From assembly GCA_900318205.1 (NCBI GenBank), contig ONJS01000002.1:82689-146688 (forward strand): a DNA stretch of 64,000 bases, written 5' to 3'. The position numbers and the translations under genes are program-made. The notes below the pieces were generated by a model that saw nothing but the letters and a program-made list of their open reading frames with translations, ran no database searches and was not told where the DNA came from. Numbering within the stretch: the stretch's first letter is position 1; each line of letters starts with the position of its first letter. Positions 1 to 64,000 of the stretch are shown in pieces. The stretch comes from an uncultured Prevotellaceae bacterium. GTDB lineage: Bacteria > Bacteroidota > Bacteroidia > Bacteroidales > Muribaculaceae.

Positions 1-1
1 C

Positions 2-583
2 ATCCACCAGTATCTTGTCAAGAATGGCATTGAGGCAGGCCTGTATCACGGTGCATTGGACCAGCAGGAACGCGAATGTGCCGTTGCAAGGCTCAATAAC
101 GGCAGCGTGACACTGCTTGTTTCCACCGACCTTGCTGCCCGTGGTCTCGATATCGATTTGGTCGAGCACATTATTCATTATCATTTGCCGGTAAGTGAGC
201 AGGCCTATATCCATCGTAACGGCCGCACTGCCCGTGTCGATGCCACAGGTAATGCCTATGTCATCACGGCTCCCGATGAATCTTTGCCCGAATGGGTGAC
301 TATAGAAGAGCAGTTTACCCTTCAGCCTGGGAAAAGCCTGCCCGCTGCACCCATGGCGACGCTGTATTTCCAGGCTGGCAAGAAAGAAAAGCTGTCACGC
401 GGAGACATCATGGGCTTTATCGCCAAGAATGGTGGCATCGAAGCTGGTGCCATCGGGCGTATTGACGTGCGGGACCATTATTCGCTTGCTGCTGTGCCGA
501 GCCGTCAGGTAAAGAATGTGCTCAAACTGCTCCAACCAGCAAAAATCAAGGGTAAAAAGGTAAGAATCACCCTGCTTAAATAA
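2..583 (+). CDS. DEAD-box ATP-dependent RNA helicase, C-terminal part (DbpA-like), 5' end outside window
   Basis: The reading frame is open from base 2, so the gene starts before the window. What remains is the second RecA-like helicase domain and a C-terminal RNA-binding domain. Motif V appears as STDLAARGLDI and motif VI as YIHRNGRTAR, where most family members have HRxGRTGR. The last 75 or so residues, from KLSRGDIMGFI to the end, match the DbpA RNA-binding fold that in E. coli DbpA binds 23S rRNA helix 92. The likely role is ATP-driven RNA remodelling in 50S subunit assembly. The helicase call is secure; the DbpA-type target is inferred from the C-terminal domain alone. The stop at 583 is followed by the fbp promoter. 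Confidence 0.9.
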   Translation: MHQYLVKNGIEAGLYHGALDQQERECAVARLNNGSVTLLVSTDLAARGLDIDLVEHIIHYHLPVSEQAYIHRNGRTARVDATGNAYVITAPDESLPEWVTIEEQFTLQPGKSLPAAPMATLYFQAGKKEKLSRGDIMGFIAKNGGIEAGAIGRIDVRDHYSLAAVPSRQVKNVLKLLQPAKIKGKKVRITLLK

Positions 584-595
584 TATTTTTTAACT

Positions 596-627
596 TTTGA
601 CGTTACATATATATTATAATACCTTAA
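596..627 (+). promoter_or_regulatory. Putative promoter of fbp
   Basis: TTTG at 596-599, a 20-nt spacer, then TACCTTAA at 620-627, a 6/8 match to the Bacteroidetes -7 box TAnnTTTG. The expected transcript start lies about 20 nt before the fbp ATG. Confidence 0.5.
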
Positions 628-652
628 TCTTAAGAGAAGCTATAGCATAACT

Positions 653-2662
653 ATGAAACCAAAACAAAGAAAACGTGACCTTTATTTCCTGAAGCTGCTC
701 TCCCGCAGTTTCCCTAATGTCGCAACCGCAAGCACCGAGATCATTAACCTCGAGGCTATTCTGAATCTGCCCAAAGGCACCGAGCACTTCCTGGCTGACC
801 TCCACGGTGAGTACCTGGCTTTCCAGCATGTGCTGCGCAACGCCAGCGGTAGAATTAAACGTAAGGTGAGTACGATATTCAATGACTCCCTCAGCGCGCG
901 TGAGCAGAAGGACCTGTGTACCCTCATTTATTATCCTGCCGAGAAATTGGAACTTGTCAAGAGTGAAATCACCGATAAGGATGATTTGAATGACTGGTAC
1001 TTTATCACCATCAACCGATTGGTGAGAGTCTGCCGCCACGTGTCATCTAAGTACAGCCGTTCCAAGGTTCACAAGGCGCTGCCCGAGGATTTCTCTTACA
1101 TCATTCAGGAACTTTTGCACGAGCACAGCAGTGACCCGAACAAGCAGGCTTATGTCGATGTGATCATCAAGACCATCATCTCGACCCATCGTGTCGAAGA
1201 ATTCATCATCGCCATGTGTAACCTGATTCAGCAGTTGACCATCGACATGCTGCATCTCCTGGGCGATGTCTATGACCGCGGTCCCAGTCCAGATAAAATC
1301 ATGGATATCCTGTGCAACTACCACAATTTTGATATTCAATGGGGTAACCATGACATCCTGTGGATGGGTGCTGCTGCCGGTAATGATTGCAGCATTGCCA
1401 ACGTGCTGCGTATCGCCCTGCGCTATGGCAACCACGGCGTACTTGAGGATGGTTACGGCATCAACCTCTTGCCGCTGGCCACTTTCGCCATGGATACCTA
1501 TGCTGGAGACCCCTGTGAGCGCTTCCTGCCTAAGGACGGTAGTGCCAAGGATCCCGAGCGTGCCCGCACCGCTCAGCTTGTAGCCCAGATGCACAAGGCC
1601 ATCAGCATCATCCAGTTCAAACTGGAGGCAGACGCCATCAAACGTCGTCCCGAATTTGAGATGAAAGACCGTCTCTTGATGGACAAGATGGACCTGAAGA
1701 AGGGCATCATCAAGATTAAGGGCAAGGAATATGAGCTGCTCGACACCAATTTCCCGACAGTGGATCCCAAACATCCCTTCAAGCTCACACCTGAAGAAGA
1801 GTCTATCGTGACAAAGCTCCACAAGTCGTTTACCGAGAGCGAGAAACTGCGCAAACACATGAAGTGCCTCTTCCGCAACGGCTGTCTCTACACCATTGCC
1901 AACGGTAACCTGCTCTATCATGCCTCCATCCCCTTGAACGAGGACGGAACCCTCAAGGATGTGACTATCCGTGGCGAGAAGTTCCATGGCAAGAATTTGC
2001 TCAAGCGTGCTGGCACTTTGATCCGTACGGCTTACTTCGGAAGCGAGGATGCCGAAGAACGTGCTTTCGCACTCGATTACCTGTGGTATCTGTGGTGCGG
2101 TCCCGATTCACCCGCATTCGACAAGAGCAAGATGGCAACCTTTGAGCGTTACTTCATTGCCGACAAGGAAACCCATAAAGAAGTCAAGGGTGCTTATTAT
2201 ACCATGCGGGATAACCCCGAGGTGGTGGATGCAATCCTTGATGAATTCGGTGTAACCGGTGAGCATCGTCACATTATCAACGGACACGTGCCTGTCAAGA
2301 CCATCAAGGGTGAGAATCCCATCAAGGCTGGCGGCAAGCTCATGGTGATTGACGGCGGTTTCTCCAAGGCCTATCAACCCGAGACCGGTATTGCCGGCTA
2401 TACGTTGGTATATCACTCTCAGGGATTTGAGCTGGTACAGCATGAACCCTTCTCGTCGATTGACGAAGCGGTGAGACTCGGTCAGGACATCAAGTCCACC
2501 CGTAACATCATTGAGCACACCCATCAACGTATTCTCGTGAACGATACCGATATAGGTGCCGAACTCAGGTCACAGATCGAAGATCTAAAGGAACTGCTCG
2601 ATGCCTATCGTTCAGGTGACTTGAAGGAACGCAACCTGCGCCCCATCACCAACAAGCGCTAA
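653..2662 (+). CDS. fbp: Fructose-1,6-bisphosphatase, class III
   Basis: 669 residues, the usual size for class III FBPase, the large manganese-dependent form of Firmicutes and Bacteroidetes that is unrelated to E. coli Fbp. It hydrolyses fructose-1,6-bisphosphate to fructose-6-phosphate in gluconeogenesis in the cytoplasm. Calcineurin-like metallophosphatase motifs are visible: GDVYDRG at residues 204-210, WGNHD at 230-234, and a late NGHVPVK/DGGFSKAY region with further metal ligands. The ATG at 653 follows an AT-rich leader with a plausible promoter. The gene appears monocistronic, being closed by a strong hairpin 30 nt after the stop. No defect is visible. Confidence 0.97.
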   Translation: MKPKQRKRDLYFLKLLSRSFPNVATASTEIINLEAILNLPKGTEHFLADLHGEYLAFQHVLRNASGRIKRKVSTIFNDSLSAREQKDLCTLIYYPAEKLELVKSEITDKDDLNDWYFITINRLVRVCRHVSSKYSRSKVHKALPEDFSYIIQELLHEHSSDPNKQAYVDVIIKTIISTHRVEEFIIAMCNLIQQLTIDMLHLLGDVYDRGPSPDKIMDILCNYHNFDIQWGNHDILWMGAAAGNDCSIANVLRIALRYGNHGVLEDGYGINLLPLATFAMDTYAGDPCERFLPKDGSAKDPERARTAQLVAQMHKAISIIQFKLEADAIKRRPEFEMKDRLLMDKMDLKKGIIKIKGKEYELLDTNFPTVDPKHPFKLTPEEESIVTKLHKSFTESEKLRKHMKCLFRNGCLYTIANGNLLYHASIPLNEDGTLKDVTIRGEKFHGKNLLKRAGTLIRTAYFGSEDAEERAFALDYLWYLWCGPDSPAFDKSKMATFERYFIADKETHKEVKGAYYTMRDNPEVVDAILDEFGVTGEHRHIINGHVPVKTIKGENPIKAGGKLMVIDGGFSKAYQPETGIAGYTLVYHSQGFELVQHEPFSSIDEAVRLGQDIKSTRNIIEHTHQRILVNDTDIGAELRSQIEDLKELLDAYRSGDLKERNLRPITNKR

Positions 2663-2691
2663 GACCGATATCCCGTTTATCGTTATATGAC

Positions 2692-2725
2692 AAAACCGCC
2701 CTGCATCGTTCGCCAGGGCGGTTTT
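2692..2725 (+). terminator. Rho-independent terminator of fbp
   Basis: Perfect 12-bp inverted repeat (AAAACCGCCCTG and its complement) around a 10-nt loop, ending in TTTT. It lies 30 nt after the fbp stop. Confidence 0.9.
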
Positions 2726-2838
2726 GCTGTTTAAGTGTTCATTTTGTTGTCTGTTGGGGAACTGTTGCCGTATTCTGTAGTAAATAAACCAAAGCGTGTT
2801 TTTTTGGTCTAAAAGGGTGGTTATTTAGATTTTATTAC

Positions 2839-2846
2839 TATATTTG
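2839..2846 (+). promoter_or_regulatory. -7 promoter element of the OmpA-family gene
   Basis: TATATTTG is a perfect TAnnTTTG, 49 nt before the ATG. No clear TTTG lies 19-21 nt upstream, so the -33 element is weak or absent. Confidence 0.6.
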
Positions 2847-2895
2847 CATTTTGTAAGACAATTAATTCACATTATTCATTTAATATTTTAGAAAT

Positions 2896-3585
2896 ATGAA
2901 GAAGACTTTATGTTTTATTTTAAGTGTTTTCTTGATGCTCGGTATCTCGGGTTGTGATTCACTGAACAATGCTACCAAGGGCGGTTTGATCGGTGCTGGA
3001 GGCGGTGGCGCTCTCGGTGCTGGTATCGGTGCCCTCATCGGTAAGGGCAAGGGTGCTGCCATCGGCGGTGCTATCGGTGCTGTTGCTGGTGGTGTTGCCG
3101 GTACGCTCATCGGCAAGAAGATGGACAAGCAGGCTCGTGAGCTCGCCCAGATCGCCGGTGCCCAGGTTGATACCGTTACCGACGTGAACGGCTTTGAGGG
3201 CATCAAGGTGACCTTCGACGAGGGTATCCTCTTCGCTTTCAACAGCTCCAAGCTGGGTCAGAAGGCCGAGGCTTCACTGAATGAGTTTGCCAAGTCGCTG
3301 ATCAACAACCCTCAGACCGATGTGCAGATCTACGGTCACACAGACAATGTGGGTACTCGTGCTGCCAATGAGAAGGTTTCCAACGCTCGTGCAACCGAGG
3401 TGAAGAACTTCCTCTCCAACGCTGGTGTTCCCAAGGCTCGTATGACCAGCAAGGGTCTTGCCTATGATTATCCTGTTGCCAGCAATGAGACCGATGCAGG
3501 TCGTGCCCAGAACCGTCGCGTTGAAATCTACATCACAGCTAACGAGGACATGATCAAGGCTGCCCAGGATGGCACGCTTCAGTAA
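2896..3585 (+). CDS. OmpA-family lipoprotein with glycine-zipper region
   Basis: 229 residues. The N-terminus is a lipoprotein signal with lipobox GISGC, cysteine at residue 20. It is followed at about 32-75 by an alternating Gly/Ala stretch (GAGIGALIGKGKGAAIGG...), typical of glycine-zipper domains that pack in or against membranes. Residues about 105-225 form an OmpA C-terminal domain with the peptidoglycan-binding signature IYGHTDNVGT and the late AQNRRVEIYI motif. The protein should sit in the outer membrane and hold it to peptidoglycan. It has its own promoter and terminator, so it is probably a well-expressed single gene. Family assignment is firm; the specific role is unknown. Confidence 0.92.
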   Translation: MKKTLCFILSVFLMLGISGCDSLNNATKGGLIGAGGGGALGAGIGALIGKGKGAAIGGAIGAVAGGVAGTLIGKKMDKQARELAQIAGAQVDTVTDVNGFEGIKVTFDEGILFAFNSSKLGQKAEASLNEFAKSLINNPQTDVQIYGHTDNVGTRAANEKVSNARATEVKNFLSNAGVPKARMTSKGLAYDYPVASNETDAGRAQNRRVEIYITANEDMIKAAQDGTLQ

Positions 3586-3609
3586 CTTTTAAGTTAGAAT
3601 TCATCAATG

Positions 3610-3638
3610 TGGCTTCTCCAATCGGGGAAGCCATTTTT
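3610..3638 (+). terminator. Terminator of the OmpA-family gene
   Basis: 10-bp stem (TGGCTTCTCC with GGGGAAGCCA, one G-U pair), a 4-nt loop and a run of five T. Confidence 0.85.
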
Positions 3639-3784
3639 GTTCTGCAAGTTGTTTGTTTATAGCAACTTGCAGCTGTATTATGTTGATGTTTTGGAAAACT
3701 TTTTAGCAAAGCGTAAAAATTAATCCTTTGAAAATCAATCTATTGAAAAATTTTATGAAAAACTTTAGAAAATCGGCAATAAAT

Positions 3785-3815
3785 TTTGTTATTCAAAAAT
3801 ATCATATTACCTTTG
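3785..3815 (+). promoter_or_regulatory. Promoter of nrdJ
   Basis: Textbook Bacteroidetes sigma-70-type promoter: TTTG at 3785-3788, a 19-nt spacer, TACCTTTG at 3808-3815. Confidence 0.85.
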
Positions 3816-3932
3816 CGAGGATTTTGCCTCCATGACAAATCACTAATTGATAAAATCCTTAAAAACAACTGATTTACAGCTTGAGCCTAACTGCTGACAG
3901 TGAAAGGCTAAGCTAAAAGAAACAAGATAGCA

Positions 3933-6509
3933 ATGGAAGAAAAAACCTACACTTATCAACAGGCCTATGAAGCCTCCTTAAAGTACTTTGACGGCGATGA
4001 ACTGGCTGCCAGGGTATGGGCGACGAAATATGCATTGAAAGATTCGTTTGGGCATCTTTTTGAATTGACGCCCGACGATATGCACCGTCGCATTGCGCGC
4101 GAGATTGCCCGCATCGAGAACAAGTATCCAAACCCCTTGAGTGAGGATCGCTTGTTTGAACTGATGAGCCACTTCCGCTATATCGTGCCTCAGGGCAGCC
4201 CTATGGCAGGTATTGGCAATAATTTCCAGGTAGGCTCGCTGAGCAACTGCTTCGTTGTGGGTCTCGATGGTGAGCCCGACAGCTATGGTGGCATCCTCAA
4301 GATCGACGAGGAGCAGGTGCAGCTCATGAAGCGCCGTGGCGGCGTGGGCCATGACTTGTCCCACATCCGTCCCAAGGGCTCTCCCGTCAAGAACAGTGCC
4401 TTGACCTCAACCGGTTTGGTGCCGTTCATGGTGCGCTACAGCAACAGTACCCGTGAGGTGGCTCAGGATGGCCGCCGTGGTGCGCTCATGCTGACCGTCA
4501 GCATCAAGCATCCTGATGCCGAGTCGTTTATTGACGCCAAGATGGAAGAGGGCAAGGTGACCGGTGCTAACGTATCGGTGCGCATCGACGATGCCTTCAT
4601 GCAGGCTGCCGTCGAAGGCAAACCCTATCACCAGCAGTATCCCATCGACAGTGATAAACCCACCTATGAAAAGGATACCGATGCTGCCAGGCTGTGGGCG
4701 AAGATTGTCCACAATGCTTGGAAGAGTGCCGAACCGGGAATCCTCTTCTGGGATACAATCACCCGCGAGTCAGTGCCCGACTGTTATGCCGACTTGGGCT
4801 TCAAGACCATCTCGACCAATCCTTGTGGTGAGATTCCCCTGTGCCCCTACGACAGCTGCCGCTTGATTGCCATCAACCTGTACAGCTATGTGAAGAACCC
4901 CTTCACTCCCGAGGCATACTTTGATTATGACATGTTTGCCGAGCATGTTGCTTGTGCGCAGCGCATGATGGATGATATCATCGACCTCGAGATGGAGAAA
5001 ATCGAGAAGATCCTGGACAAGATCAAGTCCGATCCCGAGACCGCCGAGGTCAAGACCACCGAGATGAACCTGTGGAACAAAATCCGCACCAAGACCCTGA
5101 AGGGCCGTCGCACCGGTGTGGGCACCACGGGCGAGGGCGACATGATTGCCGCTATGGGTCTGCGCTATGGCACGCCTGAAGCTACCGAGTTCTCGGTGAG
5201 CGTTCATCGTGCTTTGGCACTGGCAGCTTATGGCTCATCGGTACAGATGGCCAAGGAGCGTGGCGCCTTTGAAATTTATGATGCCAAGCGTGAGGAGAAC
5301 AATCCTTATATCAACCGCTTGCGTGAGGCCGATCCGGCACTCTATGAGGAAATGAAGAAGTATGGCCGTCGCAACATCGCTTGCCTGACCATCGCTCCCA
5401 CGGGAACCACCAGCCTGCTGACGCAGACCACATCGGGTATCGAGCCTGTTTTCATGCCCGTCTATAAGCGTCGCCGCAAGGTCAACCCCAGCGACAAGGA
5501 CGTGCATGTTGACCTGGTGGACGAGAATGGCGATTCGTTTGAGGAATTCATCGTCTATCACCACAAACTGGTGACCTGGATGAACATCAACGGCATCCCC
5601 GTTCGTCGTGACTATACCCAGGAAGAACTCAACGACATCGTTGCCCGTTCGCCTTACTACAAGGCAACTGCCAATGATGTGGACTGGGTCAACAAGGTGA
5701 GGATGCAAGGCGAGGTGCAGAAGTGGGTGGACCACAGCATCAGCGTGACCATCAACCTGCCCAACGACATCAGCGAGGAGATGGTAGGCAAACTCTATGT
5801 CGAGGCATGGCGCAGTGGCTGCAAGGGCTGCACCGTCTATCGTGACGGCTCACGCACGGGTGTGCTGGTTGCACTGAGCGACAACGACAAGAAGAAAGAA
5901 AAGGAGAAAGAGGCGGGCGGCACTAATGAGGAACAGGCAGCCCGTTACATCGCCGAGGAGGAACACATCCTCAAGCGCCCTGTTGAGCTCGAGGCCGACG
6001 TGGTCCGTTTCCAGAACAAGAAGGAAAAGTGGATTGCCTTTATCGGCTTAATCGACGGTCGCCCCTACGAGATCTTTACCGGTATTGCCGACGATGACGA
6101 GGGCATCTTCTGCCCCAAGTCGGTGACCAAGGGCAAGATCATCAAGGCTGTAGGCGAGGATGGCGTGAAGCGTTACGACTTCCAGTTCATCAACAAGCGT
6201 GGTTTCAAGACCACCATCGAGGGACTGAGCGAGAAGTTCAATCCCGAGTTCTGGAACTACGCCAAGTTAATTTCGGGTGTGTTGCGTTACGGAATGCCCA
6301 TCCCGCAGGTGCTGAAACTCGTCAGCAGTCTGGAGTTGGACAGCCAGTCCATCAACACCTGGAAGATGGGTGTTGAGCGTGCCCTTAAGCGCTACATCCA
6401 CAATGGCGAGGCAGCCGCCGAGCGTTGCCCCAACTGTGGCCAGGATACCTTGGTCTATCAGGAGGGATGCCTCATCTGCACCAACTGCGGGACCTCCCGC
6501 TGCGGCTAA
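3933..6509 (+). CDS. nrdJ: Adenosylcobalamin-dependent (class II) ribonucleotide reductase
   Basis: 858 residues. It makes deoxyribonucleotides from ribonucleotides using a thiyl radical generated with coenzyme B12, so it works with or without oxygen. Visible active-site features: SNC at residues 104-106 (first redox cysteine) and NPCGE at 296-300 (Asn296, thiyl Cys298, Glu300), followed by IPLCPYDSCRL. The phosphate-binding PTGTTS motif is near 490. A charged, KE-rich linker near residue 655 leads to a C-terminal region ending in a cysteine-rich CxxC-type tail (CPNCG, CTNCGTSRCG), which in this family re-reduces the active site. It has its own strong promoter and a strong terminator. No defect is seen. 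Confidence 0.96.
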   Translation: MEEKTYTYQQAYEASLKYFDGDELAARVWATKYALKDSFGHLFELTPDDMHRRIAREIARIENKYPNPLSEDRLFELMSHFRYIVPQGSPMAGIGNNFQVGSLSNCFVVGLDGEPDSYGGILKIDEEQVQLMKRRGGVGHDLSHIRPKGSPVKNSALTSTGLVPFMVRYSNSTREVAQDGRRGALMLTVSIKHPDAESFIDAKMEEGKVTGANVSVRIDDAFMQAAVEGKPYHQQYPIDSDKPTYEKDTDAARLWAKIVHNAWKSAEPGILFWDTITRESVPDCYADLGFKTISTNPCGEIPLCPYDSCRLIAINLYSYVKNPFTPEAYFDYDMFAEHVACAQRMMDDIIDLEMEKIEKILDKIKSDPETAEVKTTEMNLWNKIRTKTLKGRRTGVGTTGEGDMIAAMGLRYGTPEATEFSVSVHRALALAAYGSSVQMAKERGAFEIYDAKREENNPYINRLREADPALYEEMKKYGRRNIACLTIAPTGTTSLLTQTTSGIEPVFMPVYKRRRKVNPSDKDVHVDLVDENGDSFEEFIVYHHKLVTWMNINGIPVRRDYTQEELNDIVARSPYYKATANDVDWVNKVRMQGEVQKWVDHSISVTINLPNDISEEMVGKLYVEAWRSGCKGCTVYRDGSRTGVLVALSDNDKKKEKEKEAGGTNEEQAARYIAEEEHILKRPVELEADVVRFQNKKEKWIAFIGLIDGRPYEIFTGIADDDEGIFCPKSVTKGKIIKAVGEDGVKRYDFQFINKRGFKTTIEGLSEKFNPEFWNYAKLISGVLRYGMPIPQVLKLVSSLELDSQSINTWKMGVERALKRYIHNGEAAAERCPNCGQDTLVYQEGCLICTNCGTSRCG

Positions 6510-6552
6510 CCCGCACCTTTTCATCTCTGCGAAGAGATAAATTTTGACATTT

Positions 6553-6596
6553 GGTGTACCCTGTCTAAGTGATGATAGGGTACACCTTGCCTTTTT
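6553..6596 (+). terminator. Terminator of nrdJ
   Basis: 10-bp perfect stem (GGTGTACCCT with AGGGTACACC) around about 14 nt, followed a few bases later by CTTTTT. Confidence 0.8.
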
Positions 6597-6639
6597 ATAA
6601 TTACTTATTTCACATTAACTACTGAGGCTAGCAACAATT

Positions 6640-7479
6640 TTACCCGCAATCCCAGCAGTAGTAGGTGTGGGAGAAGTCACGTGCTGCGAGGTCGTCGTGG
6701 TTGATGAAGACGAATCCGCTGCCCATGTCGCCCCACATGACGAGGGGTTTGTTGTCGATGGCTGAGAATTGGGAATCCAGTTGCAGCAGCAGGGTATCGT
6801 GCGTGTCGATATCGCGGCGCGCCTCTTCCTGGGTAAAGACGGGATAGCCTAGCATCTGATGGCAGGGGCGTTTCATGCCGAGCGTCTTCTCCAGATAGAG
6901 GCAGTCCTCATTGTCCAGGTACTCATACCACATCATGCTGGTGTGCTCCACTCCGGTGATTTCCTTGACAATGTCAAAGAACAAATGGTTGAGGTGTCCA
7001 TCGCTGACGCTCATCACCGTAGGCTCAGTCACCACGTCGATAGCTACCTCGCGTTTGACAGGCGAATGTTCGTCATCGACGGTCAGGTGGGTGGGTACAT
7101 CGGGAGGCGCTACATTCACACCAACCGTTTCATGATAGATGACACGGAAGCCACTGCGGTCATCGTCATAATTCCCCCTGCAGCCATACATCCGCTCGGG
7201 ATCAGTGCTAATAAACCATTGCAGCATTCCCTGTTCAGGCAGCGGCGCCTTCAATCCCGCTTCAGCGCAGTTGATCTGCAAGAGCATCAGCATTTTCTTG
7301 CCTTGTTCATCAACGGGAAAATCTTTGCCAGCAGGCCAATAGGGAATTCCACCAATTTTGCTGCCCGTGATTACAGGCTTGCGCTCCTCGTTGAGCACAA
7401 GCCTGTAATGTTCAGCGGCTGTGCGTTCAGTGATTGCCTCAACAATGTGCATCACTCTGTCACTGCCTCTCTCTATCAT
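6640..7479 (-). CDS. DUF1963 (YwqG-like) family protein
   Basis: 279 residues with no signal peptide or membrane segment, so probably cytoplasmic. The pattern GSKIGGIPYWPAG near the N-terminus, LLQINCAEA and the late GDMGSGFVFI are typical of DUF1963/YwqG proteins, whose biochemical function is not established. It starts 12 nt after the stop of the fucosidase gene on the same strand and is probably co-transcribed with it, although there is no obvious functional link. The family call is fairly sure; no activity is proposed. Confidence 0.85.
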   Translation of the reverse strand: MIERGSDRVMHIVEAITERTAAEHYRLVLNEERKPVITGSKIGGIPYWPAGKDFPVDEQGKKMLMLLQINCAEAGLKAPLPEQGMLQWFISTDPERMYGCRGNYDDDRSGFRVIYHETVGVNVAPPDVPTHLTVDDEHSPVKREVAIDVVTEPTVMSVSDGHLNHLFFDIVKEITGVEHTSMMWYEYLDNEDCLYLEKTLGMKRPCHQMLGYPVFTQEEARRDIDTHDTLLLQLDSQFSAIDNKPLVMWGDMGSGFVFINHDDLAARDFSHTYYCWDCG

Positions 7480-7491
7480 AATAATATAGTC

Positions 7492-8964
7492 TTATTTATT
7501 ATATCCAACATAATATCCCGCAATGTTGTTGATGCAGGGACATGCTCGGCTGTCGAGAATGCGGATGCGCCACTCCTTGGCGGTCTTCTCGTGGAAACGC
7601 ACGATGCGCTTGTAGCCGATGGTCGTCGTCTCCTCATCGACAATTACGGGGACCCACTTGCCACAGCAGGTCTTGTATTCGATGACAAACTCCTTGACAC
7701 GCTGTCCCAGCGGAATGTACTCTTGCAGCATGATACAGTCAAGGGTGATGTCCTTTTTGGCCTTGATTTCAATGTCGGCAGTCGTCTCGTCATCACTGGC
7801 TGCCCAATAGGTGTCCCAGTTGTCGTCACCCATCATAGCAGGAGCAAAACGTTTATTGCGCGTGTTGCTGGCGGAGAACTTGGCTTTTGCCAGCAGGTTG
7901 GTGCCCAACTCGCGGGCGATGCGCTCATGCCATTGTGCGGCGATAGACGAGTCGTTGGGGTGAATAAGGCCGTCGCGGTCTACGGGAAAGTTGAGCAGGA
8001 GGGTACCGTTGTGGCCCACGCTGCGGTAGTAGAGGTCGGTCAATTGCTCGACGCTCTTGACCTTGTCGTCCTCATTCTCGTGATAGAACCACCCCGGGCG
8101 GATACTCGTGTCGCACTCGCTGGCACACCAGGCATCACCGTCAGCATGACCTGACTGCAACTCCTCATATTGGGGATAGCCGGGATAAACCTCATTGATG
8201 CGCAGGAAAGCCCAATTTGTGGGGTTGGCATAGCCCTTCTCGTTGCCCACCCATCTACAGCCGGGACCACCGTCCGAGAAGATGACGGCATTGGGCTGCA
8301 GGCGGTTGACGATGCCCCAAGCCTTGGGGTAGTTGTAATAGGTGCTGCGGTCAATCTCGCGTTTCTCACATGCGCCGCCATACCAGCCGTCGCCACCGTT
8401 TGCCCCGTCAAACCACACCTCAAAGATGTCGCCATACTGGGTCATCAGCTCCTCAAGCTGGTTGTAGTAATAGGTGACATAGTCTGGCGTGCCATAGCTG
8501 GCCTGGTGCCTGTCCCACGGCGAGAGATAGACGCCGAAGCGGATGCCATACTTCTTGCAGGCCTCGGACAATTCACGCACCACGTCGCCCTTGCCATTAC
8601 GCCAGGGCGAAGCCGCTACGCTATAGTCGGTATATCGGCTAGGCCACAGGCAGAAGCCGTCATGGTGCTTACACGTGAGAATCACGCCCTTCATGCCCGC
8701 TTTGATAAGGGTCTGTACCCACTGCTCGCAGTCGAGTCGGGTGGGGTTGAACGCGGCGGCGGGGGCATCACCATAGCCCCATTCCTTATCTGTAAAAGTG
8801 TTGGGCCCGAAGTGGATAAACGCATAGGTCTCCAGCTTTTGCCACTCCACCTGCTGAGGGCTGGGTAAGGGGTAGCAAGGCTCGGGAGCCTGGTTGTTGT
8901 CGGCGAGCACGCTCAGGGCGAGCGTCAGCGCAATAATTGTCGATATATTCCTGAAAAGTTTCAT
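7492..8964 (-). CDS. GH29-type alpha-L-fucosidase, secreted
   Basis: 490 residues from the ATG at 8964. I chose this start because the -7 box at 8989-8996 puts the transcript start just upstream of it and because it begins a signal peptide (MKLFRNISTIIALTLALSV...). The body matches GH29 fucosidases: FIHFGPNTF, ILTCKHHDGFCLWPS, FGVYLSPWDRH, and EVWFDGANG with Asp186 as the expected nucleophile. After the barrel, residues about 355-490 look like a discoidin/F5-8C-type carbohydrate-binding domain. The expected role is removal of terminal fucose from host or dietary glycans in the periplasm or at the cell surface. Substrate linkage cannot be read from the sequence. Confidence 0.92.
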   Translation of the reverse strand: MKLFRNISTIIALTLALSVLADNNQAPEPCYPLPSPQQVEWQKLETYAFIHFGPNTFTDKEWGYGDAPAAAFNPTRLDCEQWVQTLIKAGMKGVILTCKHHDGFCLWPSRYTDYSVAASPWRNGKGDVVRELSEACKKYGIRFGVYLSPWDRHQASYGTPDYVTYYYNQLEELMTQYGDIFEVWFDGANGGDGWYGGACEKREIDRSTYYNYPKAWGIVNRLQPNAVIFSDGGPGCRWVGNEKGYANPTNWAFLRINEVYPGYPQYEELQSGHADGDAWCASECDTSIRPGWFYHENEDDKVKSVEQLTDLYYRSVGHNGTLLLNFPVDRDGLIHPNDSSIAAQWHERIARELGTNLLAKAKFSASNTRNKRFAPAMMGDDNWDTYWAASDDETTADIEIKAKKDITLDCIMLQEYIPLGQRVKEFVIEYKTCCGKWVPVIVDEETTTIGYKRIVRFHEKTAKEWRIRILDSRACPCINNIAGYYVGYNK

Positions 8965-8988
8965 ATTGTTGTGATTAGGTTTCTCATG

Positions 8989-8996
8989 CAAAGGTA
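8989..8996 (-). promoter_or_regulatory. -7 promoter element of the fucosidase gene
   Basis: Minus strand reads TACCTTTG, a perfect TAnnTTTG, 25 nt before the chosen ATG. No clear -33 TTTG. Confidence 0.6.
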
Positions 8997-9091
8997 GTGT
9001 TTTTTGTCATTGTTTTTCTGATGATTCTTTGTTTTTGTGTGATTTGCGATAAAATTAGTAGCAGGAAGCCCCTTTTTTGCGAAAAGTTGAC

Positions 9092-9099
9092 TATATTTG
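9092..9099 (+). promoter_or_regulatory. -7 promoter element of the BIG2/cohesin-like gene
   Basis: TATATTTG, a perfect TAnnTTTG match, 26 nt before the ATG at 9125. It diverges from the fucosidase promoter about 100 bp away. Confidence 0.6.
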
Positions 9100-9124
9100 C
9101 AGTTATAAGTTTTTCTCTCAAGAC

Positions 9125-12040
9125 ATGAGCAATGCAATGAAACATGATATAACCTCAGGAATGATAAAAAGAGGGCGTTACACGCTGTTATTGAGCATGA
9201 TGCTGCTAGGATGGGCATCAGGTTTCGCTCAAGATTTACAGACTGGCGAGTGGGCAACCCTTGAAGACGGCACGCCTCTCAAAGTGGGCCAGACGACCAA
9301 TGACCACGTGTTTGCCCGTAATGCCTACGATGACAACGGTGTACTCAAGACCTATGATAATCTCGTTAGCTTTAAATCAGGTGCCATGCAGACGGTGTGG
9401 CTCTGGCTCGATGACGACGAAATATATTTGAACGAGAAAGTCCAGGCCCTGCCCAAGACCCTGATCAAAGACTATGGTACGCCATACAACGAAATCACCT
9501 ACAACGCATGGCAATGCAATATCTACCTGCCTGAGGGAATCAGAATGGTCAAGGCAGAAGACGAGAATGGTAACGAAATCAGTTTCGTTCAGGGTGACCG
9601 CTTGCCCAATTCGGCTATCTTCAGATTTGCTGACAATATCTCAACCGTGGGAACCAAGGTAATCGACGGCGTCAGGTATCACCCCTATACCATCGTCATC
9701 ACCAACACCGAGACCAATGGCACACACTTCTCGGCCAAGAATGCCGTAGCCTATCAGAATCACGGTGCCCTAAAGAAGGACGATGCCCCGCTGGTCGCCA
9801 TTTTCCTTGAGAACGAGAATCAACGCATAGAAGAAGGACAGCTTGCCGATATGATTATCGCCAATCAGGAATTCGGACTGCGTGAGCCTTTTATGGTGGA
9901 TCCCCAATGGACACCTAACGATTACCGCTTCATCTATGGCGAGGGCGGCAACAATGAGACACAACGCTATCAGCTCTACAACCGCGTGGTGCTTTACGGC
10001 AGTTTGGGAATCAACAATATCGGCGTAACGGGTATCTCGCTGAATACGACTACAGGAAATCTGAATGTGGGCGAGACATTGCAGCTAACCGCAACCATCA
10101 TCCCATCGGACGCCACCATTAAAACAGTGGCCTGGAAATCATCTAACACTGGAGTCGCTACCGTTGACGATAACGGACTAGTCAGGGCTATTGCACCCGG
10201 TTCGGCAACGATTACAGCGACCACGACCGATGGTACCGAACTGTCGGCTTCTTGCCAAGTAACAGTGGTGCAGAGGGTAGAAGGAATTACACTTAATGAA
10301 ACCAGCCTGACGCTCACCCTGCCCGAAACGGCACAATTGTATGCACAAATCACTCCTAGCAACGCCACCAATCAGACCCTGAATTGGACCAGCAGCAATT
10401 CAGCCATTGCAAGAGTTGATAATAACGGATTGGTTACATCGGTTGCCCAGGGAACCGCCACAATACGGGCTACAACCACCGACGGAAGTCATCTGACTGC
10501 TTCATGTGTGGTGACCGTGAGAAGACAGTTGGTTACCTCCATCACGTTGAGCGAGTCCAGTATGGTGATGAATATTGGTGAAACGTCACAATTAAGCGCT
10601 GAAATCACTCCCGACAACGCATCCAACAAGACTGTGGCATGGCGCTCAGGTAACACTTCGGTTGCAACTGTCAACAATGATGGTTTGGTTACTGCAGTTG
10701 GCGCTGGAACCACCTATGTATCTGCTTCCACAATTGACGGCAGTCACCTGACTGCTACCTGTACTATTGAAGTGTTGCCCGATTATACCTTGAGTTTGGA
10801 TACGATATCCTATGTTAGAGGTTCAGACGACAGAATCATGGATTTGCAGGTATCACTAACCAACAGAAATCCGGTTTCTGGAATCCAGTTTAATGTTGCG
10901 TTGCCTGCAGGTATGACGATGAACCTCGTTGACGGCATACCCGATGTCTGGTTAGACGAAGCCCGTAGAACATCGAGTCACAACATCACAGCGAGTCAAT
11001 TAGGTAACGGTAATTACCGTGTTGTGGTTTCATCCTCAACAGCCCAGAACTTGAAGGGCGATGAAGGTGTCCTGGTTCACATGAACTTGCTGTTGCCTCA
11101 ACAGTATGAAACGGGTGAACACATGGTTAACGTCTCCAATATCATTGTTACCGGCGCCAATGCGGCACAGCATCATTTGGGTAATGTTTCCACAATAGTC
11201 CGTTACAAGTATATCGTTGGCGACGCTGATGCCAATGCGGCTGTCGATGTTGCCGACTATACTTCCACCGCAAGCAAAATCATGGGTAAATCCCCGTCAC
11301 CGTTCTATAACGATGCTGCCGATGTGGATGCAAACAACTCGCTGAATGTCATCGACCTGGTAGGCATTACCAATATCTCTCTTGAGATAGATCCCATCAT
11401 CATCAGGCAGGCTCCCGAGAGGCTCGGCCAAGAGAATCGTTTGTTCTGTGACAAACTGGTTCTCATGGCTGATGGCGAACGGGAAATCAACATCGGTATG
11501 GATTGCGGATTTGATTTCGCTGGCTTCCAGATGGATGTGTCATTGCCCGACGGCTTGAAATTGGTGAACGCCTCGCTTGGACAAGATGCTGCTCAACTGG
11601 GATTGGCCACCGAGATGATGCCCGAAGGGACCATCCGCATCTTGGGTACTTCGTTCTCGGATGCTGTTGTCAACGGCGTTTGCCCCGAACTGTTGAAACT
11701 GAGCGTAAAAGCCGACAGAGGCCTGATGCTTGATTCGCGAATCGGATTCAAGGACATTCTCTTTGCCGAGCGTAATCTGACAGCCCACGCGCTTGATGAC
11801 TTGAGCATTGAGTATGTTGAGCCGAGTGCAGTCTATGAAATGAGCAATGAAGCAAAGATTTATGTCGAGAACGGCTCCATCATCGTTGACACTCCTGTTG
11901 CCGGAACGGTGCAGCTGATCGGCGTTGACGGTCGCATGGTGAAGTACCATGCCCAGATTGGCCACAACGTTTATCAAGTTCCTGGTAATACCATCTATAT
12001 CATCCATTTTAATGGCAAAACACTTAAAGTGAGACTATAA
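9125..12040 (+). CDS. Large secreted protein: three BIG2 domains, two cohesin-like modules, internal dockerin-like repeat, sorting-like tail
   Basis: 972 residues from the ATG at 9125, the first ATG after the likely transcript start; in-frame ATGs at 9137 and 9161 also precede the signal peptide, which ends near GFAQ. Residues to about 295 are unrecognised. Three BIG2 Ig-like domains follow at about 300-543, each with the S-N-x-x-x-A-x-V-D-x-x-G-L-V core. A cohesin-like beta module (about 548-690), a degenerate dockerin-like pair (about 698-755: GDADANAAVDVADYT, DVDANNSLNVIDLV) and a second cohesin-like module (about 765-900) come next. The last 65 or so residues resemble type IX secretion sorting domains. 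It is likely a surface adhesin or scaffold. Three nt separate it from the next gene, so they are almost certainly co-transcribed. Confidence 0.8.
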   Translation: MSNAMKHDITSGMIKRGRYTLLLSMMLLGWASGFAQDLQTGEWATLEDGTPLKVGQTTNDHVFARNAYDDNGVLKTYDNLVSFKSGAMQTVWLWLDDDEIYLNEKVQALPKTLIKDYGTPYNEITYNAWQCNIYLPEGIRMVKAEDENGNEISFVQGDRLPNSAIFRFADNISTVGTKVIDGVRYHPYTIVITNTETNGTHFSAKNAVAYQNHGALKKDDAPLVAIFLENENQRIEEGQLADMIIANQEFGLREPFMVDPQWTPNDYRFIYGEGGNNETQRYQLYNRVVLYGSLGINNIGVTGISLNTTTGNLNVGETLQLTATIIPSDATIKTVAWKSSNTGVATVDDNGLVRAIAPGSATITATTTDGTELSASCQVTVVQRVEGITLNETSLTLTLPETAQLYAQITPSNATNQTLNWTSSNSAIARVDNNGLVTSVAQGTATIRATTTDGSHLTASCVVTVRRQLVTSITLSESSMVMNIGETSQLSAEITPDNASNKTVAWRSGNTSVATVNNDGLVTAVGAGTTYVSASTIDGSHLTATCTIEVLPDYTLSLDTISYVRGSDDRIMDLQVSLTNRNPVSGIQFNVALPAGMTMNLVDGIPDVWLDEARRTSSHNITASQLGNGNYRVVVSSSTAQNLKGDEGVLVHMNLLLPQQYETGEHMVNVSNIIVTGANAAQHHLGNVSTIVRYKYIVGDADANAAVDVADYTSTASKIMGKSPSPFYNDAADVDANNSLNVIDLVGITNISLEIDPIIIRQAPERLGQENRLFCDKLVLMADGEREINIGMDCGFDFAGFQMDVSLPDGLKLVNASLGQDAAQLGLATEMMPEGTIRILGTSFSDAVVNGVCPELLKLSVKADRGLMLDSRIGFKDILFAERNLTAHALDDLSIEYVEPSAVYEMSNEAKIYVENGSIIVDTPVAGTVQLIGVDGRMVKYHAQIGHNVYQVPGNTIYIIHFNGKTLKVRL

Positions 12041-12043
12041 ATT

Positions 12044-12697
12044 ATGAGAAATTCATTGATATTGATTGCATTAGCGGTCATCACCACTTTTGCCTCATCG
12101 GCTGATGATAGGCTGTTTATTCAGGATTTCAACATCTCGGCAGGTAAGACCATGCAGGTCCCCGTCGTGTTGCTCAACGATACGGCTTACAGTGGTTTGC
12201 AGACAGATTTGTATCTACCCGATGGGTTGTCACGGGATAAGGAAAACAATGTGTTTCTCATTAATCTGACATCCCGCAAGGACAAGTCACATGTTGTCAC
12301 ATCACGTCAGTTAGACAACGGTGCAATAAGGATTTATGTCACATCAGCTAATGCCAGTGTTTTTTCGGGTAATAGCGGTGCAATTTTGACCTTGAGCATA
12401 ACAGCAGCCAATGATTTCAACAAATCGGCAAAGATTGAGCTGAAAAACAGCATTTGTGCTGAATCTATTGGTACAAGACATGTGTTGAAAAATGAAATCT
12501 GTGAGGTGAACGCTCACTTGAAATGTGATGTAAACGGTGACCTTGAAGTCAACATCGCCGACATCAATGTCATCACCGATATCATCCTCGGTGGAACAGT
12601 TGATCCATTGACGCGTCAACGTGCCGATGTGAATGGCGATGGAGAGATCAACATCGCTGATGTCAATACTGTCACCGATGCAATCCTAAGCAAATAG
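12044..12697 (+). CDS. Secreted cohesin-like plus dockerin type I protein
   Basis: 217 residues. A signal peptide occupies about residues 1-20. Residues 22-150 form a beta-rich module with cohesin-like spacing (QVPVVLLND, SGLQTDLYLPDGL, LDNGAIRIYVTSA, FSGNSGAILTLSI). Residues about 160-217 form a dockerin type I pair: DVNGDLEVNIADINVITDII and DVNGDGEINIADVNTVTDAI, each with the Ca-binding DxNxDxxxxxxD loop. Having a cohesin-like and a dockerin module in one small protein suggests an adaptor that could bridge two partners. It follows the BIG2/cohesin-like gene by 3 nt and is closed by a strong terminator. The cohesin assignment rests on pattern, not on a profile search. Confidence 0.8.
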   Translation: MRNSLILIALAVITTFASSADDRLFIQDFNISAGKTMQVPVVLLNDTAYSGLQTDLYLPDGLSRDKENNVFLINLTSRKDKSHVVTSRQLDNGAIRIYVTSANASVFSGNSGAILTLSITAANDFNKSAKIELKNSICAESIGTRHVLKNEICEVNAHLKCDVNGDLEVNIADINVITDIILGGTVDPLTRQRADVNGDGEINIADVNTVTDAILSK

Positions 12698-12712
12698 ACC
12701 AATTTGAGAACA

Positions 12713-12760
12713 AAAAGAATGGTGGCTAAGCCGTTTCCCGTGCTTAGCCACCATTCTTTT
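12713..12760. terminator. Bidirectional terminator between convergent genes
   Basis: Perfect 18-bp inverted repeat (AAAAGAATGGTGGCTAAG and complement) with a 12-nt loop. The A/T ends serve both strands. Confidence 0.92.
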
Positions 12761-12791
12761 GATATAAATGCCACTCTACAATGTGGATGTG

Positions 12792-13625
12792 TCAATTGTT
12801 CACCAACTTGACAGTGTCGCCTAGGGTGACAATCTGTTGCTTGTAAAGGAGACCGAGGGCTTTCTTGAAGTCTTTTTTGCTGCACTGGAAAGCCTTGTTG
12901 ATATCATCGGGGTCGCTCTTGTCGGTCAGTGCCATCTCGCCGTTGTGAGTCTTGAGGTAGTCAAGGATGCGGTCTCCGAGGTCGTCAACACGCATTTTCT
13001 CGATTTTGGCAAGGGTGACATCAACCTTCCCGTCAGGACGTACTTGCTTGACAAAGGCCGTCAGGCGGTCACCGACGTTGACGTCTTGATAGGTCTCGTT
13101 CTGGTAAATCTGTCCCCAATGGGCATTGTTGACGATGACACGGTAGCCCAGGTCACTACGCTGGACAGCCAACACCTCAACACGCTGGCGGTGATAATAG
13201 TCTGGTTTTGTTTTATTGAGGAATTTGGCAAGTTTGGCGCTGGCAACTATACGCTCGCTGGCGGGGTCAAGATAGACGCGCACAATATAGCTGCGGCCAA
13301 CCTTCATATCGACGCGTTGTTCGCTGAAAGGCACCAGCAGATCCTTGGCGAGAAGTCCCCAATCGAGGAAAGCGCCCACCTGGTTCACCGCCTTGACACG
13401 CATCAAGGCAAAGTCGCCGACGACAGCATTAGGCTCCTCGGTCGTTGCTACCGGGCGGTTCTCGCTGTCGTTGTACACAAACACGCGAATCATGTCTCCT
13501 ACCTTCATTTCAGGGGTGAGATAACGTTTGGGAAGCAGTACCTCGTGGGTGTCGTCATCAATCAGATAAGCGCCGAAATCCACCATACGGTTGATGCGCA
13601 ACTCGTTATATTCTCCAATTTTCAT
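12792..13625 (-). CDS. S1-like RNA-binding protein, CvfB/YitL family
   Basis: 277 residues, standard for the family. It has three S1-like beta-barrel domains in tandem (residues about 1-65, 68-135 and 145-210; for example GAYLIDDDTHEVLLP and GAFLDWGLLAKDLLVP), followed by a C-terminal winged-helix domain (about 215-277, ending LYKQQIVTLGDTVKLV). Family members bind RNA; in Staphylococcus, CvfB affects virulence gene expression. It is cytoplasmic. It stands alone between convergent and divergent neighbours. Its leader (13626-13695) holds a fragment of the repeat family seen elsewhere in the window. Confidence 0.93.
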   Translation of the reverse strand: MKIGEYNELRINRMVDFGAYLIDDDTHEVLLPKRYLTPEMKVGDMIRVFVYNDSENRPVATTEEPNAVVGDFALMRVKAVNQVGAFLDWGLLAKDLLVPFSEQRVDMKVGRSYIVRVYLDPASERIVASAKLAKFLNKTKPDYYHRQRVEVLAVQRSDLGYRVIVNNAHWGQIYQNETYQDVNVGDRLTAFVKQVRPDGKVDVTLAKIEKMRVDDLGDRILDYLKTHNGEMALTDKSDPDDINKAFQCSKKDFKKALGLLYKQQIVTLGDTVKLVNN

Positions 13626-13695
13626 AATCTTTTCATTTATGCTCTCAGGCTATCAACAGGAATGCGGATGCCCGCTAACAGCTAACGCCTAAAGC
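13626..13695 (-). repeat. Partial copy of the intergenic leader repeat
   Basis: On the minus strand it contains GGCATCCGCATTC and TAGCTGTTAGCGG-like words related to the GCATCCGC(A/G)TTCTGACAAC module of the full copies, upstream of the cvfB-like start codon. Confidence 0.45.
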
Positions 13696-13759
13696 CTATT
13701 TTTCTGCAAATTTCGGCAAAAAAATCCATTTCGCGACTTGGTTTTATATGAAAATGTAC

Positions 13760-13767
13760 TACCTTAG
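13760..13767 (+). promoter_or_regulatory. Putative -7 element of the DUF3298 lipoprotein gene
   Basis: TACCTTAG, 7/8 match to TAnnTTTG, with TTGG 18 nt upstream; 33 nt before the ATG. Confidence 0.45.
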
Positions 13768-13800
13768 CGAAAAAAATAAGATTATTCACATCCATTTGCT

Positions 13801-14646
13801 ATGAACACTTTCGCATTCAGACTCTTTATATTGTTGTCAATCACCTCATTACTCTTTTCTTGTGGAAAGAATGGGGCGAACAAAGTCGATGACGGCAAAC
13901 CCGCAGTCATTCTCAAGACTCAGCAGTTGAGCGATAAGTCGAGTTTTACTATGTCGGGAGGCGAACGATGCACTATCACCGCTGACGCCTCTATCGATTT
14001 TCCAGTGAATACTGCCGACGGCATGGCTGTTGACAGCCTGCAACGCCTCTATGCCGCCTATGTGTTGGAGTCGGGCGACAGCCTTTCTTTACAGGAAGCC
14101 ATGCGCCAGGTGGTTGCCAACAGTATGCACCAGTATGACTTCATGCAGGAGCCAGTGGACAAGAACGAGACCGATGAGGGTGAAGGTTTGACTACTGTTA
14201 AGTATGCCACCAGCACCCGAGTCACACCCATCTACAACAAGCATGGCGTGGTGACCTTTGAGCGAGTCGATGTGGTTAAAAAGAATGACAAGGTGACCTC
14301 GGTAACCCACCGCTACTACAGCTTTGACGTGGAGACCCAAACCTTTATCGATGTGAACCGGTTATTCCGTGACGATGCCATTGCCGACGTTTGCCAACTG
14401 CTGCGCCAACAATTGCTTAAGCAGAACAATGCCTCGGGCAACGAGCAGCTCAATGACATGGGTTACTTCAATGTCGAGAATATCATGGTGACCAGCAACT
14501 TCTACTTCGATGACAAGGGGGTGACCTGGAGTTATCTGCCTAACGAATTGGCTGTTGAGGCCGTGGGCGAACCTCGTATCACAATTCCCTATGACGAATT
14601 AAAGGACTACCTGTGTGACGAGAGCGTAATCAATAAGCTCGTGTAA
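13801..14646 (+). CDS. DUF3298/RsiV-like lipoprotein
   Basis: 281 residues. Lipoprotein signal with lipobox LLFSC, Cys21. The C-terminal half (about 150-275: THRYYSFDVETQTFIDVNRLF, NFYFDDKGVTWSYLPNELA, IPYDELKDYL) matches DUF3298, the domain also found in the anti-sigma factor RsiV and in PdaC-like proteins. There is no sign here of an anti-sigma segment, so it is probably a periplasmic-facing lipoprotein of unknown function. The stop codon is followed immediately by a leader-repeat copy that runs up to rsmG. Confidence 0.82.
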   Translation: MNTFAFRLFILLSITSLLFSCGKNGANKVDDGKPAVILKTQQLSDKSSFTMSGGERCTITADASIDFPVNTADGMAVDSLQRLYAAYVLESGDSLSLQEAMRQVVANSMHQYDFMQEPVDKNETDEGEGLTTVKYATSTRVTPIYNKHGVVTFERVDVVKKNDKVTSVTHRYYSFDVETQTFIDVNRLFRDDAIADVCQLLRQQLLKQNNASGNEQLNDMGYFNVENIMVTSNFYFDDKGVTWSYLPNELAVEAVGEPRITIPYDELKDYLCDESVINKLV

Positions 14647-14742
14647 TGCTCGCAGTTTATGCTCGCTGCGCGACCTGTTTAAAGTTTAGTATGTCATCCG
14701 CCTCCTGACAACTGAAAACTAAAAACTGACAACTGAAATAAC
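14647..14742 (+). repeat. Leader repeat copy, fills gap between lipoprotein gene and rsmG
   Basis: Begins at the base after the TAA and ends at the rsmG ATG. Modules in order: TGCTCGC words, TTTAAAGTTTAG, TCATCCGCCTCCTGACAACTG, then AAAACTGACAACTGAA. Confidence 0.8.
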
Positions 14743-15363
14743 ATGGAATATATCCTCAAGTATTTCCCTGAATTGACCGAGATACAGCGCAACCAGATGG
14801 CTGCTCTGGAAAACTTATATCCTGAATGGAACGCCAAAATCAACGTCATTTCCCGTAAGGACATCGACAATCTGGAGATTAATCACATCCTTCATTCGTT
14901 GGGGTTGGTGAAGTTCGTCAAATTTACACCTGGCACGCGAGTGATGGACCTGGGAACGGGTGGAGGATTCCCCGCTATTCCTCTTGCCGTATATTATCCT
15001 GAGGTGACGTTTCATCTCGTGGATCGCATCGGCAAAAAGCTGAAGGTGGCACAAGATATCGCTGAGCGTATAGGGTTGACTAACGTTACCATCCAGCATG
15101 GAGATGTCAAGGAAGTAAAGGGCAAGTTTGACTTTGTGGTCAGCCGTGCAGTGATGCCGTTGGGCGACATGGTGCCACTGGTCAAGCGATTTATCGCCAG
15201 CGAGGATCACAACGCCGTTCCCAATGGTCTGCTCTGCCTCAAGGGCGGTGACCTGAGCGGCGAAGTACAGCAGTTCAAGAACCAAGTTCTCATCGATGAC
15301 CTCTCCAGCTATTTCAAGGAAGATTTCTTCAAAACCAAGAAAATCCTCTACCTCCCCCTATAA
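14743..15363 (+). CDS. rsmG: 16S rRNA (guanine-527-N7)-methyltransferase
   Basis: 206 residues, the usual RsmG/GidB length. It methylates N7 of G527 in the 530 loop of 16S rRNA using S-adenosylmethionine; loss in many bacteria gives low-level streptomycin resistance. The SAM-binding motif DLGTGGGFPAIPLAV lies near residues 67-81, then HLVDRIGKKLKVAQ, and VVSRAVMPLGDMV contains the conserved SRA. It lies 33 nt before the metallo-hydrolase gene on the same strand, so they probably form an operon. Confidence 0.96.
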   Translation: MEYILKYFPELTEIQRNQMAALENLYPEWNAKINVISRKDIDNLEINHILHSLGLVKFVKFTPGTRVMDLGTGGGFPAIPLAVYYPEVTFHLVDRIGKKLKVAQDIAERIGLTNVTIQHGDVKEVKGKFDFVVSRAVMPLGDMVPLVKRFIASEDHNAVPNGLLCLKGGDLSGEVQQFKNQVLIDDLSSYFKEDFFKTKKILYLPL

Positions 15364-15396
15364 CCATTAAACTTTAACCATTATCCTTTAAACGAT

Positions 15397-16035
15397 ATGA
15401 ACGCGACTATGATGTCCGTCAACCCGTTTGGCGAAAATATGTACATCCTGTGGGACGAGGCTTCGCATGAGGCCGTCGTTATCGACCCTGGCATGATGCG
15501 CGAAGGTGAGCGCGATATGGTGACAAAATTCATTGATGAGCACCAGCTGAACGTGAAGCACATCCTGTTAACCCACCTGCACGTTGACCACATCACTGGT
15601 GCCCGTTGGCTAGCTGACAAGACGGGATCTGACGTGTGTGGCAGTGCCCTGGACAACCCATTAGGACAGGAGTTGCCCGACCAGGTGGCACATTTCCGCA
15701 TCAATATCGAGGTGGAGCCTTTGACGGTTGATCGCAACTTGTCTGAAGGTGACACTTTACAGTTGGGCGACGAGCTCATCCAAGTGTTGCACGTTCCCGG
15801 TCACAGCCCAGGCGGTTTGGCCTTTTATGTGCCGCAGAGCAATTTGCTGTTCAGTGGTGACACCATCTTCAACGGTAGCATCGGTCGCACCGACTTGTGG
15901 GGCGGTGATTTTGCCCAGCTCATCAACAGCATCCGCGAGAAAATCCTCCCGCTCCCCGACGAGACCGTTATTGCCTCGGGCCATGGTCCCACAACCACCG
16001 TCGCCGACGAGAAACGCTGCAACCCCTTCTTGTAA
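15397..16035 (+). CDS. MBL-fold metallo-hydrolase (glyoxalase II-like)
   Basis: 212 residues. The metallo-beta-lactamase zinc motif THLHVDHITG is present, followed by the later ligands in VPGHSPGG and the FSGDTIFNGSIGRTDLWGG stretch typical of small glyoxalase II/YcbL-type hydrolases. A C-terminal SGHGP supplies the last histidine. It lacks the C-terminal substrate domain of classical GloB, so the substrate is uncertain; thioester hydrolysis is the usual guess. Cytoplasmic, second gene after rsmG. Confidence 0.92.
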   Translation: MNATMMSVNPFGENMYILWDEASHEAVVIDPGMMREGERDMVTKFIDEHQLNVKHILLTHLHVDHITGARWLADKTGSDVCGSALDNPLGQELPDQVAHFRINIEVEPLTVDRNLSEGDTLQLGDELIQVLHVPGHSPGGLAFYVPQSNLLFSGDTIFNGSIGRTDLWGGDFAQLINSIREKILPLPDETVIASGHGPTTTVADEKRCNPFL

Positions 16036-16056
16036 CTGAAGGGACAGAAACAATGC

Positions 16057-16097
16057 AAAAAAACGGAGAATCCCAGAAAGAAGGGTTCTCCGTTTTT
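16057..16097. terminator. Bidirectional terminator
   Basis: AAAACGGAGAATCCC pairs with GGGTTCTCCGTTTT apart from one bulged T, with a run of A on one side and T on the other. It sits between the convergent metallo-hydrolase and barrel genes. Confidence 0.85.
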
Positions 16098-16113
16098 CCG
16101 TTATCTCCGTCAA

Positions 16114-16965
16114 TTACAAAGCAATGGCAACGCCCAATGTCCAAGTATTCTTGATTTCGGGACCGAATCCTTTCTTAAACACGTTGCAGGGGCTATAGCG
16201 GCAGTAAATGCCAATGCGATTATAGGACAAAGCGCCATAGACATCAAAGGTCAGCTTGTTCTGCTTGATTCCGCGGTAAGACACGTCGTAGTGGGTCTTG
16301 TTGACCTTATAATGGGTGTTGCACTTGGCATAAATGTTCCAATTCATGATTCCGCCTAGTGTGATATGGAAATCTTTCCCTAAGAACTGCTGGAATTGGA
16401 GCGGAAATTGGATGGCTCTTACCGAGAGGACCGATGAACGGTCAACGGTGCCTTCTGGATAAGACTCAATTCCCACAATGTTGGTAGCTTCATCCATGAC
16501 AAAACAGTTGGGGCGCTTGAGTGAAAAACGCTTGTGGTCATAGCCCACGCCAATCGAGAATTGCTGTCCATGCAGGGTGTTATAATTGAGGCTGGCAATG
16601 TTGAGGATACCCCAGTTGAAACTGTTGTTGATCAGATCATAGGAAGTACTGACGCCTCCTCCGAAGTATAATCCTGAACTAACGATGCTCCAGTGGTATT
16701 CCTTGTTGCTGCTCTTCTTGAACGGGAAATTCAATTCCCAGTCGCTGGTCGTGTGAACGGTGTCGTTTGAGGCATGTTGCACGGTGTAGGTGTAACTGAA
16801 GTCCTCATTGTCTTTTTGACCCACAACTTTTACTCGTGTGCCGGTTGTGGTCTCGGTGATGATGACTTGATTAGGTGCTTCAATAACGGTAACGGTGTCA
16901 GGCGTTTGTGCCGATATGGTCACTGCTGCCATCATGGCTGCGATGATGATTGAGAATTTCTTCAT
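16114..16965 (-). CDS. Outer-membrane beta-barrel protein, last gene of the ECF sigma operon
   Basis: 283 residues. Signal peptide MKKFSIIIAAMMAAVTISA, then a polar region and a series of alternating beta strands ending in an aromatic/hydrophobic C-terminus (TWTLGVAIAL), as expected for a small outer-membrane barrel. It is clearly paralogous to the protein at 18552-19286: both have the INNSF, NYNxLHGQ and KRPN words and the end GPEIKNTW. It lies 25 nt downstream of the small secreted protein and so belongs to the sigma factor operon. Function unknown; a role in the envelope response run by this sigma factor is inferred from position. Confidence 0.8.
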   Translation of the reverse strand: MKKFSIIIAAMMAAVTISAQTPDTVTVIEAPNQVIITETTTGTRVKVVGQKDNEDFSYTYTVQHASNDTVHTTSDWELNFPFKKSSNKEYHWSIVSSGLYFGGGVSTSYDLINNSFNWGILNIASLNYNTLHGQQFSIGVGYDHKRFSLKRPNCFVMDEATNIVGIESYPEGTVDRSSVLSVRAIQFPLQFQQFLGKDFHITLGGIMNWNIYAKCNTHYKVNKTHYDVSYRGIKQNKLTFDVYGALSYNRIGIYCRYSPCNVFKKGFGPEIKNTWTLGVAIAL

Positions 16966-16990
16966 GATGAGTTTGTTTATTTGATTGTGA

Positions 16991-17437
16991 TTATTTCCTG
17001 ATTAACTTCTTGATCTCGTTGGCGCTGGCCCTGCCTTCCATATAGATGAGTGTGACGACATTCTTGGGTGACTTGCGGGCCAGGTTTTGGTTCAGGTAAA
17101 AGATGTAACGGTTATCACGTTTCATCTTTTTCATCGTGTAGAAGCCGTAGTACAGTTGGCCATTGCGGTACTCCACTTCCTTGTCGATGGCTTGTGCTCC
17201 GTCTTTGACCACAAGATTCTCAATGATTTCGGCTTGAGTCTTGTCAGTCACGCTAACGCTGTGATAGACTGTGAGCCCGATTTCGTGGGCTTGACTGCCG
17301 GTGACGATAATCTCGGTAGCACCTGTGGCCTTCTTGTACCGCCCGTCAAACAAGCGGTTGATGTTTAAGCCGGTTTGTGCCAAGGCTGCCATGGTGGTCA
17401 GCAGGCAGGTCAGGATGATGATTGTAGTCCGTTTCAT
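16991..17437 (-). CDS. Small secreted protein in the sigma factor operon, unknown function
   Basis: 148 residues from the ATG at 17437, which starts a clear signal peptide (MKRTTIIILTCLLTTMAALA). An upstream in-frame start at 17470 would overlap the preceding gene and put extra polar residues before the signal peptide. The mature part is basic, with a Tyr-rich centre (GQLYYGFYTMKKMKRDNRYIFYLNQ), and ends in a helix (EIKKLIRK). Similar small exported proteins accompany ECF operons in Bacteroidales; I do not recognise a characterised family. Confidence 0.72.
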   Translation of the reverse strand: MKRTTIIILTCLLTTMAALAQTGLNINRLFDGRYKKATGATEIIVTGSQAHEIGLTVYHSVSVTDKTQAEIIENLVVKDGAQAIDKEVEYRNGQLYYGFYTMKKMKRDNRYIFYLNQNLARKSPKNVVTLIYMEGRASANEIKKLIRK

Positions 17438-17450
17438 ATTGTCGCGTTGT

Positions 17451-17912
17451 TTATTCGTTATCAAGTTCAAGGGCTGCGCCCAGACTGGAAAGTTGATCGG
17501 TCATGGCGTCGGCAGCATTGTCCATCATGTTCAAGTCATTAGATATCAGCGCCATGACCTTATCATCGTCTTGTACAACCAAGCCGTTAACATAGGCAAT
17601 GCACACGTCAGCCGATTGTTGCTGGTGCCATAAGGCATATCCACCTGCTGCAAGGACAATCGCTATCGAAGCCGCAATGCCGATGAACTTGTTGCGGTTG
17701 TTCTTTTTAGCAACGCGCTGGCTCTCATGACGATGGGCGGAAAAGTAGCCCATTGTGAAGCGCGCCTCGTCAATCGCCTCGCTGCTCCAGGGACAGTCTG
17801 CAAGGATTTCACGCAGCATCTGCTCCTCTTGGACGCTGGTCTCTCCGTCAAAGTAACGCTCGATAAGCTGCTCCAGTTCGGCTTGGTTAGATATGTGTTG
17901 ATTCTTGTTCAT
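17451..17912 (-). CDS. Putative anti-sigma factor, single membrane span
   Basis: 153 residues. The N-terminal cytoplasmic part (about 1-70: LIERYFDGETSVQEEQMLREIL, typical of short Bacteroidetes anti-sigma-like proteins) is followed by one hydrophobic helix (about 75-95, FIGIAASIAIVLAAGGYALW) and a short periplasmic tail. Its start overlaps the sigma factor stop by 4 nt, so translation is probably coupled, as is usual for a sigma/anti-sigma pair. There is no zinc-binding HxxxCxxC motif, so binding to the sigma factor is inferred. Confidence 0.78.
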   Translation of the reverse strand: MNKNQHISNQAELEQLIERYFDGETSVQEEQMLREILADCPWSSEAIDEARFTMGYFSAHRHESQRVAKKNNRNKFIGIAASIAIVLAAGGYALWHQQQSADVCIAYVNGLVVQDDDKVMALISNDLNMMDNAADAMTDQLSSLGAALELDNE

Positions 17913-18418
17913 GATTTTTTGTCCATGTTTCTTGCTTGGTAAATTTCACGCACGCGTCGGCGTGCTCGGCTCAGTTCCACACGCACGTTGGCGGCGGTCA
18001 TGTTCATGCAGCTGGCGATGTCTTCAAACTCCATTCCCTGCAATTCGCGCAGGTCGATAATCTTCCGCTGGTTATCTGACAGGTCATTGTCGATGATGTA
18101 GCGCACTTGCCGATAGGCAAGGCTGCGGTCATTGTCGCTCACATCATCAATAGGCTCGGCAACTTGCTCGATGGAAACATCACTGTGGTGGGCGTTGCGG
18201 CGTGCCATGTCTATGCTGGTGGTGCGAACAGTCATCATTCCAGCACCCTGGGCATGGCTTGAGGATTCAAACCGTCCACGCTGCTGCCATAGTTTCACGA
18301 AGGCGTCTTGGACCGCATCGGCGGCATCATCATGGTTGCCTGTGATGCGTTCGGCCAGCGAGAGCATCTGCTCTCTCAAGGCGGTGAATGCAGTTGTTAT
18401 GCGGTCAGTATGCTTCAT
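17909..18418 (-). CDS. ECF-type RNA polymerase sigma factor
   Basis: 169 residues with the two ECF domains. Region 2 includes ITGNHDDAADAVQDAFVKLWQQR (residues about 24-47), and region 4 includes DLRELQGMEFEDIASCMNMTAANVRVELSRARRRVRE (about 122-158). It directs RNA polymerase to its own regulon. It is first in a four-gene unit: sigma, putative anti-sigma, small exported protein, outer-membrane barrel. The adjacent 18552-19286 gene has its own standard promoter and encodes a paralogue of the barrel. Confidence 0.94.
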   Translation of the reverse strand: MKHTDRITTAFTALREQMLSLAERITGNHDDAADAVQDAFVKLWQQRGRFESSSHAQGAGMMTVRTTSIDMARRNAHHSDVSIEQVAEPIDDVSDNDRSLAYRQVRYIIDNDLSDNQRKIIDLRELQGMEFEDIASCMNMTAANVRVELSRARRRVREIYQARNMDKKS

Positions 18419-18475
18419 TTAATGATGCCGTTTCTATTCAATAAACGCAGAAAGTCGCCATTTGTAACAAAATAA

Positions 18476-18518
18476 ATGAAAAAAAGACGGAAATACCATT
18501 TATTTTGGAATTTCCGTC
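18476..18518 (-). terminator. Terminator of the second barrel gene
   Basis: On the minus strand GACGGAAAT pairs with ATTTCCGTC, followed by a run of seven T. It lies downstream of the 18552-19286 gene. Confidence 0.8.
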
Positions 18519-18551
18519 CTTTCTGTTATGTCCGTTATCTCCGTCCAAGGA

Positions 18552-19286
18552 TTACATGCCGATGGTGAGACCCATGGTCCAAGTGTTCTTGATTTCGGGA
18601 CCGTGGCCGTCCTTGAAGAACTTGCCCGGGGTGTAACGGCAGTAGATACCGAGTTTGTTCCAAGTGAGAGCACCCATGGCGTCAAAGCCGATCTTCTGCT
18701 GCTTGAGACCCTTGAACTTGGTGTCGTGCTCTACCTTGTTGAGTTCATAATGATTGTCAACGCGAGCATAAGCGTTCCAGTTGAGGATACCAGCCAGGGA
18801 AATGTGGAGTTTGCCTGCAATGCGCTGGGAGAATATCAGCGGGAATTGTACGGTCCACAAGTTCAGGTTAGAAGAGCGGTTCTTGATATTATTGTCATCG
18901 ACTTTGGGATAGGATCCAACGATAACTGCATCAGCAACATCGTCACGCAGAAGCATGTTGGGGCGCTTCATGCTGTAAGAGCGATGGTGGATACCGACAC
19001 CCAGTGAGATATTCTGGCCGTGCAGGCTGTTATAGTTTACAGCGGCAATATTGAGCAAACCGATTTCAAAGCTATTATTAATGGTTTCCCAATTGTGTTT
19101 TAAACCCATACCGAAGTAGAAACCATTGGTCGTAACGGTCCAGTGGCTTTTTGCATCACTCCTGAAGGGATGGTCATAGGTCATGTTGTTCTCTTCGCCG
19201 GCGGCATCAGGAGCCTCAGCAGCGGTTGCCGTGTTCAGTTGTACCATGGCCAGCATGGCAACAAAAATCAAAACAATCTTCTTCAT
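18552..19286 (-). CDS. Outer-membrane beta-barrel protein, paralogue of 16114-16965
   Basis: 244 residues. Signal peptide at the N-terminus (IVLIFVAMLAMVQLNTATA). The barrel shares the ordered words INNSF, NYNSLHGQN, HHRSYSMKRPN and GPEIKNTWTMGL with its neighbour but lacks most of the 50-residue polar insert after the signal peptide. It has a well-formed promoter at 19336-19367 and its own terminator, so it is not simply part of the sigma operon. The 14 nt CCGTTATCTCCGTC lie just after the stop of both paralogues, pointing to local duplication. Confidence 0.8.
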   Translation of the reverse strand: MKKIVLIFVAMLAMVQLNTATAAEAPDAAGEENNMTYDHPFRSDAKSHWTVTTNGFYFGMGLKHNWETINNSFEIGLLNIAAVNYNSLHGQNISLGVGIHHRSYSMKRPNMLLRDDVADAVIVGSYPKVDDNNIKNRSSNLNLWTVQFPLIFSQRIAGKLHISLAGILNWNAYARVDNHYELNKVEHDTKFKGLKQQKIGFDAMGALTWNKLGIYCRYTPGKFFKDGHGPEIKNTWTMGLTIGM

Positions 19287-19335
19287 TTTCTTTAAATTGC
19301 TATCTGTTAAAAATTAATTTCTCAAATTCGGGGCG

Positions 19336-19367
19336 CAAAATTACTTTGTTTATCTGAACTTTGCAAA
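19336..19367 (-). promoter_or_regulatory. Promoter of the second barrel gene
   Basis: Minus strand: TTTG, a 20-nt spacer, TAATTTTG. Full match to the Bacteroidetes consensus, 50 nt before the ATG at 19286. Confidence 0.8.
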
Positions 19368-19377
19368 TATTTCTCTT

Positions 19378-20499
19378 CTAATCGCGCTCGATGACCTTGG
19401 CAAAACGCACTTGACTCTTGAATACAGGGAAATTAAAGGTAAGAATGACACCGTTTTCGATGGTGGCATACGCATCCTCACTGATGGGCTCCATGGTAGC
19501 GTCAATCCAGGTGAGGTCATAGTTGCCGGAGAATACGGTCTTGACTATATGCCCCTTTAACATGCCTGGATTCCACAGCGATTTCTTGACTTGTGCTCCA
19601 TCAATATAGATAAGGTCGTAGCCATCATCGGCGCGAACCACGGCCAGCGTGTAACGTCCGCCTATTCGCAGCCATTTCTCTTCCATGTCTCGGTCAAGAT
19701 AACGCCAGTAGCCCTCCACGGGATCACTGCTGGCGGCCAAGTATTCGTCAAGCGCCTCAAGGGTCCATAGGGTGGAGACCGCCACCTGGTCCTCTTTTTC
19801 AATGGTCAATACAGCACGTTCTATAGCGACACGGGAACCTGGACCCACCAGATAGCCAACTTGTACCGCCCCGGCAGGCCTGACGACGGAAACCTCCAAG
19901 ACCGTTTGCAATTCATCCTTGCCGATAGAAATCCTCACGCCATGCTCATCGACGTCGGCGCACAAGGTGTTCAGGTCATCTTCGAGCGAAACGCCCTTGC
20001 TCACGGTGGTACTTGCCAACTCTTTTACAGTACCCCCTTGGTGCTGCACGAGAGAAATGCTCATGGTTCGCTCGTCGGCGATGTCGTCAAACGGTGAACT
20101 GTTGTCACAACTCAGCACAACGGCACAGTAGTTTCCATCTTCGTCATAATTGAACACCAATCCCCACTGTGGACTGGTAATCGTTGTCTTTCCTCCGGTC
20201 CTGGGATCCTTTATCGACTTGGTTTTGCCCTGCTTGTTGTTGAGATTGGCGAAGCGCAATTGGTAACGGTAGACCGTGCTGATGACATCCATCATGTCGG
20301 TTGTAATGGCGTCGGCCATCGTTGCGTTTTCCTCGACAAGGCGATCGTCCACAATAGCCTTGTAACGTCCAGCCATCCTGATTTCCTTATCGGGAAAGAG
20401 CCCGCCGAACTGATTGTCAACCGTATTATAATAGGACTTGCCATCGGCCAACAATGTGCCAACGGCCAACAATATCAAGAAATATAATCTCCACATCAT
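19378..20499 (-). CDS. Secreted protein of unknown function
   Basis: 373 residues from the ATG at 20499 (20496 is an equally good neighbour), which begins a signal peptide (MMWRLYFLILLAVGTLLADG). I rejected the longer upstream starts because they would overlap rlmH and put 44 non-conserved residues before the signal. The mature protein is beta-rich with several F/Y-W pairs (QWGLVFNYDEDGNYCAVVLS; YTLAVVRADDGYDLIYIDG), suggesting jelly-roll or lipocalin-like halves. I recognise no family. It lies 70 nt downstream of rlmH on the same strand, with a repeat in the gap. Confidence 0.7.
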   Translation of the reverse strand: MMWRLYFLILLAVGTLLADGKSYYNTVDNQFGGLFPDKEIRMAGRYKAIVDDRLVEENATMADAITTDMMDVISTVYRYQLRFANLNNKQGKTKSIKDPRTGGKTTITSPQWGLVFNYDEDGNYCAVVLSCDNSSPFDDIADERTMSISLVQHQGGTVKELASTTVSKGVSLEDDLNTLCADVDEHGVRISIGKDELQTVLEVSVVRPAGAVQVGYLVGPGSRVAIERAVLTIEKEDQVAVSTLWTLEALDEYLAASSDPVEGYWRYLDRDMEEKWLRIGGRYTLAVVRADDGYDLIYIDGAQVKKSLWNPGMLKGHIVKTVFSGNYDLTWIDATMEPISEDAYATIENGVILTFNFPVFKSQVRFAKVIERD

Positions 20500-20569
20500 A
20501 ATAACATCTAATCTTACGGCCATTACGGCCACTCCAAGGCGAGGCCCTACACTCCTAACTTCTAACTCC
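20500..20569 (-). repeat. Second-family leader repeat (copy 1)
   Basis: Starts at the base after the rlmH stop and runs to the next start codon. On the minus strand it reads GGAGTTAGAAGTTAGG, GAGTGTAGGGCCTCGCCTTG and GAGTGGCCGT. The same words occur after nadC (21989-22079), also in the direction of transcription. Confidence 0.8.
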
Positions 20570-21043
20570 TCACTCATGATGATAGGGTTCATGCCGCAGA
20601 ATGGTGAATGCCCTGTAGAGTTGTTCGACAAAGACGAGCCTTACGAGTTCGTGAGGGAAGGTCATCTTGCTGAGCGAGATTTTCTCGTTGGCACGGTCAT
20701 ACACCTCTTGTGAAAAGCCGTAAGGGCCGCCCACGACAAACACTAGCCGCTTACTGCCGCTCGCCATGCGACGTTGCAGCCACTGGCTGTAATCTATGGA
20801 CGTTCGCTCGGTGCCGTGCTCATCGAGCAGCACAACGTAGTCGCTGGTCTCGAGGGCCGCCAGCAGCTGTTTCCCTTCAGCAACCTTTTGCTGGGCTTCG
20901 CTCATGTTGCGGGTGCTCTTCACATCACCGATGTACTGTATGTTAAAGGTGACATAGTGCTGCAACCGCTTGACGTATTCTTCAATACCTTGACGGATAA
21001 AGCCCACCTCGGTCTTGCCGATCACTGCAAGTGTAATTTTCAT
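20570..21043 (-). CDS. rlmH: 23S rRNA (pseudouridine-1915-N3)-methyltransferase
   Basis: 157 residues, the normal RlmH length. SPOUT-class methyltransferase that modifies position 1915 in helix 69 of 23S rRNA. Family signatures: VVLLDEHGTERTS near the middle, LVFVVGGPYGFSQEVY (the SAM-binding trefoil-knot loop), and LSKMTFPHELVRLVFVEQLYRAFTI at the C-terminus. It diverges from nadC with a 96-bp gap. Confidence 0.97.
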   Translation of the reverse strand: MKITLAVIGKTEVGFIRQGIEEYVKRLQHYVTFNIQYIGDVKSTRNMSEAQQKVAEGKQLLAALETSDYVVLLDEHGTERTSIDYSQWLQRRMASGSKRLVFVVGGPYGFSQEVYDRANEKISLSKMTFPHELVRLVFVEQLYRAFTILRHEPYHHE

Positions 21044-21101
21044 ATTTCAACCATTCTGACTAAAAACTGGCACAAAATTAGCAAAACAGCCGAAACTTTC
21101 C

Positions 21102-21109
21102 TAACTTTG
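21102..21109 (+). promoter_or_regulatory. -7 promoter element of nadC
   Basis: TAACTTTG, a perfect TAnnTTTG, 30 nt before the nadC ATG; TTAG lies 20 nt upstream as a weak -33. Confidence 0.65.
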
Positions 21110-21139
21110 TGGTCTGAAATCATTAAATTCACCTACGAT

Positions 21140-21988
21140 ATGAAAACAAGAGAAGAACTGATTGATGAATTGATTGACCTGGCATTTGCCGAGGACATCG
21201 GTGACGGTGATGCTACCACTTTGTGCTGTATTCCTGCCGACGAGATGGGTCGCCAACGCCTCATCGTCAAGGAGGAAGGTATCCTTGCCGGTGTGGAAAT
21301 CGCACGTCGCGTGTTCTATAAGTTTGACCCCGAGTTGCAGATGGAGGTCATGATCGAGGACGGTGCCCAAGTCAAGCCGGGCGATATCGCCTTTATAGTG
21401 ACGGGCAAGGTGCGCTCACTGTTGCAGACCGAGCGCCTGATGCTCAACATCATGCAGCGCATGAGCGGCGTGGCAACCACTACCGCCCGCTATGCCAAGT
21501 GCCTGGAGGGCCTCAAGACTCGTGTGCTTGACACCCGTAAGACCACGCCAGGTATGCGCATGCTCGAGAAAGAGGCTGTCAAGATTGGTGGCGGCTGCAA
21601 CCACCGCATCGGTCTGTTTGACATGATTCTGCTCAAGGACAACCATGTAGACTTTGCAGGAGGCATCGTTCCTGCCATCGAGAATGCCCATCGCTGGTGC
21701 AAGGAGAACGGCAAGGATCTGAAGATTGAAATCGAGGTACGCAATTTCGAGGAGCTGCAGCAGGTGCTGGATCACGGCGGCGTGGATCGCGTGATGCTTG
21801 ACAACTTCACTGTTGAGAATACCCGCAAGGCCGTTGAACTGATCAATGGCAGGGTAGAGACCGAGTCCAGCGGCGGCATCACCATCGACACGCTGCGTGC
21901 CTATGGCGAGTGTGGTGTGGACTACATCTCGGTGGGTGCCTTGACCCATTCCATCAAGTCACTCGATATGAGCTTCAAGGCCTGCTAG
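21140..21988 (+). CDS. nadC: Nicotinate-nucleotide pyrophosphorylase (quinolinate phosphoribosyltransferase)
   Basis: 282 residues from the ATG at 21140, just downstream of the -7 box. The frame stays open further upstream, but that part overlaps rlmH and is not family-like. It converts quinolinate and PRPP to nicotinate mononucleotide in de novo NAD synthesis. Signatures: LAFAEDIGDGDATT at the N-terminus, ERLMLNIMQRMSGVATTT, DTRKTTPGMRMLEKEAVKIGGG with the phosphate-binding residues, and the late ESSGGI. nadA and nadB are not in the window. DAHP synthase follows on the same strand. Confidence 0.97.
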   Translation: MKTREELIDELIDLAFAEDIGDGDATTLCCIPADEMGRQRLIVKEEGILAGVEIARRVFYKFDPELQMEVMIEDGAQVKPGDIAFIVTGKVRSLLQTERLMLNIMQRMSGVATTTARYAKCLEGLKTRVLDTRKTTPGMRMLEKEAVKIGGGCNHRIGLFDMILLKDNHVDFAGGIVPAIENAHRWCKENGKDLKIEIEVRNFEELQQVLDHGGVDRVMLDNFTVENTRKAVELINGRVETESSGGITIDTLRAYGECGVDYISVGALTHSIKSLDMSFKAC

Positions 21989-22079
21989 TCTCAGTGAGGA
22001 GTTAGAAAAGAGGAGTTAGGAGTGTAGGGCCTCGCCTTTGCGTGGCCGTGAAAACACCTGACGTCTAAGGTCTAAAAGA
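21989..22079 (+). repeat. Second-family leader repeat (copy 2), between nadC and the DAHP synthase gene
   Basis: Contains GTGAGGAGTTAGAA, GAGGAGTTAGGAGTGTAGGG, CCTCGCCTTTGCGTGGCCGT and CTGACGTCTAAGGTCTAAAAG, ending at the next ATG. It matches the 20500-20569 copy in inverted orientation on the chromosome but in the same orientation relative to its own downstream gene. Confidence 0.8.
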
Positions 22080-23144
22080 ATGAAACTACAGGACATCCAA
22101 CCGTTATCGTTTCCTGGCATTGATGATGGCGCCCCCATTCTCATTGCAGGCCCTTGCAGTGCCGAGACCGAACAGCAGACGCTTGATGCCGCTAGGGCAT
22201 TGAGCGCTATCGGTGTGAAGATATTCAGGGCAGGCATCTGGAAACCACGCACGATGCCAGGCGGCTTTGAGGGTGTGGGTGACCGGGGACTACCGTGGCT
22301 ACAGGCGGTAAAGCGCGAGACGGGGATGCTGGTGGCAACCGAGGTCGCCACTATTGACCACGTGCGTGCCGCTCTGGCAGCAGGCATCGATATCCTGTGG
22401 ATGGGAGCCAGGACGAGCACCAATCCGTTTGCCATGCAGGAGATTGCCGATATGCTGCGCGGCCACAACGAGGTGACGGTACTTGTCAAGAATCCCCTCA
22501 ACCCTGACCTTGACCTGTGGATGGGTGCCTTGCAGCGCATCATGGGAGCCGGTATCATGCGCATCGGTGCCGTGCATCGAGGTTTCAGTTCGGCAGGCGA
22601 ACACATCTACCGCAACAATCCGCAGTGGCACATCCCCTTTGAACTGCGGCGATTGGCTCCAGGAATGACCATCTTGTGTGACCCGTCCCACATCGGTGGC
22701 AAGCGCCAATATGTCGAGCCCTTGTCACAGATAGCTCTTGACACGGGATTTGACGGCTTGATGATCGAGAGCCACTGCCATCCTGACCAAGCACTGAGTG
22801 ACAGCGCCCAACAAGTCACCCCCGAGGCTCTCGGTGCTATCCTCAATCGGCTGGTGGTGCGCTCGGGAGCTCCTATTGAGGACGAACTTGACCTCCTGCG
22901 CCAACAGATTGACGACTGTGACCATGAACTATTGGCGGTGCTGGCACGCCGCATGAGCGTGTCACGTGAGATAGGGCGATTCAAGCGGGCACACAACCTG
23001 CGCGTCGTGCAGCCCCAGCGTTATCAGGAGATGATAGCGGCACGCCTCGACGAGGGTAACCAATTGGGACTAAAGCCTGACTTCATCCAGCGTGTCATGC
23101 AAGCCATCCACGAGGAGAGTGTCAGCCAGCAACTCTTTAATTAG
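22080..23144 (+). CDS. Bifunctional DAHP synthase / chorismate mutase
   Basis: 354 residues. The N-terminal 260 form a KDO8P-synthase-like (type I-beta) 3-deoxy-7-phosphoheptulonate synthase: ILIAGPCSAETEQQ, FRAGIWKPRTMPGGFEGVG, LVKNPLNPDLDLW and CDPSHIGGKR. The C-terminal 90 (about 265-354) form an AroQ-class chorismate mutase: LDLLRQQIDDCDHELLAVLARRM, then SREIGRFKR and VMQAIHEES. It thus carries the entry step of the shikimate pathway and the branch step to prephenate, an arrangement known in Bacteroidetes. The mutase domain may also act as the feedback sensor; that is known for relatives, not visible here. Confidence 0.95.
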   Translation: MKLQDIQPLSFPGIDDGAPILIAGPCSAETEQQTLDAARALSAIGVKIFRAGIWKPRTMPGGFEGVGDRGLPWLQAVKRETGMLVATEVATIDHVRAALAAGIDILWMGARTSTNPFAMQEIADMLRGHNEVTVLVKNPLNPDLDLWMGALQRIMGAGIMRIGAVHRGFSSAGEHIYRNNPQWHIPFELRRLAPGMTILCDPSHIGGKRQYVEPLSQIALDTGFDGLMIESHCHPDQALSDSAQQVTPEALGAILNRLVVRSGAPIEDELDLLRQQIDDCDHELLAVLARRMSVSREIGRFKRAHNLRVVQPQRYQEMIAARLDEGNQLGLKPDFIQRVMQAIHEESVSQQLFN

Positions 23145-23317
23145 GCTTATGCGAGCTGGCGCTCGCAGTTTAATGTTAAAGAAGCGAGCTGGCGCTCGCA
23201 GTTTAAAGTTTAAAGTTTAATGAAGCATCCGCGTTCTGACAACTGACAACTAAAAACTGACAACTCAGGACTAACGTCTAAAGTCTAATGTCTGACATCT
23301 AAAGCCTAAAAAGAAAA
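23145..23317 (+). repeat. Leader repeat copy, fills gap between the DAHP synthase and SDR genes
   Basis: Two copies of GCGAGCTGGCGCTCGC, then TTTAAAGTTTAAAGTTTAATG, GAAGCATCCGCGTTCTGACA, ACTGACAACTAAAAACTGAC and a tail of (G/C)TCTAAAG-like words ending at the SDR ATG. Confidence 0.85.
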
Positions 23318-24040
23318 ATGAACCGAATCATTATCATAGGAGCCTCATCGGGATTAGGGCAGCAGGTCGCCAAACTGTTTCTTGAACGGGGATGGCGACT
23401 GGGCGTCGCTGCTCGTCGCGAGGAGCGGCTGATGGAACTGAAACAGTTGGCTCCCGATAGGGTAGAGGTACAGTCCCTTGACGTCACAGCTGCTGATGCA
23501 GCCATGCGGCTACGGGAACTCATTGACCGTCTGGGAGGGATGGATCTCTTCTTCTACTCCTCGGGCATTGGCAAGCAAAACCGTACGTTGACTCCCGATA
23601 TCGAATTGAATACCGTCAGCACCAACGGCATGGGCTTTACACGTATGATAGGCGAGGCATACCGCTATTTTGCCGAACAGGGCAAGGGACACATTGCGGC
23701 AATCACCAGCATCGCGGGCACTAAGGGGCTGGGACCGGCACCGTCCTATTCGGCGACCAAGGCTTTCCAGCAGAACTACCTGCAGGCACTGGAGCAAAAG
23801 GCTAATGCCCGAGGGCTCGACATCCGCTTTACTGATATCCGACCCGGATTTGTTGATACCGACTTGCTGAATGGGGACTTCCGTTACCCCATGATGCTGC
23901 GCCCCGAGAAGGTTGCCCGCCAAATCGTCCACGCCATCGATGCCCACCGACACGTCAAGGTAATAGACTGGCGATACGCTCTGTTGACTGCCCTATGGCG
24001 CCGCGTGCCTAGATTCATCTGGAGAAAACTGAAACTTTAA
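23318..24040 (+). CDS. SDR-family NAD(P)-dependent oxidoreductase
   Basis: 240 residues with the short-chain dehydrogenase layout: nucleotide-binding IIGASSGLGQQ at residues 6-16, a catalytic serine in ITSIAG, the YSATK active-site tyrosine and lysine near residue 145, and RPGFVDTD. Classical SDRs act as NAD(P)H-dependent oxidoreductases on alcohols, ketones or sugars; the substrate here is unknown. It has no signal peptide. It is the third gene after nadC, separated from its neighbour only by a repeat-filled gap, and is closed by a strong hairpin. Confidence 0.93.
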   Translation: MNRIIIIGASSGLGQQVAKLFLERGWRLGVAARREERLMELKQLAPDRVEVQSLDVTAADAAMRLRELIDRLGGMDLFFYSSGIGKQNRTLTPDIELNTVSTNGMGFTRMIGEAYRYFAEQGKGHIAAITSIAGTKGLGPAPSYSATKAFQQNYLQALEQKANARGLDIRFTDIRPGFVDTDLLNGDFRYPMMLRPEKVARQIVHAIDAHRHVKVIDWRYALLTALWRRVPRFIWRKLKL

Positions 24041-24048
24041 TGCAAGAT

Positions 24049-24088
24049 AAAACAAATGAGGCGCAATACAATACGCCTCATTTGTTTT
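24049..24088. terminator. Bidirectional terminator
   Basis: Perfect 15-bp stem (AAAACAAATGAGGCG and complement), 10-nt loop, with A and T runs for both strands, between convergent genes. Confidence 0.92.
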
Positions 24089-24105
24089 ATGGTGTGGCTT
24101 GAAGC

Positions 24106-26559
24106 CTAGTTTGTCGAGAGCAGCAGATTGATGATGTAGGTTACATCACTGATGGTTACCTTGCCGTCGCCATTGATGTCAGCGGCATTTCCAGGAGTGT
24201 TATTGTTCAGCAGATTGCTGATCAGCGAAGTGACGTCGCTGATGGTCAGCTTGCCGTCACCGTTAACGTCGCCCTGAGTAGACCCCATGATGTAAATCAC
24301 GGCACCGGCGTCAGGAGCATACTCCCAATCATCGACAAAGGTGAATTCGGTATTGCGAAGGTGGATGGCGCAATACCCATTGACTACCTCAGGAACAATG
24401 ACTTTGAAGTAGAACAGGTCGCCGTCATTGCCCAAAAGGGGCTGGTTAGAGAAATTGTTGCCGAACACACGCACAACACTGTCATTGATCGCTGCCGACA
24501 TGATGTAGTTATCTTCGGTCAGTCGATCGGTCGGATAGATGTCATGATCGGTGTACCCGTTGAACTCATTGATATGGGTCGGGATGACAAAGCCACGAGG
24601 CAGATAGATGTCGGTATTGAACCAGGTTACAGGATCTCTGTTCACCAAACGCACAGGAATCAATACCGTATCACCCGGATGTACATAGATGTCGGGCATG
24701 GCAAAATAGTTGTCGGCTGTCTCGCTCTTCACGGTCAGTTCACATGTGGCACTCAAGTTGGTGCCGTCGGTTGTTGTGGCGGTGATTGTCGTCTTACCGA
24801 CACATACCGATGTTACCAGACCATTGTTGTCAACCGTGGCGACAGCAGGATTGCTAGACGTCCATTCCAGAGGCTTGTTGGCAGCATTGATAGGTGTTAC
24901 GGTGGCTTTCAGCTGTAAGGTCTTGCCTTCAATGATATCGGCTTCGGTCATGTCCAGCTCGATTGATGCTGATGGCTCAGCATCCATCTCTACAATATTG
25001 GCGAAATAAGGTCCCCAATTGGGGTCAGCCTGATAGAGTGATGAGGAGGCAAAGGGGACATGAAGTGTACGACCGTCATAGGTGTTAGGATATCGATAAA
25101 ATGCATCCTCTCCGACAGTGACCGATGAGGGATCTGAAATATAACTTTCTACATCTGTCAGATTGATGCAGAAGCAGAAGGCATCACGTCCGATCGAGGT
25201 GACTCCAGCAGGGATGTTAATGCGGGCTAGGCCTGTACAATTAAAGAATGCATTGTCCTGTATTGATGTTACCGTATTAGGAATAGTGGAATTCTGGCAG
25301 CCATAGAGTAGGGTGTTGGAAGCCGTTTCAATGATGGCATTACAGTTCTCACGGGAATCGTAAACCGGGTTTCCTTCACTGACAGAAAGGCTGGTCAGCG
25401 AGGGGCAGTCATTGAAAGCGTCTTGGCCAATGAATGTGACTGTGCTTGGAATTGCTATACCTGTCAATTCTTGGCAGTAATAGAAGGCAAGTTCATCGAT
25501 ACTGGTGACTGAGTTGCCAATGATGGCGGTCTTCAGTTTAACACAATTCATGAAAGCAAACATTCCAATGGTTTTAACGGTATTGGGGATGTTTATGCTG
25601 AGCAGACTGCTGCATTCATCAAAAGCAGATCTGCCGATGGTAGTAAGACCATCGTTAAGAGTGACACTCTTAAGATTCTCGCAGTCATCGAAAGCGTAGT
25701 CGCCAATGGTCTTGACCGAACTAGGGATGGATATGCTGCGTATGTCTTCAAGATCTGCAAATGCACCATAGCCGATAGCCTCGATTGTGTTGGGGATGAA
25801 TGTGTTTTTGCAAGCCATAACCATGGTATTGGTTGCTGTCTCGATGATGGCGCTGCAGTTTTCTCGCGAATCATAATTCGGATTTTCACTGCTTACGTCA
25901 ATATAAGTCAGCGCATTGCAATTATTGAACACCGACTTGCCAATAGATTTGACAGATTGCGGAATGAATACATCGCTCAGCCCGTCACAGGACTCAAAGG
26001 CAAAGTCGCCAATAGCAATGTCGGTATCAGGAAATGCAATGTACGTCAGGCCGCTGCATCCCAGGAATGCCATTTTTCCAATTGCAGAGACTGTATTGGG
26101 AATCTCCAGATACTTCACCTCGGTTCCATTTAAATAAAGATGGTGGGCGATGTGAAGCGGATTGGCATCTCCTGTCTCATAATTGATGCGGCACCAGGCT
26201 GCTAAATCAGTAATGTTTACTCTTGTCAAACTAGTACAGCCATTGAATGCATATCTGTAAACGTTTGTCACCGTAGCGGGAAAAGTAATACTGGTCAGTT
26301 CTGGGCAACTGTAAAAAGCAAATCCTTCAATGCTTGTAACCTGATAGGTCGTGCCATTATAAGCAACGGCAGCAGGAATTGTCACGTCACCAGTGTATTC
26401 ACCTTTAAACTGGTTATGAGATGTACCTTTATAGGTAACTGAAGCCTCATTTCCATTGATGTTGTAAAAGATGCCATCAATTTCAAAATCGTGAGCTAAT
26501 GCTGTGAGTGGCAGAAGAAATACCAACAGCAAGAATGATACTTTTGTCATTGTTTTCAT
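24106..26559 (-). CDS. BspA-like leucine-rich repeat protein with BIG2, cohesin-like and dockerin modules
   Basis: 817 residues. Signal peptide MKTMTKVSFLLLVFLLPLTALA. From about residue 30 to 510 there are BspA-type (LRR_5) repeats of about 23 residues, e.g. IGDYAFDDCENLKSVTL, interrupted twice by a YDSRENCNAIIETA insert. A BIG2 Ig-like domain lies at about 533-615, a cohesin-like module at about 620-755, and a dockerin pair at about 763-817 (DVNGDGKLTISDV, DINGDGKVTISDV). BspA-like proteins bind host matrix proteins or other bacteria; the extra modules suggest attachment to a surface scaffold. The promoter overlaps a perfect palindrome. Confidence 0.88.
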   Translation of the reverse strand: MKTMTKVSFLLLVFLLPLTALAHDFEIDGIFYNINGNEASVTYKGTSHNQFKGEYTGDVTIPAAVAYNGTTYQVTSIEGFAFYSCPELTSITFPATVTNVYRYAFNGCTSLTRVNITDLAAWCRINYETGDANPLHIAHHLYLNGTEVKYLEIPNTVSAIGKMAFLGCSGLTYIAFPDTDIAIGDFAFESCDGLSDVFIPQSVKSIGKSVFNNCNALTYIDVSSENPNYDSRENCSAIIETATNTMVMACKNTFIPNTIEAIGYGAFADLEDIRSISIPSSVKTIGDYAFDDCENLKSVTLNDGLTTIGRSAFDECSSLLSINIPNTVKTIGMFAFMNCVKLKTAIIGNSVTSIDELAFYYCQELTGIAIPSTVTFIGQDAFNDCPSLTSLSVSEGNPVYDSRENCNAIIETASNTLLYGCQNSTIPNTVTSIQDNAFFNCTGLARINIPAGVTSIGRDAFCFCINLTDVESYISDPSSVTVGEDAFYRYPNTYDGRTLHVPFASSSLYQADPNWGPYFANIVEMDAEPSASIELDMTEADIIEGKTLQLKATVTPINAANKPLEWTSSNPAVATVDNNGLVTSVCVGKTTITATTTDGTNLSATCELTVKSETADNYFAMPDIYVHPGDTVLIPVRLVNRDPVTWFNTDIYLPRGFVIPTHINEFNGYTDHDIYPTDRLTEDNYIMSAAINDSVVRVFGNNFSNQPLLGNDGDLFYFKVIVPEVVNGYCAIHLRNTEFTFVDDWEYAPDAGAVIYIMGSTQGDVNGDGKLTISDVTSLISNLLNNNTPGNAADINGDGKVTISDVTYIINLLLSTN

Positions 26560-26608
26560 AATTTCATAGGTTTTAAATGGGAAAAAAGTAAATAATCAGA
26601 GTAATGTG

Positions 26609-26640
26609 CAAATATACACATTATTCGGCAATAATGTGTA
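26609..26640 (-). promoter_or_regulatory. Promoter with abutting palindrome upstream of the BspA-like gene
   Basis: Minus-strand -7 box TATATTTG (plus 26609-26616) directly joins an 11-bp perfect inverted repeat TACACATTATT / AATAATGTGTA with a 4-bp spacer (26615-26640). The palindrome occupies the -10 to -35 space and is well placed to act as an operator. Confidence 0.6.
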
Positions 26641-26689
26641 ATATGATTGCAAAAAAAGAAGAATTGGAAATAAAGGGGTTGCTCCTTTT

Positions 26690-28594
26690 TTATTCCTTTG
26701 CGATGAGTTCAAGGAGTTGTCCGATGTCGGCAATGGTGATTTCGCTGTCATTGTTGACGTCGGCACGCTCATAGGATGTTGCATCATGGATTCCGCCAAG
26801 GATAATGTCGGTCAGTGCAGTCACGTCGCCAATGTTCACTTCCTTGTCGCCATTGATGTCGCCCATTGCCTGATAGGTTGCCAACAGGGCTTCACGGACG
26901 TAATCGGCTCGCTCTCTGAGCCACTGTGCCGCTGCCGTTGCCTGCTGGGCATAGTCGGTAGCGTCAAGCCCCGCCGCCTTATTGCTGGCGAATGAGGGCT
27001 GTGCATAGTTCAAATAGTCAGTGCAATAGTCGCAGAGTTCGTCCAGTCCGCCTCGGGTGATAAAATCCCTCAGGATTTCATACATGCGGTTTGCCACCTG
27101 CTGGTTGCCCCTCATGCGGCTGAAGATGTTGGAAGACGTCAAGATGGAGAAATAGTCACACTCGATGTTGTCCCTGAAGTAGCTCTCGCCGTGGTTGCCA
27201 TCGTAGCCGAACGCCCAGTCTAAATCCCAGGCGGGCCCGAAGCGCAGCCCGTTCTCCTCATCCAGTACGTTCTCATAGTAGCAGTAGGTGCTCTTGGGAT
27301 GGTACAGTTCCAGGTTGCAGATGAAATAGTTCGTCAGCAGGTAGCGCGCTAGCTCCTCAACCTCGACATGGCGGGTGATATCCTCGCCACCGACCACTGC
27401 AGCGACAAAGGCGTTGAACCGCTGCTTGATGTCGGCGAGCGTGAGCTGGGTGGTTCCTTCGGCAAACTCCGGTTCCTTGACGTTGACGGGCAGGCTCAAC
27501 GGCGAGGAACGGAACTTCTGGCCTGCGGGCTCGTCATAATAAGTGTCCAGCTCGAGCAGCGCGGCAACGGTCTCATCGTCGAGATCCACACTGTTGTTGG
27601 CAAGTCCCACTTTCTCGGTGAAGTTGTAACTGCCCTTGTAGGTGCCGTTGATATACAGGTCAACGGGGATGATGTGGTTGGGCGCAACGGTACCCATCAG
27701 GGCTGCCGCTTTCATGCCGATAGCGTTTGTCAACATCGAGCCCTTGAGCTTGTTGGCAAGCAATACCCAGTTCTTGCCCTTCTTCATGCCCAAGGGTTTC
27801 ACCTTGTCGGCAAACTTCAGGCGGTAGGGGTTCTTAGCGTTAGGGTCCGAAGACCAGGATGTGTTGCCACGTCCCCTGATCTGTACCGAGTCGGTCATCG
27901 AGGGGAAGACGCCCGCTCCGTCAATGATGATCTGGGCATCGACGTAGTATTTCTTGCTAGTGATGTTCACGCCGCCCACGGTGTTGATATCGATGCGTGG
28001 CACGGCAGTTGCCTGGTCGACCAGGTGATGGACCGTGACAGTGTATTTGGTGCCAAAGGGAACGAGCTCATAGCCGCCCGACGGTTGAGGCTCCAGGATA
28101 TAGCTGCCCAGATAGGCCACAGTATAGACCTGAGTGGAGTCAAACCTGAGGCGTGAGTGCCGGCTTACCTGCTCACGGTTGCCCACATAGGCCCTTGCCT
28201 CGTCGCTCGACAGGGTGAACGCTGCCGTCAGCCACTTGCCGATGCATGCTGCATCAACAATTATCGTATAACCGTCAATCACGCCTGTCGCGTCACTGAA
28301 CAGCTGGTCATTGTCCTTGCTCTTAAACGAGAAGGACTCGATCGTGGGCAGCGATTCCGACGGCTGCGCCCCAATGGATGCAACCTCGGCCAACGGATAG
28401 GTAAAGACCGTCCCGTCATAGGCAGTAAATGACAACTGGCCATTGGCAGTGGATTGGCGCTCCACACACGAGTCGGGAAAAACAAGGAGACGTCCGTCGG
28501 TCAGCGACACATAACTCGTTGCCATTGCCATCGTGGAAGACAGCAACAGCATTAAAGCGATAACGCAGGACTTATTGAGAATGCTTGTTTTCAT
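26690..28594 (-). CDS. CotH-kinase family protein with C-terminal dockerin
   Basis: 634 residues. Signal peptide at the N-terminus (SCVIALMLLLSSTMAMA). The central part is a CotH domain: RGRGNTSW near residue 238, PLGMKKGKNWVLLANK, and the active-site signature GPAWDLDWAFGY near 452. CotH of Bacillus phosphorylates spore coat proteins; secreted homologues with dockerins are known from cellulosome-forming Clostridia. Residues about 578-634 are a dockerin pair (DINGDKEVNIGDVTALTDII, DVNNDSEITIADI). Here it is presumably a surface protein kinase or structural partner; substrates are unknown. The BspA-like gene follows 130 bp later with its own promoter. Confidence 0.9.
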   Translation of the reverse strand: MKTSILNKSCVIALMLLLSSTMAMATSYVSLTDGRLLVFPDSCVERQSTANGQLSFTAYDGTVFTYPLAEVASIGAQPSESLPTIESFSFKSKDNDQLFSDATGVIDGYTIIVDAACIGKWLTAAFTLSSDEARAYVGNREQVSRHSRLRFDSTQVYTVAYLGSYILEPQPSGGYELVPFGTKYTVTVHHLVDQATAVPRIDINTVGGVNITSKKYYVDAQIIIDGAGVFPSMTDSVQIRGRGNTSWSSDPNAKNPYRLKFADKVKPLGMKKGKNWVLLANKLKGSMLTNAIGMKAAALMGTVAPNHIIPVDLYINGTYKGSYNFTEKVGLANNSVDLDDETVAALLELDTYYDEPAGQKFRSSPLSLPVNVKEPEFAEGTTQLTLADIKQRFNAFVAAVVGGEDITRHVEVEELARYLLTNYFICNLELYHPKSTYCYYENVLDEENGLRFGPAWDLDWAFGYDGNHGESYFRDNIECDYFSILTSSNIFSRMRGNQQVANRMYEILRDFITRGGLDELCDYCTDYLNYAQPSFASNKAAGLDATDYAQQATAAAQWLRERADYVREALLATYQAMGDINGDKEVNIGDVTALTDIILGGIHDATSYERADVNNDSEITIADIGQLLELIAKE

Positions 28595-28632
28595 AACTCT
28601 TTACGATAACGGTTGGACTGAAAGCACAATGG

Positions 28633-29265
28633 TCAGCGCTTGACACGGGCAGCGGTATGGAAGTGGGTAGCGTAGTAGTTCTGCCGTAGGTCATCAACCG
28701 CCACGCCGCGGGATGAGGAGGCATGGACGAACTTATGGTCCTTGAGATAGATGCCCACGTGAGAAACGTGGCCGTCACCGCTCGTGACGAAGAAAACCAG
28801 GTCGCCCTCGGTCAAGTCATCAAGGTCGATGGGCACACAGTTCTGTTCCAGCATCTTGGCAGAGTTGCGGTGCACCTTGATGCCATAGACCGCGAGATAG
28901 ACCTCCATGACCATGCCAGAGCAATCGGTGCCCTCGCCACAGGTGTGGTCGGCATAGACATAGGGAGTGCCCAGCCAACGCTTCAGTTCCTTGTACAGTT
29001 TCTTGTTGTCATGACGGCCCAGCTTGATGTCAAGGCGAGCCCACTCGTCGCTGACTAGGCCGTGCCCCTCCTGAGGAATGGGTTTCTTCTTCTCCTTGCC
29101 GGCAGTGGATGACTGGTCATCGCTGGGCGCGTTGCCACGGTTGCGGCGCTCGTGGTAGGGGCGATAGGAATGGGTGTTGTGGCTTGTACTGCGGCACGAT
29201 ACCACTGGCAGCGACAAGAGGATCGCCGCTGCCAGATACAGTATTCTTGTGCAGATTCTAGCCAT
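28633..29265 (-). CDS. NlpC/P60 (C40) cell-wall peptidase lipoprotein
   Basis: 210 residues from the ATG at 29265. Lipoprotein signal with lipobox PVVSC. After a polar linker, residues about 88-205 form an NlpC/P60 domain: GTPYVYADHTCGEGTDCSGMV with catalytic Cys115, SHVGIYL with the catalytic histidine, and KFVHASSSRGV. Such enzymes cut peptide bonds in peptidoglycan stems, usually between D-Glu and the diamino acid. It probably acts on the cell's own wall from the outer-membrane inner leaflet. It lies downstream of DUF5606 but has a possible promoter of its own. Confidence 0.93.
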   Translation of the reverse strand: MARICTRILYLAAAILLSLPVVSCRSTSHNTHSYRPYHERRNRGNAPSDDQSSTAGKEKKKPIPQEGHGLVSDEWARLDIKLGRHDNKKLYKELKRWLGTPYVYADHTCGEGTDCSGMVMEVYLAVYGIKVHRNSAKMLEQNCVPIDLDDLTEGDLVFFVTSGDGHVSHVGIYLKDHKFVHASSSRGVAVDDLRQNYYATHFHTAARVKR

Positions 29266-29312
29266 CAACTCGGGTAAAGATACAAGGGGTCTTGTATCCC
29301 AATAATTAATGA

Positions 29313-29750
29313 TTAGTCTTTATTCTCTTCGCTGGGCTCTTCGCTCTGGGGTTCTTCCTCCTTGGTGGCGAAGTCGGTGATGCCGGCGTTCATGAGGATG
29401 TTGTACCAGTTGATGATCTTCTTGATATCGCTGTTGTGTACACGGTCCTGATCCCAGTTCTCCAGCACGCTGCCCATGAACTCATGGAGCTTGTCGGGGC
29501 TGCTGTATTCCTTGGCGTCAACCGCCTTGTTATCAAATTTCTTGGCTGCGTTTTCCAGTACCTGGGCAAGAGGGGTGTCCTCGGTAGAGGTGAAAATGGA
29601 AATATCACCCAGTGACATCACGCGCTCACGTGAATGAACGGGGAAACGGTGAGCGTCGGTAAGGCCCTCGACCAGCAACATATTCTTGCCGTAGGAAACA
29701 AGTTTGTAAAGTCCGGGACGACCCGAAATAGATAAAATTTTCTTCAGCAT
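29313..29750 (-). CDS. DUF5606 family protein
   Basis: 145 residues. The N-terminal LKKILSISGRPGLYKLVSYG and MSLGDISIFT are hallmarks of this Bacteroidetes-restricted family. The C-terminal 20 residues are very acidic and Glu-rich. No catalytic motif, no signal peptide. It is the last gene of the nusB-yajC-ybbR-coaE unit, a position seen in other Bacteroidales. Function unknown. Confidence 0.9.
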   Translation of the reverse strand: MLKKILSISGRPGLYKLVSYGKNMLLVEGLTDAHRFPVHSRERVMSLGDISIFTSTEDTPLAQVLENAAKKFDNKAVDAKEYSSPDKLHEFMGSVLENWDQDRVHNSDIKKIINWYNILMNAGITDFATKEEEPQSEEPSEENKD

Positions 29751-29786
29751 AATGTGAATTTGGTAATGTTGATAATAAGTTATTGT

Positions 29787-30368
29787 TTATAAATGATTAA
29801 TCAATTGTGAGATTTGAGGCAGCAGCGCGTTGAGATTGTCATTGACAATGACATGCTCGCCTGGAGCCACCTCGTCCTCAGCCACCTGGGCTGCCATACG
29901 GTCCTTGACCTGCTGGGCCGTGAAGTTGTTGCGCGCTATCACGCGGTTGATGCGCACCTCATCGGGAGCCGTCACATGCCACACGTTGTCCACCAGACGG
30001 TCCAATGCCGCTGTGCGCAACAACGCTGTCTCGACAAAGGCGGCCTTAGCACCATGGTCGGCTTGTTCCCGTGCCCAGCGAAGCATATCCTGGGCGGTTG
30101 CAGGATGGACAATGGCATTGAGCCTTGCCAGGGCCTGCTTGTCGGCAAATGCCACCGCACTCAAGTGCTGCCGATTCAATGAACCGTCATCAAGATAGGT
30201 CTCGTTGCCGAAAGCCTCTATCAGTTGTTTGCGCACCTGGTCACTCTTGGTCATCAGTTCCCGGGCGCGCGAGTCACAATCATAGACCTCAAAGCCCATG
30301 ACCTTGACGATACCCGCGACAACACTCTTGCCGCTACCAATGCCACCAGTGATAGCGATTAACTCCAT
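29787..30368 (-). CDS. coaE: Dephospho-CoA kinase
   Basis: 193 residues. It phosphorylates the 3'-hydroxyl of dephospho-CoA, the last step of coenzyme A synthesis. The P-loop is ITGGIGSGKS at residues 5-14, followed by VYDCDSRARELM and the lid region RINRVIARNNFTAQQVKDRM. Length is normal. It starts 2 nt after the ybbR stop. The coaBC gene for earlier steps of the same pathway is also in this window (36118-37326). Confidence 0.96.
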   Translation of the reverse strand: MELIAITGGIGSGKSVVAGIVKVMGFEVYDCDSRARELMTKSDQVRKQLIEAFGNETYLDDGSLNRQHLSAVAFADKQALARLNAIVHPATAQDMLRWAREQADHGAKAAFVETALLRTAALDRLVDNVWHVTAPDEVRINRVIARNNFTAQQVKDRMAAQVAEDEVAPGEHVIVNDNLNALLPQISQLINHL

Positions 30369-30370
30369 GC

Positions 30371-31333
30371 TTAATGTTTCTCGATAATGTACTCTACGCT
30401 ATCGTTGGAGAACCTCACATCCTGGTAAGCGGCAGGCACTTCACCGATCATCACTTTGACCTTGTTGCTTGGCGAATTGAAGTCCACCGAGTTGTAGTCC
30501 ACGACGGCAGTGATGTCGGCATCCTCGGAAATGCGGCTCACTGGCGTGAGATACTTCACTTCCACGTCACTGGGGAAAAGCAGCATCTTCACTCCGGCAG
30601 GCGCATTGCGTACCGCAATCTTGACCGACTTGGTCTGCTGTTTCAGCTTCTCGATGGGAACAATGATGTCGATGGAACGCGGCTCGACGACGGCACCGTT
30701 GATGGGTGCAATCGTCACCCTGCGGCGCAAGGTATCGGTCAGGTTGAGTTCCTCGACATGATAGGTATAGACCTCATTGATTTCGCTCAATGTCTTGGCG
30801 TCACTGAAGACCAGCACCGAGTCCTGGCTCTGGATCAAAGCGCCATACTGCGTGTAGTCCTCACGAGGCTCAACCACAATATCGGTCTTGACAGGCACTT
30901 TCTTGCCGGGCAAGTCTGTAAACTTGATATTGATGGATTCGGGCAACACGCTCACGATAGTGGCCTGCTTGTTCAGCACCGACGCGAGCGCCTTTTTCAG
31001 GTGGCTCTGGTCGATCTTGAACGAACTGTTGCCGTCGCTGTAGTCCGACAAGCGAAGGGTGATCTTCGGGGACTTGTGGAACAGGTAGGAAAAGAAGCGG
31101 TAGCCGCGGTCCTTGACGGTGACCGTCAGTGTGTCGGGCACCTTGTTCAGCAGATGCACATTGTTGGGCTTGCTGATTTCTATAGGCACCTCGAGCTCGA
31201 GCTGGACGTCACTGTTAAACGTCAGGAAACTCCAGAAGATCGCCGAGATGACCACAAAAAACAGGTACAGGAGAATCGACCTTGTCCGTGGTGATTCCCT
31301 TAACCGTTCCCTTATGGTATCCAGCAACTTCAT
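30371..31333 (-). CDS. YbbR-like domain protein (CdaR-like)
   Basis: 320 residues. One membrane helix near the N-terminus (about 20-40, ILLYLFFVVISAIFWSFLTF) and an outside part of about 280 residues made of YbbR-like repeats, each with a PDTLTVTVKDRG-type core. In Firmicutes YbbR (CdaR) regulates the diadenylate cyclase; in Bacteroidetes the role is not known and no cyclase gene is adjacent. It lies between yajC and coaE, the usual Bacteroidales order. Confidence 0.88.
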   Translation of the reverse strand: MKLLDTIRERLRESPRTRSILLYLFFVVISAIFWSFLTFNSDVQLELEVPIEISKPNNVHLLNKVPDTLTVTVKDRGYRFFSYLFHKSPKITLRLSDYSDGNSSFKIDQSHLKKALASVLNKQATIVSVLPESINIKFTDLPGKKVPVKTDIVVEPREDYTQYGALIQSQDSVLVFSDAKTLSEINEVYTYHVEELNLTDTLRRRVTIAPINGAVVEPRSIDIIVPIEKLKQQTKSVKIAVRNAPAGVKMLLFPSDVEVKYLTPVSRISEDADITAVVDYNSVDFNSPSNKVKVMIGEVPAAYQDVRFSNDSVEYIIEKH

Positions 31334-31372
31334 GTTCTCCAGCCGATGACAGACTCTAAATGGGGAGGATGA

Positions 31373-31711
31373 TTACTTCTTGACGTCGGCACCAGCCTCG
31401 GCTACGTCCTGCATGGATTGGTAGATCGAATTCTTGTCAATCTTGATGCGGACGCCGTCGGCAATCTCGAGGATGACGGTATTATCTTTGACTTCGCGAA
31501 TGCGGCCGTAGATGCCACCAGCGGTCATCACCTTGTCACCGTTCCTGAGCGAGTCACGGAAGGCATTGATCTTCTTCTGCTTCTTCTGCTGCGGTGCAAT
31601 CATGAAAAAGTAGAAAATGGCAATAATCATCACGATCATGATGAGGCTCGAGAAGCCAAAGCCACCTTGGGGCGCACCACCTGCAGCCTGTAATAAAATC
31701 AAGTTAAGCAT
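31373..31711 (-). CDS. yajC: Preprotein translocase subunit YajC
   Basis: 112 residues. One membrane helix (FSSLIMIVMIIAIFYFFMI) followed by the conserved APQQKKQKKINAFRDSLRNGDKVMTAGGIYG and VILEIADGVRIKI. YajC associates with SecDF in the inner membrane and assists Sec-dependent export. A short Gln/Gly-rich N-terminus precedes the helix. It sits between nusB and ybbR. Confidence 0.96.
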   Translation of the reverse strand: MLNLILLQAAGGAPQGGFGFSSLIMIVMIIAIFYFFMIAPQQKKQKKINAFRDSLRNGDKVMTAGGIYGRIREVKDNTVILEIADGVRIKIDKNSIYQSMQDVAEAGADVKK

Positions 31712-31757
31712 AATGTTCAGTTTATAATAATATTAATAATGTGATTTCAACGATGGG

Positions 31758-32690
31758 TTAACGCTTGAAGATGGTACCGTCCTTAAGCAACCGGTTGACG
31801 GCATTGTTGAGGATGCCGTTGACAAACTTGCCGCTGGCGGGGGTGCTGAAATTCTTCGCCAACTCAATGTACTCGTTGAGCGTCACGGCAGTCGGGATCT
31901 TGTCAAAGGTGCGCACCTCGGCAAGGGCAGCACACATGATGATGCGGTCCATCAGCACGATGCGGTTCTTGTCCCAGCGGCTGCTCAGCACCAGCTCATC
32001 GATCAGGGCATTGTTCTCGGGCATCAGCGATACCGTTGCCGTGAACAGCTCCCGACCAAACTGGCTGTCCTCCTCGTCTTTGTACATGGGCAGGACGGCA
32101 TCCTCGGCACCGTCGGCAAGCCTGCGCAGGGTCTTGTTGACAAACTGCACCGTCATGTCCACATCGTCCTCGGTCCAGTACAGGGAGCGCTGCTCGATGG
32201 CGTCAGCCATATTCTCGTCAGGAACGATCACCTGCTTCATGAGTTGTTGCCACAGCAGGCAGTCGCCGGTCATGCTGTCGTCCTCGTCGGCCATATACTC
32301 CTGATACAGCTCGCTCTTGAGAATTTTGTCAAGCAGCAGGCGCTCGAGAATGGGATCATCATTCCAAGTCACGGTGTGCTCATCGGCAAACTGGCGCAAC
32401 TGCTCGTTGCCGGCAAGCACTGCAACCAGGCGATTGCCCGCAAACTTCATGTTCGGGTTCAAGTCTTCCTCGGTGGGCATATACTTGTTGCGCGCCTCAT
32501 CAAGACGCATTTCCTGTATATGGGTCAGCTCAACGGGCAAACGCAACAGATAATGGTACAGCTCATAGGTCTTGGCAAGACTTGATTCCAGGTCCTTCAA
32601 CGCAGTGGAAAGGCTGCGATCAGGCTTGGTCAGCATATAGGAGTACAGGTTCTGCACTACCTTCGTTCGGATTAATACGCGATTGATCAT
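31758..32690 (-). CDS. nusB: Transcription antitermination factor NusB, long Bacteroidetes form
   Basis: 310 residues from the ATG at 32690 (MINRVLIRTKVVQNLYSY...). This start follows a promoter whose -7 box is at 32712-32719; longer starts would lie at or before the transcript start. Only the C-terminal 130 or so residues match classical NusB (DKNRIVLMDRIIMCAALAEVRTFDKIPTAVTLNEYIELAKNF, then KFVNGILNNAV). The N-terminal extension is usual in Bacteroidetes. NusB with NusE/S10 binds boxA in rRNA leaders and prevents early termination. First gene of the nusB-yajC-ybbR-coaE-DUF5606 operon. Confidence 0.94.
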   Translation of the reverse strand: MINRVLIRTKVVQNLYSYMLTKPDRSLSTALKDLESSLAKTYELYHYLLRLPVELTHIQEMRLDEARNKYMPTEEDLNPNMKFAGNRLVAVLAGNEQLRQFADEHTVTWNDDPILERLLLDKILKSELYQEYMADEDDSMTGDCLLWQQLMKQVIVPDENMADAIEQRSLYWTEDDVDMTVQFVNKTLRRLADGAEDAVLPMYKDEEDSQFGRELFTATVSLMPENNALIDELVLSSRWDKNRIVLMDRIIMCAALAEVRTFDKIPTAVTLNEYIELAKNFSTPASGKFVNGILNNAVNRLLKDGTIFKR

Positions 32691-32711
32691 AATGGATTTC
32701 GTTTGAACTTG

Positions 32712-32742
32712 CAAAATTAGCGAAATTTGTCGAAATGAACAA
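32712..32742 (-). promoter_or_regulatory. Promoter of the nusB operon
   Basis: Minus strand: TTG, a 20-nt spacer, TAATTTTG (perfect -7). Located between rlmB and nusB. Confidence 0.7.
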
Positions 32743-32751
32743 GAAATAGCT

Positions 32752-33510
32752 CTAATTCACTTCTTGGTTATCGTTTAGTCTCTGTCTTACCACTTCATAA
32801 ATCATGATGCCAGCTGCTACCGAGACATTGAGAGAATTGATGTGTCCAAATTCGGGAATCATCACCTGGGTATCGCAGAGTTTCATGATTTCGGGCGAAA
32901 TCCCTTTGTCCTCTGCCCCGAGGACGATGGCAACGGGTCCGGTATAGTCGCCCCGAGTGTAAGGCATCCGGCTCTTGTCGCTGGTCCCGACGACCTTAAA
33001 GCCGCTGTCGCGCAGCAGCCTGACGGCGCCGACGAGGTTGTGCTCGCGGCACACGGGCAGGTAGTTGAGTGCTCCAGCCGAAGTCTTGACGGCATCGGCG
33101 TTGGCACTGACGCTCTCGCGGTCGGGGATAACGATGGCACTCACGCCAGCGCACTCGCAGGTGCGTGCCACGGCGCCGAAGTTGCGGACATCGGTCACGC
33201 CGTCGAGCACGACGATGAAGGGGTTCTCCCCGTTGTCGAACAGTTGGGGCACGACATCCTCCAGGCGATAATAGGTGACTGCCGCCATCATCGCCAGCAC
33301 GCCCTGATGGTTGCGTCGCGTGATGCGGTCAATCTTCTGCACGGGGACACGCTGCACGGGGACGTGCAGGGCACGCGCCCTGTCGATGATTTCCTGAGCC
33401 GTCGCGGCATTGAGTGTTTTGCTCAGCAGGATTTTGTCGATGTCCTTGCCGGCATCGATCGCCTCGAGCACGGCATGGATGCCGTAGATGAATTGGTTCT
33501 TGTCTATCAT
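32752..33510 (-). CDS. rlmB: 23S rRNA 2'-O-methyltransferase, RlmB/TrmH family
   Basis: 252 residues, typical RlmB length: N-terminal substrate-binding domain (about 5-80, YGIHAVLEAIDAGKDIDKILL) and SPOUT domain with the three TrmH motifs (VLDGVTDVRNFGAVARTCEC, VAIVLGAEDKGISPEI, IPEFGHINSLNVSVAAGI). RlmB methylates G2251 of 23S rRNA in E. coli; the exact nucleotide here is inferred. It lies 8 nt downstream of recN. Confidence 0.92.
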   Translation of the reverse strand: MIDKNQFIYGIHAVLEAIDAGKDIDKILLSKTLNAATAQEIIDRARALHVPVQRVPVQKIDRITRRNHQGVLAMMAAVTYYRLEDVVPQLFDNGENPFIVVLDGVTDVRNFGAVARTCECAGVSAIVIPDRESVSANADAVKTSAGALNYLPVCREHNLVGAVRLLRDSGFKVVGTSDKSRMPYTRGDYTGPVAIVLGAEDKGISPEIMKLCDTQVMIPEFGHINSLNVSVAAGIMIYEVVRQRLNDNQEVN

Positions 33511-33518
33511 GATCTCGT

Positions 33519-35183
33519 TTATTGATGATTGTGACGTATCAGTGATTTGGCATTTTCTATAGCTGCTTGATTGAGATCCTTGCCGCTCAACATACGGGCA
33601 ATTTCCATCACGTGTTCCTGATTGTCGAGGGTTTCTACCCGGGTGAGGGACTCAACGTCGGTGTCGGTCTTGAAGACGCGCAGATGATGGTCCCCGCTGG
33701 CTGCCACCTGGGGCAGGTGGGTAATGGCGATGACCTGAATGGTCCTTGCGATATCAGCCATCATCTCGCCAATCATGTTGGCAACATCGCCGCTGACGCC
33801 TGTATCCACCTCGTCAAAAATGATGCTGGGCAGACGCATGTGGCGTGCGATGATGGTCTTGATGCACAGCATCACGCGGGAAATCTCGCCACCCGATGCG
33901 GTGTCCTTGACTGGCATGGGGCGCTGATTCTTGTTGAAGGACATCATCAGTTGCACGCTGTCGGTGCCGCTCGGGGTGAGATCGGTCGTGCTGAAGTCCA
34001 CGTCAAAGGCAATATTCTTCATGCCCAGCGGTGTCGCCAACGACAACAGTTCCTTGCCAAAGCGCATGGCGGCGTCGTGACGCTGGCTTGACAGGCGGGA
34101 AGCGATGTCCATTGCTGCTGCACGAGTGGTGGAAACAAGTGCCTTGAGCTCTTGAATGATATCGTCGTTATGCTCAATCTCGCTCAACTGGCGCTCATAG
34201 CTTTGCTGTATCTCGATGAGCTGGTTGACGTCCTGGGCATTGTGCTTGCGCTCCAGGCTGTAGATGTTGTTCAACCGCTCATCAATACGAGCCAGTTCAG
34301 CAGGGTCGTCATTCAACGTGTCAACGATGGCTGCAGTGCTCTGGGCGATGTCCTTGAGGTCAATGATTGCCGTGCGTACACGCCCTGACATTCCCTCGAC
34401 ATCAGTCAGGTTCTTCTCGGCATCCTCGAGGCGTTGGGCGACTTGTGCCAACCGTTCAAGGACGCTGTTCTCCTCACTGTTCAGCTCGCTCTCTACGGTC
34501 CACAGGTCCTCTTTGAGCTCAGTGATGTTGCTCAGGCGGCTCTGCTGGGCCTCCAGCAGCACGTCCTCATCAGGCTGGAGTTGCATCGCCTGCAACTGGT
34601 CCAGCTGGAAGCGGATATAATCCTCGTTGCGCTGCAGCTGTTCCATTTCCCGCTGTGTTTCGTCGAGGCGTTTGACAGCCTCCTTGTATTGCAGGAAAGC
34701 GTGACGGTATTGTTCTAGCAAAGCGGCATTACCGGCAATGCTGTCAAGGATGGAAAGCTGGAATGCGGGCTGCGAAAGCAGCATATTGCTGTGCTGGGAA
34801 TGGATATCAATCAGATGGGTCGCCAGGTCACGAAGCACCGAGAGCGCCACGGGGGTGTCGTTGATGAAGGAGCGCGAACGGCCAGTAGGGGAGAGTTCAC
34901 GCCTGACGAGACACTCACGGTCATCCCAGTCAATGTCATGCTCATTGAAAAAATGCTCCAGACGGTAACCCGTGATGTCAAATGTCGCCTCAACAACTGT
35001 TTTGGAAGAAGTATCCCGTATCGACTTACTGTCGGCACGTTCACCCAGGATGAGTGATAACGCACCCAGGATGATCGATTTACCGGCACCGGTTTCACCA
35101 GTGATAATGGTCAGACCGTCATTAAAACCGATATCAAGCTTGTCGATTAGCGCATAATTAGAGATGTGCAGCTGTTTGATCAT
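33519..35183 (-). CDS. recN: DNA repair protein RecN
   Basis: 554 residues. SMC-like ATPase in double-strand break repair. Walker A GETGAGKS is near residues 29-36, followed by IILGALSLILGERADS. A long coiled-coil region spans the middle (about 150-370), and the signature/Walker B half (SGGEISRVMLCIKTI, PSIIFDEVDTGVSG, ITHLPQVAA) is at 415-510. It belongs to the run dnaN, exonuclease, coaBC, DUF4835, recN, rlmB, all on the minus strand with short gaps. Confidence 0.97.
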   Translation of the reverse strand: MIKQLHISNYALIDKLDIGFNDGLTIITGETGAGKSIILGALSLILGERADSKSIRDTSSKTVVEATFDITGYRLEHFFNEHDIDWDDRECLVRRELSPTGRSRSFINDTPVALSVLRDLATHLIDIHSQHSNMLLSQPAFQLSILDSIAGNAALLEQYRHAFLQYKEAVKRLDETQREMEQLQRNEDYIRFQLDQLQAMQLQPDEDVLLEAQQSRLSNITELKEDLWTVESELNSEENSVLERLAQVAQRLEDAEKNLTDVEGMSGRVRTAIIDLKDIAQSTAAIVDTLNDDPAELARIDERLNNIYSLERKHNAQDVNQLIEIQQSYERQLSEIEHNDDIIQELKALVSTTRAAAMDIASRLSSQRHDAAMRFGKELLSLATPLGMKNIAFDVDFSTTDLTPSGTDSVQLMMSFNKNQRPMPVKDTASGGEISRVMLCIKTIIARHMRLPSIIFDEVDTGVSGDVANMIGEMMADIARTIQVIAITHLPQVAASGDHHLRVFKTDTDVESLTRVETLDNQEHVMEIARMLSGKDLNQAAIENAKSLIRHNHQ

Positions 35184-35200
35184 GGTGTTTCCCGCGGCGG

Positions 35201-36121
35201 TTAATTCTCAGCTTTCTTGATTTGGTCAAGGCGAGTCGTCTCGCTGGGGTAAACCTGATACAGCATCTCATACACTGCCTCCTTCTCGGTCATGTTTGCC
35301 TTGCTGTAGATGTTGATGAGCTCGTCAAGTTTGGCATTCTTGAACATCGTCAGGCAAACGGACATGGGAGCCACCTCATAAATCTTGCCCAGGTTTTCCA
35401 GTGTATGGGTAATTGCCGAACGGCCCTTATCAACCGTCACGACCATCTGGTCCAGGCCCATGCGGTGGTAATCATAGAGAATCTGGCGAATAGGGGAGGT
35501 CTGCGTGTCGGTGAATGAACTGAGGACGGCACTGCGGTTGGTATTGTCTTCAAACGCCTTCCAACCGGTTTCGCCGGCACTTTGTGCGAGTCTCACGACC
35601 TGTGCGGCACGTTCATAGTAGGGATCACCGCCGTTCAGCTCAAACGAGTCAAAATCTACCGCAATAATCATATATGCCCAGAAGTTGAGAATAGCAGTCA
35701 GGTTGTCCTCCATCTGCATCTCGTTGAACACCAGCTGATGACCTGTGTCAAAAACAAAATCCACCTTGTTGTCTTTGTAATTGATCAGCGAGGTCGTATA
35801 GCTGCTGTTGTACACGGGGCGTTGGGACTGAATCTGCAAGTCACCCTTCATCACTCCAGTGGCGTCGTCCCATGAACTGACGGTAAGCATCAGCTTACAA
35901 TAGATCTTTTCATTGGTGCCGAAGGTGGCATTCGTCCACTTCGTCGTGTTCATATAGTCAGTGATGGACTGCTTCAGCTCATTGAAAATGTCCTTGCTGC
36001 CATTGGTGATTTTTTCACTATTGACCTCAACTTCGCAGTTCAGCTCGGTTGCTTCGTCATCGGCAAAGGCAGGCATAAAGCCCACCAATGCCATCAACAG
36101 CATGAAAAATATTTTCTTCAT
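35201..36121 (-). CDS. DUF4835 family secreted protein
   Basis: 306 residues. Signal peptide MKKIFFMLLMALVGFMPAFA. The mature part starts with ELNCEVEVNSEKI, then LKQSITDYMNTTKWTN, and carries YDSFELNGGDPYYERA-like words typical of DUF4835, a Bacteroidetes-only family usually encoded between coaBC and recN, as here. Function unknown. The start overlaps the coaBC stop by 4 nt, so translation is probably coupled. Confidence 0.9.
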   Translation of the reverse strand: MKKIFFMLLMALVGFMPAFADDEATELNCEVEVNSEKITNGSKDIFNELKQSITDYMNTTKWTNATFGTNEKIYCKLMLTVSSWDDATGVMKGDLQIQSQRPVYNSSYTTSLINYKDNKVDFVFDTGHQLVFNEMQMEDNLTAILNFWAYMIIAVDFDSFELNGGDPYYERAAQVVRLAQSAGETGWKAFEDNTNRSAVLSSFTDTQTSPIRQILYDYHRMGLDQMVVTVDKGRSAITHTLENLGKIYEVAPMSVCLTMFKNAKLDELINIYSKANMTEKEAVYEMLYQVYPSETTRLDQIKKAEN

Positions 36122-37326
36122 TGTTTTGACAGGTACTTGTGTAAAACATCAACTATGTCATGTGCCACGGCACGCTTTGACTTACATTCACCCTCGATGG
36201 TTTGGCCATCGTCGGTGAAAATGGTTACCTTGTTGGTATCGACCTGAAAACCGGCATTCTTGTCACGCAATGAGTTCATAACGATGAAATTCAAGTTTTT
36301 ACGGTCCAATTTTCCTTGAGCGTTGACATTTTCATTGTCGGTTTCCAGTGCAAATCCCACACTCACCTGGTCCTTACGTTTCTTTTCGCCGACGGCGCGT
36401 GCGATGTCAGGATTTGGAGTGAGGTGCAATACCGGGGCTGCGTCTTTCTCACGCTTGATTTTCTTTTCTGCGACATTCTCGATCCTGTAATCGGCAACTG
36501 CGGCACACAGGATAATGGCATCGTTTTGGGGCAAAGCCTGCATCACGGCATCGTACATCTCGACTGCCGAAACAACATCAATGCGATGAATGTTGCTGTT
36601 TTCCGTCTTTAGGGAGACAGGTCCGGCAACCAGGGTCACTTCTGCACCACGGGCAGCACATTCCTCGGCAAGGGCAAAGCCCATTTTCCCGGAAGAGAAA
36701 TTACTGATGTAGCGCACCGGGTCAATCTTCTCGACTGTGGGGCCAGCAGTAATCATTACCCGTTTTCCCTGCAGGTCTTCACCAGTCGAGAAATACTCGT
36801 CAAGCGCCTTGACGATGTTCTCAGGTTCTTCCATGCGCCCTTTGCCAATCAGGTGGCTGGCAAGTTCACCCTCGGCAGGTTCAATGATATGGTTGCCGTA
36901 GCTGCGCAACAATTCAAGATTGCGCACCGTGCTGGGATGACGCATCATGTCCAAATCCATTGCCGGAGCGACAAACACGGGAGCCTTGGCCGACAGGTAA
37001 GTCGTTACCAGCATATTGTCGGCAACGCCATGGGCCATCTTACCGATGGTTGATGCCGTAGCAGGAGCAATAATCAGCGCATCGGCCCACAGCCCCAAAT
37101 CGACATGACTATTCCACTGACCCGTGTTGGCTGTGAAAAACTCGCTGATGACAGGTTTGCCGCTAAGTGTTGACAACGTCAATGGTTGGATGAATTGCTT
37201 GGCATTGGGAGTCATGATGACTTGCACCTCGGCGCCCGCCTTGACGAGCAGGCGAGTGAGTGTGGCACACTTGTAGGCCGCGATGCCACCGGTGATGCCC
37301 AGAATGATATGCTTGCCTTTCAACAT
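36118..37326 (-). CDS. coaBC: Bifunctional phosphopantothenoylcysteine decarboxylase/synthetase
   Basis: 402 residues. The N-terminal CoaC flavoprotein (LGITGGIAAYKCATLTRLL, NSHVDLGLWADALIIAPATA with the catalytic histidine, PAMDLDMMRHP) decarboxylates phosphopantothenoylcysteine. The C-terminal CoaB part (MITAGPTVEKIDPVRYISNFSSGKMG, KIKREK, VGFALETDN) makes it from phosphopantothenate and cysteine. These are consecutive steps of coenzyme A synthesis. The gap upstream, to the exonuclease gene, is filled by a leader repeat. Confidence 0.97.
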   Translation of the reverse strand: MLKGKHIILGITGGIAAYKCATLTRLLVKAGAEVQVIMTPNAKQFIQPLTLSTLSGKPVISEFFTANTGQWNSHVDLGLWADALIIAPATASTIGKMAHGVADNMLVTTYLSAKAPVFVAPAMDLDMMRHPSTVRNLELLRSYGNHIIEPAEGELASHLIGKGRMEEPENIVKALDEYFSTGEDLQGKRVMITAGPTVEKIDPVRYISNFSSGKMGFALAEECAARGAEVTLVAGPVSLKTENSNIHRIDVVSAVEMYDAVMQALPQNDAIILCAAVADYRIENVAEKKIKREKDAAPVLHLTPNPDIARAVGEKKRKDQVSVGFALETDNENVNAQGKLDRKNLNFIVMNSLRDKNAGFQVDTNKVTIFTDDGQTIEGECKSKRAVAHDIVDVLHKYLSKQ

Positions 37327-37440
37327 GTCAGTTTGAAGTTTTCAGTTTTCAGTTGTCAGTTTTTAGTTGTCAGTTGTCAGAAAGCAGATGCTTCTTTAAA
37401 CATTAAACTTTAAACATTAACCTGCGAGCGCCAGCTCGCA
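37327..37440 (-). repeat. Leader repeat copy, fills gap between the exonuclease gene and coaBC
   Basis: On the minus strand it begins at the base after the exonuclease TAA: TGCGAGCTGGCGCTCGCAGG, TTAATGTTTAAAGTTTAATG, GAAGCATCTGCTTTCTGACA, ACTGACAACTAAAAACTGAC, AACTGAAAACTG, ending at the coaBC ATG. Confidence 0.88.
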
Positions 37441-38223
37441 TTATCGTTTCTTGTACTGGATGTAGAGTTTGGTGATGACCTGCTTGGTGTTCTCGGCAAA
37501 GTCACTCTTCATCATCCAGTCATAGTAACCCAAATCGAGTTTGGTAAACACGTCTTCTACGGTTTTGCCCTTGTGCTTGCCGAAGTTGAAGACGGGAACC
37601 TTCTGCTCGTTATAGATGATACGGCCTGCCAAATCCACGTTACGGTTGTGGGAAGAGTATTGTGACAGGTAGTCAACATCGTTCTTCAGCGGTTCAGCGT
37701 CATTGGCATAGTGATCCAACTGAGCCTTCAGGACCTCGAGTGTCGTCTTGGCATCATCGGCTGCTGAGTGGTGATTGTCCATGGGATGTCCGCAGTAGAA
37801 GATACAGGCTGCCTCCAGGTCGCGTTTCTCACGCTTGTGGTAGATGGTCTGCACATCGATGAACTTGTGCTGCGACGGATCAAAACTGATGCCTGCCTTG
37901 CTCAGTTCCTGAGCCAGCAAGGGTATGTCAAAATGATTGCTGTTAAAGCCAGCAATGTCACAGCCTTCAAACACACGGGCAATATCGTGGGCACGTTCTT
38001 TGAAGGTGGGTTCGTTCACCAGGTCTTCATTGGTGATGTGATGGACATCAATGGCCTGCTGGGGAATCACCTTCTCGGGATTGAAACGATAAGTCTTGCT
38101 CTCTTCACGACCATCGGGATAGACCTTGACATAGGACAACTCGATGATGCGGTCCTCGGTGATATTGAGGCCGGTGGATTCCAGGTCAAAGACCACCAGA
38201 GGACGATTCAAGTTCAGTTTCAT
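37441..38223 (-). CDS. DnaQ-like 3'-5' exonuclease
   Basis: 260 residues. DEDDh exonuclease domain in the first 175 residues: VFDLESTGL (Asp, Glu), GFNSNHFDIPLL (Asp) and HHSAADDAKTT (His, Asp). The C-terminal 80 residues (PVFNFGKHKGKTVEDVF, YDWMMKSDFAENTKQV) match the extra domain seen in Bacteroidetes homologues. It could proofread or act in repair. Its position directly after dnaN fits a link with replication, but the partner polymerase is not shown by the sequence. Confidence 0.94.
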   Translation of the reverse strand: MKLNLNRPLVVFDLESTGLNITEDRIIELSYVKVYPDGREESKTYRFNPEKVIPQQAIDVHHITNEDLVNEPTFKERAHDIARVFEGCDIAGFNSNHFDIPLLAQELSKAGISFDPSQHKFIDVQTIYHKREKRDLEAACIFYCGHPMDNHHSAADDAKTTLEVLKAQLDHYANDAEPLKNDVDYLSQYSSHNRNVDLAGRIIYNEQKVPVFNFGKHKGKTVEDVFTKLDLGYYDWMMKSDFAENTKQVITKLYIQYKKR

Positions 38224-38348
38224 TTTTTCAGTTTTCAGTTGACAGTTTTCAGTTGTCAGAAAGCGGATGCTTCTTTAAACATTAAACTTTAAACTCTAAA
38301 CTGCTCGCACAGCGAGCATATAACCACTAATCTGCGAGCTTGCTCGCA
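38224..38348 (-). repeat. Leader repeat copy, fills gap between dnaN and the exonuclease gene
   Basis: On the minus strand it begins at the base after the dnaN TAA: TGCGAGCAAGCTCGCAGATT, GCTCGCTGTGCGAGC, TTTAAAGTTTAATGTTTAAAG, GAAGCATCCGCTTTCTGACA, ACTGAAAACTGTCAACTGAA, ending at the exonuclease ATG. Confidence 0.88.
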
Positions 38349-39467
38349 TTAAATCATCATTGGCATCTGCAGCACGATGAGGTCCTCACCAGCCTTCTGT
38401 TCGCTGGGAACAAACACGCCGGCACGGGCAGGATCGAGCAACTTGAGGTAAACACCGTCACAATCGATGTTGTTGACCACGTCAATGACATCAGCGCTCT
38501 TGAAGCCGATGTTCATGGGCTCGCCATTGTACTCACAGGCGATGGTCTCCTCGGCAGCAGTAGAGTGGTCAACGTCCTGAGAGGTAACGACTACCTCGGT
38601 GGGACGCAGGTCCAGACGAACGAGGCCACCCACGTTGGCAAACACAGCCACACGGCGCACGGCATTGAGCAGCGTCTGGCGTTCTACAGCCATGGTGTAG
38701 GGATTGTCCTCGGGAATTACCGAGTTATAATTGGGGTAACGGCCGTTGATGAAGCGGCAAGACAGCTGAAAATCGGCGTTCTCAAAGGTTGCACTGCTCT
38801 CGTCAACGGTGATATTGACGTTCTCCTCGCTGTTAGCGTCGATAATTGATGCGAGAATCGAAGCGGGCTTGGCGGGCAAAATGAAGGAACGCTCAAAGTC
38901 GGGCTTCACATCGGTCTGACGGAAACGCACCAGCTTGTGGGAGTCACTGGCAACATACACGATCATGTCGGGCTTGATGTCCCAGAAGATACCGGTGAAC
39001 TGCGGGTGCATGTCATCGTTACCCACGGCGAAGAGCGTGTGGCCGATGCCCGATGCAATGCTCTTGGCGGGCAGGGAGAACTGCTGCACCTCATTGGCGG
39101 TGGCAGCCTTCTCGGGATACTCGTCGCCATTGAGGGCTACAGCATCATAATAACCGTTTACATAGCTTACCTTAACGGCGAGCGTCTCATCATTGATCTC
39201 AAAGGTGAGTCCCGTGTCGGGCAATTCCTTCAAGGAGTTGATGGTGCGCTTCACGTCGAGGGCGAATTTTCCACTACCTTCCACATTCTGCACCTCAATG
39301 TTGGTGGTCAGGCGCGTTTCCATGTCACTGCCTGTTACCACAATGCGGTCGCTCTGCAGTTCAAACAGGAAGTTGTCGAGAATGGCATAGGCATTCTTGC
39401 TGCTAACCACTTTGCTCACAGCATTCAAGCGGGTGAGCAACAATTTACTTTGGACGTTGAATTTCAT
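38349..39467 (-). CDS. dnaN: DNA polymerase III sliding clamp, beta subunit
   Basis: 372 residues, the normal beta-clamp length, built as three similar domains that form a ring as a dimer and tether the replicative polymerase to DNA. Recognisable words: MKFNVQSKLLLTRLNAVSKVVSSKNAYAILDNFLF at the start, the HPQFTGIFWDI and ASDSHKLVR region in domain 2, and SCRFINGRYPNYNSVIP. The last residues (IVLQMPMMI) replace the usual MPMRL end. It has its own -7 box 54 nt upstream. Confidence 0.97.
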   Translation of the reverse strand: MKFNVQSKLLLTRLNAVSKVVSSKNAYAILDNFLFELQSDRIVVTGSDMETRLTTNIEVQNVEGSGKFALDVKRTINSLKELPDTGLTFEINDETLAVKVSYVNGYYDAVALNGDEYPEKAATANEVQQFSLPAKSIASGIGHTLFAVGNDDMHPQFTGIFWDIKPDMIVYVASDSHKLVRFRQTDVKPDFERSFILPAKPASILASIIDANSEENVNITVDESSATFENADFQLSCRFINGRYPNYNSVIPEDNPYTMAVERQTLLNAVRRVAVFANVGGLVRLDLRPTEVVVTSQDVDHSTAAEETIACEYNGEPMNIGFKSADVIDVVNNIDCDGVYLKLLDPARAGVFVPSEQKAGEDLIVLQMPMMI

Positions 39468-39520
39468 ACAATTATGTACCTTAATATCGTTATTAATTTT
39501 TTGCTCTATTATTTAACCTA

Positions 39521-39528
39521 CAAAGATA
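39521..39528 (-). promoter_or_regulatory. -7 promoter element of dnaN
   Basis: Minus strand TATCTTTG, perfect TAnnTTTG, about 54 nt before the ATG. A TTTG lies 12 nt upstream, too close for a standard -33. Confidence 0.6.
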
Positions 39529-39583
39529 GTCATTTTTTCTCAAATAAAAACAGATATACCCGACGTTGTTAATAAAAAAACGA

Positions 39584-39619
39584 AAAAAAACGCTATCAAT
39601 TGCCTTGATAACGCTTTTT
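39584..39619 (-). terminator. Terminator of the Omp28-like/dockerin gene
   Basis: Minus strand: AAAAAGCGTTATCAA, loop GGCAA, TTGATAGCG, then eight T. The stem includes two G-U pairs. Confidence 0.75.
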
Positions 39620-39645
39620 AAGGATTTAATTGCTCAACTGTGTGG

Positions 39646-40707
39646 TCACTCAGTTTGGCTCAATAGCATGTTAATCAGTGCCACCACATCATCGATGTTC
39701 ACTTTTCCATCGTTGTCAACGTCGGCATTTTCCATGTTGACAAGAGTGGCATCACGGTACAGCAGATAATTGATAAGGGCAGTCGCATCATCGATACTTA
39801 ACTTACCGTCATCATTCACGTCACCGTACATAACAGTATGGTAGTCATTGATAAAGCATCTATTGGCGTTTACAGCTCGGTCATTAGCCTTATTGACAAT
39901 CACAGCAATCACGTGCAGGTTGTCCTTGTTCTGGATGAGCGAGGGCTTAGGCAGGCTACTGAGCGTAAAACTATAGTGATAGCTGTAATCATTATAGGCA
40001 ACAATCTCTGACGGCAGGCTGCCGGTTGCGACACCGCTTGTGCCGATGATCACATCGTTAAAGTGGTAGCCAGAGACAACTTCAGGTTTAGTTACCCACG
40101 GCCCAAGATACGGATCGCTGGAATAATAAGTAGTGCCACTATAATAATTCTTTTGATTCCATGAAGAGCCGCTACCGTACAGGTCATCGGCAACGAGCAT
40201 GACTTCAATGGCATAATTGGCACTTTGCTCATCAATGGTGAAATAGCAGGTCACATCCACATCAATGGCCGTCTTCTCGTCACTGGTCCACTGGGCTGTC
40301 ACGGCGGCATCGGCATTCACAGCAATGGCGGCATATTGTTCCATATCGTTGACAATGCCAGCCGAATAGCCACTAAAGCCATAGAACGGATCAACTTCGC
40401 GAGACCTCTCGATAAATGCGGTTGGATATCCCCAGAAACTGCTGGGGAAATCATTAGTGTACATGATCTCCATGGGATCATCATTGTGGTACGCAACGCC
40501 GATGAATTCGTCGCCAAATCGCTGCCTTAGCAGCTCCATGCCGACAAGGCCACGGACACACCATCCACACCACGTGCCAGTATATTCCTCTATTAGAGGC
40601 CGATGAACAGGAACCCTGTCAACATTGACATCCTGGGCTGATGTTCCAAAAGCCATCAGTACTGCAGCGATGGCCATCAAAGGTTTAGAATTTCTCATCA
40701 TATTCAT
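39646..40707 (-). CDS. Secreted Omp28/thioredoxin-fold protein with C-terminal dockerin
   Basis: 353 residues. Signal peptide ending near FGTSA. Residues about 35-150 look like a thioredoxin-type fold with active-site C47-G-W-C50 in EYTGTWCGWCVRG, typical of Omp28-related proteins of Bacteroidetes. A beta-rich middle region follows, and residues about 295-353 are a dockerin pair (DVNDDGKLSIDDATALINYL, DVDNDGKVNIDDVVALINML). The CxxC suggests disulfide exchange or redox protection outside the cytoplasm. A dockerin on such a protein is unusual. It appears to be transcribed alone. Confidence 0.85.
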   Translation of the reverse strand: MNMMRNSKPLMAIAAVLMAFGTSAQDVNVDRVPVHRPLIEEYTGTWCGWCVRGLVGMELLRQRFGDEFIGVAYHNDDPMEIMYTNDFPSSFWGYPTAFIERSREVDPFYGFSGYSAGIVNDMEQYAAIAVNADAAVTAQWTSDEKTAIDVDVTCYFTIDEQSANYAIEVMLVADDLYGSGSSWNQKNYYSGTTYYSSDPYLGPWVTKPEVVSGYHFNDVIIGTSGVATGSLPSEIVAYNDYSYHYSFTLSSLPKPSLIQNKDNLHVIAVIVNKANDRAVNANRCFINDYHTVMYGDVNDDGKLSIDDATALINYLLYRDATLVNMENADVDNDGKVNIDDVVALINMLLSQTE

Positions 40708-40752
40708 CGCAGATTAGTGATTAAAGAGTCAAGTGTTCTCGTCCTTTTCGTT

Positions 40753-40801
40753 AAAAAGCAGCAAGCGCCGGAAGGTGTTACAGGAACCACCCGGCGCTTG
40801 C
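40753..40801 (-). terminator. Terminator of the DUF1015 gene
   Basis: Perfect 11-bp stem (GCAAGCGCCGG and complement) around a 19-nt loop; on the minus strand it is followed by TGCTTTTT. Confidence 0.85.
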
Positions 40802-40844
40802 GTGGGAGCGAGCTTAATAGAAGCTCAATACCTTGCCAGCCTGA

Positions 40845-42089
40845 TTAGTCCAGCTTGTGGATAATCAAGCCCGAGCGCAGCTTGGGCTCAAACCAAGTGG
40901 CCTTGGGAGGCATGATCTTGCCGCTGTCGGCGATGTCGATGATCTGCTTCATGGTGACGGGGTAGAGGGCGAGCGCCATCTTCATCTCACCACTGTCCAC
41001 GCGCTGCTTCAATTCGCCCAGGCCGCGGATACCGCCCACGAAGTCGATGCGCTTGTCGGTACGCAGGTCGGTAATGCCCAGGATGTCGCGCAGGATGTAG
41101 TCGCTCGAGATGGTCACGTCGAGCACGCCGATGGGATCGTTGTCATCATAGGTGCCTTCCTTGGCAGTCAAGGAGTACCACTTGCCACCCAGGTAGAGGG
41201 AGAAGTTGTGGAGCTTGGCGGGATGGTAGATTTCGGTGCCCTTATCCTCGACGATGAACTTGTCGCCCAGCTTCTCGAGGAACTGCTCCTCTGTGTTGCC
41301 GTTCAGGTCCACTACCACGCGGTTGTAGTCCATCACCTTGAGGTGAGACTGGGGGAAGCAGACAGCCAACAGGTAGTTGTACTCCTCGGTGCCGTTGTGG
41401 TTGGGATCAGCCTTGGCTTTCTCCTCGCCTACGTGAGCGGCAGCGGCGGTGCGGTGGTGACCGTCGGCGATGTAGAGATAAGGAATCTCACTGAATGCAC
41501 GGGTGATGGTCTCGATGGTCTCCTTATCCTTGATGACCCACAGGGTGTGGCCGATACCGTCCTCGCTCACGAAGTCATATTCGGGCTCGGTCTGGGCGGT
41601 ACGGGTGAGGATGTCCTGCAGCACCTTGTTGTCGGGGAATGCCAGGAACACCGGCTCGATGTTGGCGTTATTGATTTCGATGTGGTGCATGCGGTCAGCT
41701 TCCTTCTCACGACGGGTAAGCTCATGCTTCTTGATGCGTCCAGTGAGGTAATCCTCAACGCTGGCGCCTACCACAAATCCGTATTGGGTGCGGCCATCCA
41801 TGGTCTGAGCATAGATGTAGTAGCAGTCCTGCTGATCCTGTACGAGCCAGCCCTTGTCCTGGAACTTCTTGAAGTTCTCAACGGCCTTGTCATAGACCTT
41901 GGGCTCATGCTCACCGGTGCCGGGTTCGAAGTCGATTTCGGGCTTAATGATGTGATACAGAGACATCTCGTTGTCGCCAGCCTCGGCGCGGGCCTCTTCA
42001 CTGGAGAGGACATCGTAGGGCTTGGAAGCTACTTTTTCTACATACTCTTTGGGCGGTCTCACGCCACGGAACGGTTTTACTTTAGCCAT
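40845..42089 (-). CDS. DUF1015 family protein
   Basis: 414 residues. Starts with MAKVKPFRGVRPP and carries the family words KPYDVLSSEEA, YHIIKPEID, YIADGHHRTAAA and the late AGFMMPPKSTWFEPK-like end (here GKIMPPKATWFEPKL). The conserved ADGHHR motif recalls ParB-like nucleases, but no activity has been proven for this family. It is cytoplasmic. It follows the fur gene by 74 nt on the same strand, with no promoter evident between them. Confidence 0.92.
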   Translation of the reverse strand: MAKVKPFRGVRPPKEYVEKVASKPYDVLSSEEARAEAGDNEMSLYHIIKPEIDFEPGTGEHEPKVYDKAVENFKKFQDKGWLVQDQQDCYYIYAQTMDGRTQYGFVVGASVEDYLTGRIKKHELTRREKEADRMHHIEINNANIEPVFLAFPDNKVLQDILTRTAQTEPEYDFVSEDGIGHTLWVIKDKETIETITRAFSEIPYLYIADGHHRTAAAAHVGEEKAKADPNHNGTEEYNYLLAVCFPQSHLKVMDYNRVVVDLNGNTEEQFLEKLGDKFIVEDKGTEIYHPAKLHNFSLYLGGKWYSLTAKEGTYDDNDPIGVLDVTISSDYILRDILGITDLRTDKRIDFVGGIRGLGELKQRVDSGEMKMALALYPVTMKQIIDIADSGKIMPPKATWFEPKLRSGLIIHKLD

Positions 42090-42163
42090 GATAAATTAAC
42101 GGTTTTAAATAAAGTGTTAATAGATTTTGTTGAATGTTTATTATTGATGTATTATACTGATTG

Positions 42164-42610
42164 TCATGTGGATCGCGACCGCTTTTTCTTGCGCGCACAG
42201 GTGCTGCAAGTGCCATAAACATACAGGCAATAGTGGTCGGCATTAAATGCGTTGAAACGGCGGGCGTTCATGAATGCGGCAAAATTGGTGTCCCTCACTT
42301 CCTTGACCTTTCCACAGGAGGTGCAGATCAAGTGGGTGTGGGGTAAAGTGATGCGCTCATACTGGGCCTGCATCCCTTCAAACACATGCCGACGCAATAT
42401 CTTGGCATCCATCAGCAACTCGATCGTGTTATAGACCGTTGAACGGCTCACCATAAAACCGTCGGCGTCAAGCACTTGTTGGAGTTCCTCGATGGTGAAA
42501 TGACCTGAAATGTCCATGATGCGCCTCATGATGGCAAAGCGCTCGGCAGTCTTGCGCATGCCATGGGCATCCAGGTAGTCGCTGAACTTGCGTACCACCG
42601 GGTTGTTCAT
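42164..42610 (-). CDS. Fur/PerR-family metalloregulator
   Basis: 148 residues from the ATG at 42610, which has GAGGGA 9 nt upstream; an ATG at 42646 would leave almost no leader after the promoter. Winged-helix DNA-binding domain (about 1-80: GMRKTAERFAIMRRIM, FMVSRSTVYNTIELL) and metal-binding dimerisation domain with HTHLICTSCGKVKEV and a C-terminal CSTC pair for structural zinc. It represses genes in response to Fe, Zn, Mn or peroxide; which one cannot be read with confidence. The basic tail RKKKRSRS is odd but short. Confidence 0.93.
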   Translation of the reverse strand: MNNPVVRKFSDYLDAHGMRKTAERFAIMRRIMDISGHFTIEELQQVLDADGFMVSRSTVYNTIELLMDAKILRRHVFEGMQAQYERITLPHTHLICTSCGKVKEVRDTNFAAFMNARRFNAFNADHYCLYVYGTCSTCARKKKRSRST

Positions 42611-42654
42611 GTCATTAAATCCCTCGATATTTGGTTCGGTTTTCATCGGTGTGA

Positions 42655-42686
42655 CAAAAGTACAATGATTTTCGCAATCCCACAAA
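42655..42686 (-). promoter_or_regulatory. Promoter of the Fur-family gene
   Basis: Minus strand: TTTG (plus 42683-42686), 20-nt spacer, TACTTTTG (plus 42655-42662). Full consensus. Confidence 0.8.
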
Positions 42687-42754
42687 GATTTTAGCTTTTT
42701 TAGTTTTTAAGTCCTTAAAGCCCTCGAACCTGGCATGAATGAGTTGCCTTAAAA

Positions 42755-43405
42755 TCAGACTTGACTGCTGATACCTAACTGCTCCAGCGTCAGCTCGCTG
42801 ACTGCATTGACGGTGAGGTCACTCAATGGTGTTACGGTTTCGGCGCTTAAGGTACTGGCAATGCCGATGACTGTGGCACCCGATGCCCGTGCTGCAATCA
42901 GTCCGTTGCGGGAGTCTTCAAACACGATACAGTCCTTGATATCTACTCCTATCTGCTTGGCTCCCATCAGGAAACAATCAGGGTCGGGCTTGGCTCGCGT
43001 GACCATGTCACCGGTGACAATCTGGTCAAAGAGAGTGGGGAACTCGGGATACTGGCTGTAGAGTGCCTGCATTTTCTTGCGGTCGCTCGAGGTGACAATC
43101 GCCATGGGGACGCCGGCATTGCGCAGCTGTTTCACAAAATCAAGCGCACCTGGGAAAAAGACGTAACGCATCGATCGCTCAAATTCCAACAGTCTCTCCA
43201 TGATCTCAGTCCGAACAGCTTCGTCGGCAAAGTATCCAAGTATGCGAGTCAAGTGGAATCCCTTGATATAGGCGGCAAAATCGGGCACGCCAGTGGGATA
43301 TTCCTTTTCCATTTCGCCCCAGAAGATGCTATACTGGCCCTCGCTGTCGAGAAGCACACCGTCGAGGTCAAATAAAACGCCGCGTTTTTTTGTATTTTCT
43401 GTCAT
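42755..43405 (-). CDS. HAD-superfamily phosphatase, beta-phosphoglucomutase-like
   Basis: 216 residues from the ATG at 43405; the longer start at 43435 lies in the promoter. HAD motif I is FDLDGVLLDSE near the N-terminus, motif II AIVTSSDRKKM, motif III KPDPDCFLMG and motif IV CIVFEDSRNGLIAA. The helical cap between motifs I and II is of the phosphoglucomutase/phosphatase subtype. It probably dephosphorylates a small sugar or nucleotide phosphate; the substrate is unknown. It diverges from the FAD protein gene. Confidence 0.9.
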   Translation of the reverse strand: MTENTKKRGVLFDLDGVLLDSEGQYSIFWGEMEKEYPTGVPDFAAYIKGFHLTRILGYFADEAVRTEIMERLLEFERSMRYVFFPGALDFVKQLRNAGVPMAIVTSSDRKKMQALYSQYPEFPTLFDQIVTGDMVTRAKPDPDCFLMGAKQIGVDIKDCIVFEDSRNGLIAARASGATVIGIASTLSAETVTPLSDLTVNAVSELTLEQLGISSQV

Positions 43406-43434
43406 GATAATCGTCTTGTCGATGAATTGAGCCA

Positions 43435-43442
43435 CAAAAGTA
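43435..43442 (-). promoter_or_regulatory. -7 element of the HAD gene
   Basis: Minus strand TACTTTTG, perfect TAnnTTTG, 30 nt before the ATG. Part of a symmetric divergent promoter region. Confidence 0.6.
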
Positions 43443-43464
43443 CTGAAAAATGCCTAATAATTAG

Positions 43465-43472
43465 TAATTTTG
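43465..43472 (+). promoter_or_regulatory. -7 element of the FAD protein gene
   Basis: TAATTTTG, perfect TAnnTTTG, 22 nt before the ATG at 43494. Faces away from the HAD gene's -7 box 22 bp to the left. Confidence 0.6.
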
Positions 43473-43493
43473 TGGCATAATTCGTTTACGACT

Positions 43494-45053
43494 ATGATTC
43501 AGGAACTGCAATTGCGGGTCAGCCCCCGTACGGCGGCGAGCATGAGTGAAATCGTCCGCTACCTTGATAAAAACAATGACATCCCTGCCCAGAGCATTCA
43601 AGGAGTCAGAATTCTGAAACGCTCTATCGACGCTCGACAGCGCAATGTGGTGGTCAACCTCAAGGTGCGCGTCTATATTGATGAGCCGATGACCGATGAC
43701 TATCTGGTACCGCCCATTGAGTATAAGCCTGTTGACGGCAAACGGCAGGCGATAGTGGTTGGTATGGGTCCTGGCGGCTTGTTTGCGGCGTTGCGGCTTA
43801 TCGAATTGGGCATCAAACCCGTCGTGCTTGAACGTGGCAAGGATGTGATGAACCGTCGCATCGATGCATCCCGCATCCAGCGTGAAGGTGTTGTGGATCC
43901 TGACAGCAATTATTGCTTCGGTGAGGGTGGTGCCGGTGCTTATAGCGACGGTAAACTCTACACCCGCAGCAAGAAACGCGGGTCGGTGGAGCGCATCCTC
44001 GGCATTTTTGTCCAGCATGGTGCGCGTGAAGACATTCTTATTGACGCTCATCCCCATATCGGTAGCGACAAATTGCCTGCCGTCATCAAAGCCATGCGTG
44101 AAACCATCCTTCGTTGTGGCGGTGAGGTGCATTTCCAGACCCGCGTGACACGTCTCGTTGTTGAGGACGGCAAGGTTACAGGGGTGGAAACAGCTACAAA
44201 CGAGCAATTCATGGGCCCCGTCATCCTCGCGACCGGACATTCGGCTCGTGACGTTTATCAGATGCTGTACGATAGTGATATAGCTATTGAGGCCAAGGGT
44301 ATTGCCGTCGGTGTGCGCCTGGAGCACCCCCAGCGCATCATTGACCAGATTCAATATCACAGTGTGCTGGGACGCGGCGAGTATCTGCCTGCCGCTGAAT
44401 ATAATTTTGTGACCCAGGTCGATCATCGTGGCGTCTATTCCTTCTGTATGTGCCCTGGCGGCTTTGTCGTCCCTGCCGTGAGCGAGCCTGGCGGACTGGT
44501 AGTCAATGGCATGTCGCCCAGCAACCGTGGCTCACATTGGGCAAACTCAGGCATGGTTGTCGAGATTCACCCCGAAGACCTGCCTGATCATTTCAAGAAA
44601 CATGGAGAGTTGTCCATGATGCGTTTCCAGGAAGATATGGAGCAACGTGCCTTTGCCGAGGCTGGCAACACGCTGATAGCAGGCGCACAGCGCATGAAGG
44701 ACTTTGTGGACGGCAAACATTCACGCAATATCCCGCCCTCATCCTACCTGCCTGGCGTGCAGAATTCCAGGCTTGACCTCTGGATGCCGCGGTTTGTCGC
44801 TAATCGCCTGCGCAAAGGTTTCGCCGTATTTGGCAAGAATGCCCAAGGATTTCTCACCAATGATGCTATCGTCATCGGTGTTGAGACCCGTACATCGTCA
44901 CCCCTGCGCATTCCGCGGGACAGTGCACAACTTCACCACATTATTATTCAAGGCTTGTATCCTTGTGGTGAAGGAGCTGGTTATGCAGGCGGAATCGTCT
45001 CCAGCGCTATCGATGGAGAGCGCTGTGCTGAGGCTCTTGCAGGTACTTTTTAA
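43494..45053 (+). CDS. NAD(P)/FAD-dependent oxidoreductase (COG2509-type)
   Basis: 519 residues from the ATG at 43494. An N-terminal domain of about 85 residues precedes the dinucleotide-binding VVGMGPGGLFAALRLIELG (about 91-109) and the ERGKDVMNRR continuation. Further family words are CFGEGGAGAYSDGKLYTR, ATGHSARDVYQML and the C-terminal GLYPCGEGAGYAGGIVSSAIDG, which closes the FAD site. These proteins are widespread in bacteria, but their substrate is not established. Cytoplasmic, single gene. Confidence 0.92.
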   Translation: MIQELQLRVSPRTAASMSEIVRYLDKNNDIPAQSIQGVRILKRSIDARQRNVVVNLKVRVYIDEPMTDDYLVPPIEYKPVDGKRQAIVVGMGPGGLFAALRLIELGIKPVVLERGKDVMNRRIDASRIQREGVVDPDSNYCFGEGGAGAYSDGKLYTRSKKRGSVERILGIFVQHGAREDILIDAHPHIGSDKLPAVIKAMRETILRCGGEVHFQTRVTRLVVEDGKVTGVETATNEQFMGPVILATGHSARDVYQMLYDSDIAIEAKGIAVGVRLEHPQRIIDQIQYHSVLGRGEYLPAAEYNFVTQVDHRGVYSFCMCPGGFVVPAVSEPGGLVVNGMSPSNRGSHWANSGMVVEIHPEDLPDHFKKHGELSMMRFQEDMEQRAFAEAGNTLIAGAQRMKDFVDGKHSRNIPPSSYLPGVQNSRLDLWMPRFVANRLRKGFAVFGKNAQGFLTNDAIVIGVETRTSSPLRIPRDSAQLHHIIIQGLYPCGEGAGYAGGIVSSAIDGERCAEALAGTF

Positions 45054-45170
45054 CAGTCTTTATGACATAAATAATAACTGAAGCATCATTTTTTTGCGCG
45101 TTTCACACAATATGGCGCACTTTTTGCAGTTATTGATGCAATTAGTTTTCATTTATTCATGTTTACTATT

Positions 45171-45875
45171 ATGAAAGAGAAAATGGTTATTTCGGCAGCC
45201 CTCATCGCTTTGAGCGTATTTTGCTTGGGCTGGTTTATCAAGGCTGGCATTGATGACTTTGCCAGCAAGGATCGTAAGGTCAATGTTAAAGGTCTTGCCG
45301 AGCAGGAGGTGCAGGCCGACAAAGTGACGTGGCCTATCGTCTCTAAGGAAGTGGGCAATGATTTGCCCGGGCTCTATGACCGCATTGGTTCCACTCAGGC
45401 CAAAATCAAGGCATTCTTGATAAAAGGTGGTGTGAAGGAAGATGAAATCAGCCTGAATGCGCCTCAGGTAGCCGACTTGACCGCCCGCGAGTATGATACG
45501 GGCAACAGGGCTTATCGTTACATTGTGACGTCGGTGGTCACGGTGACTAGCAAGAATGTGGACTTGGTGCGCAAACTCATCGCTAAACAGGGCGACCTGC
45601 TGCGCGAGGGTGTAGCCATCGCTGGTGACAGCTACGACAACCAGGTGCAGTATGAGTTTGTCGCATTCAAGGAGATGAAACCTAAGATGATGCAGGAAGC
45701 CATCGAGAATGCCCAGACGACTGCCGAACAGTTTGCCAAGAATTCCCACAGCAAACTCAACAAGATCGTGAGTGCCGACCAGGGCCAGTTCTCCATCGAA
45801 AATCGCGATGAGTACACTCCTTGGATCAAGAAAGTGCGTGTTGTCACCACGGTTACTTACTCTCTTAAGAATTAA
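45171..45875 (+). CDS. SIMPL (DUF541) domain protein
   Basis: 234 residues from the ATG at 45171; the ATG at 45159 is an alternative four codons upstream. One N-terminal hydrophobic segment (MVISAALIALSVFCLGWFI) exports or anchors the protein. The rest is a SIMPL domain starting with VNVKGLAEQEVQADKVTWPI and including AQTTAEQFAKNSHSKLNKI near the C-terminus. The domain was named from a protein interacting with mouse pelle-like kinase; its bacterial role is mostly in the periplasm and poorly defined. Confidence 0.9.
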   Translation: MKEKMVISAALIALSVFCLGWFIKAGIDDFASKDRKVNVKGLAEQEVQADKVTWPIVSKEVGNDLPGLYDRIGSTQAKIKAFLIKGGVKEDEISLNAPQVADLTAREYDTGNRAYRYIVTSVVTVTSKNVDLVRKLIAKQGDLLREGVAIAGDSYDNQVQYEFVAFKEMKPKMMQEAIENAQTTAEQFAKNSHSKLNKIVSADQGQFSIENRDEYTPWIKKVRVVTTVTYSLKN

Positions 45876-45895
45876 AATCAATCAGACAACAAATT

Positions 45896-45929
45896 AAGGT
45901 CACCCTGGCAAAGACGCCACGGTGACCTT
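45896..45929. terminator. Terminator between convergent genes
   Basis: 13-bp stem with one mismatch (AAGGTCACCCTGG with CCACGGTGACCTT) and an 8-nt loop, then TTTC; usable on both strands. Confidence 0.8.
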
Positions 45930-45963
45930 TCTTGTTGAATCATGCCTCTACTAGGCTCGACGG

Positions 45964-46875
45964 CTATTTCACATGAATGAGATAGATGTTGCCGTCGGGG
46001 GTTGAGAAGGCAATCTTGCCCGATTCACGACAGGGCAGGGGATAAGTGGCAATGACATCATCACCTGTCAATACCTGCTGCTGACCGTCAAGCGTGCAAG
46101 CCACTATAGAAGAGGCGATGACATGATACTCATCGTCCACCTCGTTCATGCCCACGATGGTATTGTTGTCCCACCACTTGGGAGCAGTGAGATTGCCCAT
46201 GCTGATGACATGACTACCGTCAATATCACATACGAAGGCTCCATGGCCACTCACATAATACAGGACGCGGCTGCCATCAGGCGAAAGCGACGCCCAGATG
46301 TAACGCTCATCAGCACCATTGGGAGCAAACATTTTTGTCACGCCATTTTGGGTGAGGTAAAGCTTAAGGTGATGATGCGAGAGTACGGGACGCGTCATGG
46401 CCTTTGATGCACCTTTCTTTACGGCATGAAGTTTGACATTGCCGTCAGTTACCGTAGCGGCAGTGCCGTTTTCTACCGTAAAGCCCTGCAGATTTCTCGT
46501 CTGCTTGACCAGTGTCTGTTTTTTGTTAGTGTTCAGATCAATGGCTTTGACCGATTCATGACGGCGCTTGTTCTTATAGGTAATCTCGCCATAAACAACC
46601 TGGTTACCGTCCTCGCTGATGCAGACTTCACTGCCAGCACCGGCATCGCTTGTCAATGTGGACATTCCTCCTGTGGCTAGGTCCCATTTGACAAGTCCCT
46701 GTTTGGTGTCGGAAGATAACAGCAGGTAACTCCCTTGGGGGCTGATGCCTACCGCCTGCATGACGGTCCCTTCATCGCTCGGTACAGCCAATCGTTCAAC
46801 CGATGACACATTCAGTATCTGTGCCTGTGCCACTACTGCCCACAGGATTGATATTGCTAAAATTGCTTTATTCAT
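45964..46875 (-). CDS. Secreted WD40/TolB-like beta-propeller protein, paralogue of 56577-57473
   Basis: 303 residues. Signal peptide MNKAILAISILWAVVAQA. The mature protein has PD40-type propeller blades with the core SPDGSRVLYY / SPQGSYLLLS and repeated D-G turns. It is paralogous to 56577-57473, sharing ISPQGxYLLLxS, an LQG motif at the end of the second blade, SLSPDG(S/T)(R/K)VLYY and IAFSTPxGxxY(L/I)I at the end. It is last in the minus-strand cluster, 34 nt after the dockerin-bearing amidase. There is no enzyme domain; a sensor, chaperone or binding role for the neighbouring amidase is inferred from the repeated pairing. Confidence 0.82.
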   Translation of the reverse strand: MNKAILAISILWAVVAQAQILNVSSVERLAVPSDEGTVMQAVGISPQGSYLLLSSDTKQGLVKWDLATGGMSTLTSDAGAGSEVCISEDGNQVVYGEITYKNKRRHESVKAIDLNTNKKQTLVKQTRNLQGFTVENGTAATVTDGNVKLHAVKKGASKAMTRPVLSHHHLKLYLTQNGVTKMFAPNGADERYIWASLSPDGSRVLYYVSGHGAFVCDIDGSHVISMGNLTAPKWWDNNTIVGMNEVDDEYHVIASSIVACTLDGQQQVLTGDDVIATYPLPCRESGKIAFSTPDGNIYLIHVK

Positions 46876-46909
46876 AATTATCGATAGTATTTATCTTAAT
46901 ATATATTCC

Positions 46910-49900
46910 TCAATTCGCATTCAACAGAAGATCAATGAGACTGGTCACATCCGAGATGCTGACTTTATCGTCACCATTGACATTAGCTGCATTAAGGTCG
47001 ATCGGTTGCGGGTTGCCACCCAAGAGATGACTGATCAATGTGGTTACGTCACTAATGGTCATATGTCCATCGCAGTTCACGTCACCTATTACGAAGGCTT
47101 GTCCCTTGGTAACGGTAAGCGCTGCCCGGGCTGGTGTTGTGCTCTGGTTGTCATCGGTAGGCATGGAGTAGATACCGATATTACCACCGGCACACACGAG
47201 GTTGCCACCCCAGTCAAACGCCATCTGGTAGATAGCATTCACACTTGAACGGGCATCAGCCTCAAACGAGATACCATTGGAAGTCAAGGTAGGTGTTGAT
47301 CCGTTCCAAGTGATGTCGTAGAACTGTAATACACCGTCGCCATCGTTGATGACCATCATGTCGTTGCTGTTATTAATGGCAAAGCCCGACATCAGCGAGC
47401 CGTTGAGTGAAGAGAGGTCACTACCGGAATTGTAAACCACTTCGCCAGCATTATCCACAAAGACAAGCGATGGAACAGAGGCAAGGTTTTGGCCCTTGCT
47501 GCGGTATTGCATGACCCAAGTGCCACGTCCACCGGCATCAGCAATGATATTACCATTACCATTGATCATGAGTGCTCCCACATCAAGCAGCTTGTTGGGA
47601 GCCTCATCCCAGGTTGAGAGCAGGCTGCCGTCTTCTTGGCCGATATTGTAAATACCCACGTTATTACCCTTTCCTGACGGTGCAATCACGTCCTCAAGGA
47701 AGGCATAGAGTTTGGTATCGGCACCAGTGCCCTGAATCCATACGCCGGGAACTGAACCGCCCACGCTTTGGCCGTTATTGGTGATGAGACCATCGGAATT
47801 GCGCGAACCAACAAAGAATTGGGTATAAGTGCCATCCAGATGGTCTGGATCAGCCACATAAATGCCCGAAGTGGCATCGCCCCATTCGGGAATATAAATC
47901 TTGCCCTCACCATCAACGGCAAGTCGCATATTGTTAGCCCATGTGATGCCGCCATTATATACAGAAGCATTGCGGGGCTGACCGTTGATGTCGCAAGCAT
48001 AAATACCGTTACCGGCATTATTCTTGGCGATGCGCTCGCCTACATAGATGGTGCCGAAGTGGGCACTCTCGGGGCTGCGGTCAATAGCTACAGCGGCACG
48101 GGTATAGTTAGCGTAATGGTCATTCAGTCGGACGATTCGGGTAATGGCATCGCCCTTGACGTTGACTGCCCAGTTCATGACTTGTCCGCTCTCGCCAGGC
48201 AACTGGTCCTTGGTCAAAGTTACCGTGTTTTCACCTTCAACGACATTCTCCAGTGCAACACGTCCTACTTCCTCACCTGTGTTCTTGTCCGTAAAGACAA
48301 GATAAGCCTCACGGGCATCGGAGTTGGCTTTAAAGGTAAAGGTGTATGCGCCGTCATTTGCCTCAGTGCTGGTCAATTCATAGGCATAGATACCCTTGAC
48401 AAACGAGGTATCAACAGGGATTTCCTTCTTAACTACGCTCAGTGCAGTCCTTGCAGGAGTCAGACTCTCGTTGACAGAGGTGGGCATGGAATAGATGCCG
48501 ATATTTTTGCCGGCACAAATGAGGTTGCCGCCCCAGTCAAACGCCATCTGATGAATTGCATTGGCACTCGTACGGGCATCAGCGACATAGGTCGTTCCTG
48601 TGGACGTCAGGGTTGGCGTATTTCCGTTCCAAGCGATATCGTAGAACTGCAGCACACCGTCGCCATCATTGATCACCAGCAGGTTGCCCTCTTTGTTAAT
48701 GGCAAAGCCAGCGATAGCCGAGCCGTTAAGGCTGGTCAGGTCGGTTCCTGAATTGAACAGGACATTACTGTTATAGTCGGTGAATACCAATGAGGGCACT
48801 TGGGCGGTATTCTGTCCCTTGCTGCGGTTTTGTGCTACCCAAACGCCACGGCCACTGGGATCGGTGATGATATTACCATTGGTGCTGGCTTCAAGTGCAC
48901 CGATGTCAAGGTAATTGCTGGGAGCCTGATTCCAAGTGTTGACAATGCTGCCGTCGCTCTGACCGATATTGTAAACACCGATACCGTTCTTATTACCTGA
49001 CGGGCCTGCAAGGTCCTCAAGACAGGCAAACAGCTTGGTGTCGGCACCAATGCCATCCACCCAAAGGCCAGAAACCGAACTGCCGATTCCCACGCCATTG
49101 TTGCTGATTAGACCGTTGCTGGCACGAGTACCATCAAAGAAAGGAGTGAAATCACCACCCAGGTTATCGGGATCAGCAATATAGATTCCTGACGAAGCAT
49201 CTGCCCAGTCGGGGATATAAACCTTGCCTTCACCGTCCACACTGATGCGGAAGCAGTTGCTCAAAGCTTGTCCTCCGCGATAGGGCGAGGTATTGAAGGG
49301 CTTACCATCCACATCACAGACATACAAGCCATTACCTGCATTGTCCTTGCCAACGCGTTCACCCACGTAGATGGTGCCGAAGTGGGCACTCTCGGGATTA
49401 CGGTCAATGGCGACAGTAGCACGGGTATAGGTGGCATTGACGCTGTTCACACGTTCAATGCTCGTAATGGCCTCTCCAGTTACATGTATTGACCATGAAA
49501 GTACCTGACCGCCTTCGCCAGGAAGTTCTTCGGGTGCCAACGTGATGGTATTATTACCCTCGACAATGTCATTCAGGTTGATGCGACCGACTTCCTCACC
49601 GCTCACGCTGTCAGTAAAGATGAGGCAGGCATCGGTGGCGTTGCTGTTGCACTTGAACGAGAATACATAATTGCCGTTGTTGTCAGCCGTACGGTTCAAG
49701 TCATAGGCGAAGATGCCCTTAACGGGTTCATGGCTAACAGGTTCGCCGCCTTCCATATAGAGCACCATGTGGGTCGTTTCGTTAGCAGTAACGGTGTAAG
49801 TATCACGGATGGCCAGGTCGTCATAACCTTCGGCGGTAACACTGATGGTGTAATCATTGCCTGGCGACAGATTCTTGAACACAAATATACCGTTGTAGTT

Positions 49901-50878
49901 GTCGTCGGTCGTATAGGTGTCTATCAAAGTGCCTCCCTTGTAGAGGTTAACGACGGCACCGTTGATGGGCGCATAGGCGTCAACTGTTCCGCTGGCATAG
50001 GTGTAGAGGCTGTTCTCCAGACTGTTGACGGCGTCTTTCACGCTACCCATAATATAGCCCGTGTTCTCGCCACTGATACCGAAGTAATCAGCGGCTCCTC
50101 GTGCCAAGCGTATACCTTCTTGACCGCAATAGTCACGGTTCAAGGCACGATGACGGGCAGGCTGGTAAGTGTGAAAATATCCCTCAACGAGGAAACCAGG
50201 CACGCCATGCTTGAGTGCTCCCAGATAGCCATAGTAGGTCTCTCCCGAGGCACTGTTGGTAGAATTGCTTCCACTGCCATAGAAAGTCACATCACCGCGG
50301 ATGACCATGTTGGTTTGGCTCCAATTGCCGGAGGTGGGATCCAAGGCATTCATCCAATGGCGCGGCCAACTCACCTGACACATCGCCTTGCTGCCGCTGA
50401 CTGCCTCGCTGTCATTGGTACCGCGGTAGAGGTAGAGCGGATAGTTGGTCAGCTGAGCATCGCTGTTAGCTGCGTTAGAGTGAATAGAAACGAACATGTC
50501 ATAGCCACCCTCCTCGGCTTCTGCCGAGATAACTGATAGGGGCTTGCTGTAAGCTCCATAGGTATTGCCGTCATAAGGGAAAGGACCGTTGGCAGTCCTT
50601 GACAATGTGATGTTCTCGGCCTTGACCCCCATTCGCTGTAAGGCTTCCTTCATCTCGAAAGCTTTCCAAAGGTTGGTGTTGCTCTCATAGAACCCGCAGG
50701 TGTCTGGCCTGCCGGTCGATGACAACATCGGGTAAGAGATGGTTGCCATGGGGCGGTCGTTGGGTCCCCAGCCACCATGGCCCGGATTAATGTAGATGCG
50801 CACGTCATCGGCAGTCACAGCAAGTGACATGCCGACGGTGCACAACGCCATCATTAGCAGTAATAAGATTTTTTTCAT
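46910..50878 (-). CDS. Secreted N-acetylmuramoyl-L-alanine amidase with duplicated propeller-like region and dockerin
   Basis: 1322 residues. Signal peptide ends near residue 20. Residues about 25-270 are an Amidase_3 domain with all zinc and catalytic residues visible: His34 (NPGHGG), Glu65 (YESN), His133 (SIHSN), Glu232 (VEGYFHT). Such enzymes cut the bond between MurNAc and the stem peptide. A carboxypeptidase-regulatory-like Ig fold follows at about 300-375. A region of about 441 residues then occurs twice (about 386-826 and 827-1255), each copy with GTIYVGER, VYIPDWAD-like and NLLVINDGDGVLQFYDI-like words. A dockerin pair closes the protein (DVNCDGHMTISDV, NVNGDDKVSISDV). Paralogue of 52831-56574. 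Confidence 0.87.
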   Translation of the reverse strand: MKKILLLLMMALCTVGMSLAVTADDVRIYINPGHGGWGPNDRPMATISYPMLSSTGRPDTCGFYESNTNLWKAFEMKEALQRMGVKAENITLSRTANGPFPYDGNTYGAYSKPLSVISAEAEEGGYDMFVSIHSNAANSDAQLTNYPLYLYRGTNDSEAVSGSKAMCQVSWPRHWMNALDPTSGNWSQTNMVIRGDVTFYGSGSNSTNSASGETYYGYLGALKHGVPGFLVEGYFHTYQPARHRALNRDYCGQEGIRLARGAADYFGISGENTGYIMGSVKDAVNSLENSLYTYASGTVDAYAPINGAVVNLYKGGTLIDTYTTDDNYNGIFVFKNLSPGNDYTISVTAEGYDDLAIRDTYTVTANETTHMVLYMEGGEPVSHEPVKGIFAYDLNRTADNNGNYVFSFKCNSNATDACLIFTDSVSGEEVGRINLNDIVEGNNTITLAPEELPGEGGQVLSWSIHVTGEAITSIERVNSVNATYTRATVAIDRNPESAHFGTIYVGERVGKDNAGNGLYVCDVDGKPFNTSPYRGGQALSNCFRISVDGEGKVYIPDWADASSGIYIADPDNLGGDFTPFFDGTRASNGLISNNGVGIGSSVSGLWVDGIGADTKLFACLEDLAGPSGNKNGIGVYNIGQSDGSIVNTWNQAPSNYLDIGALEASTNGNIITDPSGRGVWVAQNRSKGQNTAQVPSLVFTDYNSNVLFNSGTDLTSLNGSAIAGFAINKEGNLLVINDGDGVLQFYDIAWNGNTPTLTSTGTTYVADARTSANAIHQMAFDWGGNLICAGKNIGIYSMPTSVNESLTPARTALSVVKKEIPVDTSFVKGIYAYELTSTEANDGAYTFTFKANSDAREAYLVFTDKNTGEEVGRVALENVVEGENTVTLTKDQLPGESGQVMNWAVNVKGDAITRIVRLNDHYANYTRAAVAIDRSPESAHFGTIYVGERIAKNNAGNGIYACDINGQPRNASVYNGGITWANNMRLAVDGEGKIYIPEWGDATSGIYVADPDHLDGTYTQFFVGSRNSDGLITNNGQSVGGSVPGVWIQGTGADTKLYAFLEDVIAPSGKGNNVGIYNIGQEDGSLLSTWDEAPNKLLDVGALMINGNGNIIADAGGRGTWVMQYRSKGQNLASVPSLVFVDNAGEVVYNSGSDLSSLNGSLMSGFAINNSNDMMVINDGDGVLQFYDITWNGSTPTLTSNGISFEADARSSVNAIYQMAFDWGGNLVCAGGNIGIYSMPTDDNQSTTPARAALTVTKGQAFVIGDVNCDGHMTISDVTTLISHLLGGNPQPIDLNAANVNGDDKVSISDVTSLIDLLLNAN

Positions 50879-50956
50879 TCTGCAAAGATTTTAAAGTTGA
50901 ACATTTTGGTTATTAAGAGAGACTAAAGTCTTTTGTTTTTTTATTGATTTGATGAT

Positions 50957-51001
50957 CTAGATGTACTAGATACTCTAGATTTTCTAGAATACCTAGATGG
51001 T
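50957..51001 (-). repeat. Tandem 9-bp array of CTAGAT
   Basis: Five units start exactly 9 bp apart (50957, 50966, 50975, 50984, 50993): CTAGATGTA, CTAGATACT, CTAGATTTT, CTAGAATAC, CTAGATGGT. It lies in the 142-bp gap between the GH20 and amidase genes, both on the minus strand. Confidence 0.85.
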
Positions 51002-51020
51002 GATTACCCCTTAATCGTTA

Positions 51021-52673
51021 TCACTCCTCCTCGGCAGTGAGGCTCTTGGAGCGATAGGTCCAACCGTAGTGTTGGTAGATGCTTACCAGGTGGGGCAAGC
51101 GGGCCTTGAAGTCGGTGAAGTCCTTCTGGTCAGGTTGGAGCCACTGCAGCTCAGCGAGGGCTGCCATGCGGGGCAATATCTGATACTGGATCTGGGGCTC
51201 GCAAGTGATATATTCAGTCCAAACGTTTGCCTGGGCACCGATGATGTGGTTGCGGGCAGCAGCGGGCAGATCGGCAGCGACTGGCTCAAATTCATAGACC
51301 ATCTTTACTGTAGCACAGCCACCGAAAGCCATCGGTTCATTCCAAGTGTTGCGCGTCTGGTAGTGGTCAAAGTACATGGGCGTGTTGGGTGTCATGATTA
51401 CGTCATGTCCCAGTCTTGCACCTTTTGCTCCAGGCTCTGCTCCAGTCCACGACATGATAGTTGCCGTGGTATCCACGTCGCATCCCAACAGCTCGTCCCA
51501 GCCGATGATGTGGCGGCCGTGGTCGGTAAGGTAGTGCTGTACCTGAGTCGTAAACCATCCTTGCAACAAGGCTTCGGCACTCTGTTTGTCCTTGGCTCGG
51601 ATGCCCTCGTCCTTGATGCGTTGTTGACACAGGGGGCACTCTTTCCATCGTACACGCGGAGATTCATCACCACCGATGTGGATATATTCACTGGGGAACA
51701 GTTGGATCACCTCGTCGAGAACGTCCTTGACAAACTGCAGCGTTTGGTCTTTACCCACGCAGAGGATATCGTCGGTCACGCCCCACTGGCACCACACTTC
51801 GTAGGGGCCACCGGTGCATCCCAACTCGGGATAGGCCGTCAGTGCGCCCAGCATGTGACCCGGCATATCAATCTCGGGGATGATCGTAATATAACGGTCG
51901 GCAGCATAGCGCACGATATCCTTGATCTCATCTTGAGTGTAGTAGCCACCATAGGGCACGCCGTCGTTCACGGGCGAGTTGTGGCCCAGCACCGTTCCCT
52001 TGCGCCAAGCGCCCACTTCGGTCAGACGGGGATATTTTTTGATTTCCACTCGCCAGCCCTGGTCATCGGTCAGATGCCAGTGCAGACGATTCATACCATG
52101 CAGCGCCATGATGTCGATAAAACGTTTCACCGTCTCGACGGTAAAGAAGTGACGCACGCAGTCAAGGTGCATACCACGATAGGGGAAGCGAGGTGAGGCA
52201 GCTACTTGGGCGGCAGGCATACCGATACGGGAAAACGTTCCGACGGGCAAAGATTTGCGCAGCGTCTGTATGCCCTGGAAAACGCCCGCAGCCGTCTTGC
52301 CAACGATTTCCACACCACGAGCTGTGACATTCAGGCGATAGGCTTCTTCTCCTGCCACATTAGGGTCGAGCAGTAGCGAGATATTTCCAGTGCGATCTTT
52401 GGCGATGAGGGTGGGGCGAATGCTCAGGTGCATCCCGGTCATCTCTTCAATGTACTCACTCAGCATGGTGGCGTTACGCTCCATGTCACGGTTGCCTGTC
52501 GGGTAGTTGATCAGGCAATCGCTGTTGAGCATAAAATCAGCACTTTTTACACCATCAATCCGGTCGGGCAGAGGCACTACACGGTAGTCAGCACGACCAG
52601 TCTGTCCCATGGCTGTGACTGTGACCAGCATAGCCAGCAGCAAACTAAATAAACATGATTTCCTTGACTTCAT
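51021..52673 (-). CDS. GH20 beta-N-acetylhexosaminidase, secreted
   Basis: 550 residues from the ATG at 52673, which starts the signal peptide (SCLFSLLLAMLVTVTAMG); an upstream start adds only a lysine-rich leader. N-terminal GH20b domain (about 25-150), then the catalytic barrel beginning YRGMHLDCVRHFF, with HLTDDQGWRVEIKKYP, IIPEIDMPGHM and the acid/base pair in HIGGDESPRVRW. It removes terminal GlcNAc or GalNAc using the substrate's acetamido group. It lies between the two amidase genes, so muropeptides or host mucin glycans are both possible substrates. Confidence 0.93.
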   Translation of the reverse strand: MKSRKSCLFSLLLAMLVTVTAMGQTGRADYRVVPLPDRIDGVKSADFMLNSDCLINYPTGNRDMERNATMLSEYIEEMTGMHLSIRPTLIAKDRTGNISLLLDPNVAGEEAYRLNVTARGVEIVGKTAAGVFQGIQTLRKSLPVGTFSRIGMPAAQVAASPRFPYRGMHLDCVRHFFTVETVKRFIDIMALHGMNRLHWHLTDDQGWRVEIKKYPRLTEVGAWRKGTVLGHNSPVNDGVPYGGYYTQDEIKDIVRYAADRYITIIPEIDMPGHMLGALTAYPELGCTGGPYEVWCQWGVTDDILCVGKDQTLQFVKDVLDEVIQLFPSEYIHIGGDESPRVRWKECPLCQQRIKDEGIRAKDKQSAEALLQGWFTTQVQHYLTDHGRHIIGWDELLGCDVDTTATIMSWTGAEPGAKGARLGHDVIMTPNTPMYFDHYQTRNTWNEPMAFGGCATVKMVYEFEPVAADLPAAARNHIIGAQANVWTEYITCEPQIQYQILPRMAALAELQWLQPDQKDFTDFKARLPHLVSIYQHYGWTYRSKSLTAEEE

Positions 52674-52830
52674 TTTTTCTTTTTTTCTTTTTTTTATTTG
52701 GTTTATATTGGTTGGTTTTGGTTGGTGCAAAGATAATCAAGTTATGATAAATAAACAAGGGCAGGTCACGAATTGCTGTACGGCCTGCCCTTGGTTGAGG
52801 TTTCAGATAGCGGTAACTACCTATTGATGG

Positions 52831-55800
52831 TTACTTCAAGACCTTAACGCTCTGGGTCGTGCCATCGCTGTAGGTGCGAACGATAATGTTCACGCCCTCA
52901 ACAGGATGGCTGTACTCAATACCGCGCAGGTCATAGTAACGCTCGCTGACAATAGTCTTGGCGACGCTAGTCTCATTAACTGCCAACGGAATTACGATGT
53001 ACTTAAACTCACCGCAAGCCGGAGTCGTGTGGACATTCTCATCGGTAGGCAACGAGTACATGCCGATATTGCCGCCAGCGCAAACCAAGTTGCCGGCATA
53101 GTCAAATGCCATCTGATAGATGGAGCCTTGACCAGTCTTGTAGGAGTACTTGGGAGCAATGATGGGCGTAGTGCCGTCCCATGTCAGGTCGAAGAACTGC
53201 AGCACGTAGCTGCCGTCGTTGATCACCAGCATGTCGGCTGCATCGTTTACAGCAAAGCCGGCACGGTCACTACCGTTAAGCATCTCGGCATAGGGAGCCT
53301 TACCGGAGTTGAAGGTCACGTTGCCGTCCTTGTCAACAAACATCAGTGAGGGAACACCGCTGGCGTTGTTGCCTGCACTGCGATACTGAGATACCCAGAC
53401 ACCGCGGCCACCGGCATCGGCTACCACGTTACCGTTGGTGTTCAGCTGCCATGCACCGATATCGAAGTACTGGTTGGGTGCGGTTGACCAGGTATCCACG
53501 ACGCTACCGTCGGGCTGGCCGATGTTGTAAACACCGACACCGTTGCCAAAGTCCTCAAGATATACATACAGCTTGGTATCAGCACCGCTACCACCGATGG
53601 CCACACCAGGTGTCGAGGATCCGACGTTCTGGCCATCGTTGACAATCAGACCGCTGCTCTGACGAGTACCAACAAAGAATTCCGTCCAGTTTTCATCGAT
53701 CTTGCCCGGCTCGGCGATGTAAACGCCCGAAGCGCCATCACCCCAGTCAGGAACGTAGAGTTTACCTTGTTCATCAACTGCCATGCGGTAGTTGCTGCCC
53801 CAGTTGTGACCACCACGATAGAGGTCCTCGGTGACGCGCTGTCCCTTAGCGTCGCAAACGTAAACACCATTGGTGGCAGCTCCGCTACCCGTGCGGTTGC
53901 CAACGTAGATGGTACCCATCATGGGGCTGTACGGTGACTTGTCGACAGCGACGAAGAGTTGGCCTCCGTAGTTTTCACCACTGGGATTGATGCGCTGGAT
54001 GGTGTTGATGTTTTCACCCACGAGTGTTACGCTCCAAGTGAGCACATCGCCATGCTGAACGGGCAGCGATGAGTAATCGATGCTGATGGAGTTCTCACCC
54101 TCGATGATCTCACTCAACTCAATAGTGGTAACCACATTGCCCTCGGTATCATAGATGGTGATATATCCCGACTGGACATCTGCATTGGAGTTGAAGGAGA
54201 AAGTGAAGACATCGTCATCGTTGAAGACTTTCAGGCCATAGGCATAGACGCCTGCTACACCTGGCTGCTCACTGGCAATTGCCTGCCACTTGGTGATCTT
54301 GTTGTCCTGCATCAGGTAGAGGTTAATGTCCTCACCCTTGACAGCGGCACCTGTTGACATGAACTTGCAAGCCAGCGGGTCAAGGTCTGTATTGGTGGTA
54401 GCCACCAGTGCAGCCTGATCCATACCGGCAGTGATATCATAGAGCCTGATACCACCTACTGACACCTCGTTATCCCTCATGGGAGCGACATAAGGCGTCA
54501 CCATGTACTGGTGCTGGGCATACTTGAAGAAGGATACGCCGACAGCGGCATTGTCCGTCTCATCGCTCTCAAAGCGACCGACTACTTCACTGTCAGTGCC
54601 GTTGGATTTGGCTGTTGCAACCTCGAAGGGCAAAATCTGGTCACCATCGAGCACGATGTAGTCATCGTTGCGCGGCGAGAGGGTCATCACAGGTTCGCCA
54701 ACCTTGGGCAAGGTGAAGTTGCTGGAAGCGTTGATGGTCTTCTCGGTATAAACCGTGCTGGTAATCTGATTGTTGACAATCGCCAGTTTCAGGAACCTCA
54801 TGCCACCGGCGGAGTTGGTGCCGTCGTTAGCGCCCACAATGGTCACGTTGCACTCGTCACTTGCTCCGTCAATAACGAGCTGGCGAGCACGGTAACGGTA
54901 GAAGTTGGCAGCGCTTTGGGTGGTCACCCATTCCACGGGATCACTGTCAAAGTCGGCCCACTTGAACAGGCGCAGAGTGCCACGCTCGAAGCCAGGATCC
55001 ACCTGTTCAGCACCAAACTGGGTCTGAACGCTGTTCATGCCCACGAGCTGGTTATCGGCAGTGAAGCAGATATCGTTCAGGCGGCTGTAGAAGCCGGCGT
55101 TGTTGGGCTCGGCAGGAGCAATGCCATTGATGCTGAGTTCCTTGACAACCACCTTATCAATATTGTTGATCAGGTAGATGTGAGGCGTTCCGTCTTCGGC
55201 ATTGGTCAGGACGACAGTGCTGTCACCGCGAACGAGCATTCGCTTGATGGTGCCATCCAGCTCATACTCAGTGCCATTGTCACAGGTCAACTCAAGTTTC
55301 TCGGGAGCTTGAACATAACCGGGCAATTCAGGCTCGGGATAGTTCTGGAACATGTCATCGGGAACTACATAGTCAACAGCCTCGAGCATAGGAACCTCGT
55401 AGGTGGTCTTGTTGGCCTCAACGACAATGTCGCCAGCAGCCTTGCTGATCCATTCTTGCCACTGGCTATCGACGGTTACCTTGGTGTATTCACCTAAAGG
55501 CTTGTAACCCTCGGCCTCAATGGCAAGTGTATAGGTGCCAGGCTCCAGGTCCTCAAACACGAACACACCATTGTAATTCTCGTCGGTAGTGTAGCGTGCC
55601 ACCTCTTGGCCGTCCTTGTACAGGATAACAACAGCCCCGTTGACGGGAGCCCATTGATCCATGGTTCCGGCATTGTAGTTGTAGAGATTGTGAACGAGAT
55701 GGGTGTGAACATCCTTCACCGTACCCATGATATAGCCCTTGCTCTCGGGATTGAGACCAAAGTATTCACAGATACCGCGAGCGATGCGGATACCCTCCTG

Positions 55801-56574
55801 GTGGCAGTAATCAATATTCAATGCACGGTGGCGTGCAGGCTGATAGGTGTGGAAATAGCCCTCTATCAGGAAGCCAGGAGCACCATGCTTCAATACACCC
55901 AGATAACCGGTGTAAGCGATACCGGTATTGGGATCGACGCGTGTTGACGAACTGCCATAGAAGTCGATGTCACCACGCACATTGGGGCTCGTGGGACTGT
56001 AGTTGGTCATCGGGTCAATCTCGTTGGTGTAGAAAATGGGCCAGCAGGTCAAACCCATGTCACGACTGCCAGGAGCCAAGTCACCGCCAGCACCGTCATT
56101 GCCACGATAGAGAGCCAGCGGATAGTTGGTCGCAGTGCCATCGGTCAGCGCATTGGAGTGGTGTGACAGGAACATGTCATAGTTGCCGACTTCAACCTCC
56201 TCGCAGATTTCGGACAAGGGACGGTTGTAGATTTCGGCGTCAGGAGCACCCTGTACATAGGGGTAAGGGCCATTGAACCACCTGGACATGGTGATATTCT
56301 CGGGCTTTACACCCATCTTGATGAGTGTTGCACGTGTCTGAATGGATTTCCACAGGTTGGTATTGCTCTCGTAGAAACCATTGGTGTCAGGACGTCCAGT
56401 CTCGGGAAGCATGGGGTAGGGGATGGTCGCCATCGGGCGGTCATTGGGTCCCCAGCTGCCGTGACCAGGATTCAGATAAACACGAAGTTCATCGGCTGTA
56501 TTAGCCTGTAATGCACCGGCTGCCATGATGGCGGCTACGGCAAGTAAAAGTATCTTTTTCATAGCTGTCATCAT
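52831..56574 (-). CDS. Secreted N-acetylmuramoyl-L-alanine amidase with propeller-like regions and sorting-like tail
   Basis: 1247 residues; the ATG at 56562 is an alternative start and gives a standard MKKILLLAVAA signal peptide. Amidase_3 domain at about 30-280 with His38 (NPGHGS), Glu69 (YESN), His139 (SHHSN) and Glu238 (IEGYFHT). A regulatory-like Ig fold lies at about 315-375. A beta-rich region of its own (about 400-790) is followed by one copy of the 410-440 residue module found twice in the 46910 paralogue. The last 40 residues (ERYYDLRGIEYSHPVEGVNI...) resemble type IX secretion sorting tails; there is no dockerin. Starts 2 nt after the propeller gene's stop, so translation is likely coupled. 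Confidence 0.87.
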   Translation of the reverse strand: MMTAMKKILLLAVAAIMAAGALQANTADELRVYLNPGHGSWGPNDRPMATIPYPMLPETGRPDTNGFYESNTNLWKSIQTRATLIKMGVKPENITMSRWFNGPYPYVQGAPDAEIYNRPLSEICEEVEVGNYDMFLSHHSNALTDGTATNYPLALYRGNDGAGGDLAPGSRDMGLTCWPIFYTNEIDPMTNYSPTSPNVRGDIDFYGSSSTRVDPNTGIAYTGYLGVLKHGAPGFLIEGYFHTYQPARHRALNIDYCHQEGIRIARGICEYFGLNPESKGYIMGTVKDVHTHLVHNLYNYNAGTMDQWAPVNGAVVILYKDGQEVARYTTDENYNGVFVFEDLEPGTYTLAIEAEGYKPLGEYTKVTVDSQWQEWISKAAGDIVVEANKTTYEVPMLEAVDYVVPDDMFQNYPEPELPGYVQAPEKLELTCDNGTEYELDGTIKRMLVRGDSTVVLTNAEDGTPHIYLINNIDKVVVKELSINGIAPAEPNNAGFYSRLNDICFTADNQLVGMNSVQTQFGAEQVDPGFERGTLRLFKWADFDSDPVEWVTTQSAANFYRYRARQLVIDGASDECNVTIVGANDGTNSAGGMRFLKLAIVNNQITSTVYTEKTINASSNFTLPKVGEPVMTLSPRNDDYIVLDGDQILPFEVATAKSNGTDSEVVGRFESDETDNAAVGVSFFKYAQHQYMVTPYVAPMRDNEVSVGGIRLYDITAGMDQAALVATTNTDLDPLACKFMSTGAAVKGEDINLYLMQDNKITKWQAIASEQPGVAGVYAYGLKVFNDDDVFTFSFNSNADVQSGYITIYDTEGNVVTTIELSEIIEGENSISIDYSSLPVQHGDVLTWSVTLVGENINTIQRINPSGENYGGQLFVAVDKSPYSPMMGTIYVGNRTGSGAATNGVYVCDAKGQRVTEDLYRGGHNWGSNYRMAVDEQGKLYVPDWGDGASGVYIAEPGKIDENWTEFFVGTRQSSGLIVNDGQNVGSSTPGVAIGGSGADTKLYVYLEDFGNGVGVYNIGQPDGSVVDTWSTAPNQYFDIGAWQLNTNGNVVADAGGRGVWVSQYRSAGNNASGVPSLMFVDKDGNVTFNSGKAPYAEMLNGSDRAGFAVNDAADMLVINDGSYVLQFFDLTWDGTTPIIAPKYSYKTGQGSIYQMAFDYAGNLVCAGGNIGMYSLPTDENVHTTPACGEFKYIVIPLAVNETSVAKTIVSERYYDLRGIEYSHPVEGVNIIVRTYSDGTTQSVKVLK

Positions 56575-56576
56575 TA

Positions 56577-57473
56577 TTATTTGGTTACTTGAATAATATA
56601 AGCCTCACCAGCGGGGGTGCTGAAAGCAATCTTGCCGTTGGCAGCATGCGGATACATAGCGATGGTCTCATCGCCGGTCAGCGTCTGGGTCACGCCGTCG
56701 AGGGTGGCGGCAACGATGGTTGAGGCATAGATGAACTCACCGTCGTCCAAATCCATCATGCCCACGATGGTATTGTCGTCATACCATACCGGAGCACGCA
56801 TCTTGCCCACCTTGCGCGCATTGCTACCATCGAGGTCGCAAACGTAGGTGCCATGGGCAGCGAGGTAATAGAGAACCTTAGTGCCGTCAGGCGACAGAGA
56901 GGGCCACAAGTAGCTGAAATCGTTTCCGTTAGGCGACAAGTTGCGGGTCTTGCCGTCGACGGTAACCATCAACTTGCCCTTGTCAATAGAAAGCACGGGC
57001 AGGTTTTGGGCCTTGGCATTGCCGATGGCCTTTTTGCTGAATTTGCCCTTGTTAACAGCACCGACAGTGGTGGCACTGGCGGCATAGCCCTGCAGGTCAC
57101 GAGTGGGTTTCACCAGTACCTGGCTGGAACCAGTCACGAGGTTTACGCTCTTGAGCGATGAAAGACGCAGGTGCTTGTTGTTGAACGAGCCTTCGCGGTA
57201 AACGACCGTCTGGCCGTCGGGCGAAATCTTCACGTTGTGACCAGCACTGGGAGCGGTGCTCAGCACTTGACACTGGTTGGTGTTCAGGTCCATCTTGGTG
57301 AGGCCTTGGTTGGTAGCGCTTGTCAGCAGCAGATAATCGCCCTGTGGGCTGATAGCCGCCACTGCAGCCTTGTCAGGCAGATTGACCTTTTCAATCGAGG
57401 TCACATTCAATACCTGGCCCATTGCACTCATCGAGAAGCCTAACGCCAATGCGAAAAGAACTTTTCTCATCAT
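56577..57473 (-). CDS. Secreted WD40/TolB-like beta-propeller protein, first gene of the amidase cluster
   Basis: 298 residues. Signal peptide MRKVLFALALGFSMSAMG from the second codon. PD40-like blades include AAISPQGDYLLLTSA, VKISPDGQTVVYREG and LSPDGTKVLYYLAAHGTYVCDLDG. It is paralogous to 45964-46875 and lies directly upstream of the larger-tailed amidase, so both amidases in this cluster have a propeller partner. The propeller probably binds a ligand or the amidase; no catalytic motif is seen. Its promoter is not clear in the 336-bp divergent region. Confidence 0.82.
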   Translation of the reverse strand: MMRKVLFALALGFSMSAMGQVLNVTSIEKVNLPDKAAVAAISPQGDYLLLTSATNQGLTKMDLNTNQCQVLSTAPSAGHNVKISPDGQTVVYREGSFNNKHLRLSSLKSVNLVTGSSQVLVKPTRDLQGYAASATTVGAVNKGKFSKKAIGNAKAQNLPVLSIDKGKLMVTVDGKTRNLSPNGNDFSYLWPSLSPDGTKVLYYLAAHGTYVCDLDGSNARKVGKMRAPVWYDDNTIVGMMDLDDGEFIYASTIVAATLDGVTQTLTGDETIAMYPHAANGKIAFSTPAGEAYIIQVTK

Positions 57474-57809
57474 GATGGTTTAATGGTTTTAATTAACTTG
57501 GCAACATTTCAGCCATAGATACGAGCATCTAGACATAAGGTTGGCACAAGTTGTTAGTTAAACAATATCGGTTAATAAAATAGTTTCAATTCTTTCATTT
57601 CCGGGTCTTGACTTTAACGGGCATCCATGCGAGGATTTACAGCCCAGCGCCAATGCTCTGGTGAACTGCAAAGTAAATCAAAAAAAATGTCTAAAACAAA
57701 TAAAAATGGTTTAAATTTATTAACAGGTGGGTATTTTTTGTTACAACTGCAAATAATCGTGAGTCATGTGGGCGAGAGAATTAAAAAATGCAGTATCTTT
57801 GCCATTGAA
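57474..57809. other. Divergent intergenic region (336 bp) between propeller and glycosidase-like genes
   Basis: AT-rich. Apart from the -7 box at 57794-57801 for the plus-strand gene I see no convincing promoter for the minus-strand propeller gene and no credible coding sequence. The plus frame is open from about 57627, but its residues before 57810 do not look like a protein N-terminus. Confidence 0.6.
57794..57801 (+). promoter_or_regulatory. -7 element immediately before the glycosidase-like lipoprotein gene
   Basis: TATCTTTG, perfect TAnnTTTG, ending only 8 nt before the ATG at 57810, which implies a leader of a few nucleotides. Confidence 0.6.
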
Positions 57810-59978
57810 ATGCTAAGAAAAAGGATTCAGAACATTGGTATTGCACTCGCTGTACTGACGGTTGGAGTGTGTTTATTGTGGGCCTGTAGTGGTGGCAGCG
57901 AGATGAGTAGCCGTGTCATCGTCCAGAACGATACGTTCACGATGACAGGCGACAGCATTATCGAGGATACCGTGATGGCATGTGCCCACTCGCCAGAGTT
58001 CATCGAGACCAACATAACCATGTCACGCCTGGACAGCTTGTATCACCATGCCGACACGGCACGGGTGAGTTTTGTCCATGGCCGTCCGTGGAAGATAAAA
58101 CAGCCACGTCCCGTGTTGATGCCGGAATACAGCAGCAACCAGCCCCTGGTTGACGCGTTGTACAACATGTCGGTCGATCACATTACCGATGCCATGGATC
58201 CGTCAGGCCGCTTTATCGTGAGTCAGAGCAACTACAGCCGCTTGTATTGCGCTATCTTCCTCTCACTTGCCGCATTGAAGCCTCATCAGTCGATGGCAAC
58301 GCTGCGGGCGCTGGTGGACCGCGACAGCATCATCATGCAACGCGAGGGCCAGTGGCCTATCGTGAGTGACCACATCGGCTGGGCAACTGCCGCCTGGGAG
58401 GTCTATAAGACCACCGGCGACAAGCAGTGGCTTGCCTTTAGCTACCATGCCATTGAGAAAACCCTTGCCATCAACCGAGCCGTGCTGCTGGACCATAACC
58501 TGGGGCTCATCCATGGCGCTGGCTACACTACTGCCAGACCGCTGGGTGTGAGACGCATGACCTGGATGGGATATAATGATATGTTTGCCTGTATGTCGCT
58601 GGGCAACAACATCCTTACCGAAAATGCCTATGCCATCCTTGCCGAGATGGGCGAGGAATTGGGCATTGAAAACGATTATCAGAAGGATGCCCAGCGCATC
58701 AAGGATGCCATCAACCAGCACCTGTGGAACGAGGACAAGGGTTTCTACAGTTCCTTCCTCTATGGCATGGCCTACCAGCGACAGTCGCCGTTGACTGACA
58801 ACACGTCCCAGGCGATGTGCGTGCTGTGGGGTATCGCTGTGGATGACAGGGCTGAATACCTGATTGCCAACACGCCCGTGTCGGATAAGGGTGTAAACGT
58901 CAGCTATCCCCCAGGAAACGAGGTGGAGCCTTATTTTGCCAACGCGTCATGGGCAACGACCCAGGCGTTGTGGAACCTGGCAGCCGCCGAGGTGCGTAAC
59001 GAGAATGCCCTGCGCCGAGGCATGGGAGCCCTCTATCGGGCCCAAGCCCTCTATCAGTCACGCGGCATTCACCTGCGGGACTTGGAGACCGACCGTCTGG
59101 GTACCAGTGCGAGCAATGCAGCGATGATCCTGCGAGTACTCATGGGCATGCGATTTACTGCCGAGGGCATCGAACTGGCACCGATTGTCCCGAAAGGCAT
59201 GGACGGCAAGAAGACCTTCAAAGGGCTGAACTACCGTCGTGCGGTGCTGGATTTCACCATTAACGGGACCGGCAACGACATTGAATCAATCACCGATAAC
59301 GGCAAGCCCATGGAGAGCGCGTTCCTGCCCAACGATATTGAGGGCCAACACAATATCGAAATCAAACTCAAGCAAGGCAAACGTCCGAGTCAGCATGCTA
59401 CCATCCATCATGGGGAGATTATGTTGCCGATGACGCCTACCGTCGAGTGGAGTGGCGACACGGGACGTATCATCGACTTTGTTCCCGGCACGCCCTATTG
59501 CCTGATTGCCAACGGCAATACCAGTGCCATCACCGACTCGGTATTTGTGTTACCCGAGCCCGATGATGGATTGACCGAATTCTCGGTTGAGATTGAGGGA
59601 CGTCTCGTGAACAGCTTTATGTCAAAACCCTTGCTGCGCTTCGGATTAACACCTCAGATGGCCTTCCTGCCAAAGACTGAGAGTGCCGACTCGGTGATCG
59701 TCACCGTGAGTGTAGCAGAGGGTGGGGATTACCTCATTGACATCGGTTATGACCCCACGGGAACTCTTGACGTGCGTCGCCTGACGGTCAACGGACATCC
59801 CATGGGTACGCTGGTCATGGCGAGCGGCGTCAATACGGGTAGTGACGATGTGGCCTACAGCAATATGGCGATGGTGAAACTGCTCAAGGGTGAAAACGTT
59901 ATCCGCCTGGACCAAATCAGACTGCCCAAATCGTTCACACCCTGTCAGCCCGTGTATATGAGAGTCATTAAATATTAA
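57810..59978 (+). CDS. (alpha/alpha)6-barrel glycosidase-like lipoprotein
   Basis: 722 residues from the ATG at 57810, the only in-frame Met giving a lipoprotein signal (IALAVLTVGVCLLWAC, lipobox cysteine near residue 26). The central part (about 110-450) has the helix-turn patterns of six-hairpin glycosidases: GQWPIVSDHIGWATAAWEVYK, NAYAILAEMGEELG, LWNEDKGFYSSFLYG and LTDNTSQAMCVLWG. The following part (GIELAPIVPKGMDGKKTFKGLNYR) resembles the beta-sandwich that closes GH78/GH94-type enzymes. The family number and substrate are not recognisable to me. It is probably anchored to the outer membrane and acts on an oligosaccharide. Confidence 0.75.
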   Translation: MLRKRIQNIGIALAVLTVGVCLLWACSGGSEMSSRVIVQNDTFTMTGDSIIEDTVMACAHSPEFIETNITMSRLDSLYHHADTARVSFVHGRPWKIKQPRPVLMPEYSSNQPLVDALYNMSVDHITDAMDPSGRFIVSQSNYSRLYCAIFLSLAALKPHQSMATLRALVDRDSIIMQREGQWPIVSDHIGWATAAWEVYKTTGDKQWLAFSYHAIEKTLAINRAVLLDHNLGLIHGAGYTTARPLGVRRMTWMGYNDMFACMSLGNNILTENAYAILAEMGEELGIENDYQKDAQRIKDAINQHLWNEDKGFYSSFLYGMAYQRQSPLTDNTSQAMCVLWGIAVDDRAEYLIANTPVSDKGVNVSYPPGNEVEPYFANASWATTQALWNLAAAEVRNENALRRGMGALYRAQALYQSRGIHLRDLETDRLGTSASNAAMILRVLMGMRFTAEGIELAPIVPKGMDGKKTFKGLNYRRAVLDFTINGTGNDIESITDNGKPMESAFLPNDIEGQHNIEIKLKQGKRPSQHATIHHGEIMLPMTPTVEWSGDTGRIIDFVPGTPYCLIANGNTSAITDSVFVLPEPDDGLTEFSVEIEGRLVNSFMSKPLLRFGLTPQMAFLPKTESADSVIVTVSVAEGGDYLIDIGYDPTGTLDVRRLTVNGHPMGTLVMASGVNTGSDDVAYSNMAMVKLLKGENVIRLDQIRLPKSFTPCQPVYMRVIKY

Positions 59979-60179
59979 TGCGAGCGTTGCTCGCATTAGT
60001 GATTAGAGATTAGTGATTAGTGAGGCATCCGCTTTTGTGCGAGCGTTGCTCGCAGTTTAAAGTTTAATGTTTAAAGTTTAATGAAGCATCCGCATTCTGA
60101 CAACTGAGAACTGACAACTGACAACTGAAGACTGAAAACTGACAACTGAAAACCGACAACTTTAAAATATAATTAGCTT
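59979..60179 (+). repeat. Leader repeat copy (longest), fills gap between the glycosidase-like and Tricorn-like genes
   Basis: Begins at the base after the TAA: TGCGAGCGTTGCTCGCATTA, GATTAGAGATTAGTGATTAG, GCATCCGC, a second GCGAGCGTTGCTCGC, TTTAAAGTTTAATG twice, GAAGCATCCGCATTCTGACA, then at least six ACAACTGA/AAAACTGA units. Ends at the next ATG. Confidence 0.9.
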
Positions 60180-63100
60180 ATGAGAATTAAAATCTTTTTG
60201 ATGGCAGGACTTGCAGCTGCGGCGCTCACCTGCCAAGCCGATGAGGGACGCTTGCTGCGTTTCCCCGGCACCAACGGCCGCGAAGTGGCATTCAGCTATG
60301 CCGGTGACATCTACACCGTGCCCATCACGGGTGGTACGGCTCGCAAATTGACCTCCCACAAGGGCTATGAGGCCTTCGCCCGCTACAGCCCCGACGGACA
60401 GACCATCGCCTTTACTGGCCAGTATGACGGCAATACCGAGGTGTATGTCATGCCCTCACAGGGTGGTGAACCCAAGCGTATCACGTTCACTGCCACCAAT
60501 CCTCGTGACGACTGGGGCGACCGTATGGGTCCCAACAACATCACCATGGCGTGGACTCCTGACGGACGTGGCGTCATCTACCGCAACCGCATCAGTGACA
60601 GCTTTAACGGCAAACTGTGGTGTGCTCCCATTGACGGTAGCATGGCCCAGCCGCTGCCGCTGCCCGAGGGCGGTTTCTGCTGCTACAATGCCGATGGCAG
60701 CAAGTTGGCCTACAACCGTGTTTTCCGCGAATTCCGCACGTGGAAATACTACAAGGGCGGTATGGCCGACGACATCTGGATCTATGACACCCAGGCCAAG
60801 ACGGTGACCAACATCACCAACAATATTGCCCAGGACATCGACCCGATGTGGATTGGCGACGAAATCTACTATATGAGCGATCGCGACAACCGCATGAACA
60901 TCTTTGTCTATAACACCCGCACGGGTGCTACCCAGAAGGTGACCGACTTCACTGAATATGATGTGAAGTTCGCCAACTGCGGCGGCGGCAAGATCGTGTT
61001 TGAGAACGGTGGCTATCTCTATGTCCTTGACCCTGCTACCAAACGCAGCGAGAAGATTACCGTTTATCTCAACAGCGAGAACAACTTTGCCCGCGAGGAG
61101 CAGCGCAAGGTGAAGGACAACCTGACAGCCGGTAGCCTGGCTCCCGACGGCAGCCGACTGGCTATCAGTGCCCGCGGTGAGGTGTTTGACGTGCCCGCTA
61201 AGCATGGCGTGACCCGTAACATCACCCACACGCCCGGTGTCCACGAGCGCAATGCCGCTTGGAGTCCCGATGGCAAGAACATCGCCTACATCAGCGACCA
61301 GACGGGCGAGACCGAGATTTGGGTACGACCCGTGGGCAGCGACCAGGCTCGTCAGCTGACCTTTGACAACGACACCTACATCAGGGACCTGGAGTGGAGT
61401 CCCGACGGCAGCCAGATTGTCTATACCGACCGTAAGAACCGCATGGTGATGGTCAATGTCAACAGCAAAGTCGCCAACAAGAAAATCCTGCTCACCGATG
61501 AGATGGGCGAGATTCCCACGCCCAAGTTCTCACCCGACGGCAAGTGGCTGACCTATTACCGCCAAGGCCCCAACGAGTTTGGCGTGGTTTACCTCTATAA
61601 TATCGCCGAGGGTAAGGAATATCCCGTGACCGACCGCTGGTATGACAGCAACTCGCCTGTCTTCAGCAGCGATGGCAAGTACCTGATTTTTGCTTCGGCG
61701 CGCGACTTCAATCCCATCTACAGCAGCGTCGAGTGGAACTTTGCCTACCGTGACATGGAGGGCATCTACCTCGTCCTGCTGTCCAAGGACACCCCGTCTC
61801 CCTTCCTCCCCAAGGATGACCAGGTGATGGCAGGTGACGACAAGTCCAAAGAGGCTCCTAAGGATGCCCCCAAGGACAAGAAAGGCAAGGGTAAAGCCCA
61901 GGCCGACCCCAATGCCGTGCGCATCGACATCGATGGCATTGCCGATCGCATCGTCAAGGTGCCCATCGGTACCGGAGCCTACGGCAACTTCGTGTGCAAC
62001 GGCACCCACCTGTGGTACAGCGGCCGTGGCAGCGTGCGCGTGTATGACTTTGCCGAGCAGAAGGACGAGATGGTTGCCGAACGTGCCTACATGGTGCCCT
62101 CGGCTGACCTGAAGACGGCTGCCTACCTCAAGGGCGACAACGTCTATATCGCCCCCTTAGCTCCCCGCAAGGCTGACTTGAGCGAGGCAGTGAACCTGGA
62201 CGACATGATAGCTACGGTCAACTATGACCAGGAGTGGAACCAGATTTTCAACGAGGCATGGCGTGCCTATCGTGACGGCTTCTACGTGGAGACCATGCAC
62301 GGTGTGGATTGGCAGGCAATGCACGACAAATATGCCGCCTTGTTGCCCTACGTCAAGAACCGCCTGGACCTGACTTACGTCATCGGCGGCATGATCGGCG
62401 AGTTGGCAGTGGGCCACGCCTATGTTGACGGCGGTGACCACATCACCATCGACCAGCACAACATCGGTATGCTGGGTGCTGAGCTGGAGCAGGTGGCTAA
62501 CGGCTTCAAAATCACCAAAATCCTGCGTGGTGCTCCCGACCGTGAGTCGTTGCGCTCACCGCTGCTCGAGCCGGGCATGAATGTCAAGGAAGGCGACATC
62601 ATCACTGCCGTTGATGGCGTATCGGCCGCTGGCGTGAACAACATCTACACATTGCTGCGCGACAAGGCTGATGTGATGACCGAGCTGACCCTGGGCGACG
62701 GCCGCAAGGTGGTTGTCAAGCCCATCCAGAACGAGTATCCGCTCTACCACTACGAGTGGGTTCAGCACAACATCGACTATGTGAACGAGAAGACGGGTGG
62801 CCGTGTGGGCTACGTCTATATCCCCGACATGGGTCCCGAGGGCCTGCGTGAGTTCTCGCGCTATTTCTTCGCCCAGACCGACAAGGAGGCTCTTATCGTT
62901 GATGACCGCGCCAACGGTGGTGGCAACATCTCACCGATGGTGATTGAACGTCTGCTGCGTCAGCCTTACCGCTTGACGATGTTCCGCGGCAGCAACTACA
63001 ACGGCACCATTCCCGAGCGCACGCTCTACGGTCCCAAGGTGCTGCTGGTGAACAAGTATAGCGCCAGCGATGGCGACCTGTTCCCCTGGTCGTTCAAGGA

Positions 63101-63416
63101 GAACAAGTTGGGTACTGTCATCGGCACCCGTTCATGGGGCGGCATCGTGGGCATCAGCGGCTCACTGCCCTATATGGACGGTACCGACATCCGCGTGCCC
63201 TTCTTCACCAACTATGACACTCGCGGCAACTGGATTGTTGAGAACCACGGCGTGGATCCCGACATCCTCATCGACAACGACCCCGTCTTGGAGAACCAGG
63301 GTATTGACCAGCAGCTGGACAAGGCCATCGAGGTTATCCTTGAACAACTCAAGGACCGCAAGCCCATGCCCAAGACGCCTGCTCCCCGCACGATGCATGA
63401 CCTGGGCGTGGATTGA
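60180..63416 (+). CDS. Tricorn-type S41 peptidase, secreted
   Basis: 1078 residues. Signal peptide MRIKIFLMAGLAAAALTCQA. Two PD40 propeller regions fill residues about 22-300 and 300-545 (e.g. ARYSPDGQTIAFTGQYDG, AAWSPDGKNIAYISD). A Lys/Pro/Asp-rich linker lies near 556-580, and the core domains start near 680. A PDZ-like domain (about 755-840, MNVKEGDIITAVDGVSA) and the S41 catalytic domain follow, with Ser963-Asp964 in NKYSASDGD matching the Ser965/Asp966 pair of archaeal Tricorn. Tricorn degrades peptides released by larger proteases; here it probably trims peptides in the periplasm. The upstream gap is a long leader repeat. Confidence 0.93.
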   Translation: MRIKIFLMAGLAAAALTCQADEGRLLRFPGTNGREVAFSYAGDIYTVPITGGTARKLTSHKGYEAFARYSPDGQTIAFTGQYDGNTEVYVMPSQGGEPKRITFTATNPRDDWGDRMGPNNITMAWTPDGRGVIYRNRISDSFNGKLWCAPIDGSMAQPLPLPEGGFCCYNADGSKLAYNRVFREFRTWKYYKGGMADDIWIYDTQAKTVTNITNNIAQDIDPMWIGDEIYYMSDRDNRMNIFVYNTRTGATQKVTDFTEYDVKFANCGGGKIVFENGGYLYVLDPATKRSEKITVYLNSENNFAREEQRKVKDNLTAGSLAPDGSRLAISARGEVFDVPAKHGVTRNITHTPGVHERNAAWSPDGKNIAYISDQTGETEIWVRPVGSDQARQLTFDNDTYIRDLEWSPDGSQIVYTDRKNRMVMVNVNSKVANKKILLTDEMGEIPTPKFSPDGKWLTYYRQGPNEFGVVYLYNIAEGKEYPVTDRWYDSNSPVFSSDGKYLIFASARDFNPIYSSVEWNFAYRDMEGIYLVLLSKDTPSPFLPKDDQVMAGDDKSKEAPKDAPKDKKGKGKAQADPNAVRIDIDGIADRIVKVPIGTGAYGNFVCNGTHLWYSGRGSVRVYDFAEQKDEMVAERAYMVPSADLKTAAYLKGDNVYIAPLAPRKADLSEAVNLDDMIATVNYDQEWNQIFNEAWRAYRDGFYVETMHGVDWQAMHDKYAALLPYVKNRLDLTYVIGGMIGELAVGHAYVDGGDHITIDQHNIGMLGAELEQVANGFKITKILRGAPDRESLRSPLLEPGMNVKEGDIITAVDGVSAAGVNNIYTLLRDKADVMTELTLGDGRKVVVKPIQNEYPLYHYEWVQHNIDYVNEKTGGRVGYVYIPDMGPEGLREFSRYFFAQTDKEALIVDDRANGGGNISPMVIERLLRQPYRLTMFRGSNYNGTIPERTLYGPKVLLVNKYSASDGDLFPWSFKENKLGTVIGTRSWGGIVGISGSLPYMDGTDIRVPFFTNYDTRGNWIVENHGVDPDILIDNDPVLENQGIDQQLDKAIEVILEQLKDRKPMPKTPAPRTMHDLGVD

Positions 63417-63470
63417 TGCTCGCTGCGCTCGCTGATTAGTGATTAGTGAAGCATCCGCATTCTTTTAGTC
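63417..63470 (+). repeat. Leader repeat fragment after the Tricorn-like gene
   Basis: Begins at the base after the TGA: TGCTCGCTGCGCTCGCTGAT, TAGTGATTAGTGAAGCATCC, GCATTC. The AACTGACAAC part is missing and no gene follows within 500 bp. Confidence 0.75.
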
Positions 63471-63576
63471 TCACGCTAAGACGCTAAGTCGCGAAGACAT
63501 TTATTATTGCTCGCAAGAGGCTCGCAATAGTTATTTATTGCATACCCTTGCGAGCAAATTTTATACGGAAAAGCCT

Positions 63577-63655
63577 GTAGAGACGCAAAATCTTGCGTCT
63601 CCCGATAGGCGACACAATATGCTGACCCTGGAGACGCAAAATTTTGCGTCTCTAC
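63577..63655. repeat. Inverted pair of palindromic GAGACGCAAAA elements (REP-like)
   Basis: Two 26-nt copies, 63577-63602 and 63630-63655. Each is itself nearly palindromic (GAGACGCAAAA / TTTTGCGTCTC), and they are arranged as inverted repeats of one another with one difference, separated by 27 nt. Confidence 0.88.
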
Positions 63656-63870
63656 ATAGTTCGTACATCATTTTTCATCATTTTTCACCATTTTCCACAT
63701 TTTCCACACTGTTCACATGGGTGTGTGATTTCACTCTGGGGTGGGAAATTTGTGGAAAGGCACGTATATAGTGGAAAGGGTGGAAAAAGTGAAAAATGGT
63801 GGAAAGACCAACTATTATTGATGAATAAACGTGGAAAAATTGGTATTTCGCAAACTTTCATGGGAGAAAA

Positions 63871-63903
63871 TTTGGATTTCGGGGTGTTGATGTCGTAACT
63901 TTG
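63871..63903 (+). promoter_or_regulatory. Promoter of the gene starting at 63994
   Basis: TTTG at 63871-63874, a 21-nt spacer, TAACTTTG at 63896-63903 (perfect -7). The leader to the ATG would be about 85 nt. Confidence 0.7.
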
Positions 63904-63993
63904 CAGCGGCAAGTCTACGGTCGATAGCCGATGCTAATGACTAACGACTCGCCAATTTATTTCACTTATATTATTTTTTTATAATTTTTTACC

Positions 63994-64000
63994 ATGGAAA
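63994..64000 (+). CDS. Possible start of a further gene, cut by the window end
   Basis: ATGGAAA at the last seven bases, after an AT-rich leader and a good promoter. Only Met-Glu and the first base of the third codon are seen, so the product cannot be named. The DnaA-box-like array upstream makes dnaA one candidate. Confidence 0.4.

What the first reader, a model, noticed from the sequence alone, without database searches (positions are those of the whole stretch)
59979..60179. Modular leader repeat that fills operon gaps exactly from stop codon to start codon
Copies lie at 14647-14742, 23145-23317, 37327-37440 (minus), 38224-38348 (minus), 59979-60179 and, truncated, 63417-63470. Module order is constant: a GCGAGC/GCTCGC inverted repeat, TTTAAAGTTTAATG words, GAAGCATCCGC, TTCTGACAACTG, then alternating ACAACTGA/AAAACTGA units up to the ATG. 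In five of the six the first module begins at the very next base after the upstream stop codon. All five full copies sit between co-directional genes and all point in the direction of transcription. That is unlike a randomly inserted REP element and suggests a translational or processing role, such as a hairpin closing one gene plus an unstructured A/C-rich ribosome landing site for the next. The unit number varies, so slippage could tune expression.
Basis: seen in the sequence. Interest (0 to 1): 0.82.

Follow-up and report, generated by a model that had tools for sequence, protein, structure and literature searches.

The report
Heptamer hairpins filling gaps between genes
Many gaps between genes of this rumen bacterium are filled by long hairpins built from seven-letter repeats that carry their own stop codons; similar repeats are known from cyanobacteria, and these look more like a spreading, fast-changing element that genes tolerate than a special switch for making proteins.

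Summary
In detail: six copies in the stated modular order, five starting right after a stop codon. But the unit is a heptamer, and the "words" (AGTTTAA, ATTAGTG, GACAACT) are 7-nt arrays forming left and right arms of imperfect hairpins, mostly capped by GAAGCATCCGC. In 764 kb of the 3.62-Mb genome I found 79 such arrays, 73 intergenic. Left-type arrays lie nearer the left gene and right-type nearer the right gene in 69 of 79, including 8 of 8 in convergent gaps. Two other genera follow the rule (15 of 18 and 8 of 8 typed arrays); one cyanobacterium shows the same arm order. So constant direction is largely inverted-repeat symmetry. Per gap, arrays are not enriched in co-directional gaps (50/418; convergent 7/70, divergent 5/67), though they are per base. 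The exact stop junction has a built-in cause: the palindrome module often begins TRA-T itself, arrays close all reading frames, and array-adjacent genes use TAG 11/24 versus 65/535. At one operon gap 5 of 35 species are filled, needing at least 3 independent changes. Best reading: a gap-filling heptad-hairpin repeat, related in kind to cyanobacterial heptanucleotide and Beggiatoaceae TAACTGA repeats, tolerated and possibly co-opted. A dedicated translation leader is not supported.

The parts
59979..60179 (+). Full gap filler between genes 57627-59978 and 60180-63416: palindrome 59979-59995, left heptad arm 59995-60023, GAGGCATCCGC 60022-60032, second palindrome 60038-60054, second left arm 60054-60081, cap GAAGCATCCGC 60083-60093, right heptad arm 60097-60160, short A/T-rich spacer to ATG 60180
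   Evidence: fold (z -1.97)
14647..14742 (+). Gap filler between a DUF3298 gene and a GidB (rsmG-like) gene: palindromes, left arm AGTTTAA, degenerate cap, right arm GACAACT up to near ATG 14743
23145..23317 (+). Gap filler between a DAHP synthase/chorismate mutase gene and a short-chain dehydrogenase gene: two palindromes, left arm, cap 23222-23232, right arms GACAACT then GTCTAAA
   Evidence: (z -3.57)
37327..37440 (-). Gap filler between an exonuclease (dnaQ-like) and a flavoprotein/DFP (coaBC-like) gene; the same gap is 18-43 nt and element-free in 30 of 34 relatives whose gap the script could delimit
38224..38348 (-). Gap filler between DNA polymerase III beta (dnaN) and the exonuclease gene
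   Evidence: (z -2.09)
63417..63470 (+). Left half only: GC palindrome, ATTAGTG heptamers, GAAGCATCCGC; followed by other repeat modules
21989..22079 (+). Further gap filler not in the finding: left arm GAGTTAG heptamers after a TAG stop, different cap, right arm GTCTAAG up to ATG 22080
   Evidence: (I8)
15364..15396 (+). Short gap made of right-type heptamers (CATTAAACTTTAACCATTATCCTTTAAACG-like) directly before ATG 15397
   Evidence: (D11)

Best explanation
Each full copy is an imperfect hairpin whose two arms are degenerate 7-nt arrays: AG(T)-type words on the left, complementary (A)CT-type words on the right, closed by a small cap (here mostly GAAGC-AUCC-GC). Copies often carry an extra GC palindrome at the outer left edge. 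The hairpins occupy the gap close to both gene edges. They appear to spread or replace spacer DNA as modules, and to change length by gain and loss of units. They are tolerated at gene borders because the palindrome module often starts with its own TRA stop codon, and because a heptamer with one stop closes all three frames within 21 nt. Their A-rich right arms give an acceptable SD-less start context in this genome. Shown: the architecture, polarity rule, gap filling, built-in stops, and differences between species. Inferred: that spread is by copying or replacement rather than growth in place, that the elements are mainly tolerated rather than selected, and the machinery, which is unknown. 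They probably act as passive spacers or hairpins in operon mRNA, with occasional co-option as leaders.
For: Lag-7 arrays: 79, of which 73 are at least 80% intergenic and 0 lie more than 60 nt inside a gene. Polarity holds in 69 of 79; neighbouring arrays within 150 nt are LR 10, LL 2, RL 1. With the same automatic typing, another genus obeys in 15 of 18 typed arrays (1 tie, 2 against, 9 further arrays untyped), a third genus in 8 of 8 (2 untyped). In a cyanobacterium, left-to-right order occurs 10 times and right-to-left 0 times within 300 nt among the first 100 of 2488 places. A convergent gap is filled stop to stop (L145 546-616). Predicted folds show short helices of 3-5 pairs in 7-nt steps, z -1.5 to -3.6. 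Built-in stops: 10 of 22 palindrome modules not at a gene stop are still preceded by a stop codon plus T, background 1.8%; all three frames closed on 132 of 158 array strands against 71.0 +/- 5.8 for column-permuted arrays; TAG at array-adjacent stops 11/24 against 65/535, p = 8e-5. Turnover: dnaQ-coaBC gap filled in 5 of 35 species, 4 changes, at least 3 forced by starred branches; a near-sister pair shows a word switch and length changes in place; within one genus AACTGANAACTGA counts range from 161, 152, 76 and 60 down to 0 in four genomes.
Against: No mobilising enzyme was identified. No clean empty-site pair with a target duplication was seen, so insertion is inferred. Hugging of starts and stops and the A-rich start context exceed chance, which a pure junk model does not require. 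Per intergenic base, array-bearing gaps are commoner among tandem genes (50 in 70.5 kb against 7 in 25.2 kb convergent and 5 in 29.8 kb divergent). RNA fold z-scores are weaker than -2 in three of five gaps. In the near-sister pair array gaps were not significantly less conserved than others (median 0.90 against 0.92, p = 0.12, n = 6 against 58). Several of the ten TRA-T modules share the preceding CCGC context and may be copies of one another. Genes were called by a home-made script, so starts are uncertain.
Confidence: 0.6

Rival explanations
1. Dedicated intercistronic translation leader: the hairpin ends one gene and the A/C-rich heptamers are the ribosome landing site of the next, tuned by unit number.
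For: Right arms within 12 nt of starts 17 against 9.2 expected; A content 0.54 against 0.39 and A at -3 0.71 against 0.49, n = 17 against 541; tandem gaps richer per base; A at -3 is a positive determinant in Bacteroidetes (Baez 2019, PMC6847099, abstract read); similar idea for Beggiatoaceae TAACTGA repeats (MacGregor 2015, PMC4679880).
Against: Same architecture in convergent gaps, which have no start; no enrichment in tandem gaps per gap; 30 of 34 relatives lack any element in the same operon gap; in another genus starts next to arrays are not enriched in A (9 starts).
Confidence: 0.15
2. RNA-level hairpin with a function in mRNA stability, partial termination or coupling: the hairpin keeps operon genes apart or brings stop and start together.
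For: Arms lie close to both gene edges and pair in predicted folds; GC palindromes sit 0-1 nt after a stop in 6 of 36 cases (9 of 44 with a looser pattern), like 3'-end stabilising hairpins.
Against: Words, caps and lengths differ between relatives and most orthologous gaps are empty; I see no U-run after the cap in the window copies; no Rfam family reaches its gathering score in the window.
Confidence: 0.2
3. REP elements moved by a REP-associated (RAYT, Y1) transposase.
For: GC-rich palindromes, dispersed and intergenic; three Y1_Tnp genes in the genome; two of the three fetched Y1 loci hold a heptad array within about 500 nt of the gene (L139 1198-1264, L140 2754-2803) and L140 also GCATCCGC/GCGGATGC motifs at 2366 and 3319.
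Against: All three Y1 genes are directly bordered by other palindromes (read) and none of the three loci holds the GC palindrome of this finding. At 79 arrays per 764 kb about one array is expected in three 3.3-kb loci, so the neighbourhood may be chance.
Confidence: 0.05

Closest known systems
TAACTGA intergenic direct repeats of marine Beggiatoaceae, cyanobacteria and five Bacteroidetes (MacGregor 2015, PMC4679880; abstract and sections 3, 7, 9, 10, 23 read)
   Same: Heptamer arrays, intergenic, many ending just before a start codon, variable unit number, patchy distribution, stop codons in the unit, shorter array-free gaps in some relatives.
   Different: There, short sets of one word (169 direct sets and one inverted pair in the main genome), said not to have a particular predicted RNA structure; here many words, arranged as two complementary arms with caps and GC palindromes, also in convergent gaps.
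Seven-nucleotide-repeat stem-loop P6b of the Nostoc trnL intron, Class I TDNGATT and Class II NNTGAGT (Kaasalainen 2015, PMC4476775; abstract and passages read)
   Same: A stem built from degenerate 7-nt motifs, gain or loss of seven-nucleotide repeats, repeated replacement of one word class by another with a similar structure.
   Different: One site inside a group I intron of cyanobacteria; here many intergenic sites in Bacteroidota.
Cyanobacterial STRR heptamers and small dispersed repeats (recalled: Mazel 1990, Vioque 1997, Costa 2002, Elhai 2008; none seen here)
   Same: Short heptamer arrays and nested small palindromic repeats between genes (recall).
   Different: Not compared in detail; arm order was only checked in one cyanobacterial genome, on the first 100 listed places.
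REP elements, GTAG/CGTC-tagged (PMC3733652; start of abstract in the listing only)
   Same: Short dispersed palindromes.
   Different: No heptad arms known to me; no Y1 gene directly bordered by these palindromes here.

Membership tests
Intergenic heptanucleotide repeat arrays (STRR/TAACTGA kind) | tandem 7-nt period, intergenic | tested here: met
   79 lag-7 arrays, 73 intergenic, in 764 kb
Intergenic heptanucleotide repeat arrays (STRR/TAACTGA kind) | the exact word TAACTGA as main unit | tested here: not met
   of the 100 listed AACTGANAACTGA places (of 161) only 2 have T at the variable position
Intergenic heptanucleotide repeat arrays (STRR/TAACTGA kind) | many arrays directly upstream of starts | tested here: met
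   17 right-type arrays within 12 nt of a start, random mean 9.2
Heptad stem-loop (trnL P6b kind) | 7-nt motifs on both sides of a stem that pair | tested here: met
   predicted folds; LR 10 against RL 1
Heptad stem-loop (trnL P6b kind) | replacement of one word class by another at the same site | tested here: met
   one near-sister gap with TTTAACC against TCCTAAT-like words (position 37552)
Heptad stem-loop (trnL P6b kind) | located in the trnL group I intron | tested here: not met
   window copies lie between protein genes
RAYT-associated REP | Y1 transposase gene bordered by the same palindromes | tested here: not met
   three Y1 loci: no GC palindrome of this kind in any, other palindromes at the borders; heptad arrays do lie within about 500 nt in two of the three
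MITE/IS derivative | terminal inverted repeats with target-site duplication | tested here: inconclusive
   a preceding TRA-T is frequent but no clean empty site was found in the gaps compared

The most novel reading that the evidence does not exclude
One class of heptad-ladder hairpin, with a fixed polarity (AG-words left, CT-words right), built-in stops and freely changing words, fills gene gaps edge to edge in Bacteroidota, cyanobacteria and others. It would be produced by an undescribed process that rewrites intergenic spacers while keeping both gene edges intact, for example hairpin-templated repair or replacement.
Probability: 0.3. Interest if true: 0.78.

Novelty: new variant of a known kind. 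Interest (0 to 1): 0.52.

Why it matters
Heptamer repeats have been described separately in cyanobacteria, Beggiatoaceae and the trnL intron. The polarity and built-in-stop rules give one testable description of them, explain why they can sit at gene borders, and show that constant orientation next to starts is not by itself evidence for a translation signal.

Tried and rejected
Octamer units: rejected, the period is 7. Translation leader as the sole purpose: weakened by convergent gaps, no tandem enrichment per gap, and empty orthologous gaps. U-rich leaders as a general feature of another genus: I first took this, but one search shows a mix (T 0.33 against 0.26, A 0.42 against 0.39, 9 starts). 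RAYT: no Y1 gene directly bordered by these palindromes, though heptad arrays lie near two of three. Reverse transcriptase: one match; no heptad array, GCATCCGC or GC palindrome in its 3.6-kb locus. Rfam: no match at gathering score in the window. The AACTGA word was followed over 198 family genomes but not correlated with any gene. The reversed-pattern control turned out to be another heptamer word (AGTCAAN), abundant in G131, G168 and G176 and present 27 times in G128, so it is no neutral control there. In the tree, 'filled' for the dnaQ-coaBC gap rests on detected arrays for the window genome, L021, L028 and L041 and on my eye for L072 (96-nt gap, no array above threshold); L048 was left out because the script could not delimit its gap. 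'Filled' labels for the dnaN-dnaQ gap were given by eye (5 changes) and I do not rest on them. The reversed pattern in the cyanobacterium is itself common (1089) and its order was not examined. Regions of G060 and G146 (5 of the 20) gave only 3 arrays and were not put through the polarity test. The random placement treats other parts of an element as free space, so it overstates the hugging somewhat. Literature: seven searches, six on heptamer or small palindromic repeats; among the listed papers MacGregor 2015, Kaasalainen 2015 and a quadruplex-repeat paper (PMC4692102, listing only) bore most on the kind; subscription papers are mostly not held.

Full report
What is there. The genome is a 3.62-Mb, 53-contig assembly. 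Its nearest named relatives, by the exonuclease gene beside two of the copies, are Bacteroidales, many from ruminants, labelled Prevotellaceae, Muribaculaceae or Bacteroidales.

The unit is seven bases. I read four contigs (764,067 bases) and scored self-match at every lag from 2 to 15. Lag 7 gave 79 arrays, lag 14 (its harmonic) 54, lag 9 26, and the rest 0 to 7; 73 of the 79 were at least 80% intergenic. None lay more than 60 nt inside a called gene. Genome-wide, AACTGANAACTGA has 161 matches against 0 for the reversed pattern.

Two arms. I called arrays left-type if richer in AGT/TAG-like words and right-type if richer in ACT/CTA-like words. On the plus strand, left-type arrays were nearer the left gene and right-type nearer the right gene in 69 of 79 cases, 8 of 8 in convergent gaps. 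On coding strands: nearest a stop, 41 left-type and 6 right-type; nearest a start, 28 right-type and 4 left-type. Neighbouring arrays within 150 nt were left-right 10 times, left-left 2, right-left 1. RNA folding of five window gaps gives short helices of three to five pairs in seven-base steps, four of the five with a GAAGCAUC(C/U)GC cap; z-scores are -1.55, -1.50, -2.09, -1.97 and -3.57. GAAGCATCCGC in the four contigs (17 of the 20 genome copies): 10 in the direction of tandem genes, 3 against, 2 in divergent and 2 in convergent gaps.

Not tied to co-directional genes per gap. Gaps with arrays: tandem 50 of 418, convergent 7 of 70, divergent 5 of 67; the differences are not significant (p = 0.84 and 0.41). 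Per intergenic base, tandem gaps do hold more (50 in 70.5 kb against 7 in 25.2 kb and 5 in 29.8 kb). Within tandem gaps the arrays hug the gene ends: right-type within 12 nt of a start 17 times (random mean 9.2) and left-type within 12 nt of a stop 18 times (random mean 9.4); no shuffle of 2000 reached either. That randomisation treats the other parts of an element as free space, so it overstates the effect somewhat.

Why they begin at the stop codon. The GC palindrome lies 0-1 nt after a stop in 6 of 36 cases, or 9 of 44 with a looser pattern. The module itself tends to start with TRA-T: 10 of 22 modules that are not at a gene stop are still preceded by a stop codon and T, background 1.8%; one place is counted on both strands, and several of the ten share a preceding CCGC, so they may be copies of one another. 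Arrays close all three frames on 132 of 158 strands; permuting the seven columns of each array gives 71.0 +/- 5.8 and never more than 89. Genes whose stop lies within 12 nt of, or inside, a left-type array use TAG in 11 of 24 cases against 65 of 535 for the others (p = 8e-5). In several genes the array starts before the stop codon, by up to 21 nt. So the repeat often supplies the stop.

Turnover. At the dnaQ-like/coaBC-like gap (names from Pfam, and recall), 34 of 35 relatives plus the window genome could be delimited. The window genome, L021, L028 and L041 hold detected arrays and L072 a 96-nt filler that I scored by eye; the other 30 relatives have gaps of 18-43 nt without arrays. The tree needs 4 changes, at least 3 forced by starred branches. 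In L072 the filler stands directly after the stop while the last bases before the start (GCATC) remain; in the window genome, L021, L028 and L041 that motif is gone. In a near-sister pair (orthologous genes median 92.9% identical) 6 of 64 compared gaps hold arrays; all 6 differ in length, whereas 26 of 58 others are equal, and one gap has switched words. Overall identity of array gaps was not significantly lower (0.90 against 0.92, p = 0.12).

Elsewhere. In 198 genomes of the family, 66 have at least one AACTGANAACTGA match, but large numbers occur in few; four congeners have none. Genomes of two other genera carry another word, AGTCAAN, in large numbers. In stretches of one of these genera that were chosen for holding that word, 15 of 18 automatically typed arrays obey the left/right rule, 1 is a tie and 2 go against it; 9 more, of AATGAAA/TTTCATT type, cannot be typed by the AGT/ACT rule, but where they come in pairs the AATG arm is on the left. 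One convergent gap is filled from stop to stop (L145 546-616). In a third genus 8 of 8 typed arrays obey and 2 are untyped. In a cyanobacterium (record title Amazonocrinis), AGT at four successive 7-nt steps occurs 2488 times against 1089 for the reversed pattern; among the first 100 listed places a left arm is followed by a right arm within 300 nt ten times and the reverse never.

Function. In the window genome, starts beside right-type arrays are A-rich (0.54 against 0.39) and have A at -3 in 71% against 49% (17 against 541 starts), which fits the SD-less initiation reported for Bacteroidetes (PMC6847099, abstract). This supports compatibility, not necessity: in the other genus starts next to arrays are not enriched in A (0.42 against 0.39, 9 starts), and most relatives have no element in the dnaQ-coaBC gap. 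I found no machine. The three Y1 transposase genes are bordered by other palindromes and their loci hold no GC palindrome of this kind, though two of the three have a heptad array within about 500 nt, about what the genome density could give. The one reverse transcriptase locus shows none of the modules.

Known kinds. MacGregor 2015 (PMC4679880) described TAACTGA direct repeats before starts in Beggiatoaceae, and in cyanobacteria and five Bacteroidetes, and proposed a translational role in the first. Kaasalainen 2015 (PMC4476775) describes the trnL P6b stem built of seven-nucleotide motifs, with repeated replacement of one class by another. The present elements join these two pictures. I therefore call them a new variant of a known kind.

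Noticed in passing
window 63576-63659: Pair of GAGACGCAAAA/TTTTGCGTCTC palindromes; the 11-mer GAGACGCAAAA occurs 21 times in intergenic DNA of the four contigs. A further dispersed repeat, looking like cyanobacterial ones from recall.
   Followed up: no
window 63470-63560: CTCACGCTAAGACGCTAAG module followed by TTGCTCGCAAGAGGCTCGCAA; in some other gaps such modules appear nested between CATCCGC and GCGGATG, mirrored on the other side, as if modules insert into each other's centre.
   Followed up: partly
L117 9611-10086 (C30:169611-170086): A left heptad arm and a right heptad arm about 400 nt apart with a 125-aa ORF between them, so a hairpin loop that carries an ORF; from recall it resembles small four-helix-bundle proteins.
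   Followed up: no
window 20525-20575 and 21999-22049: 51-nt inverted pair (84%) with CTCCTAA heptamers and a GGCGAGGCCCTACA head, on either side of a quinolinate phosphoribosyltransferase-domain gene.
   Followed up: partly
four contigs of the genome: Lag-9 arrays are the next most frequent class after lag 7 and its harmonic (26, of which 23 intergenic); not examined.
   Followed up: no
L095: A cyanobacterial contig (record title Amazonocrinis) holds a relative (45% identity) of the window's Bacteroidales exonuclease, perhaps gene transfer between two phyla that share heptamer repeats.
   Followed up: no
L139 1198-1264 and L140 2754-2803: Heptad arrays within about 500 nt of two of the genome's three Y1 transposase genes.
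   Followed up: partly
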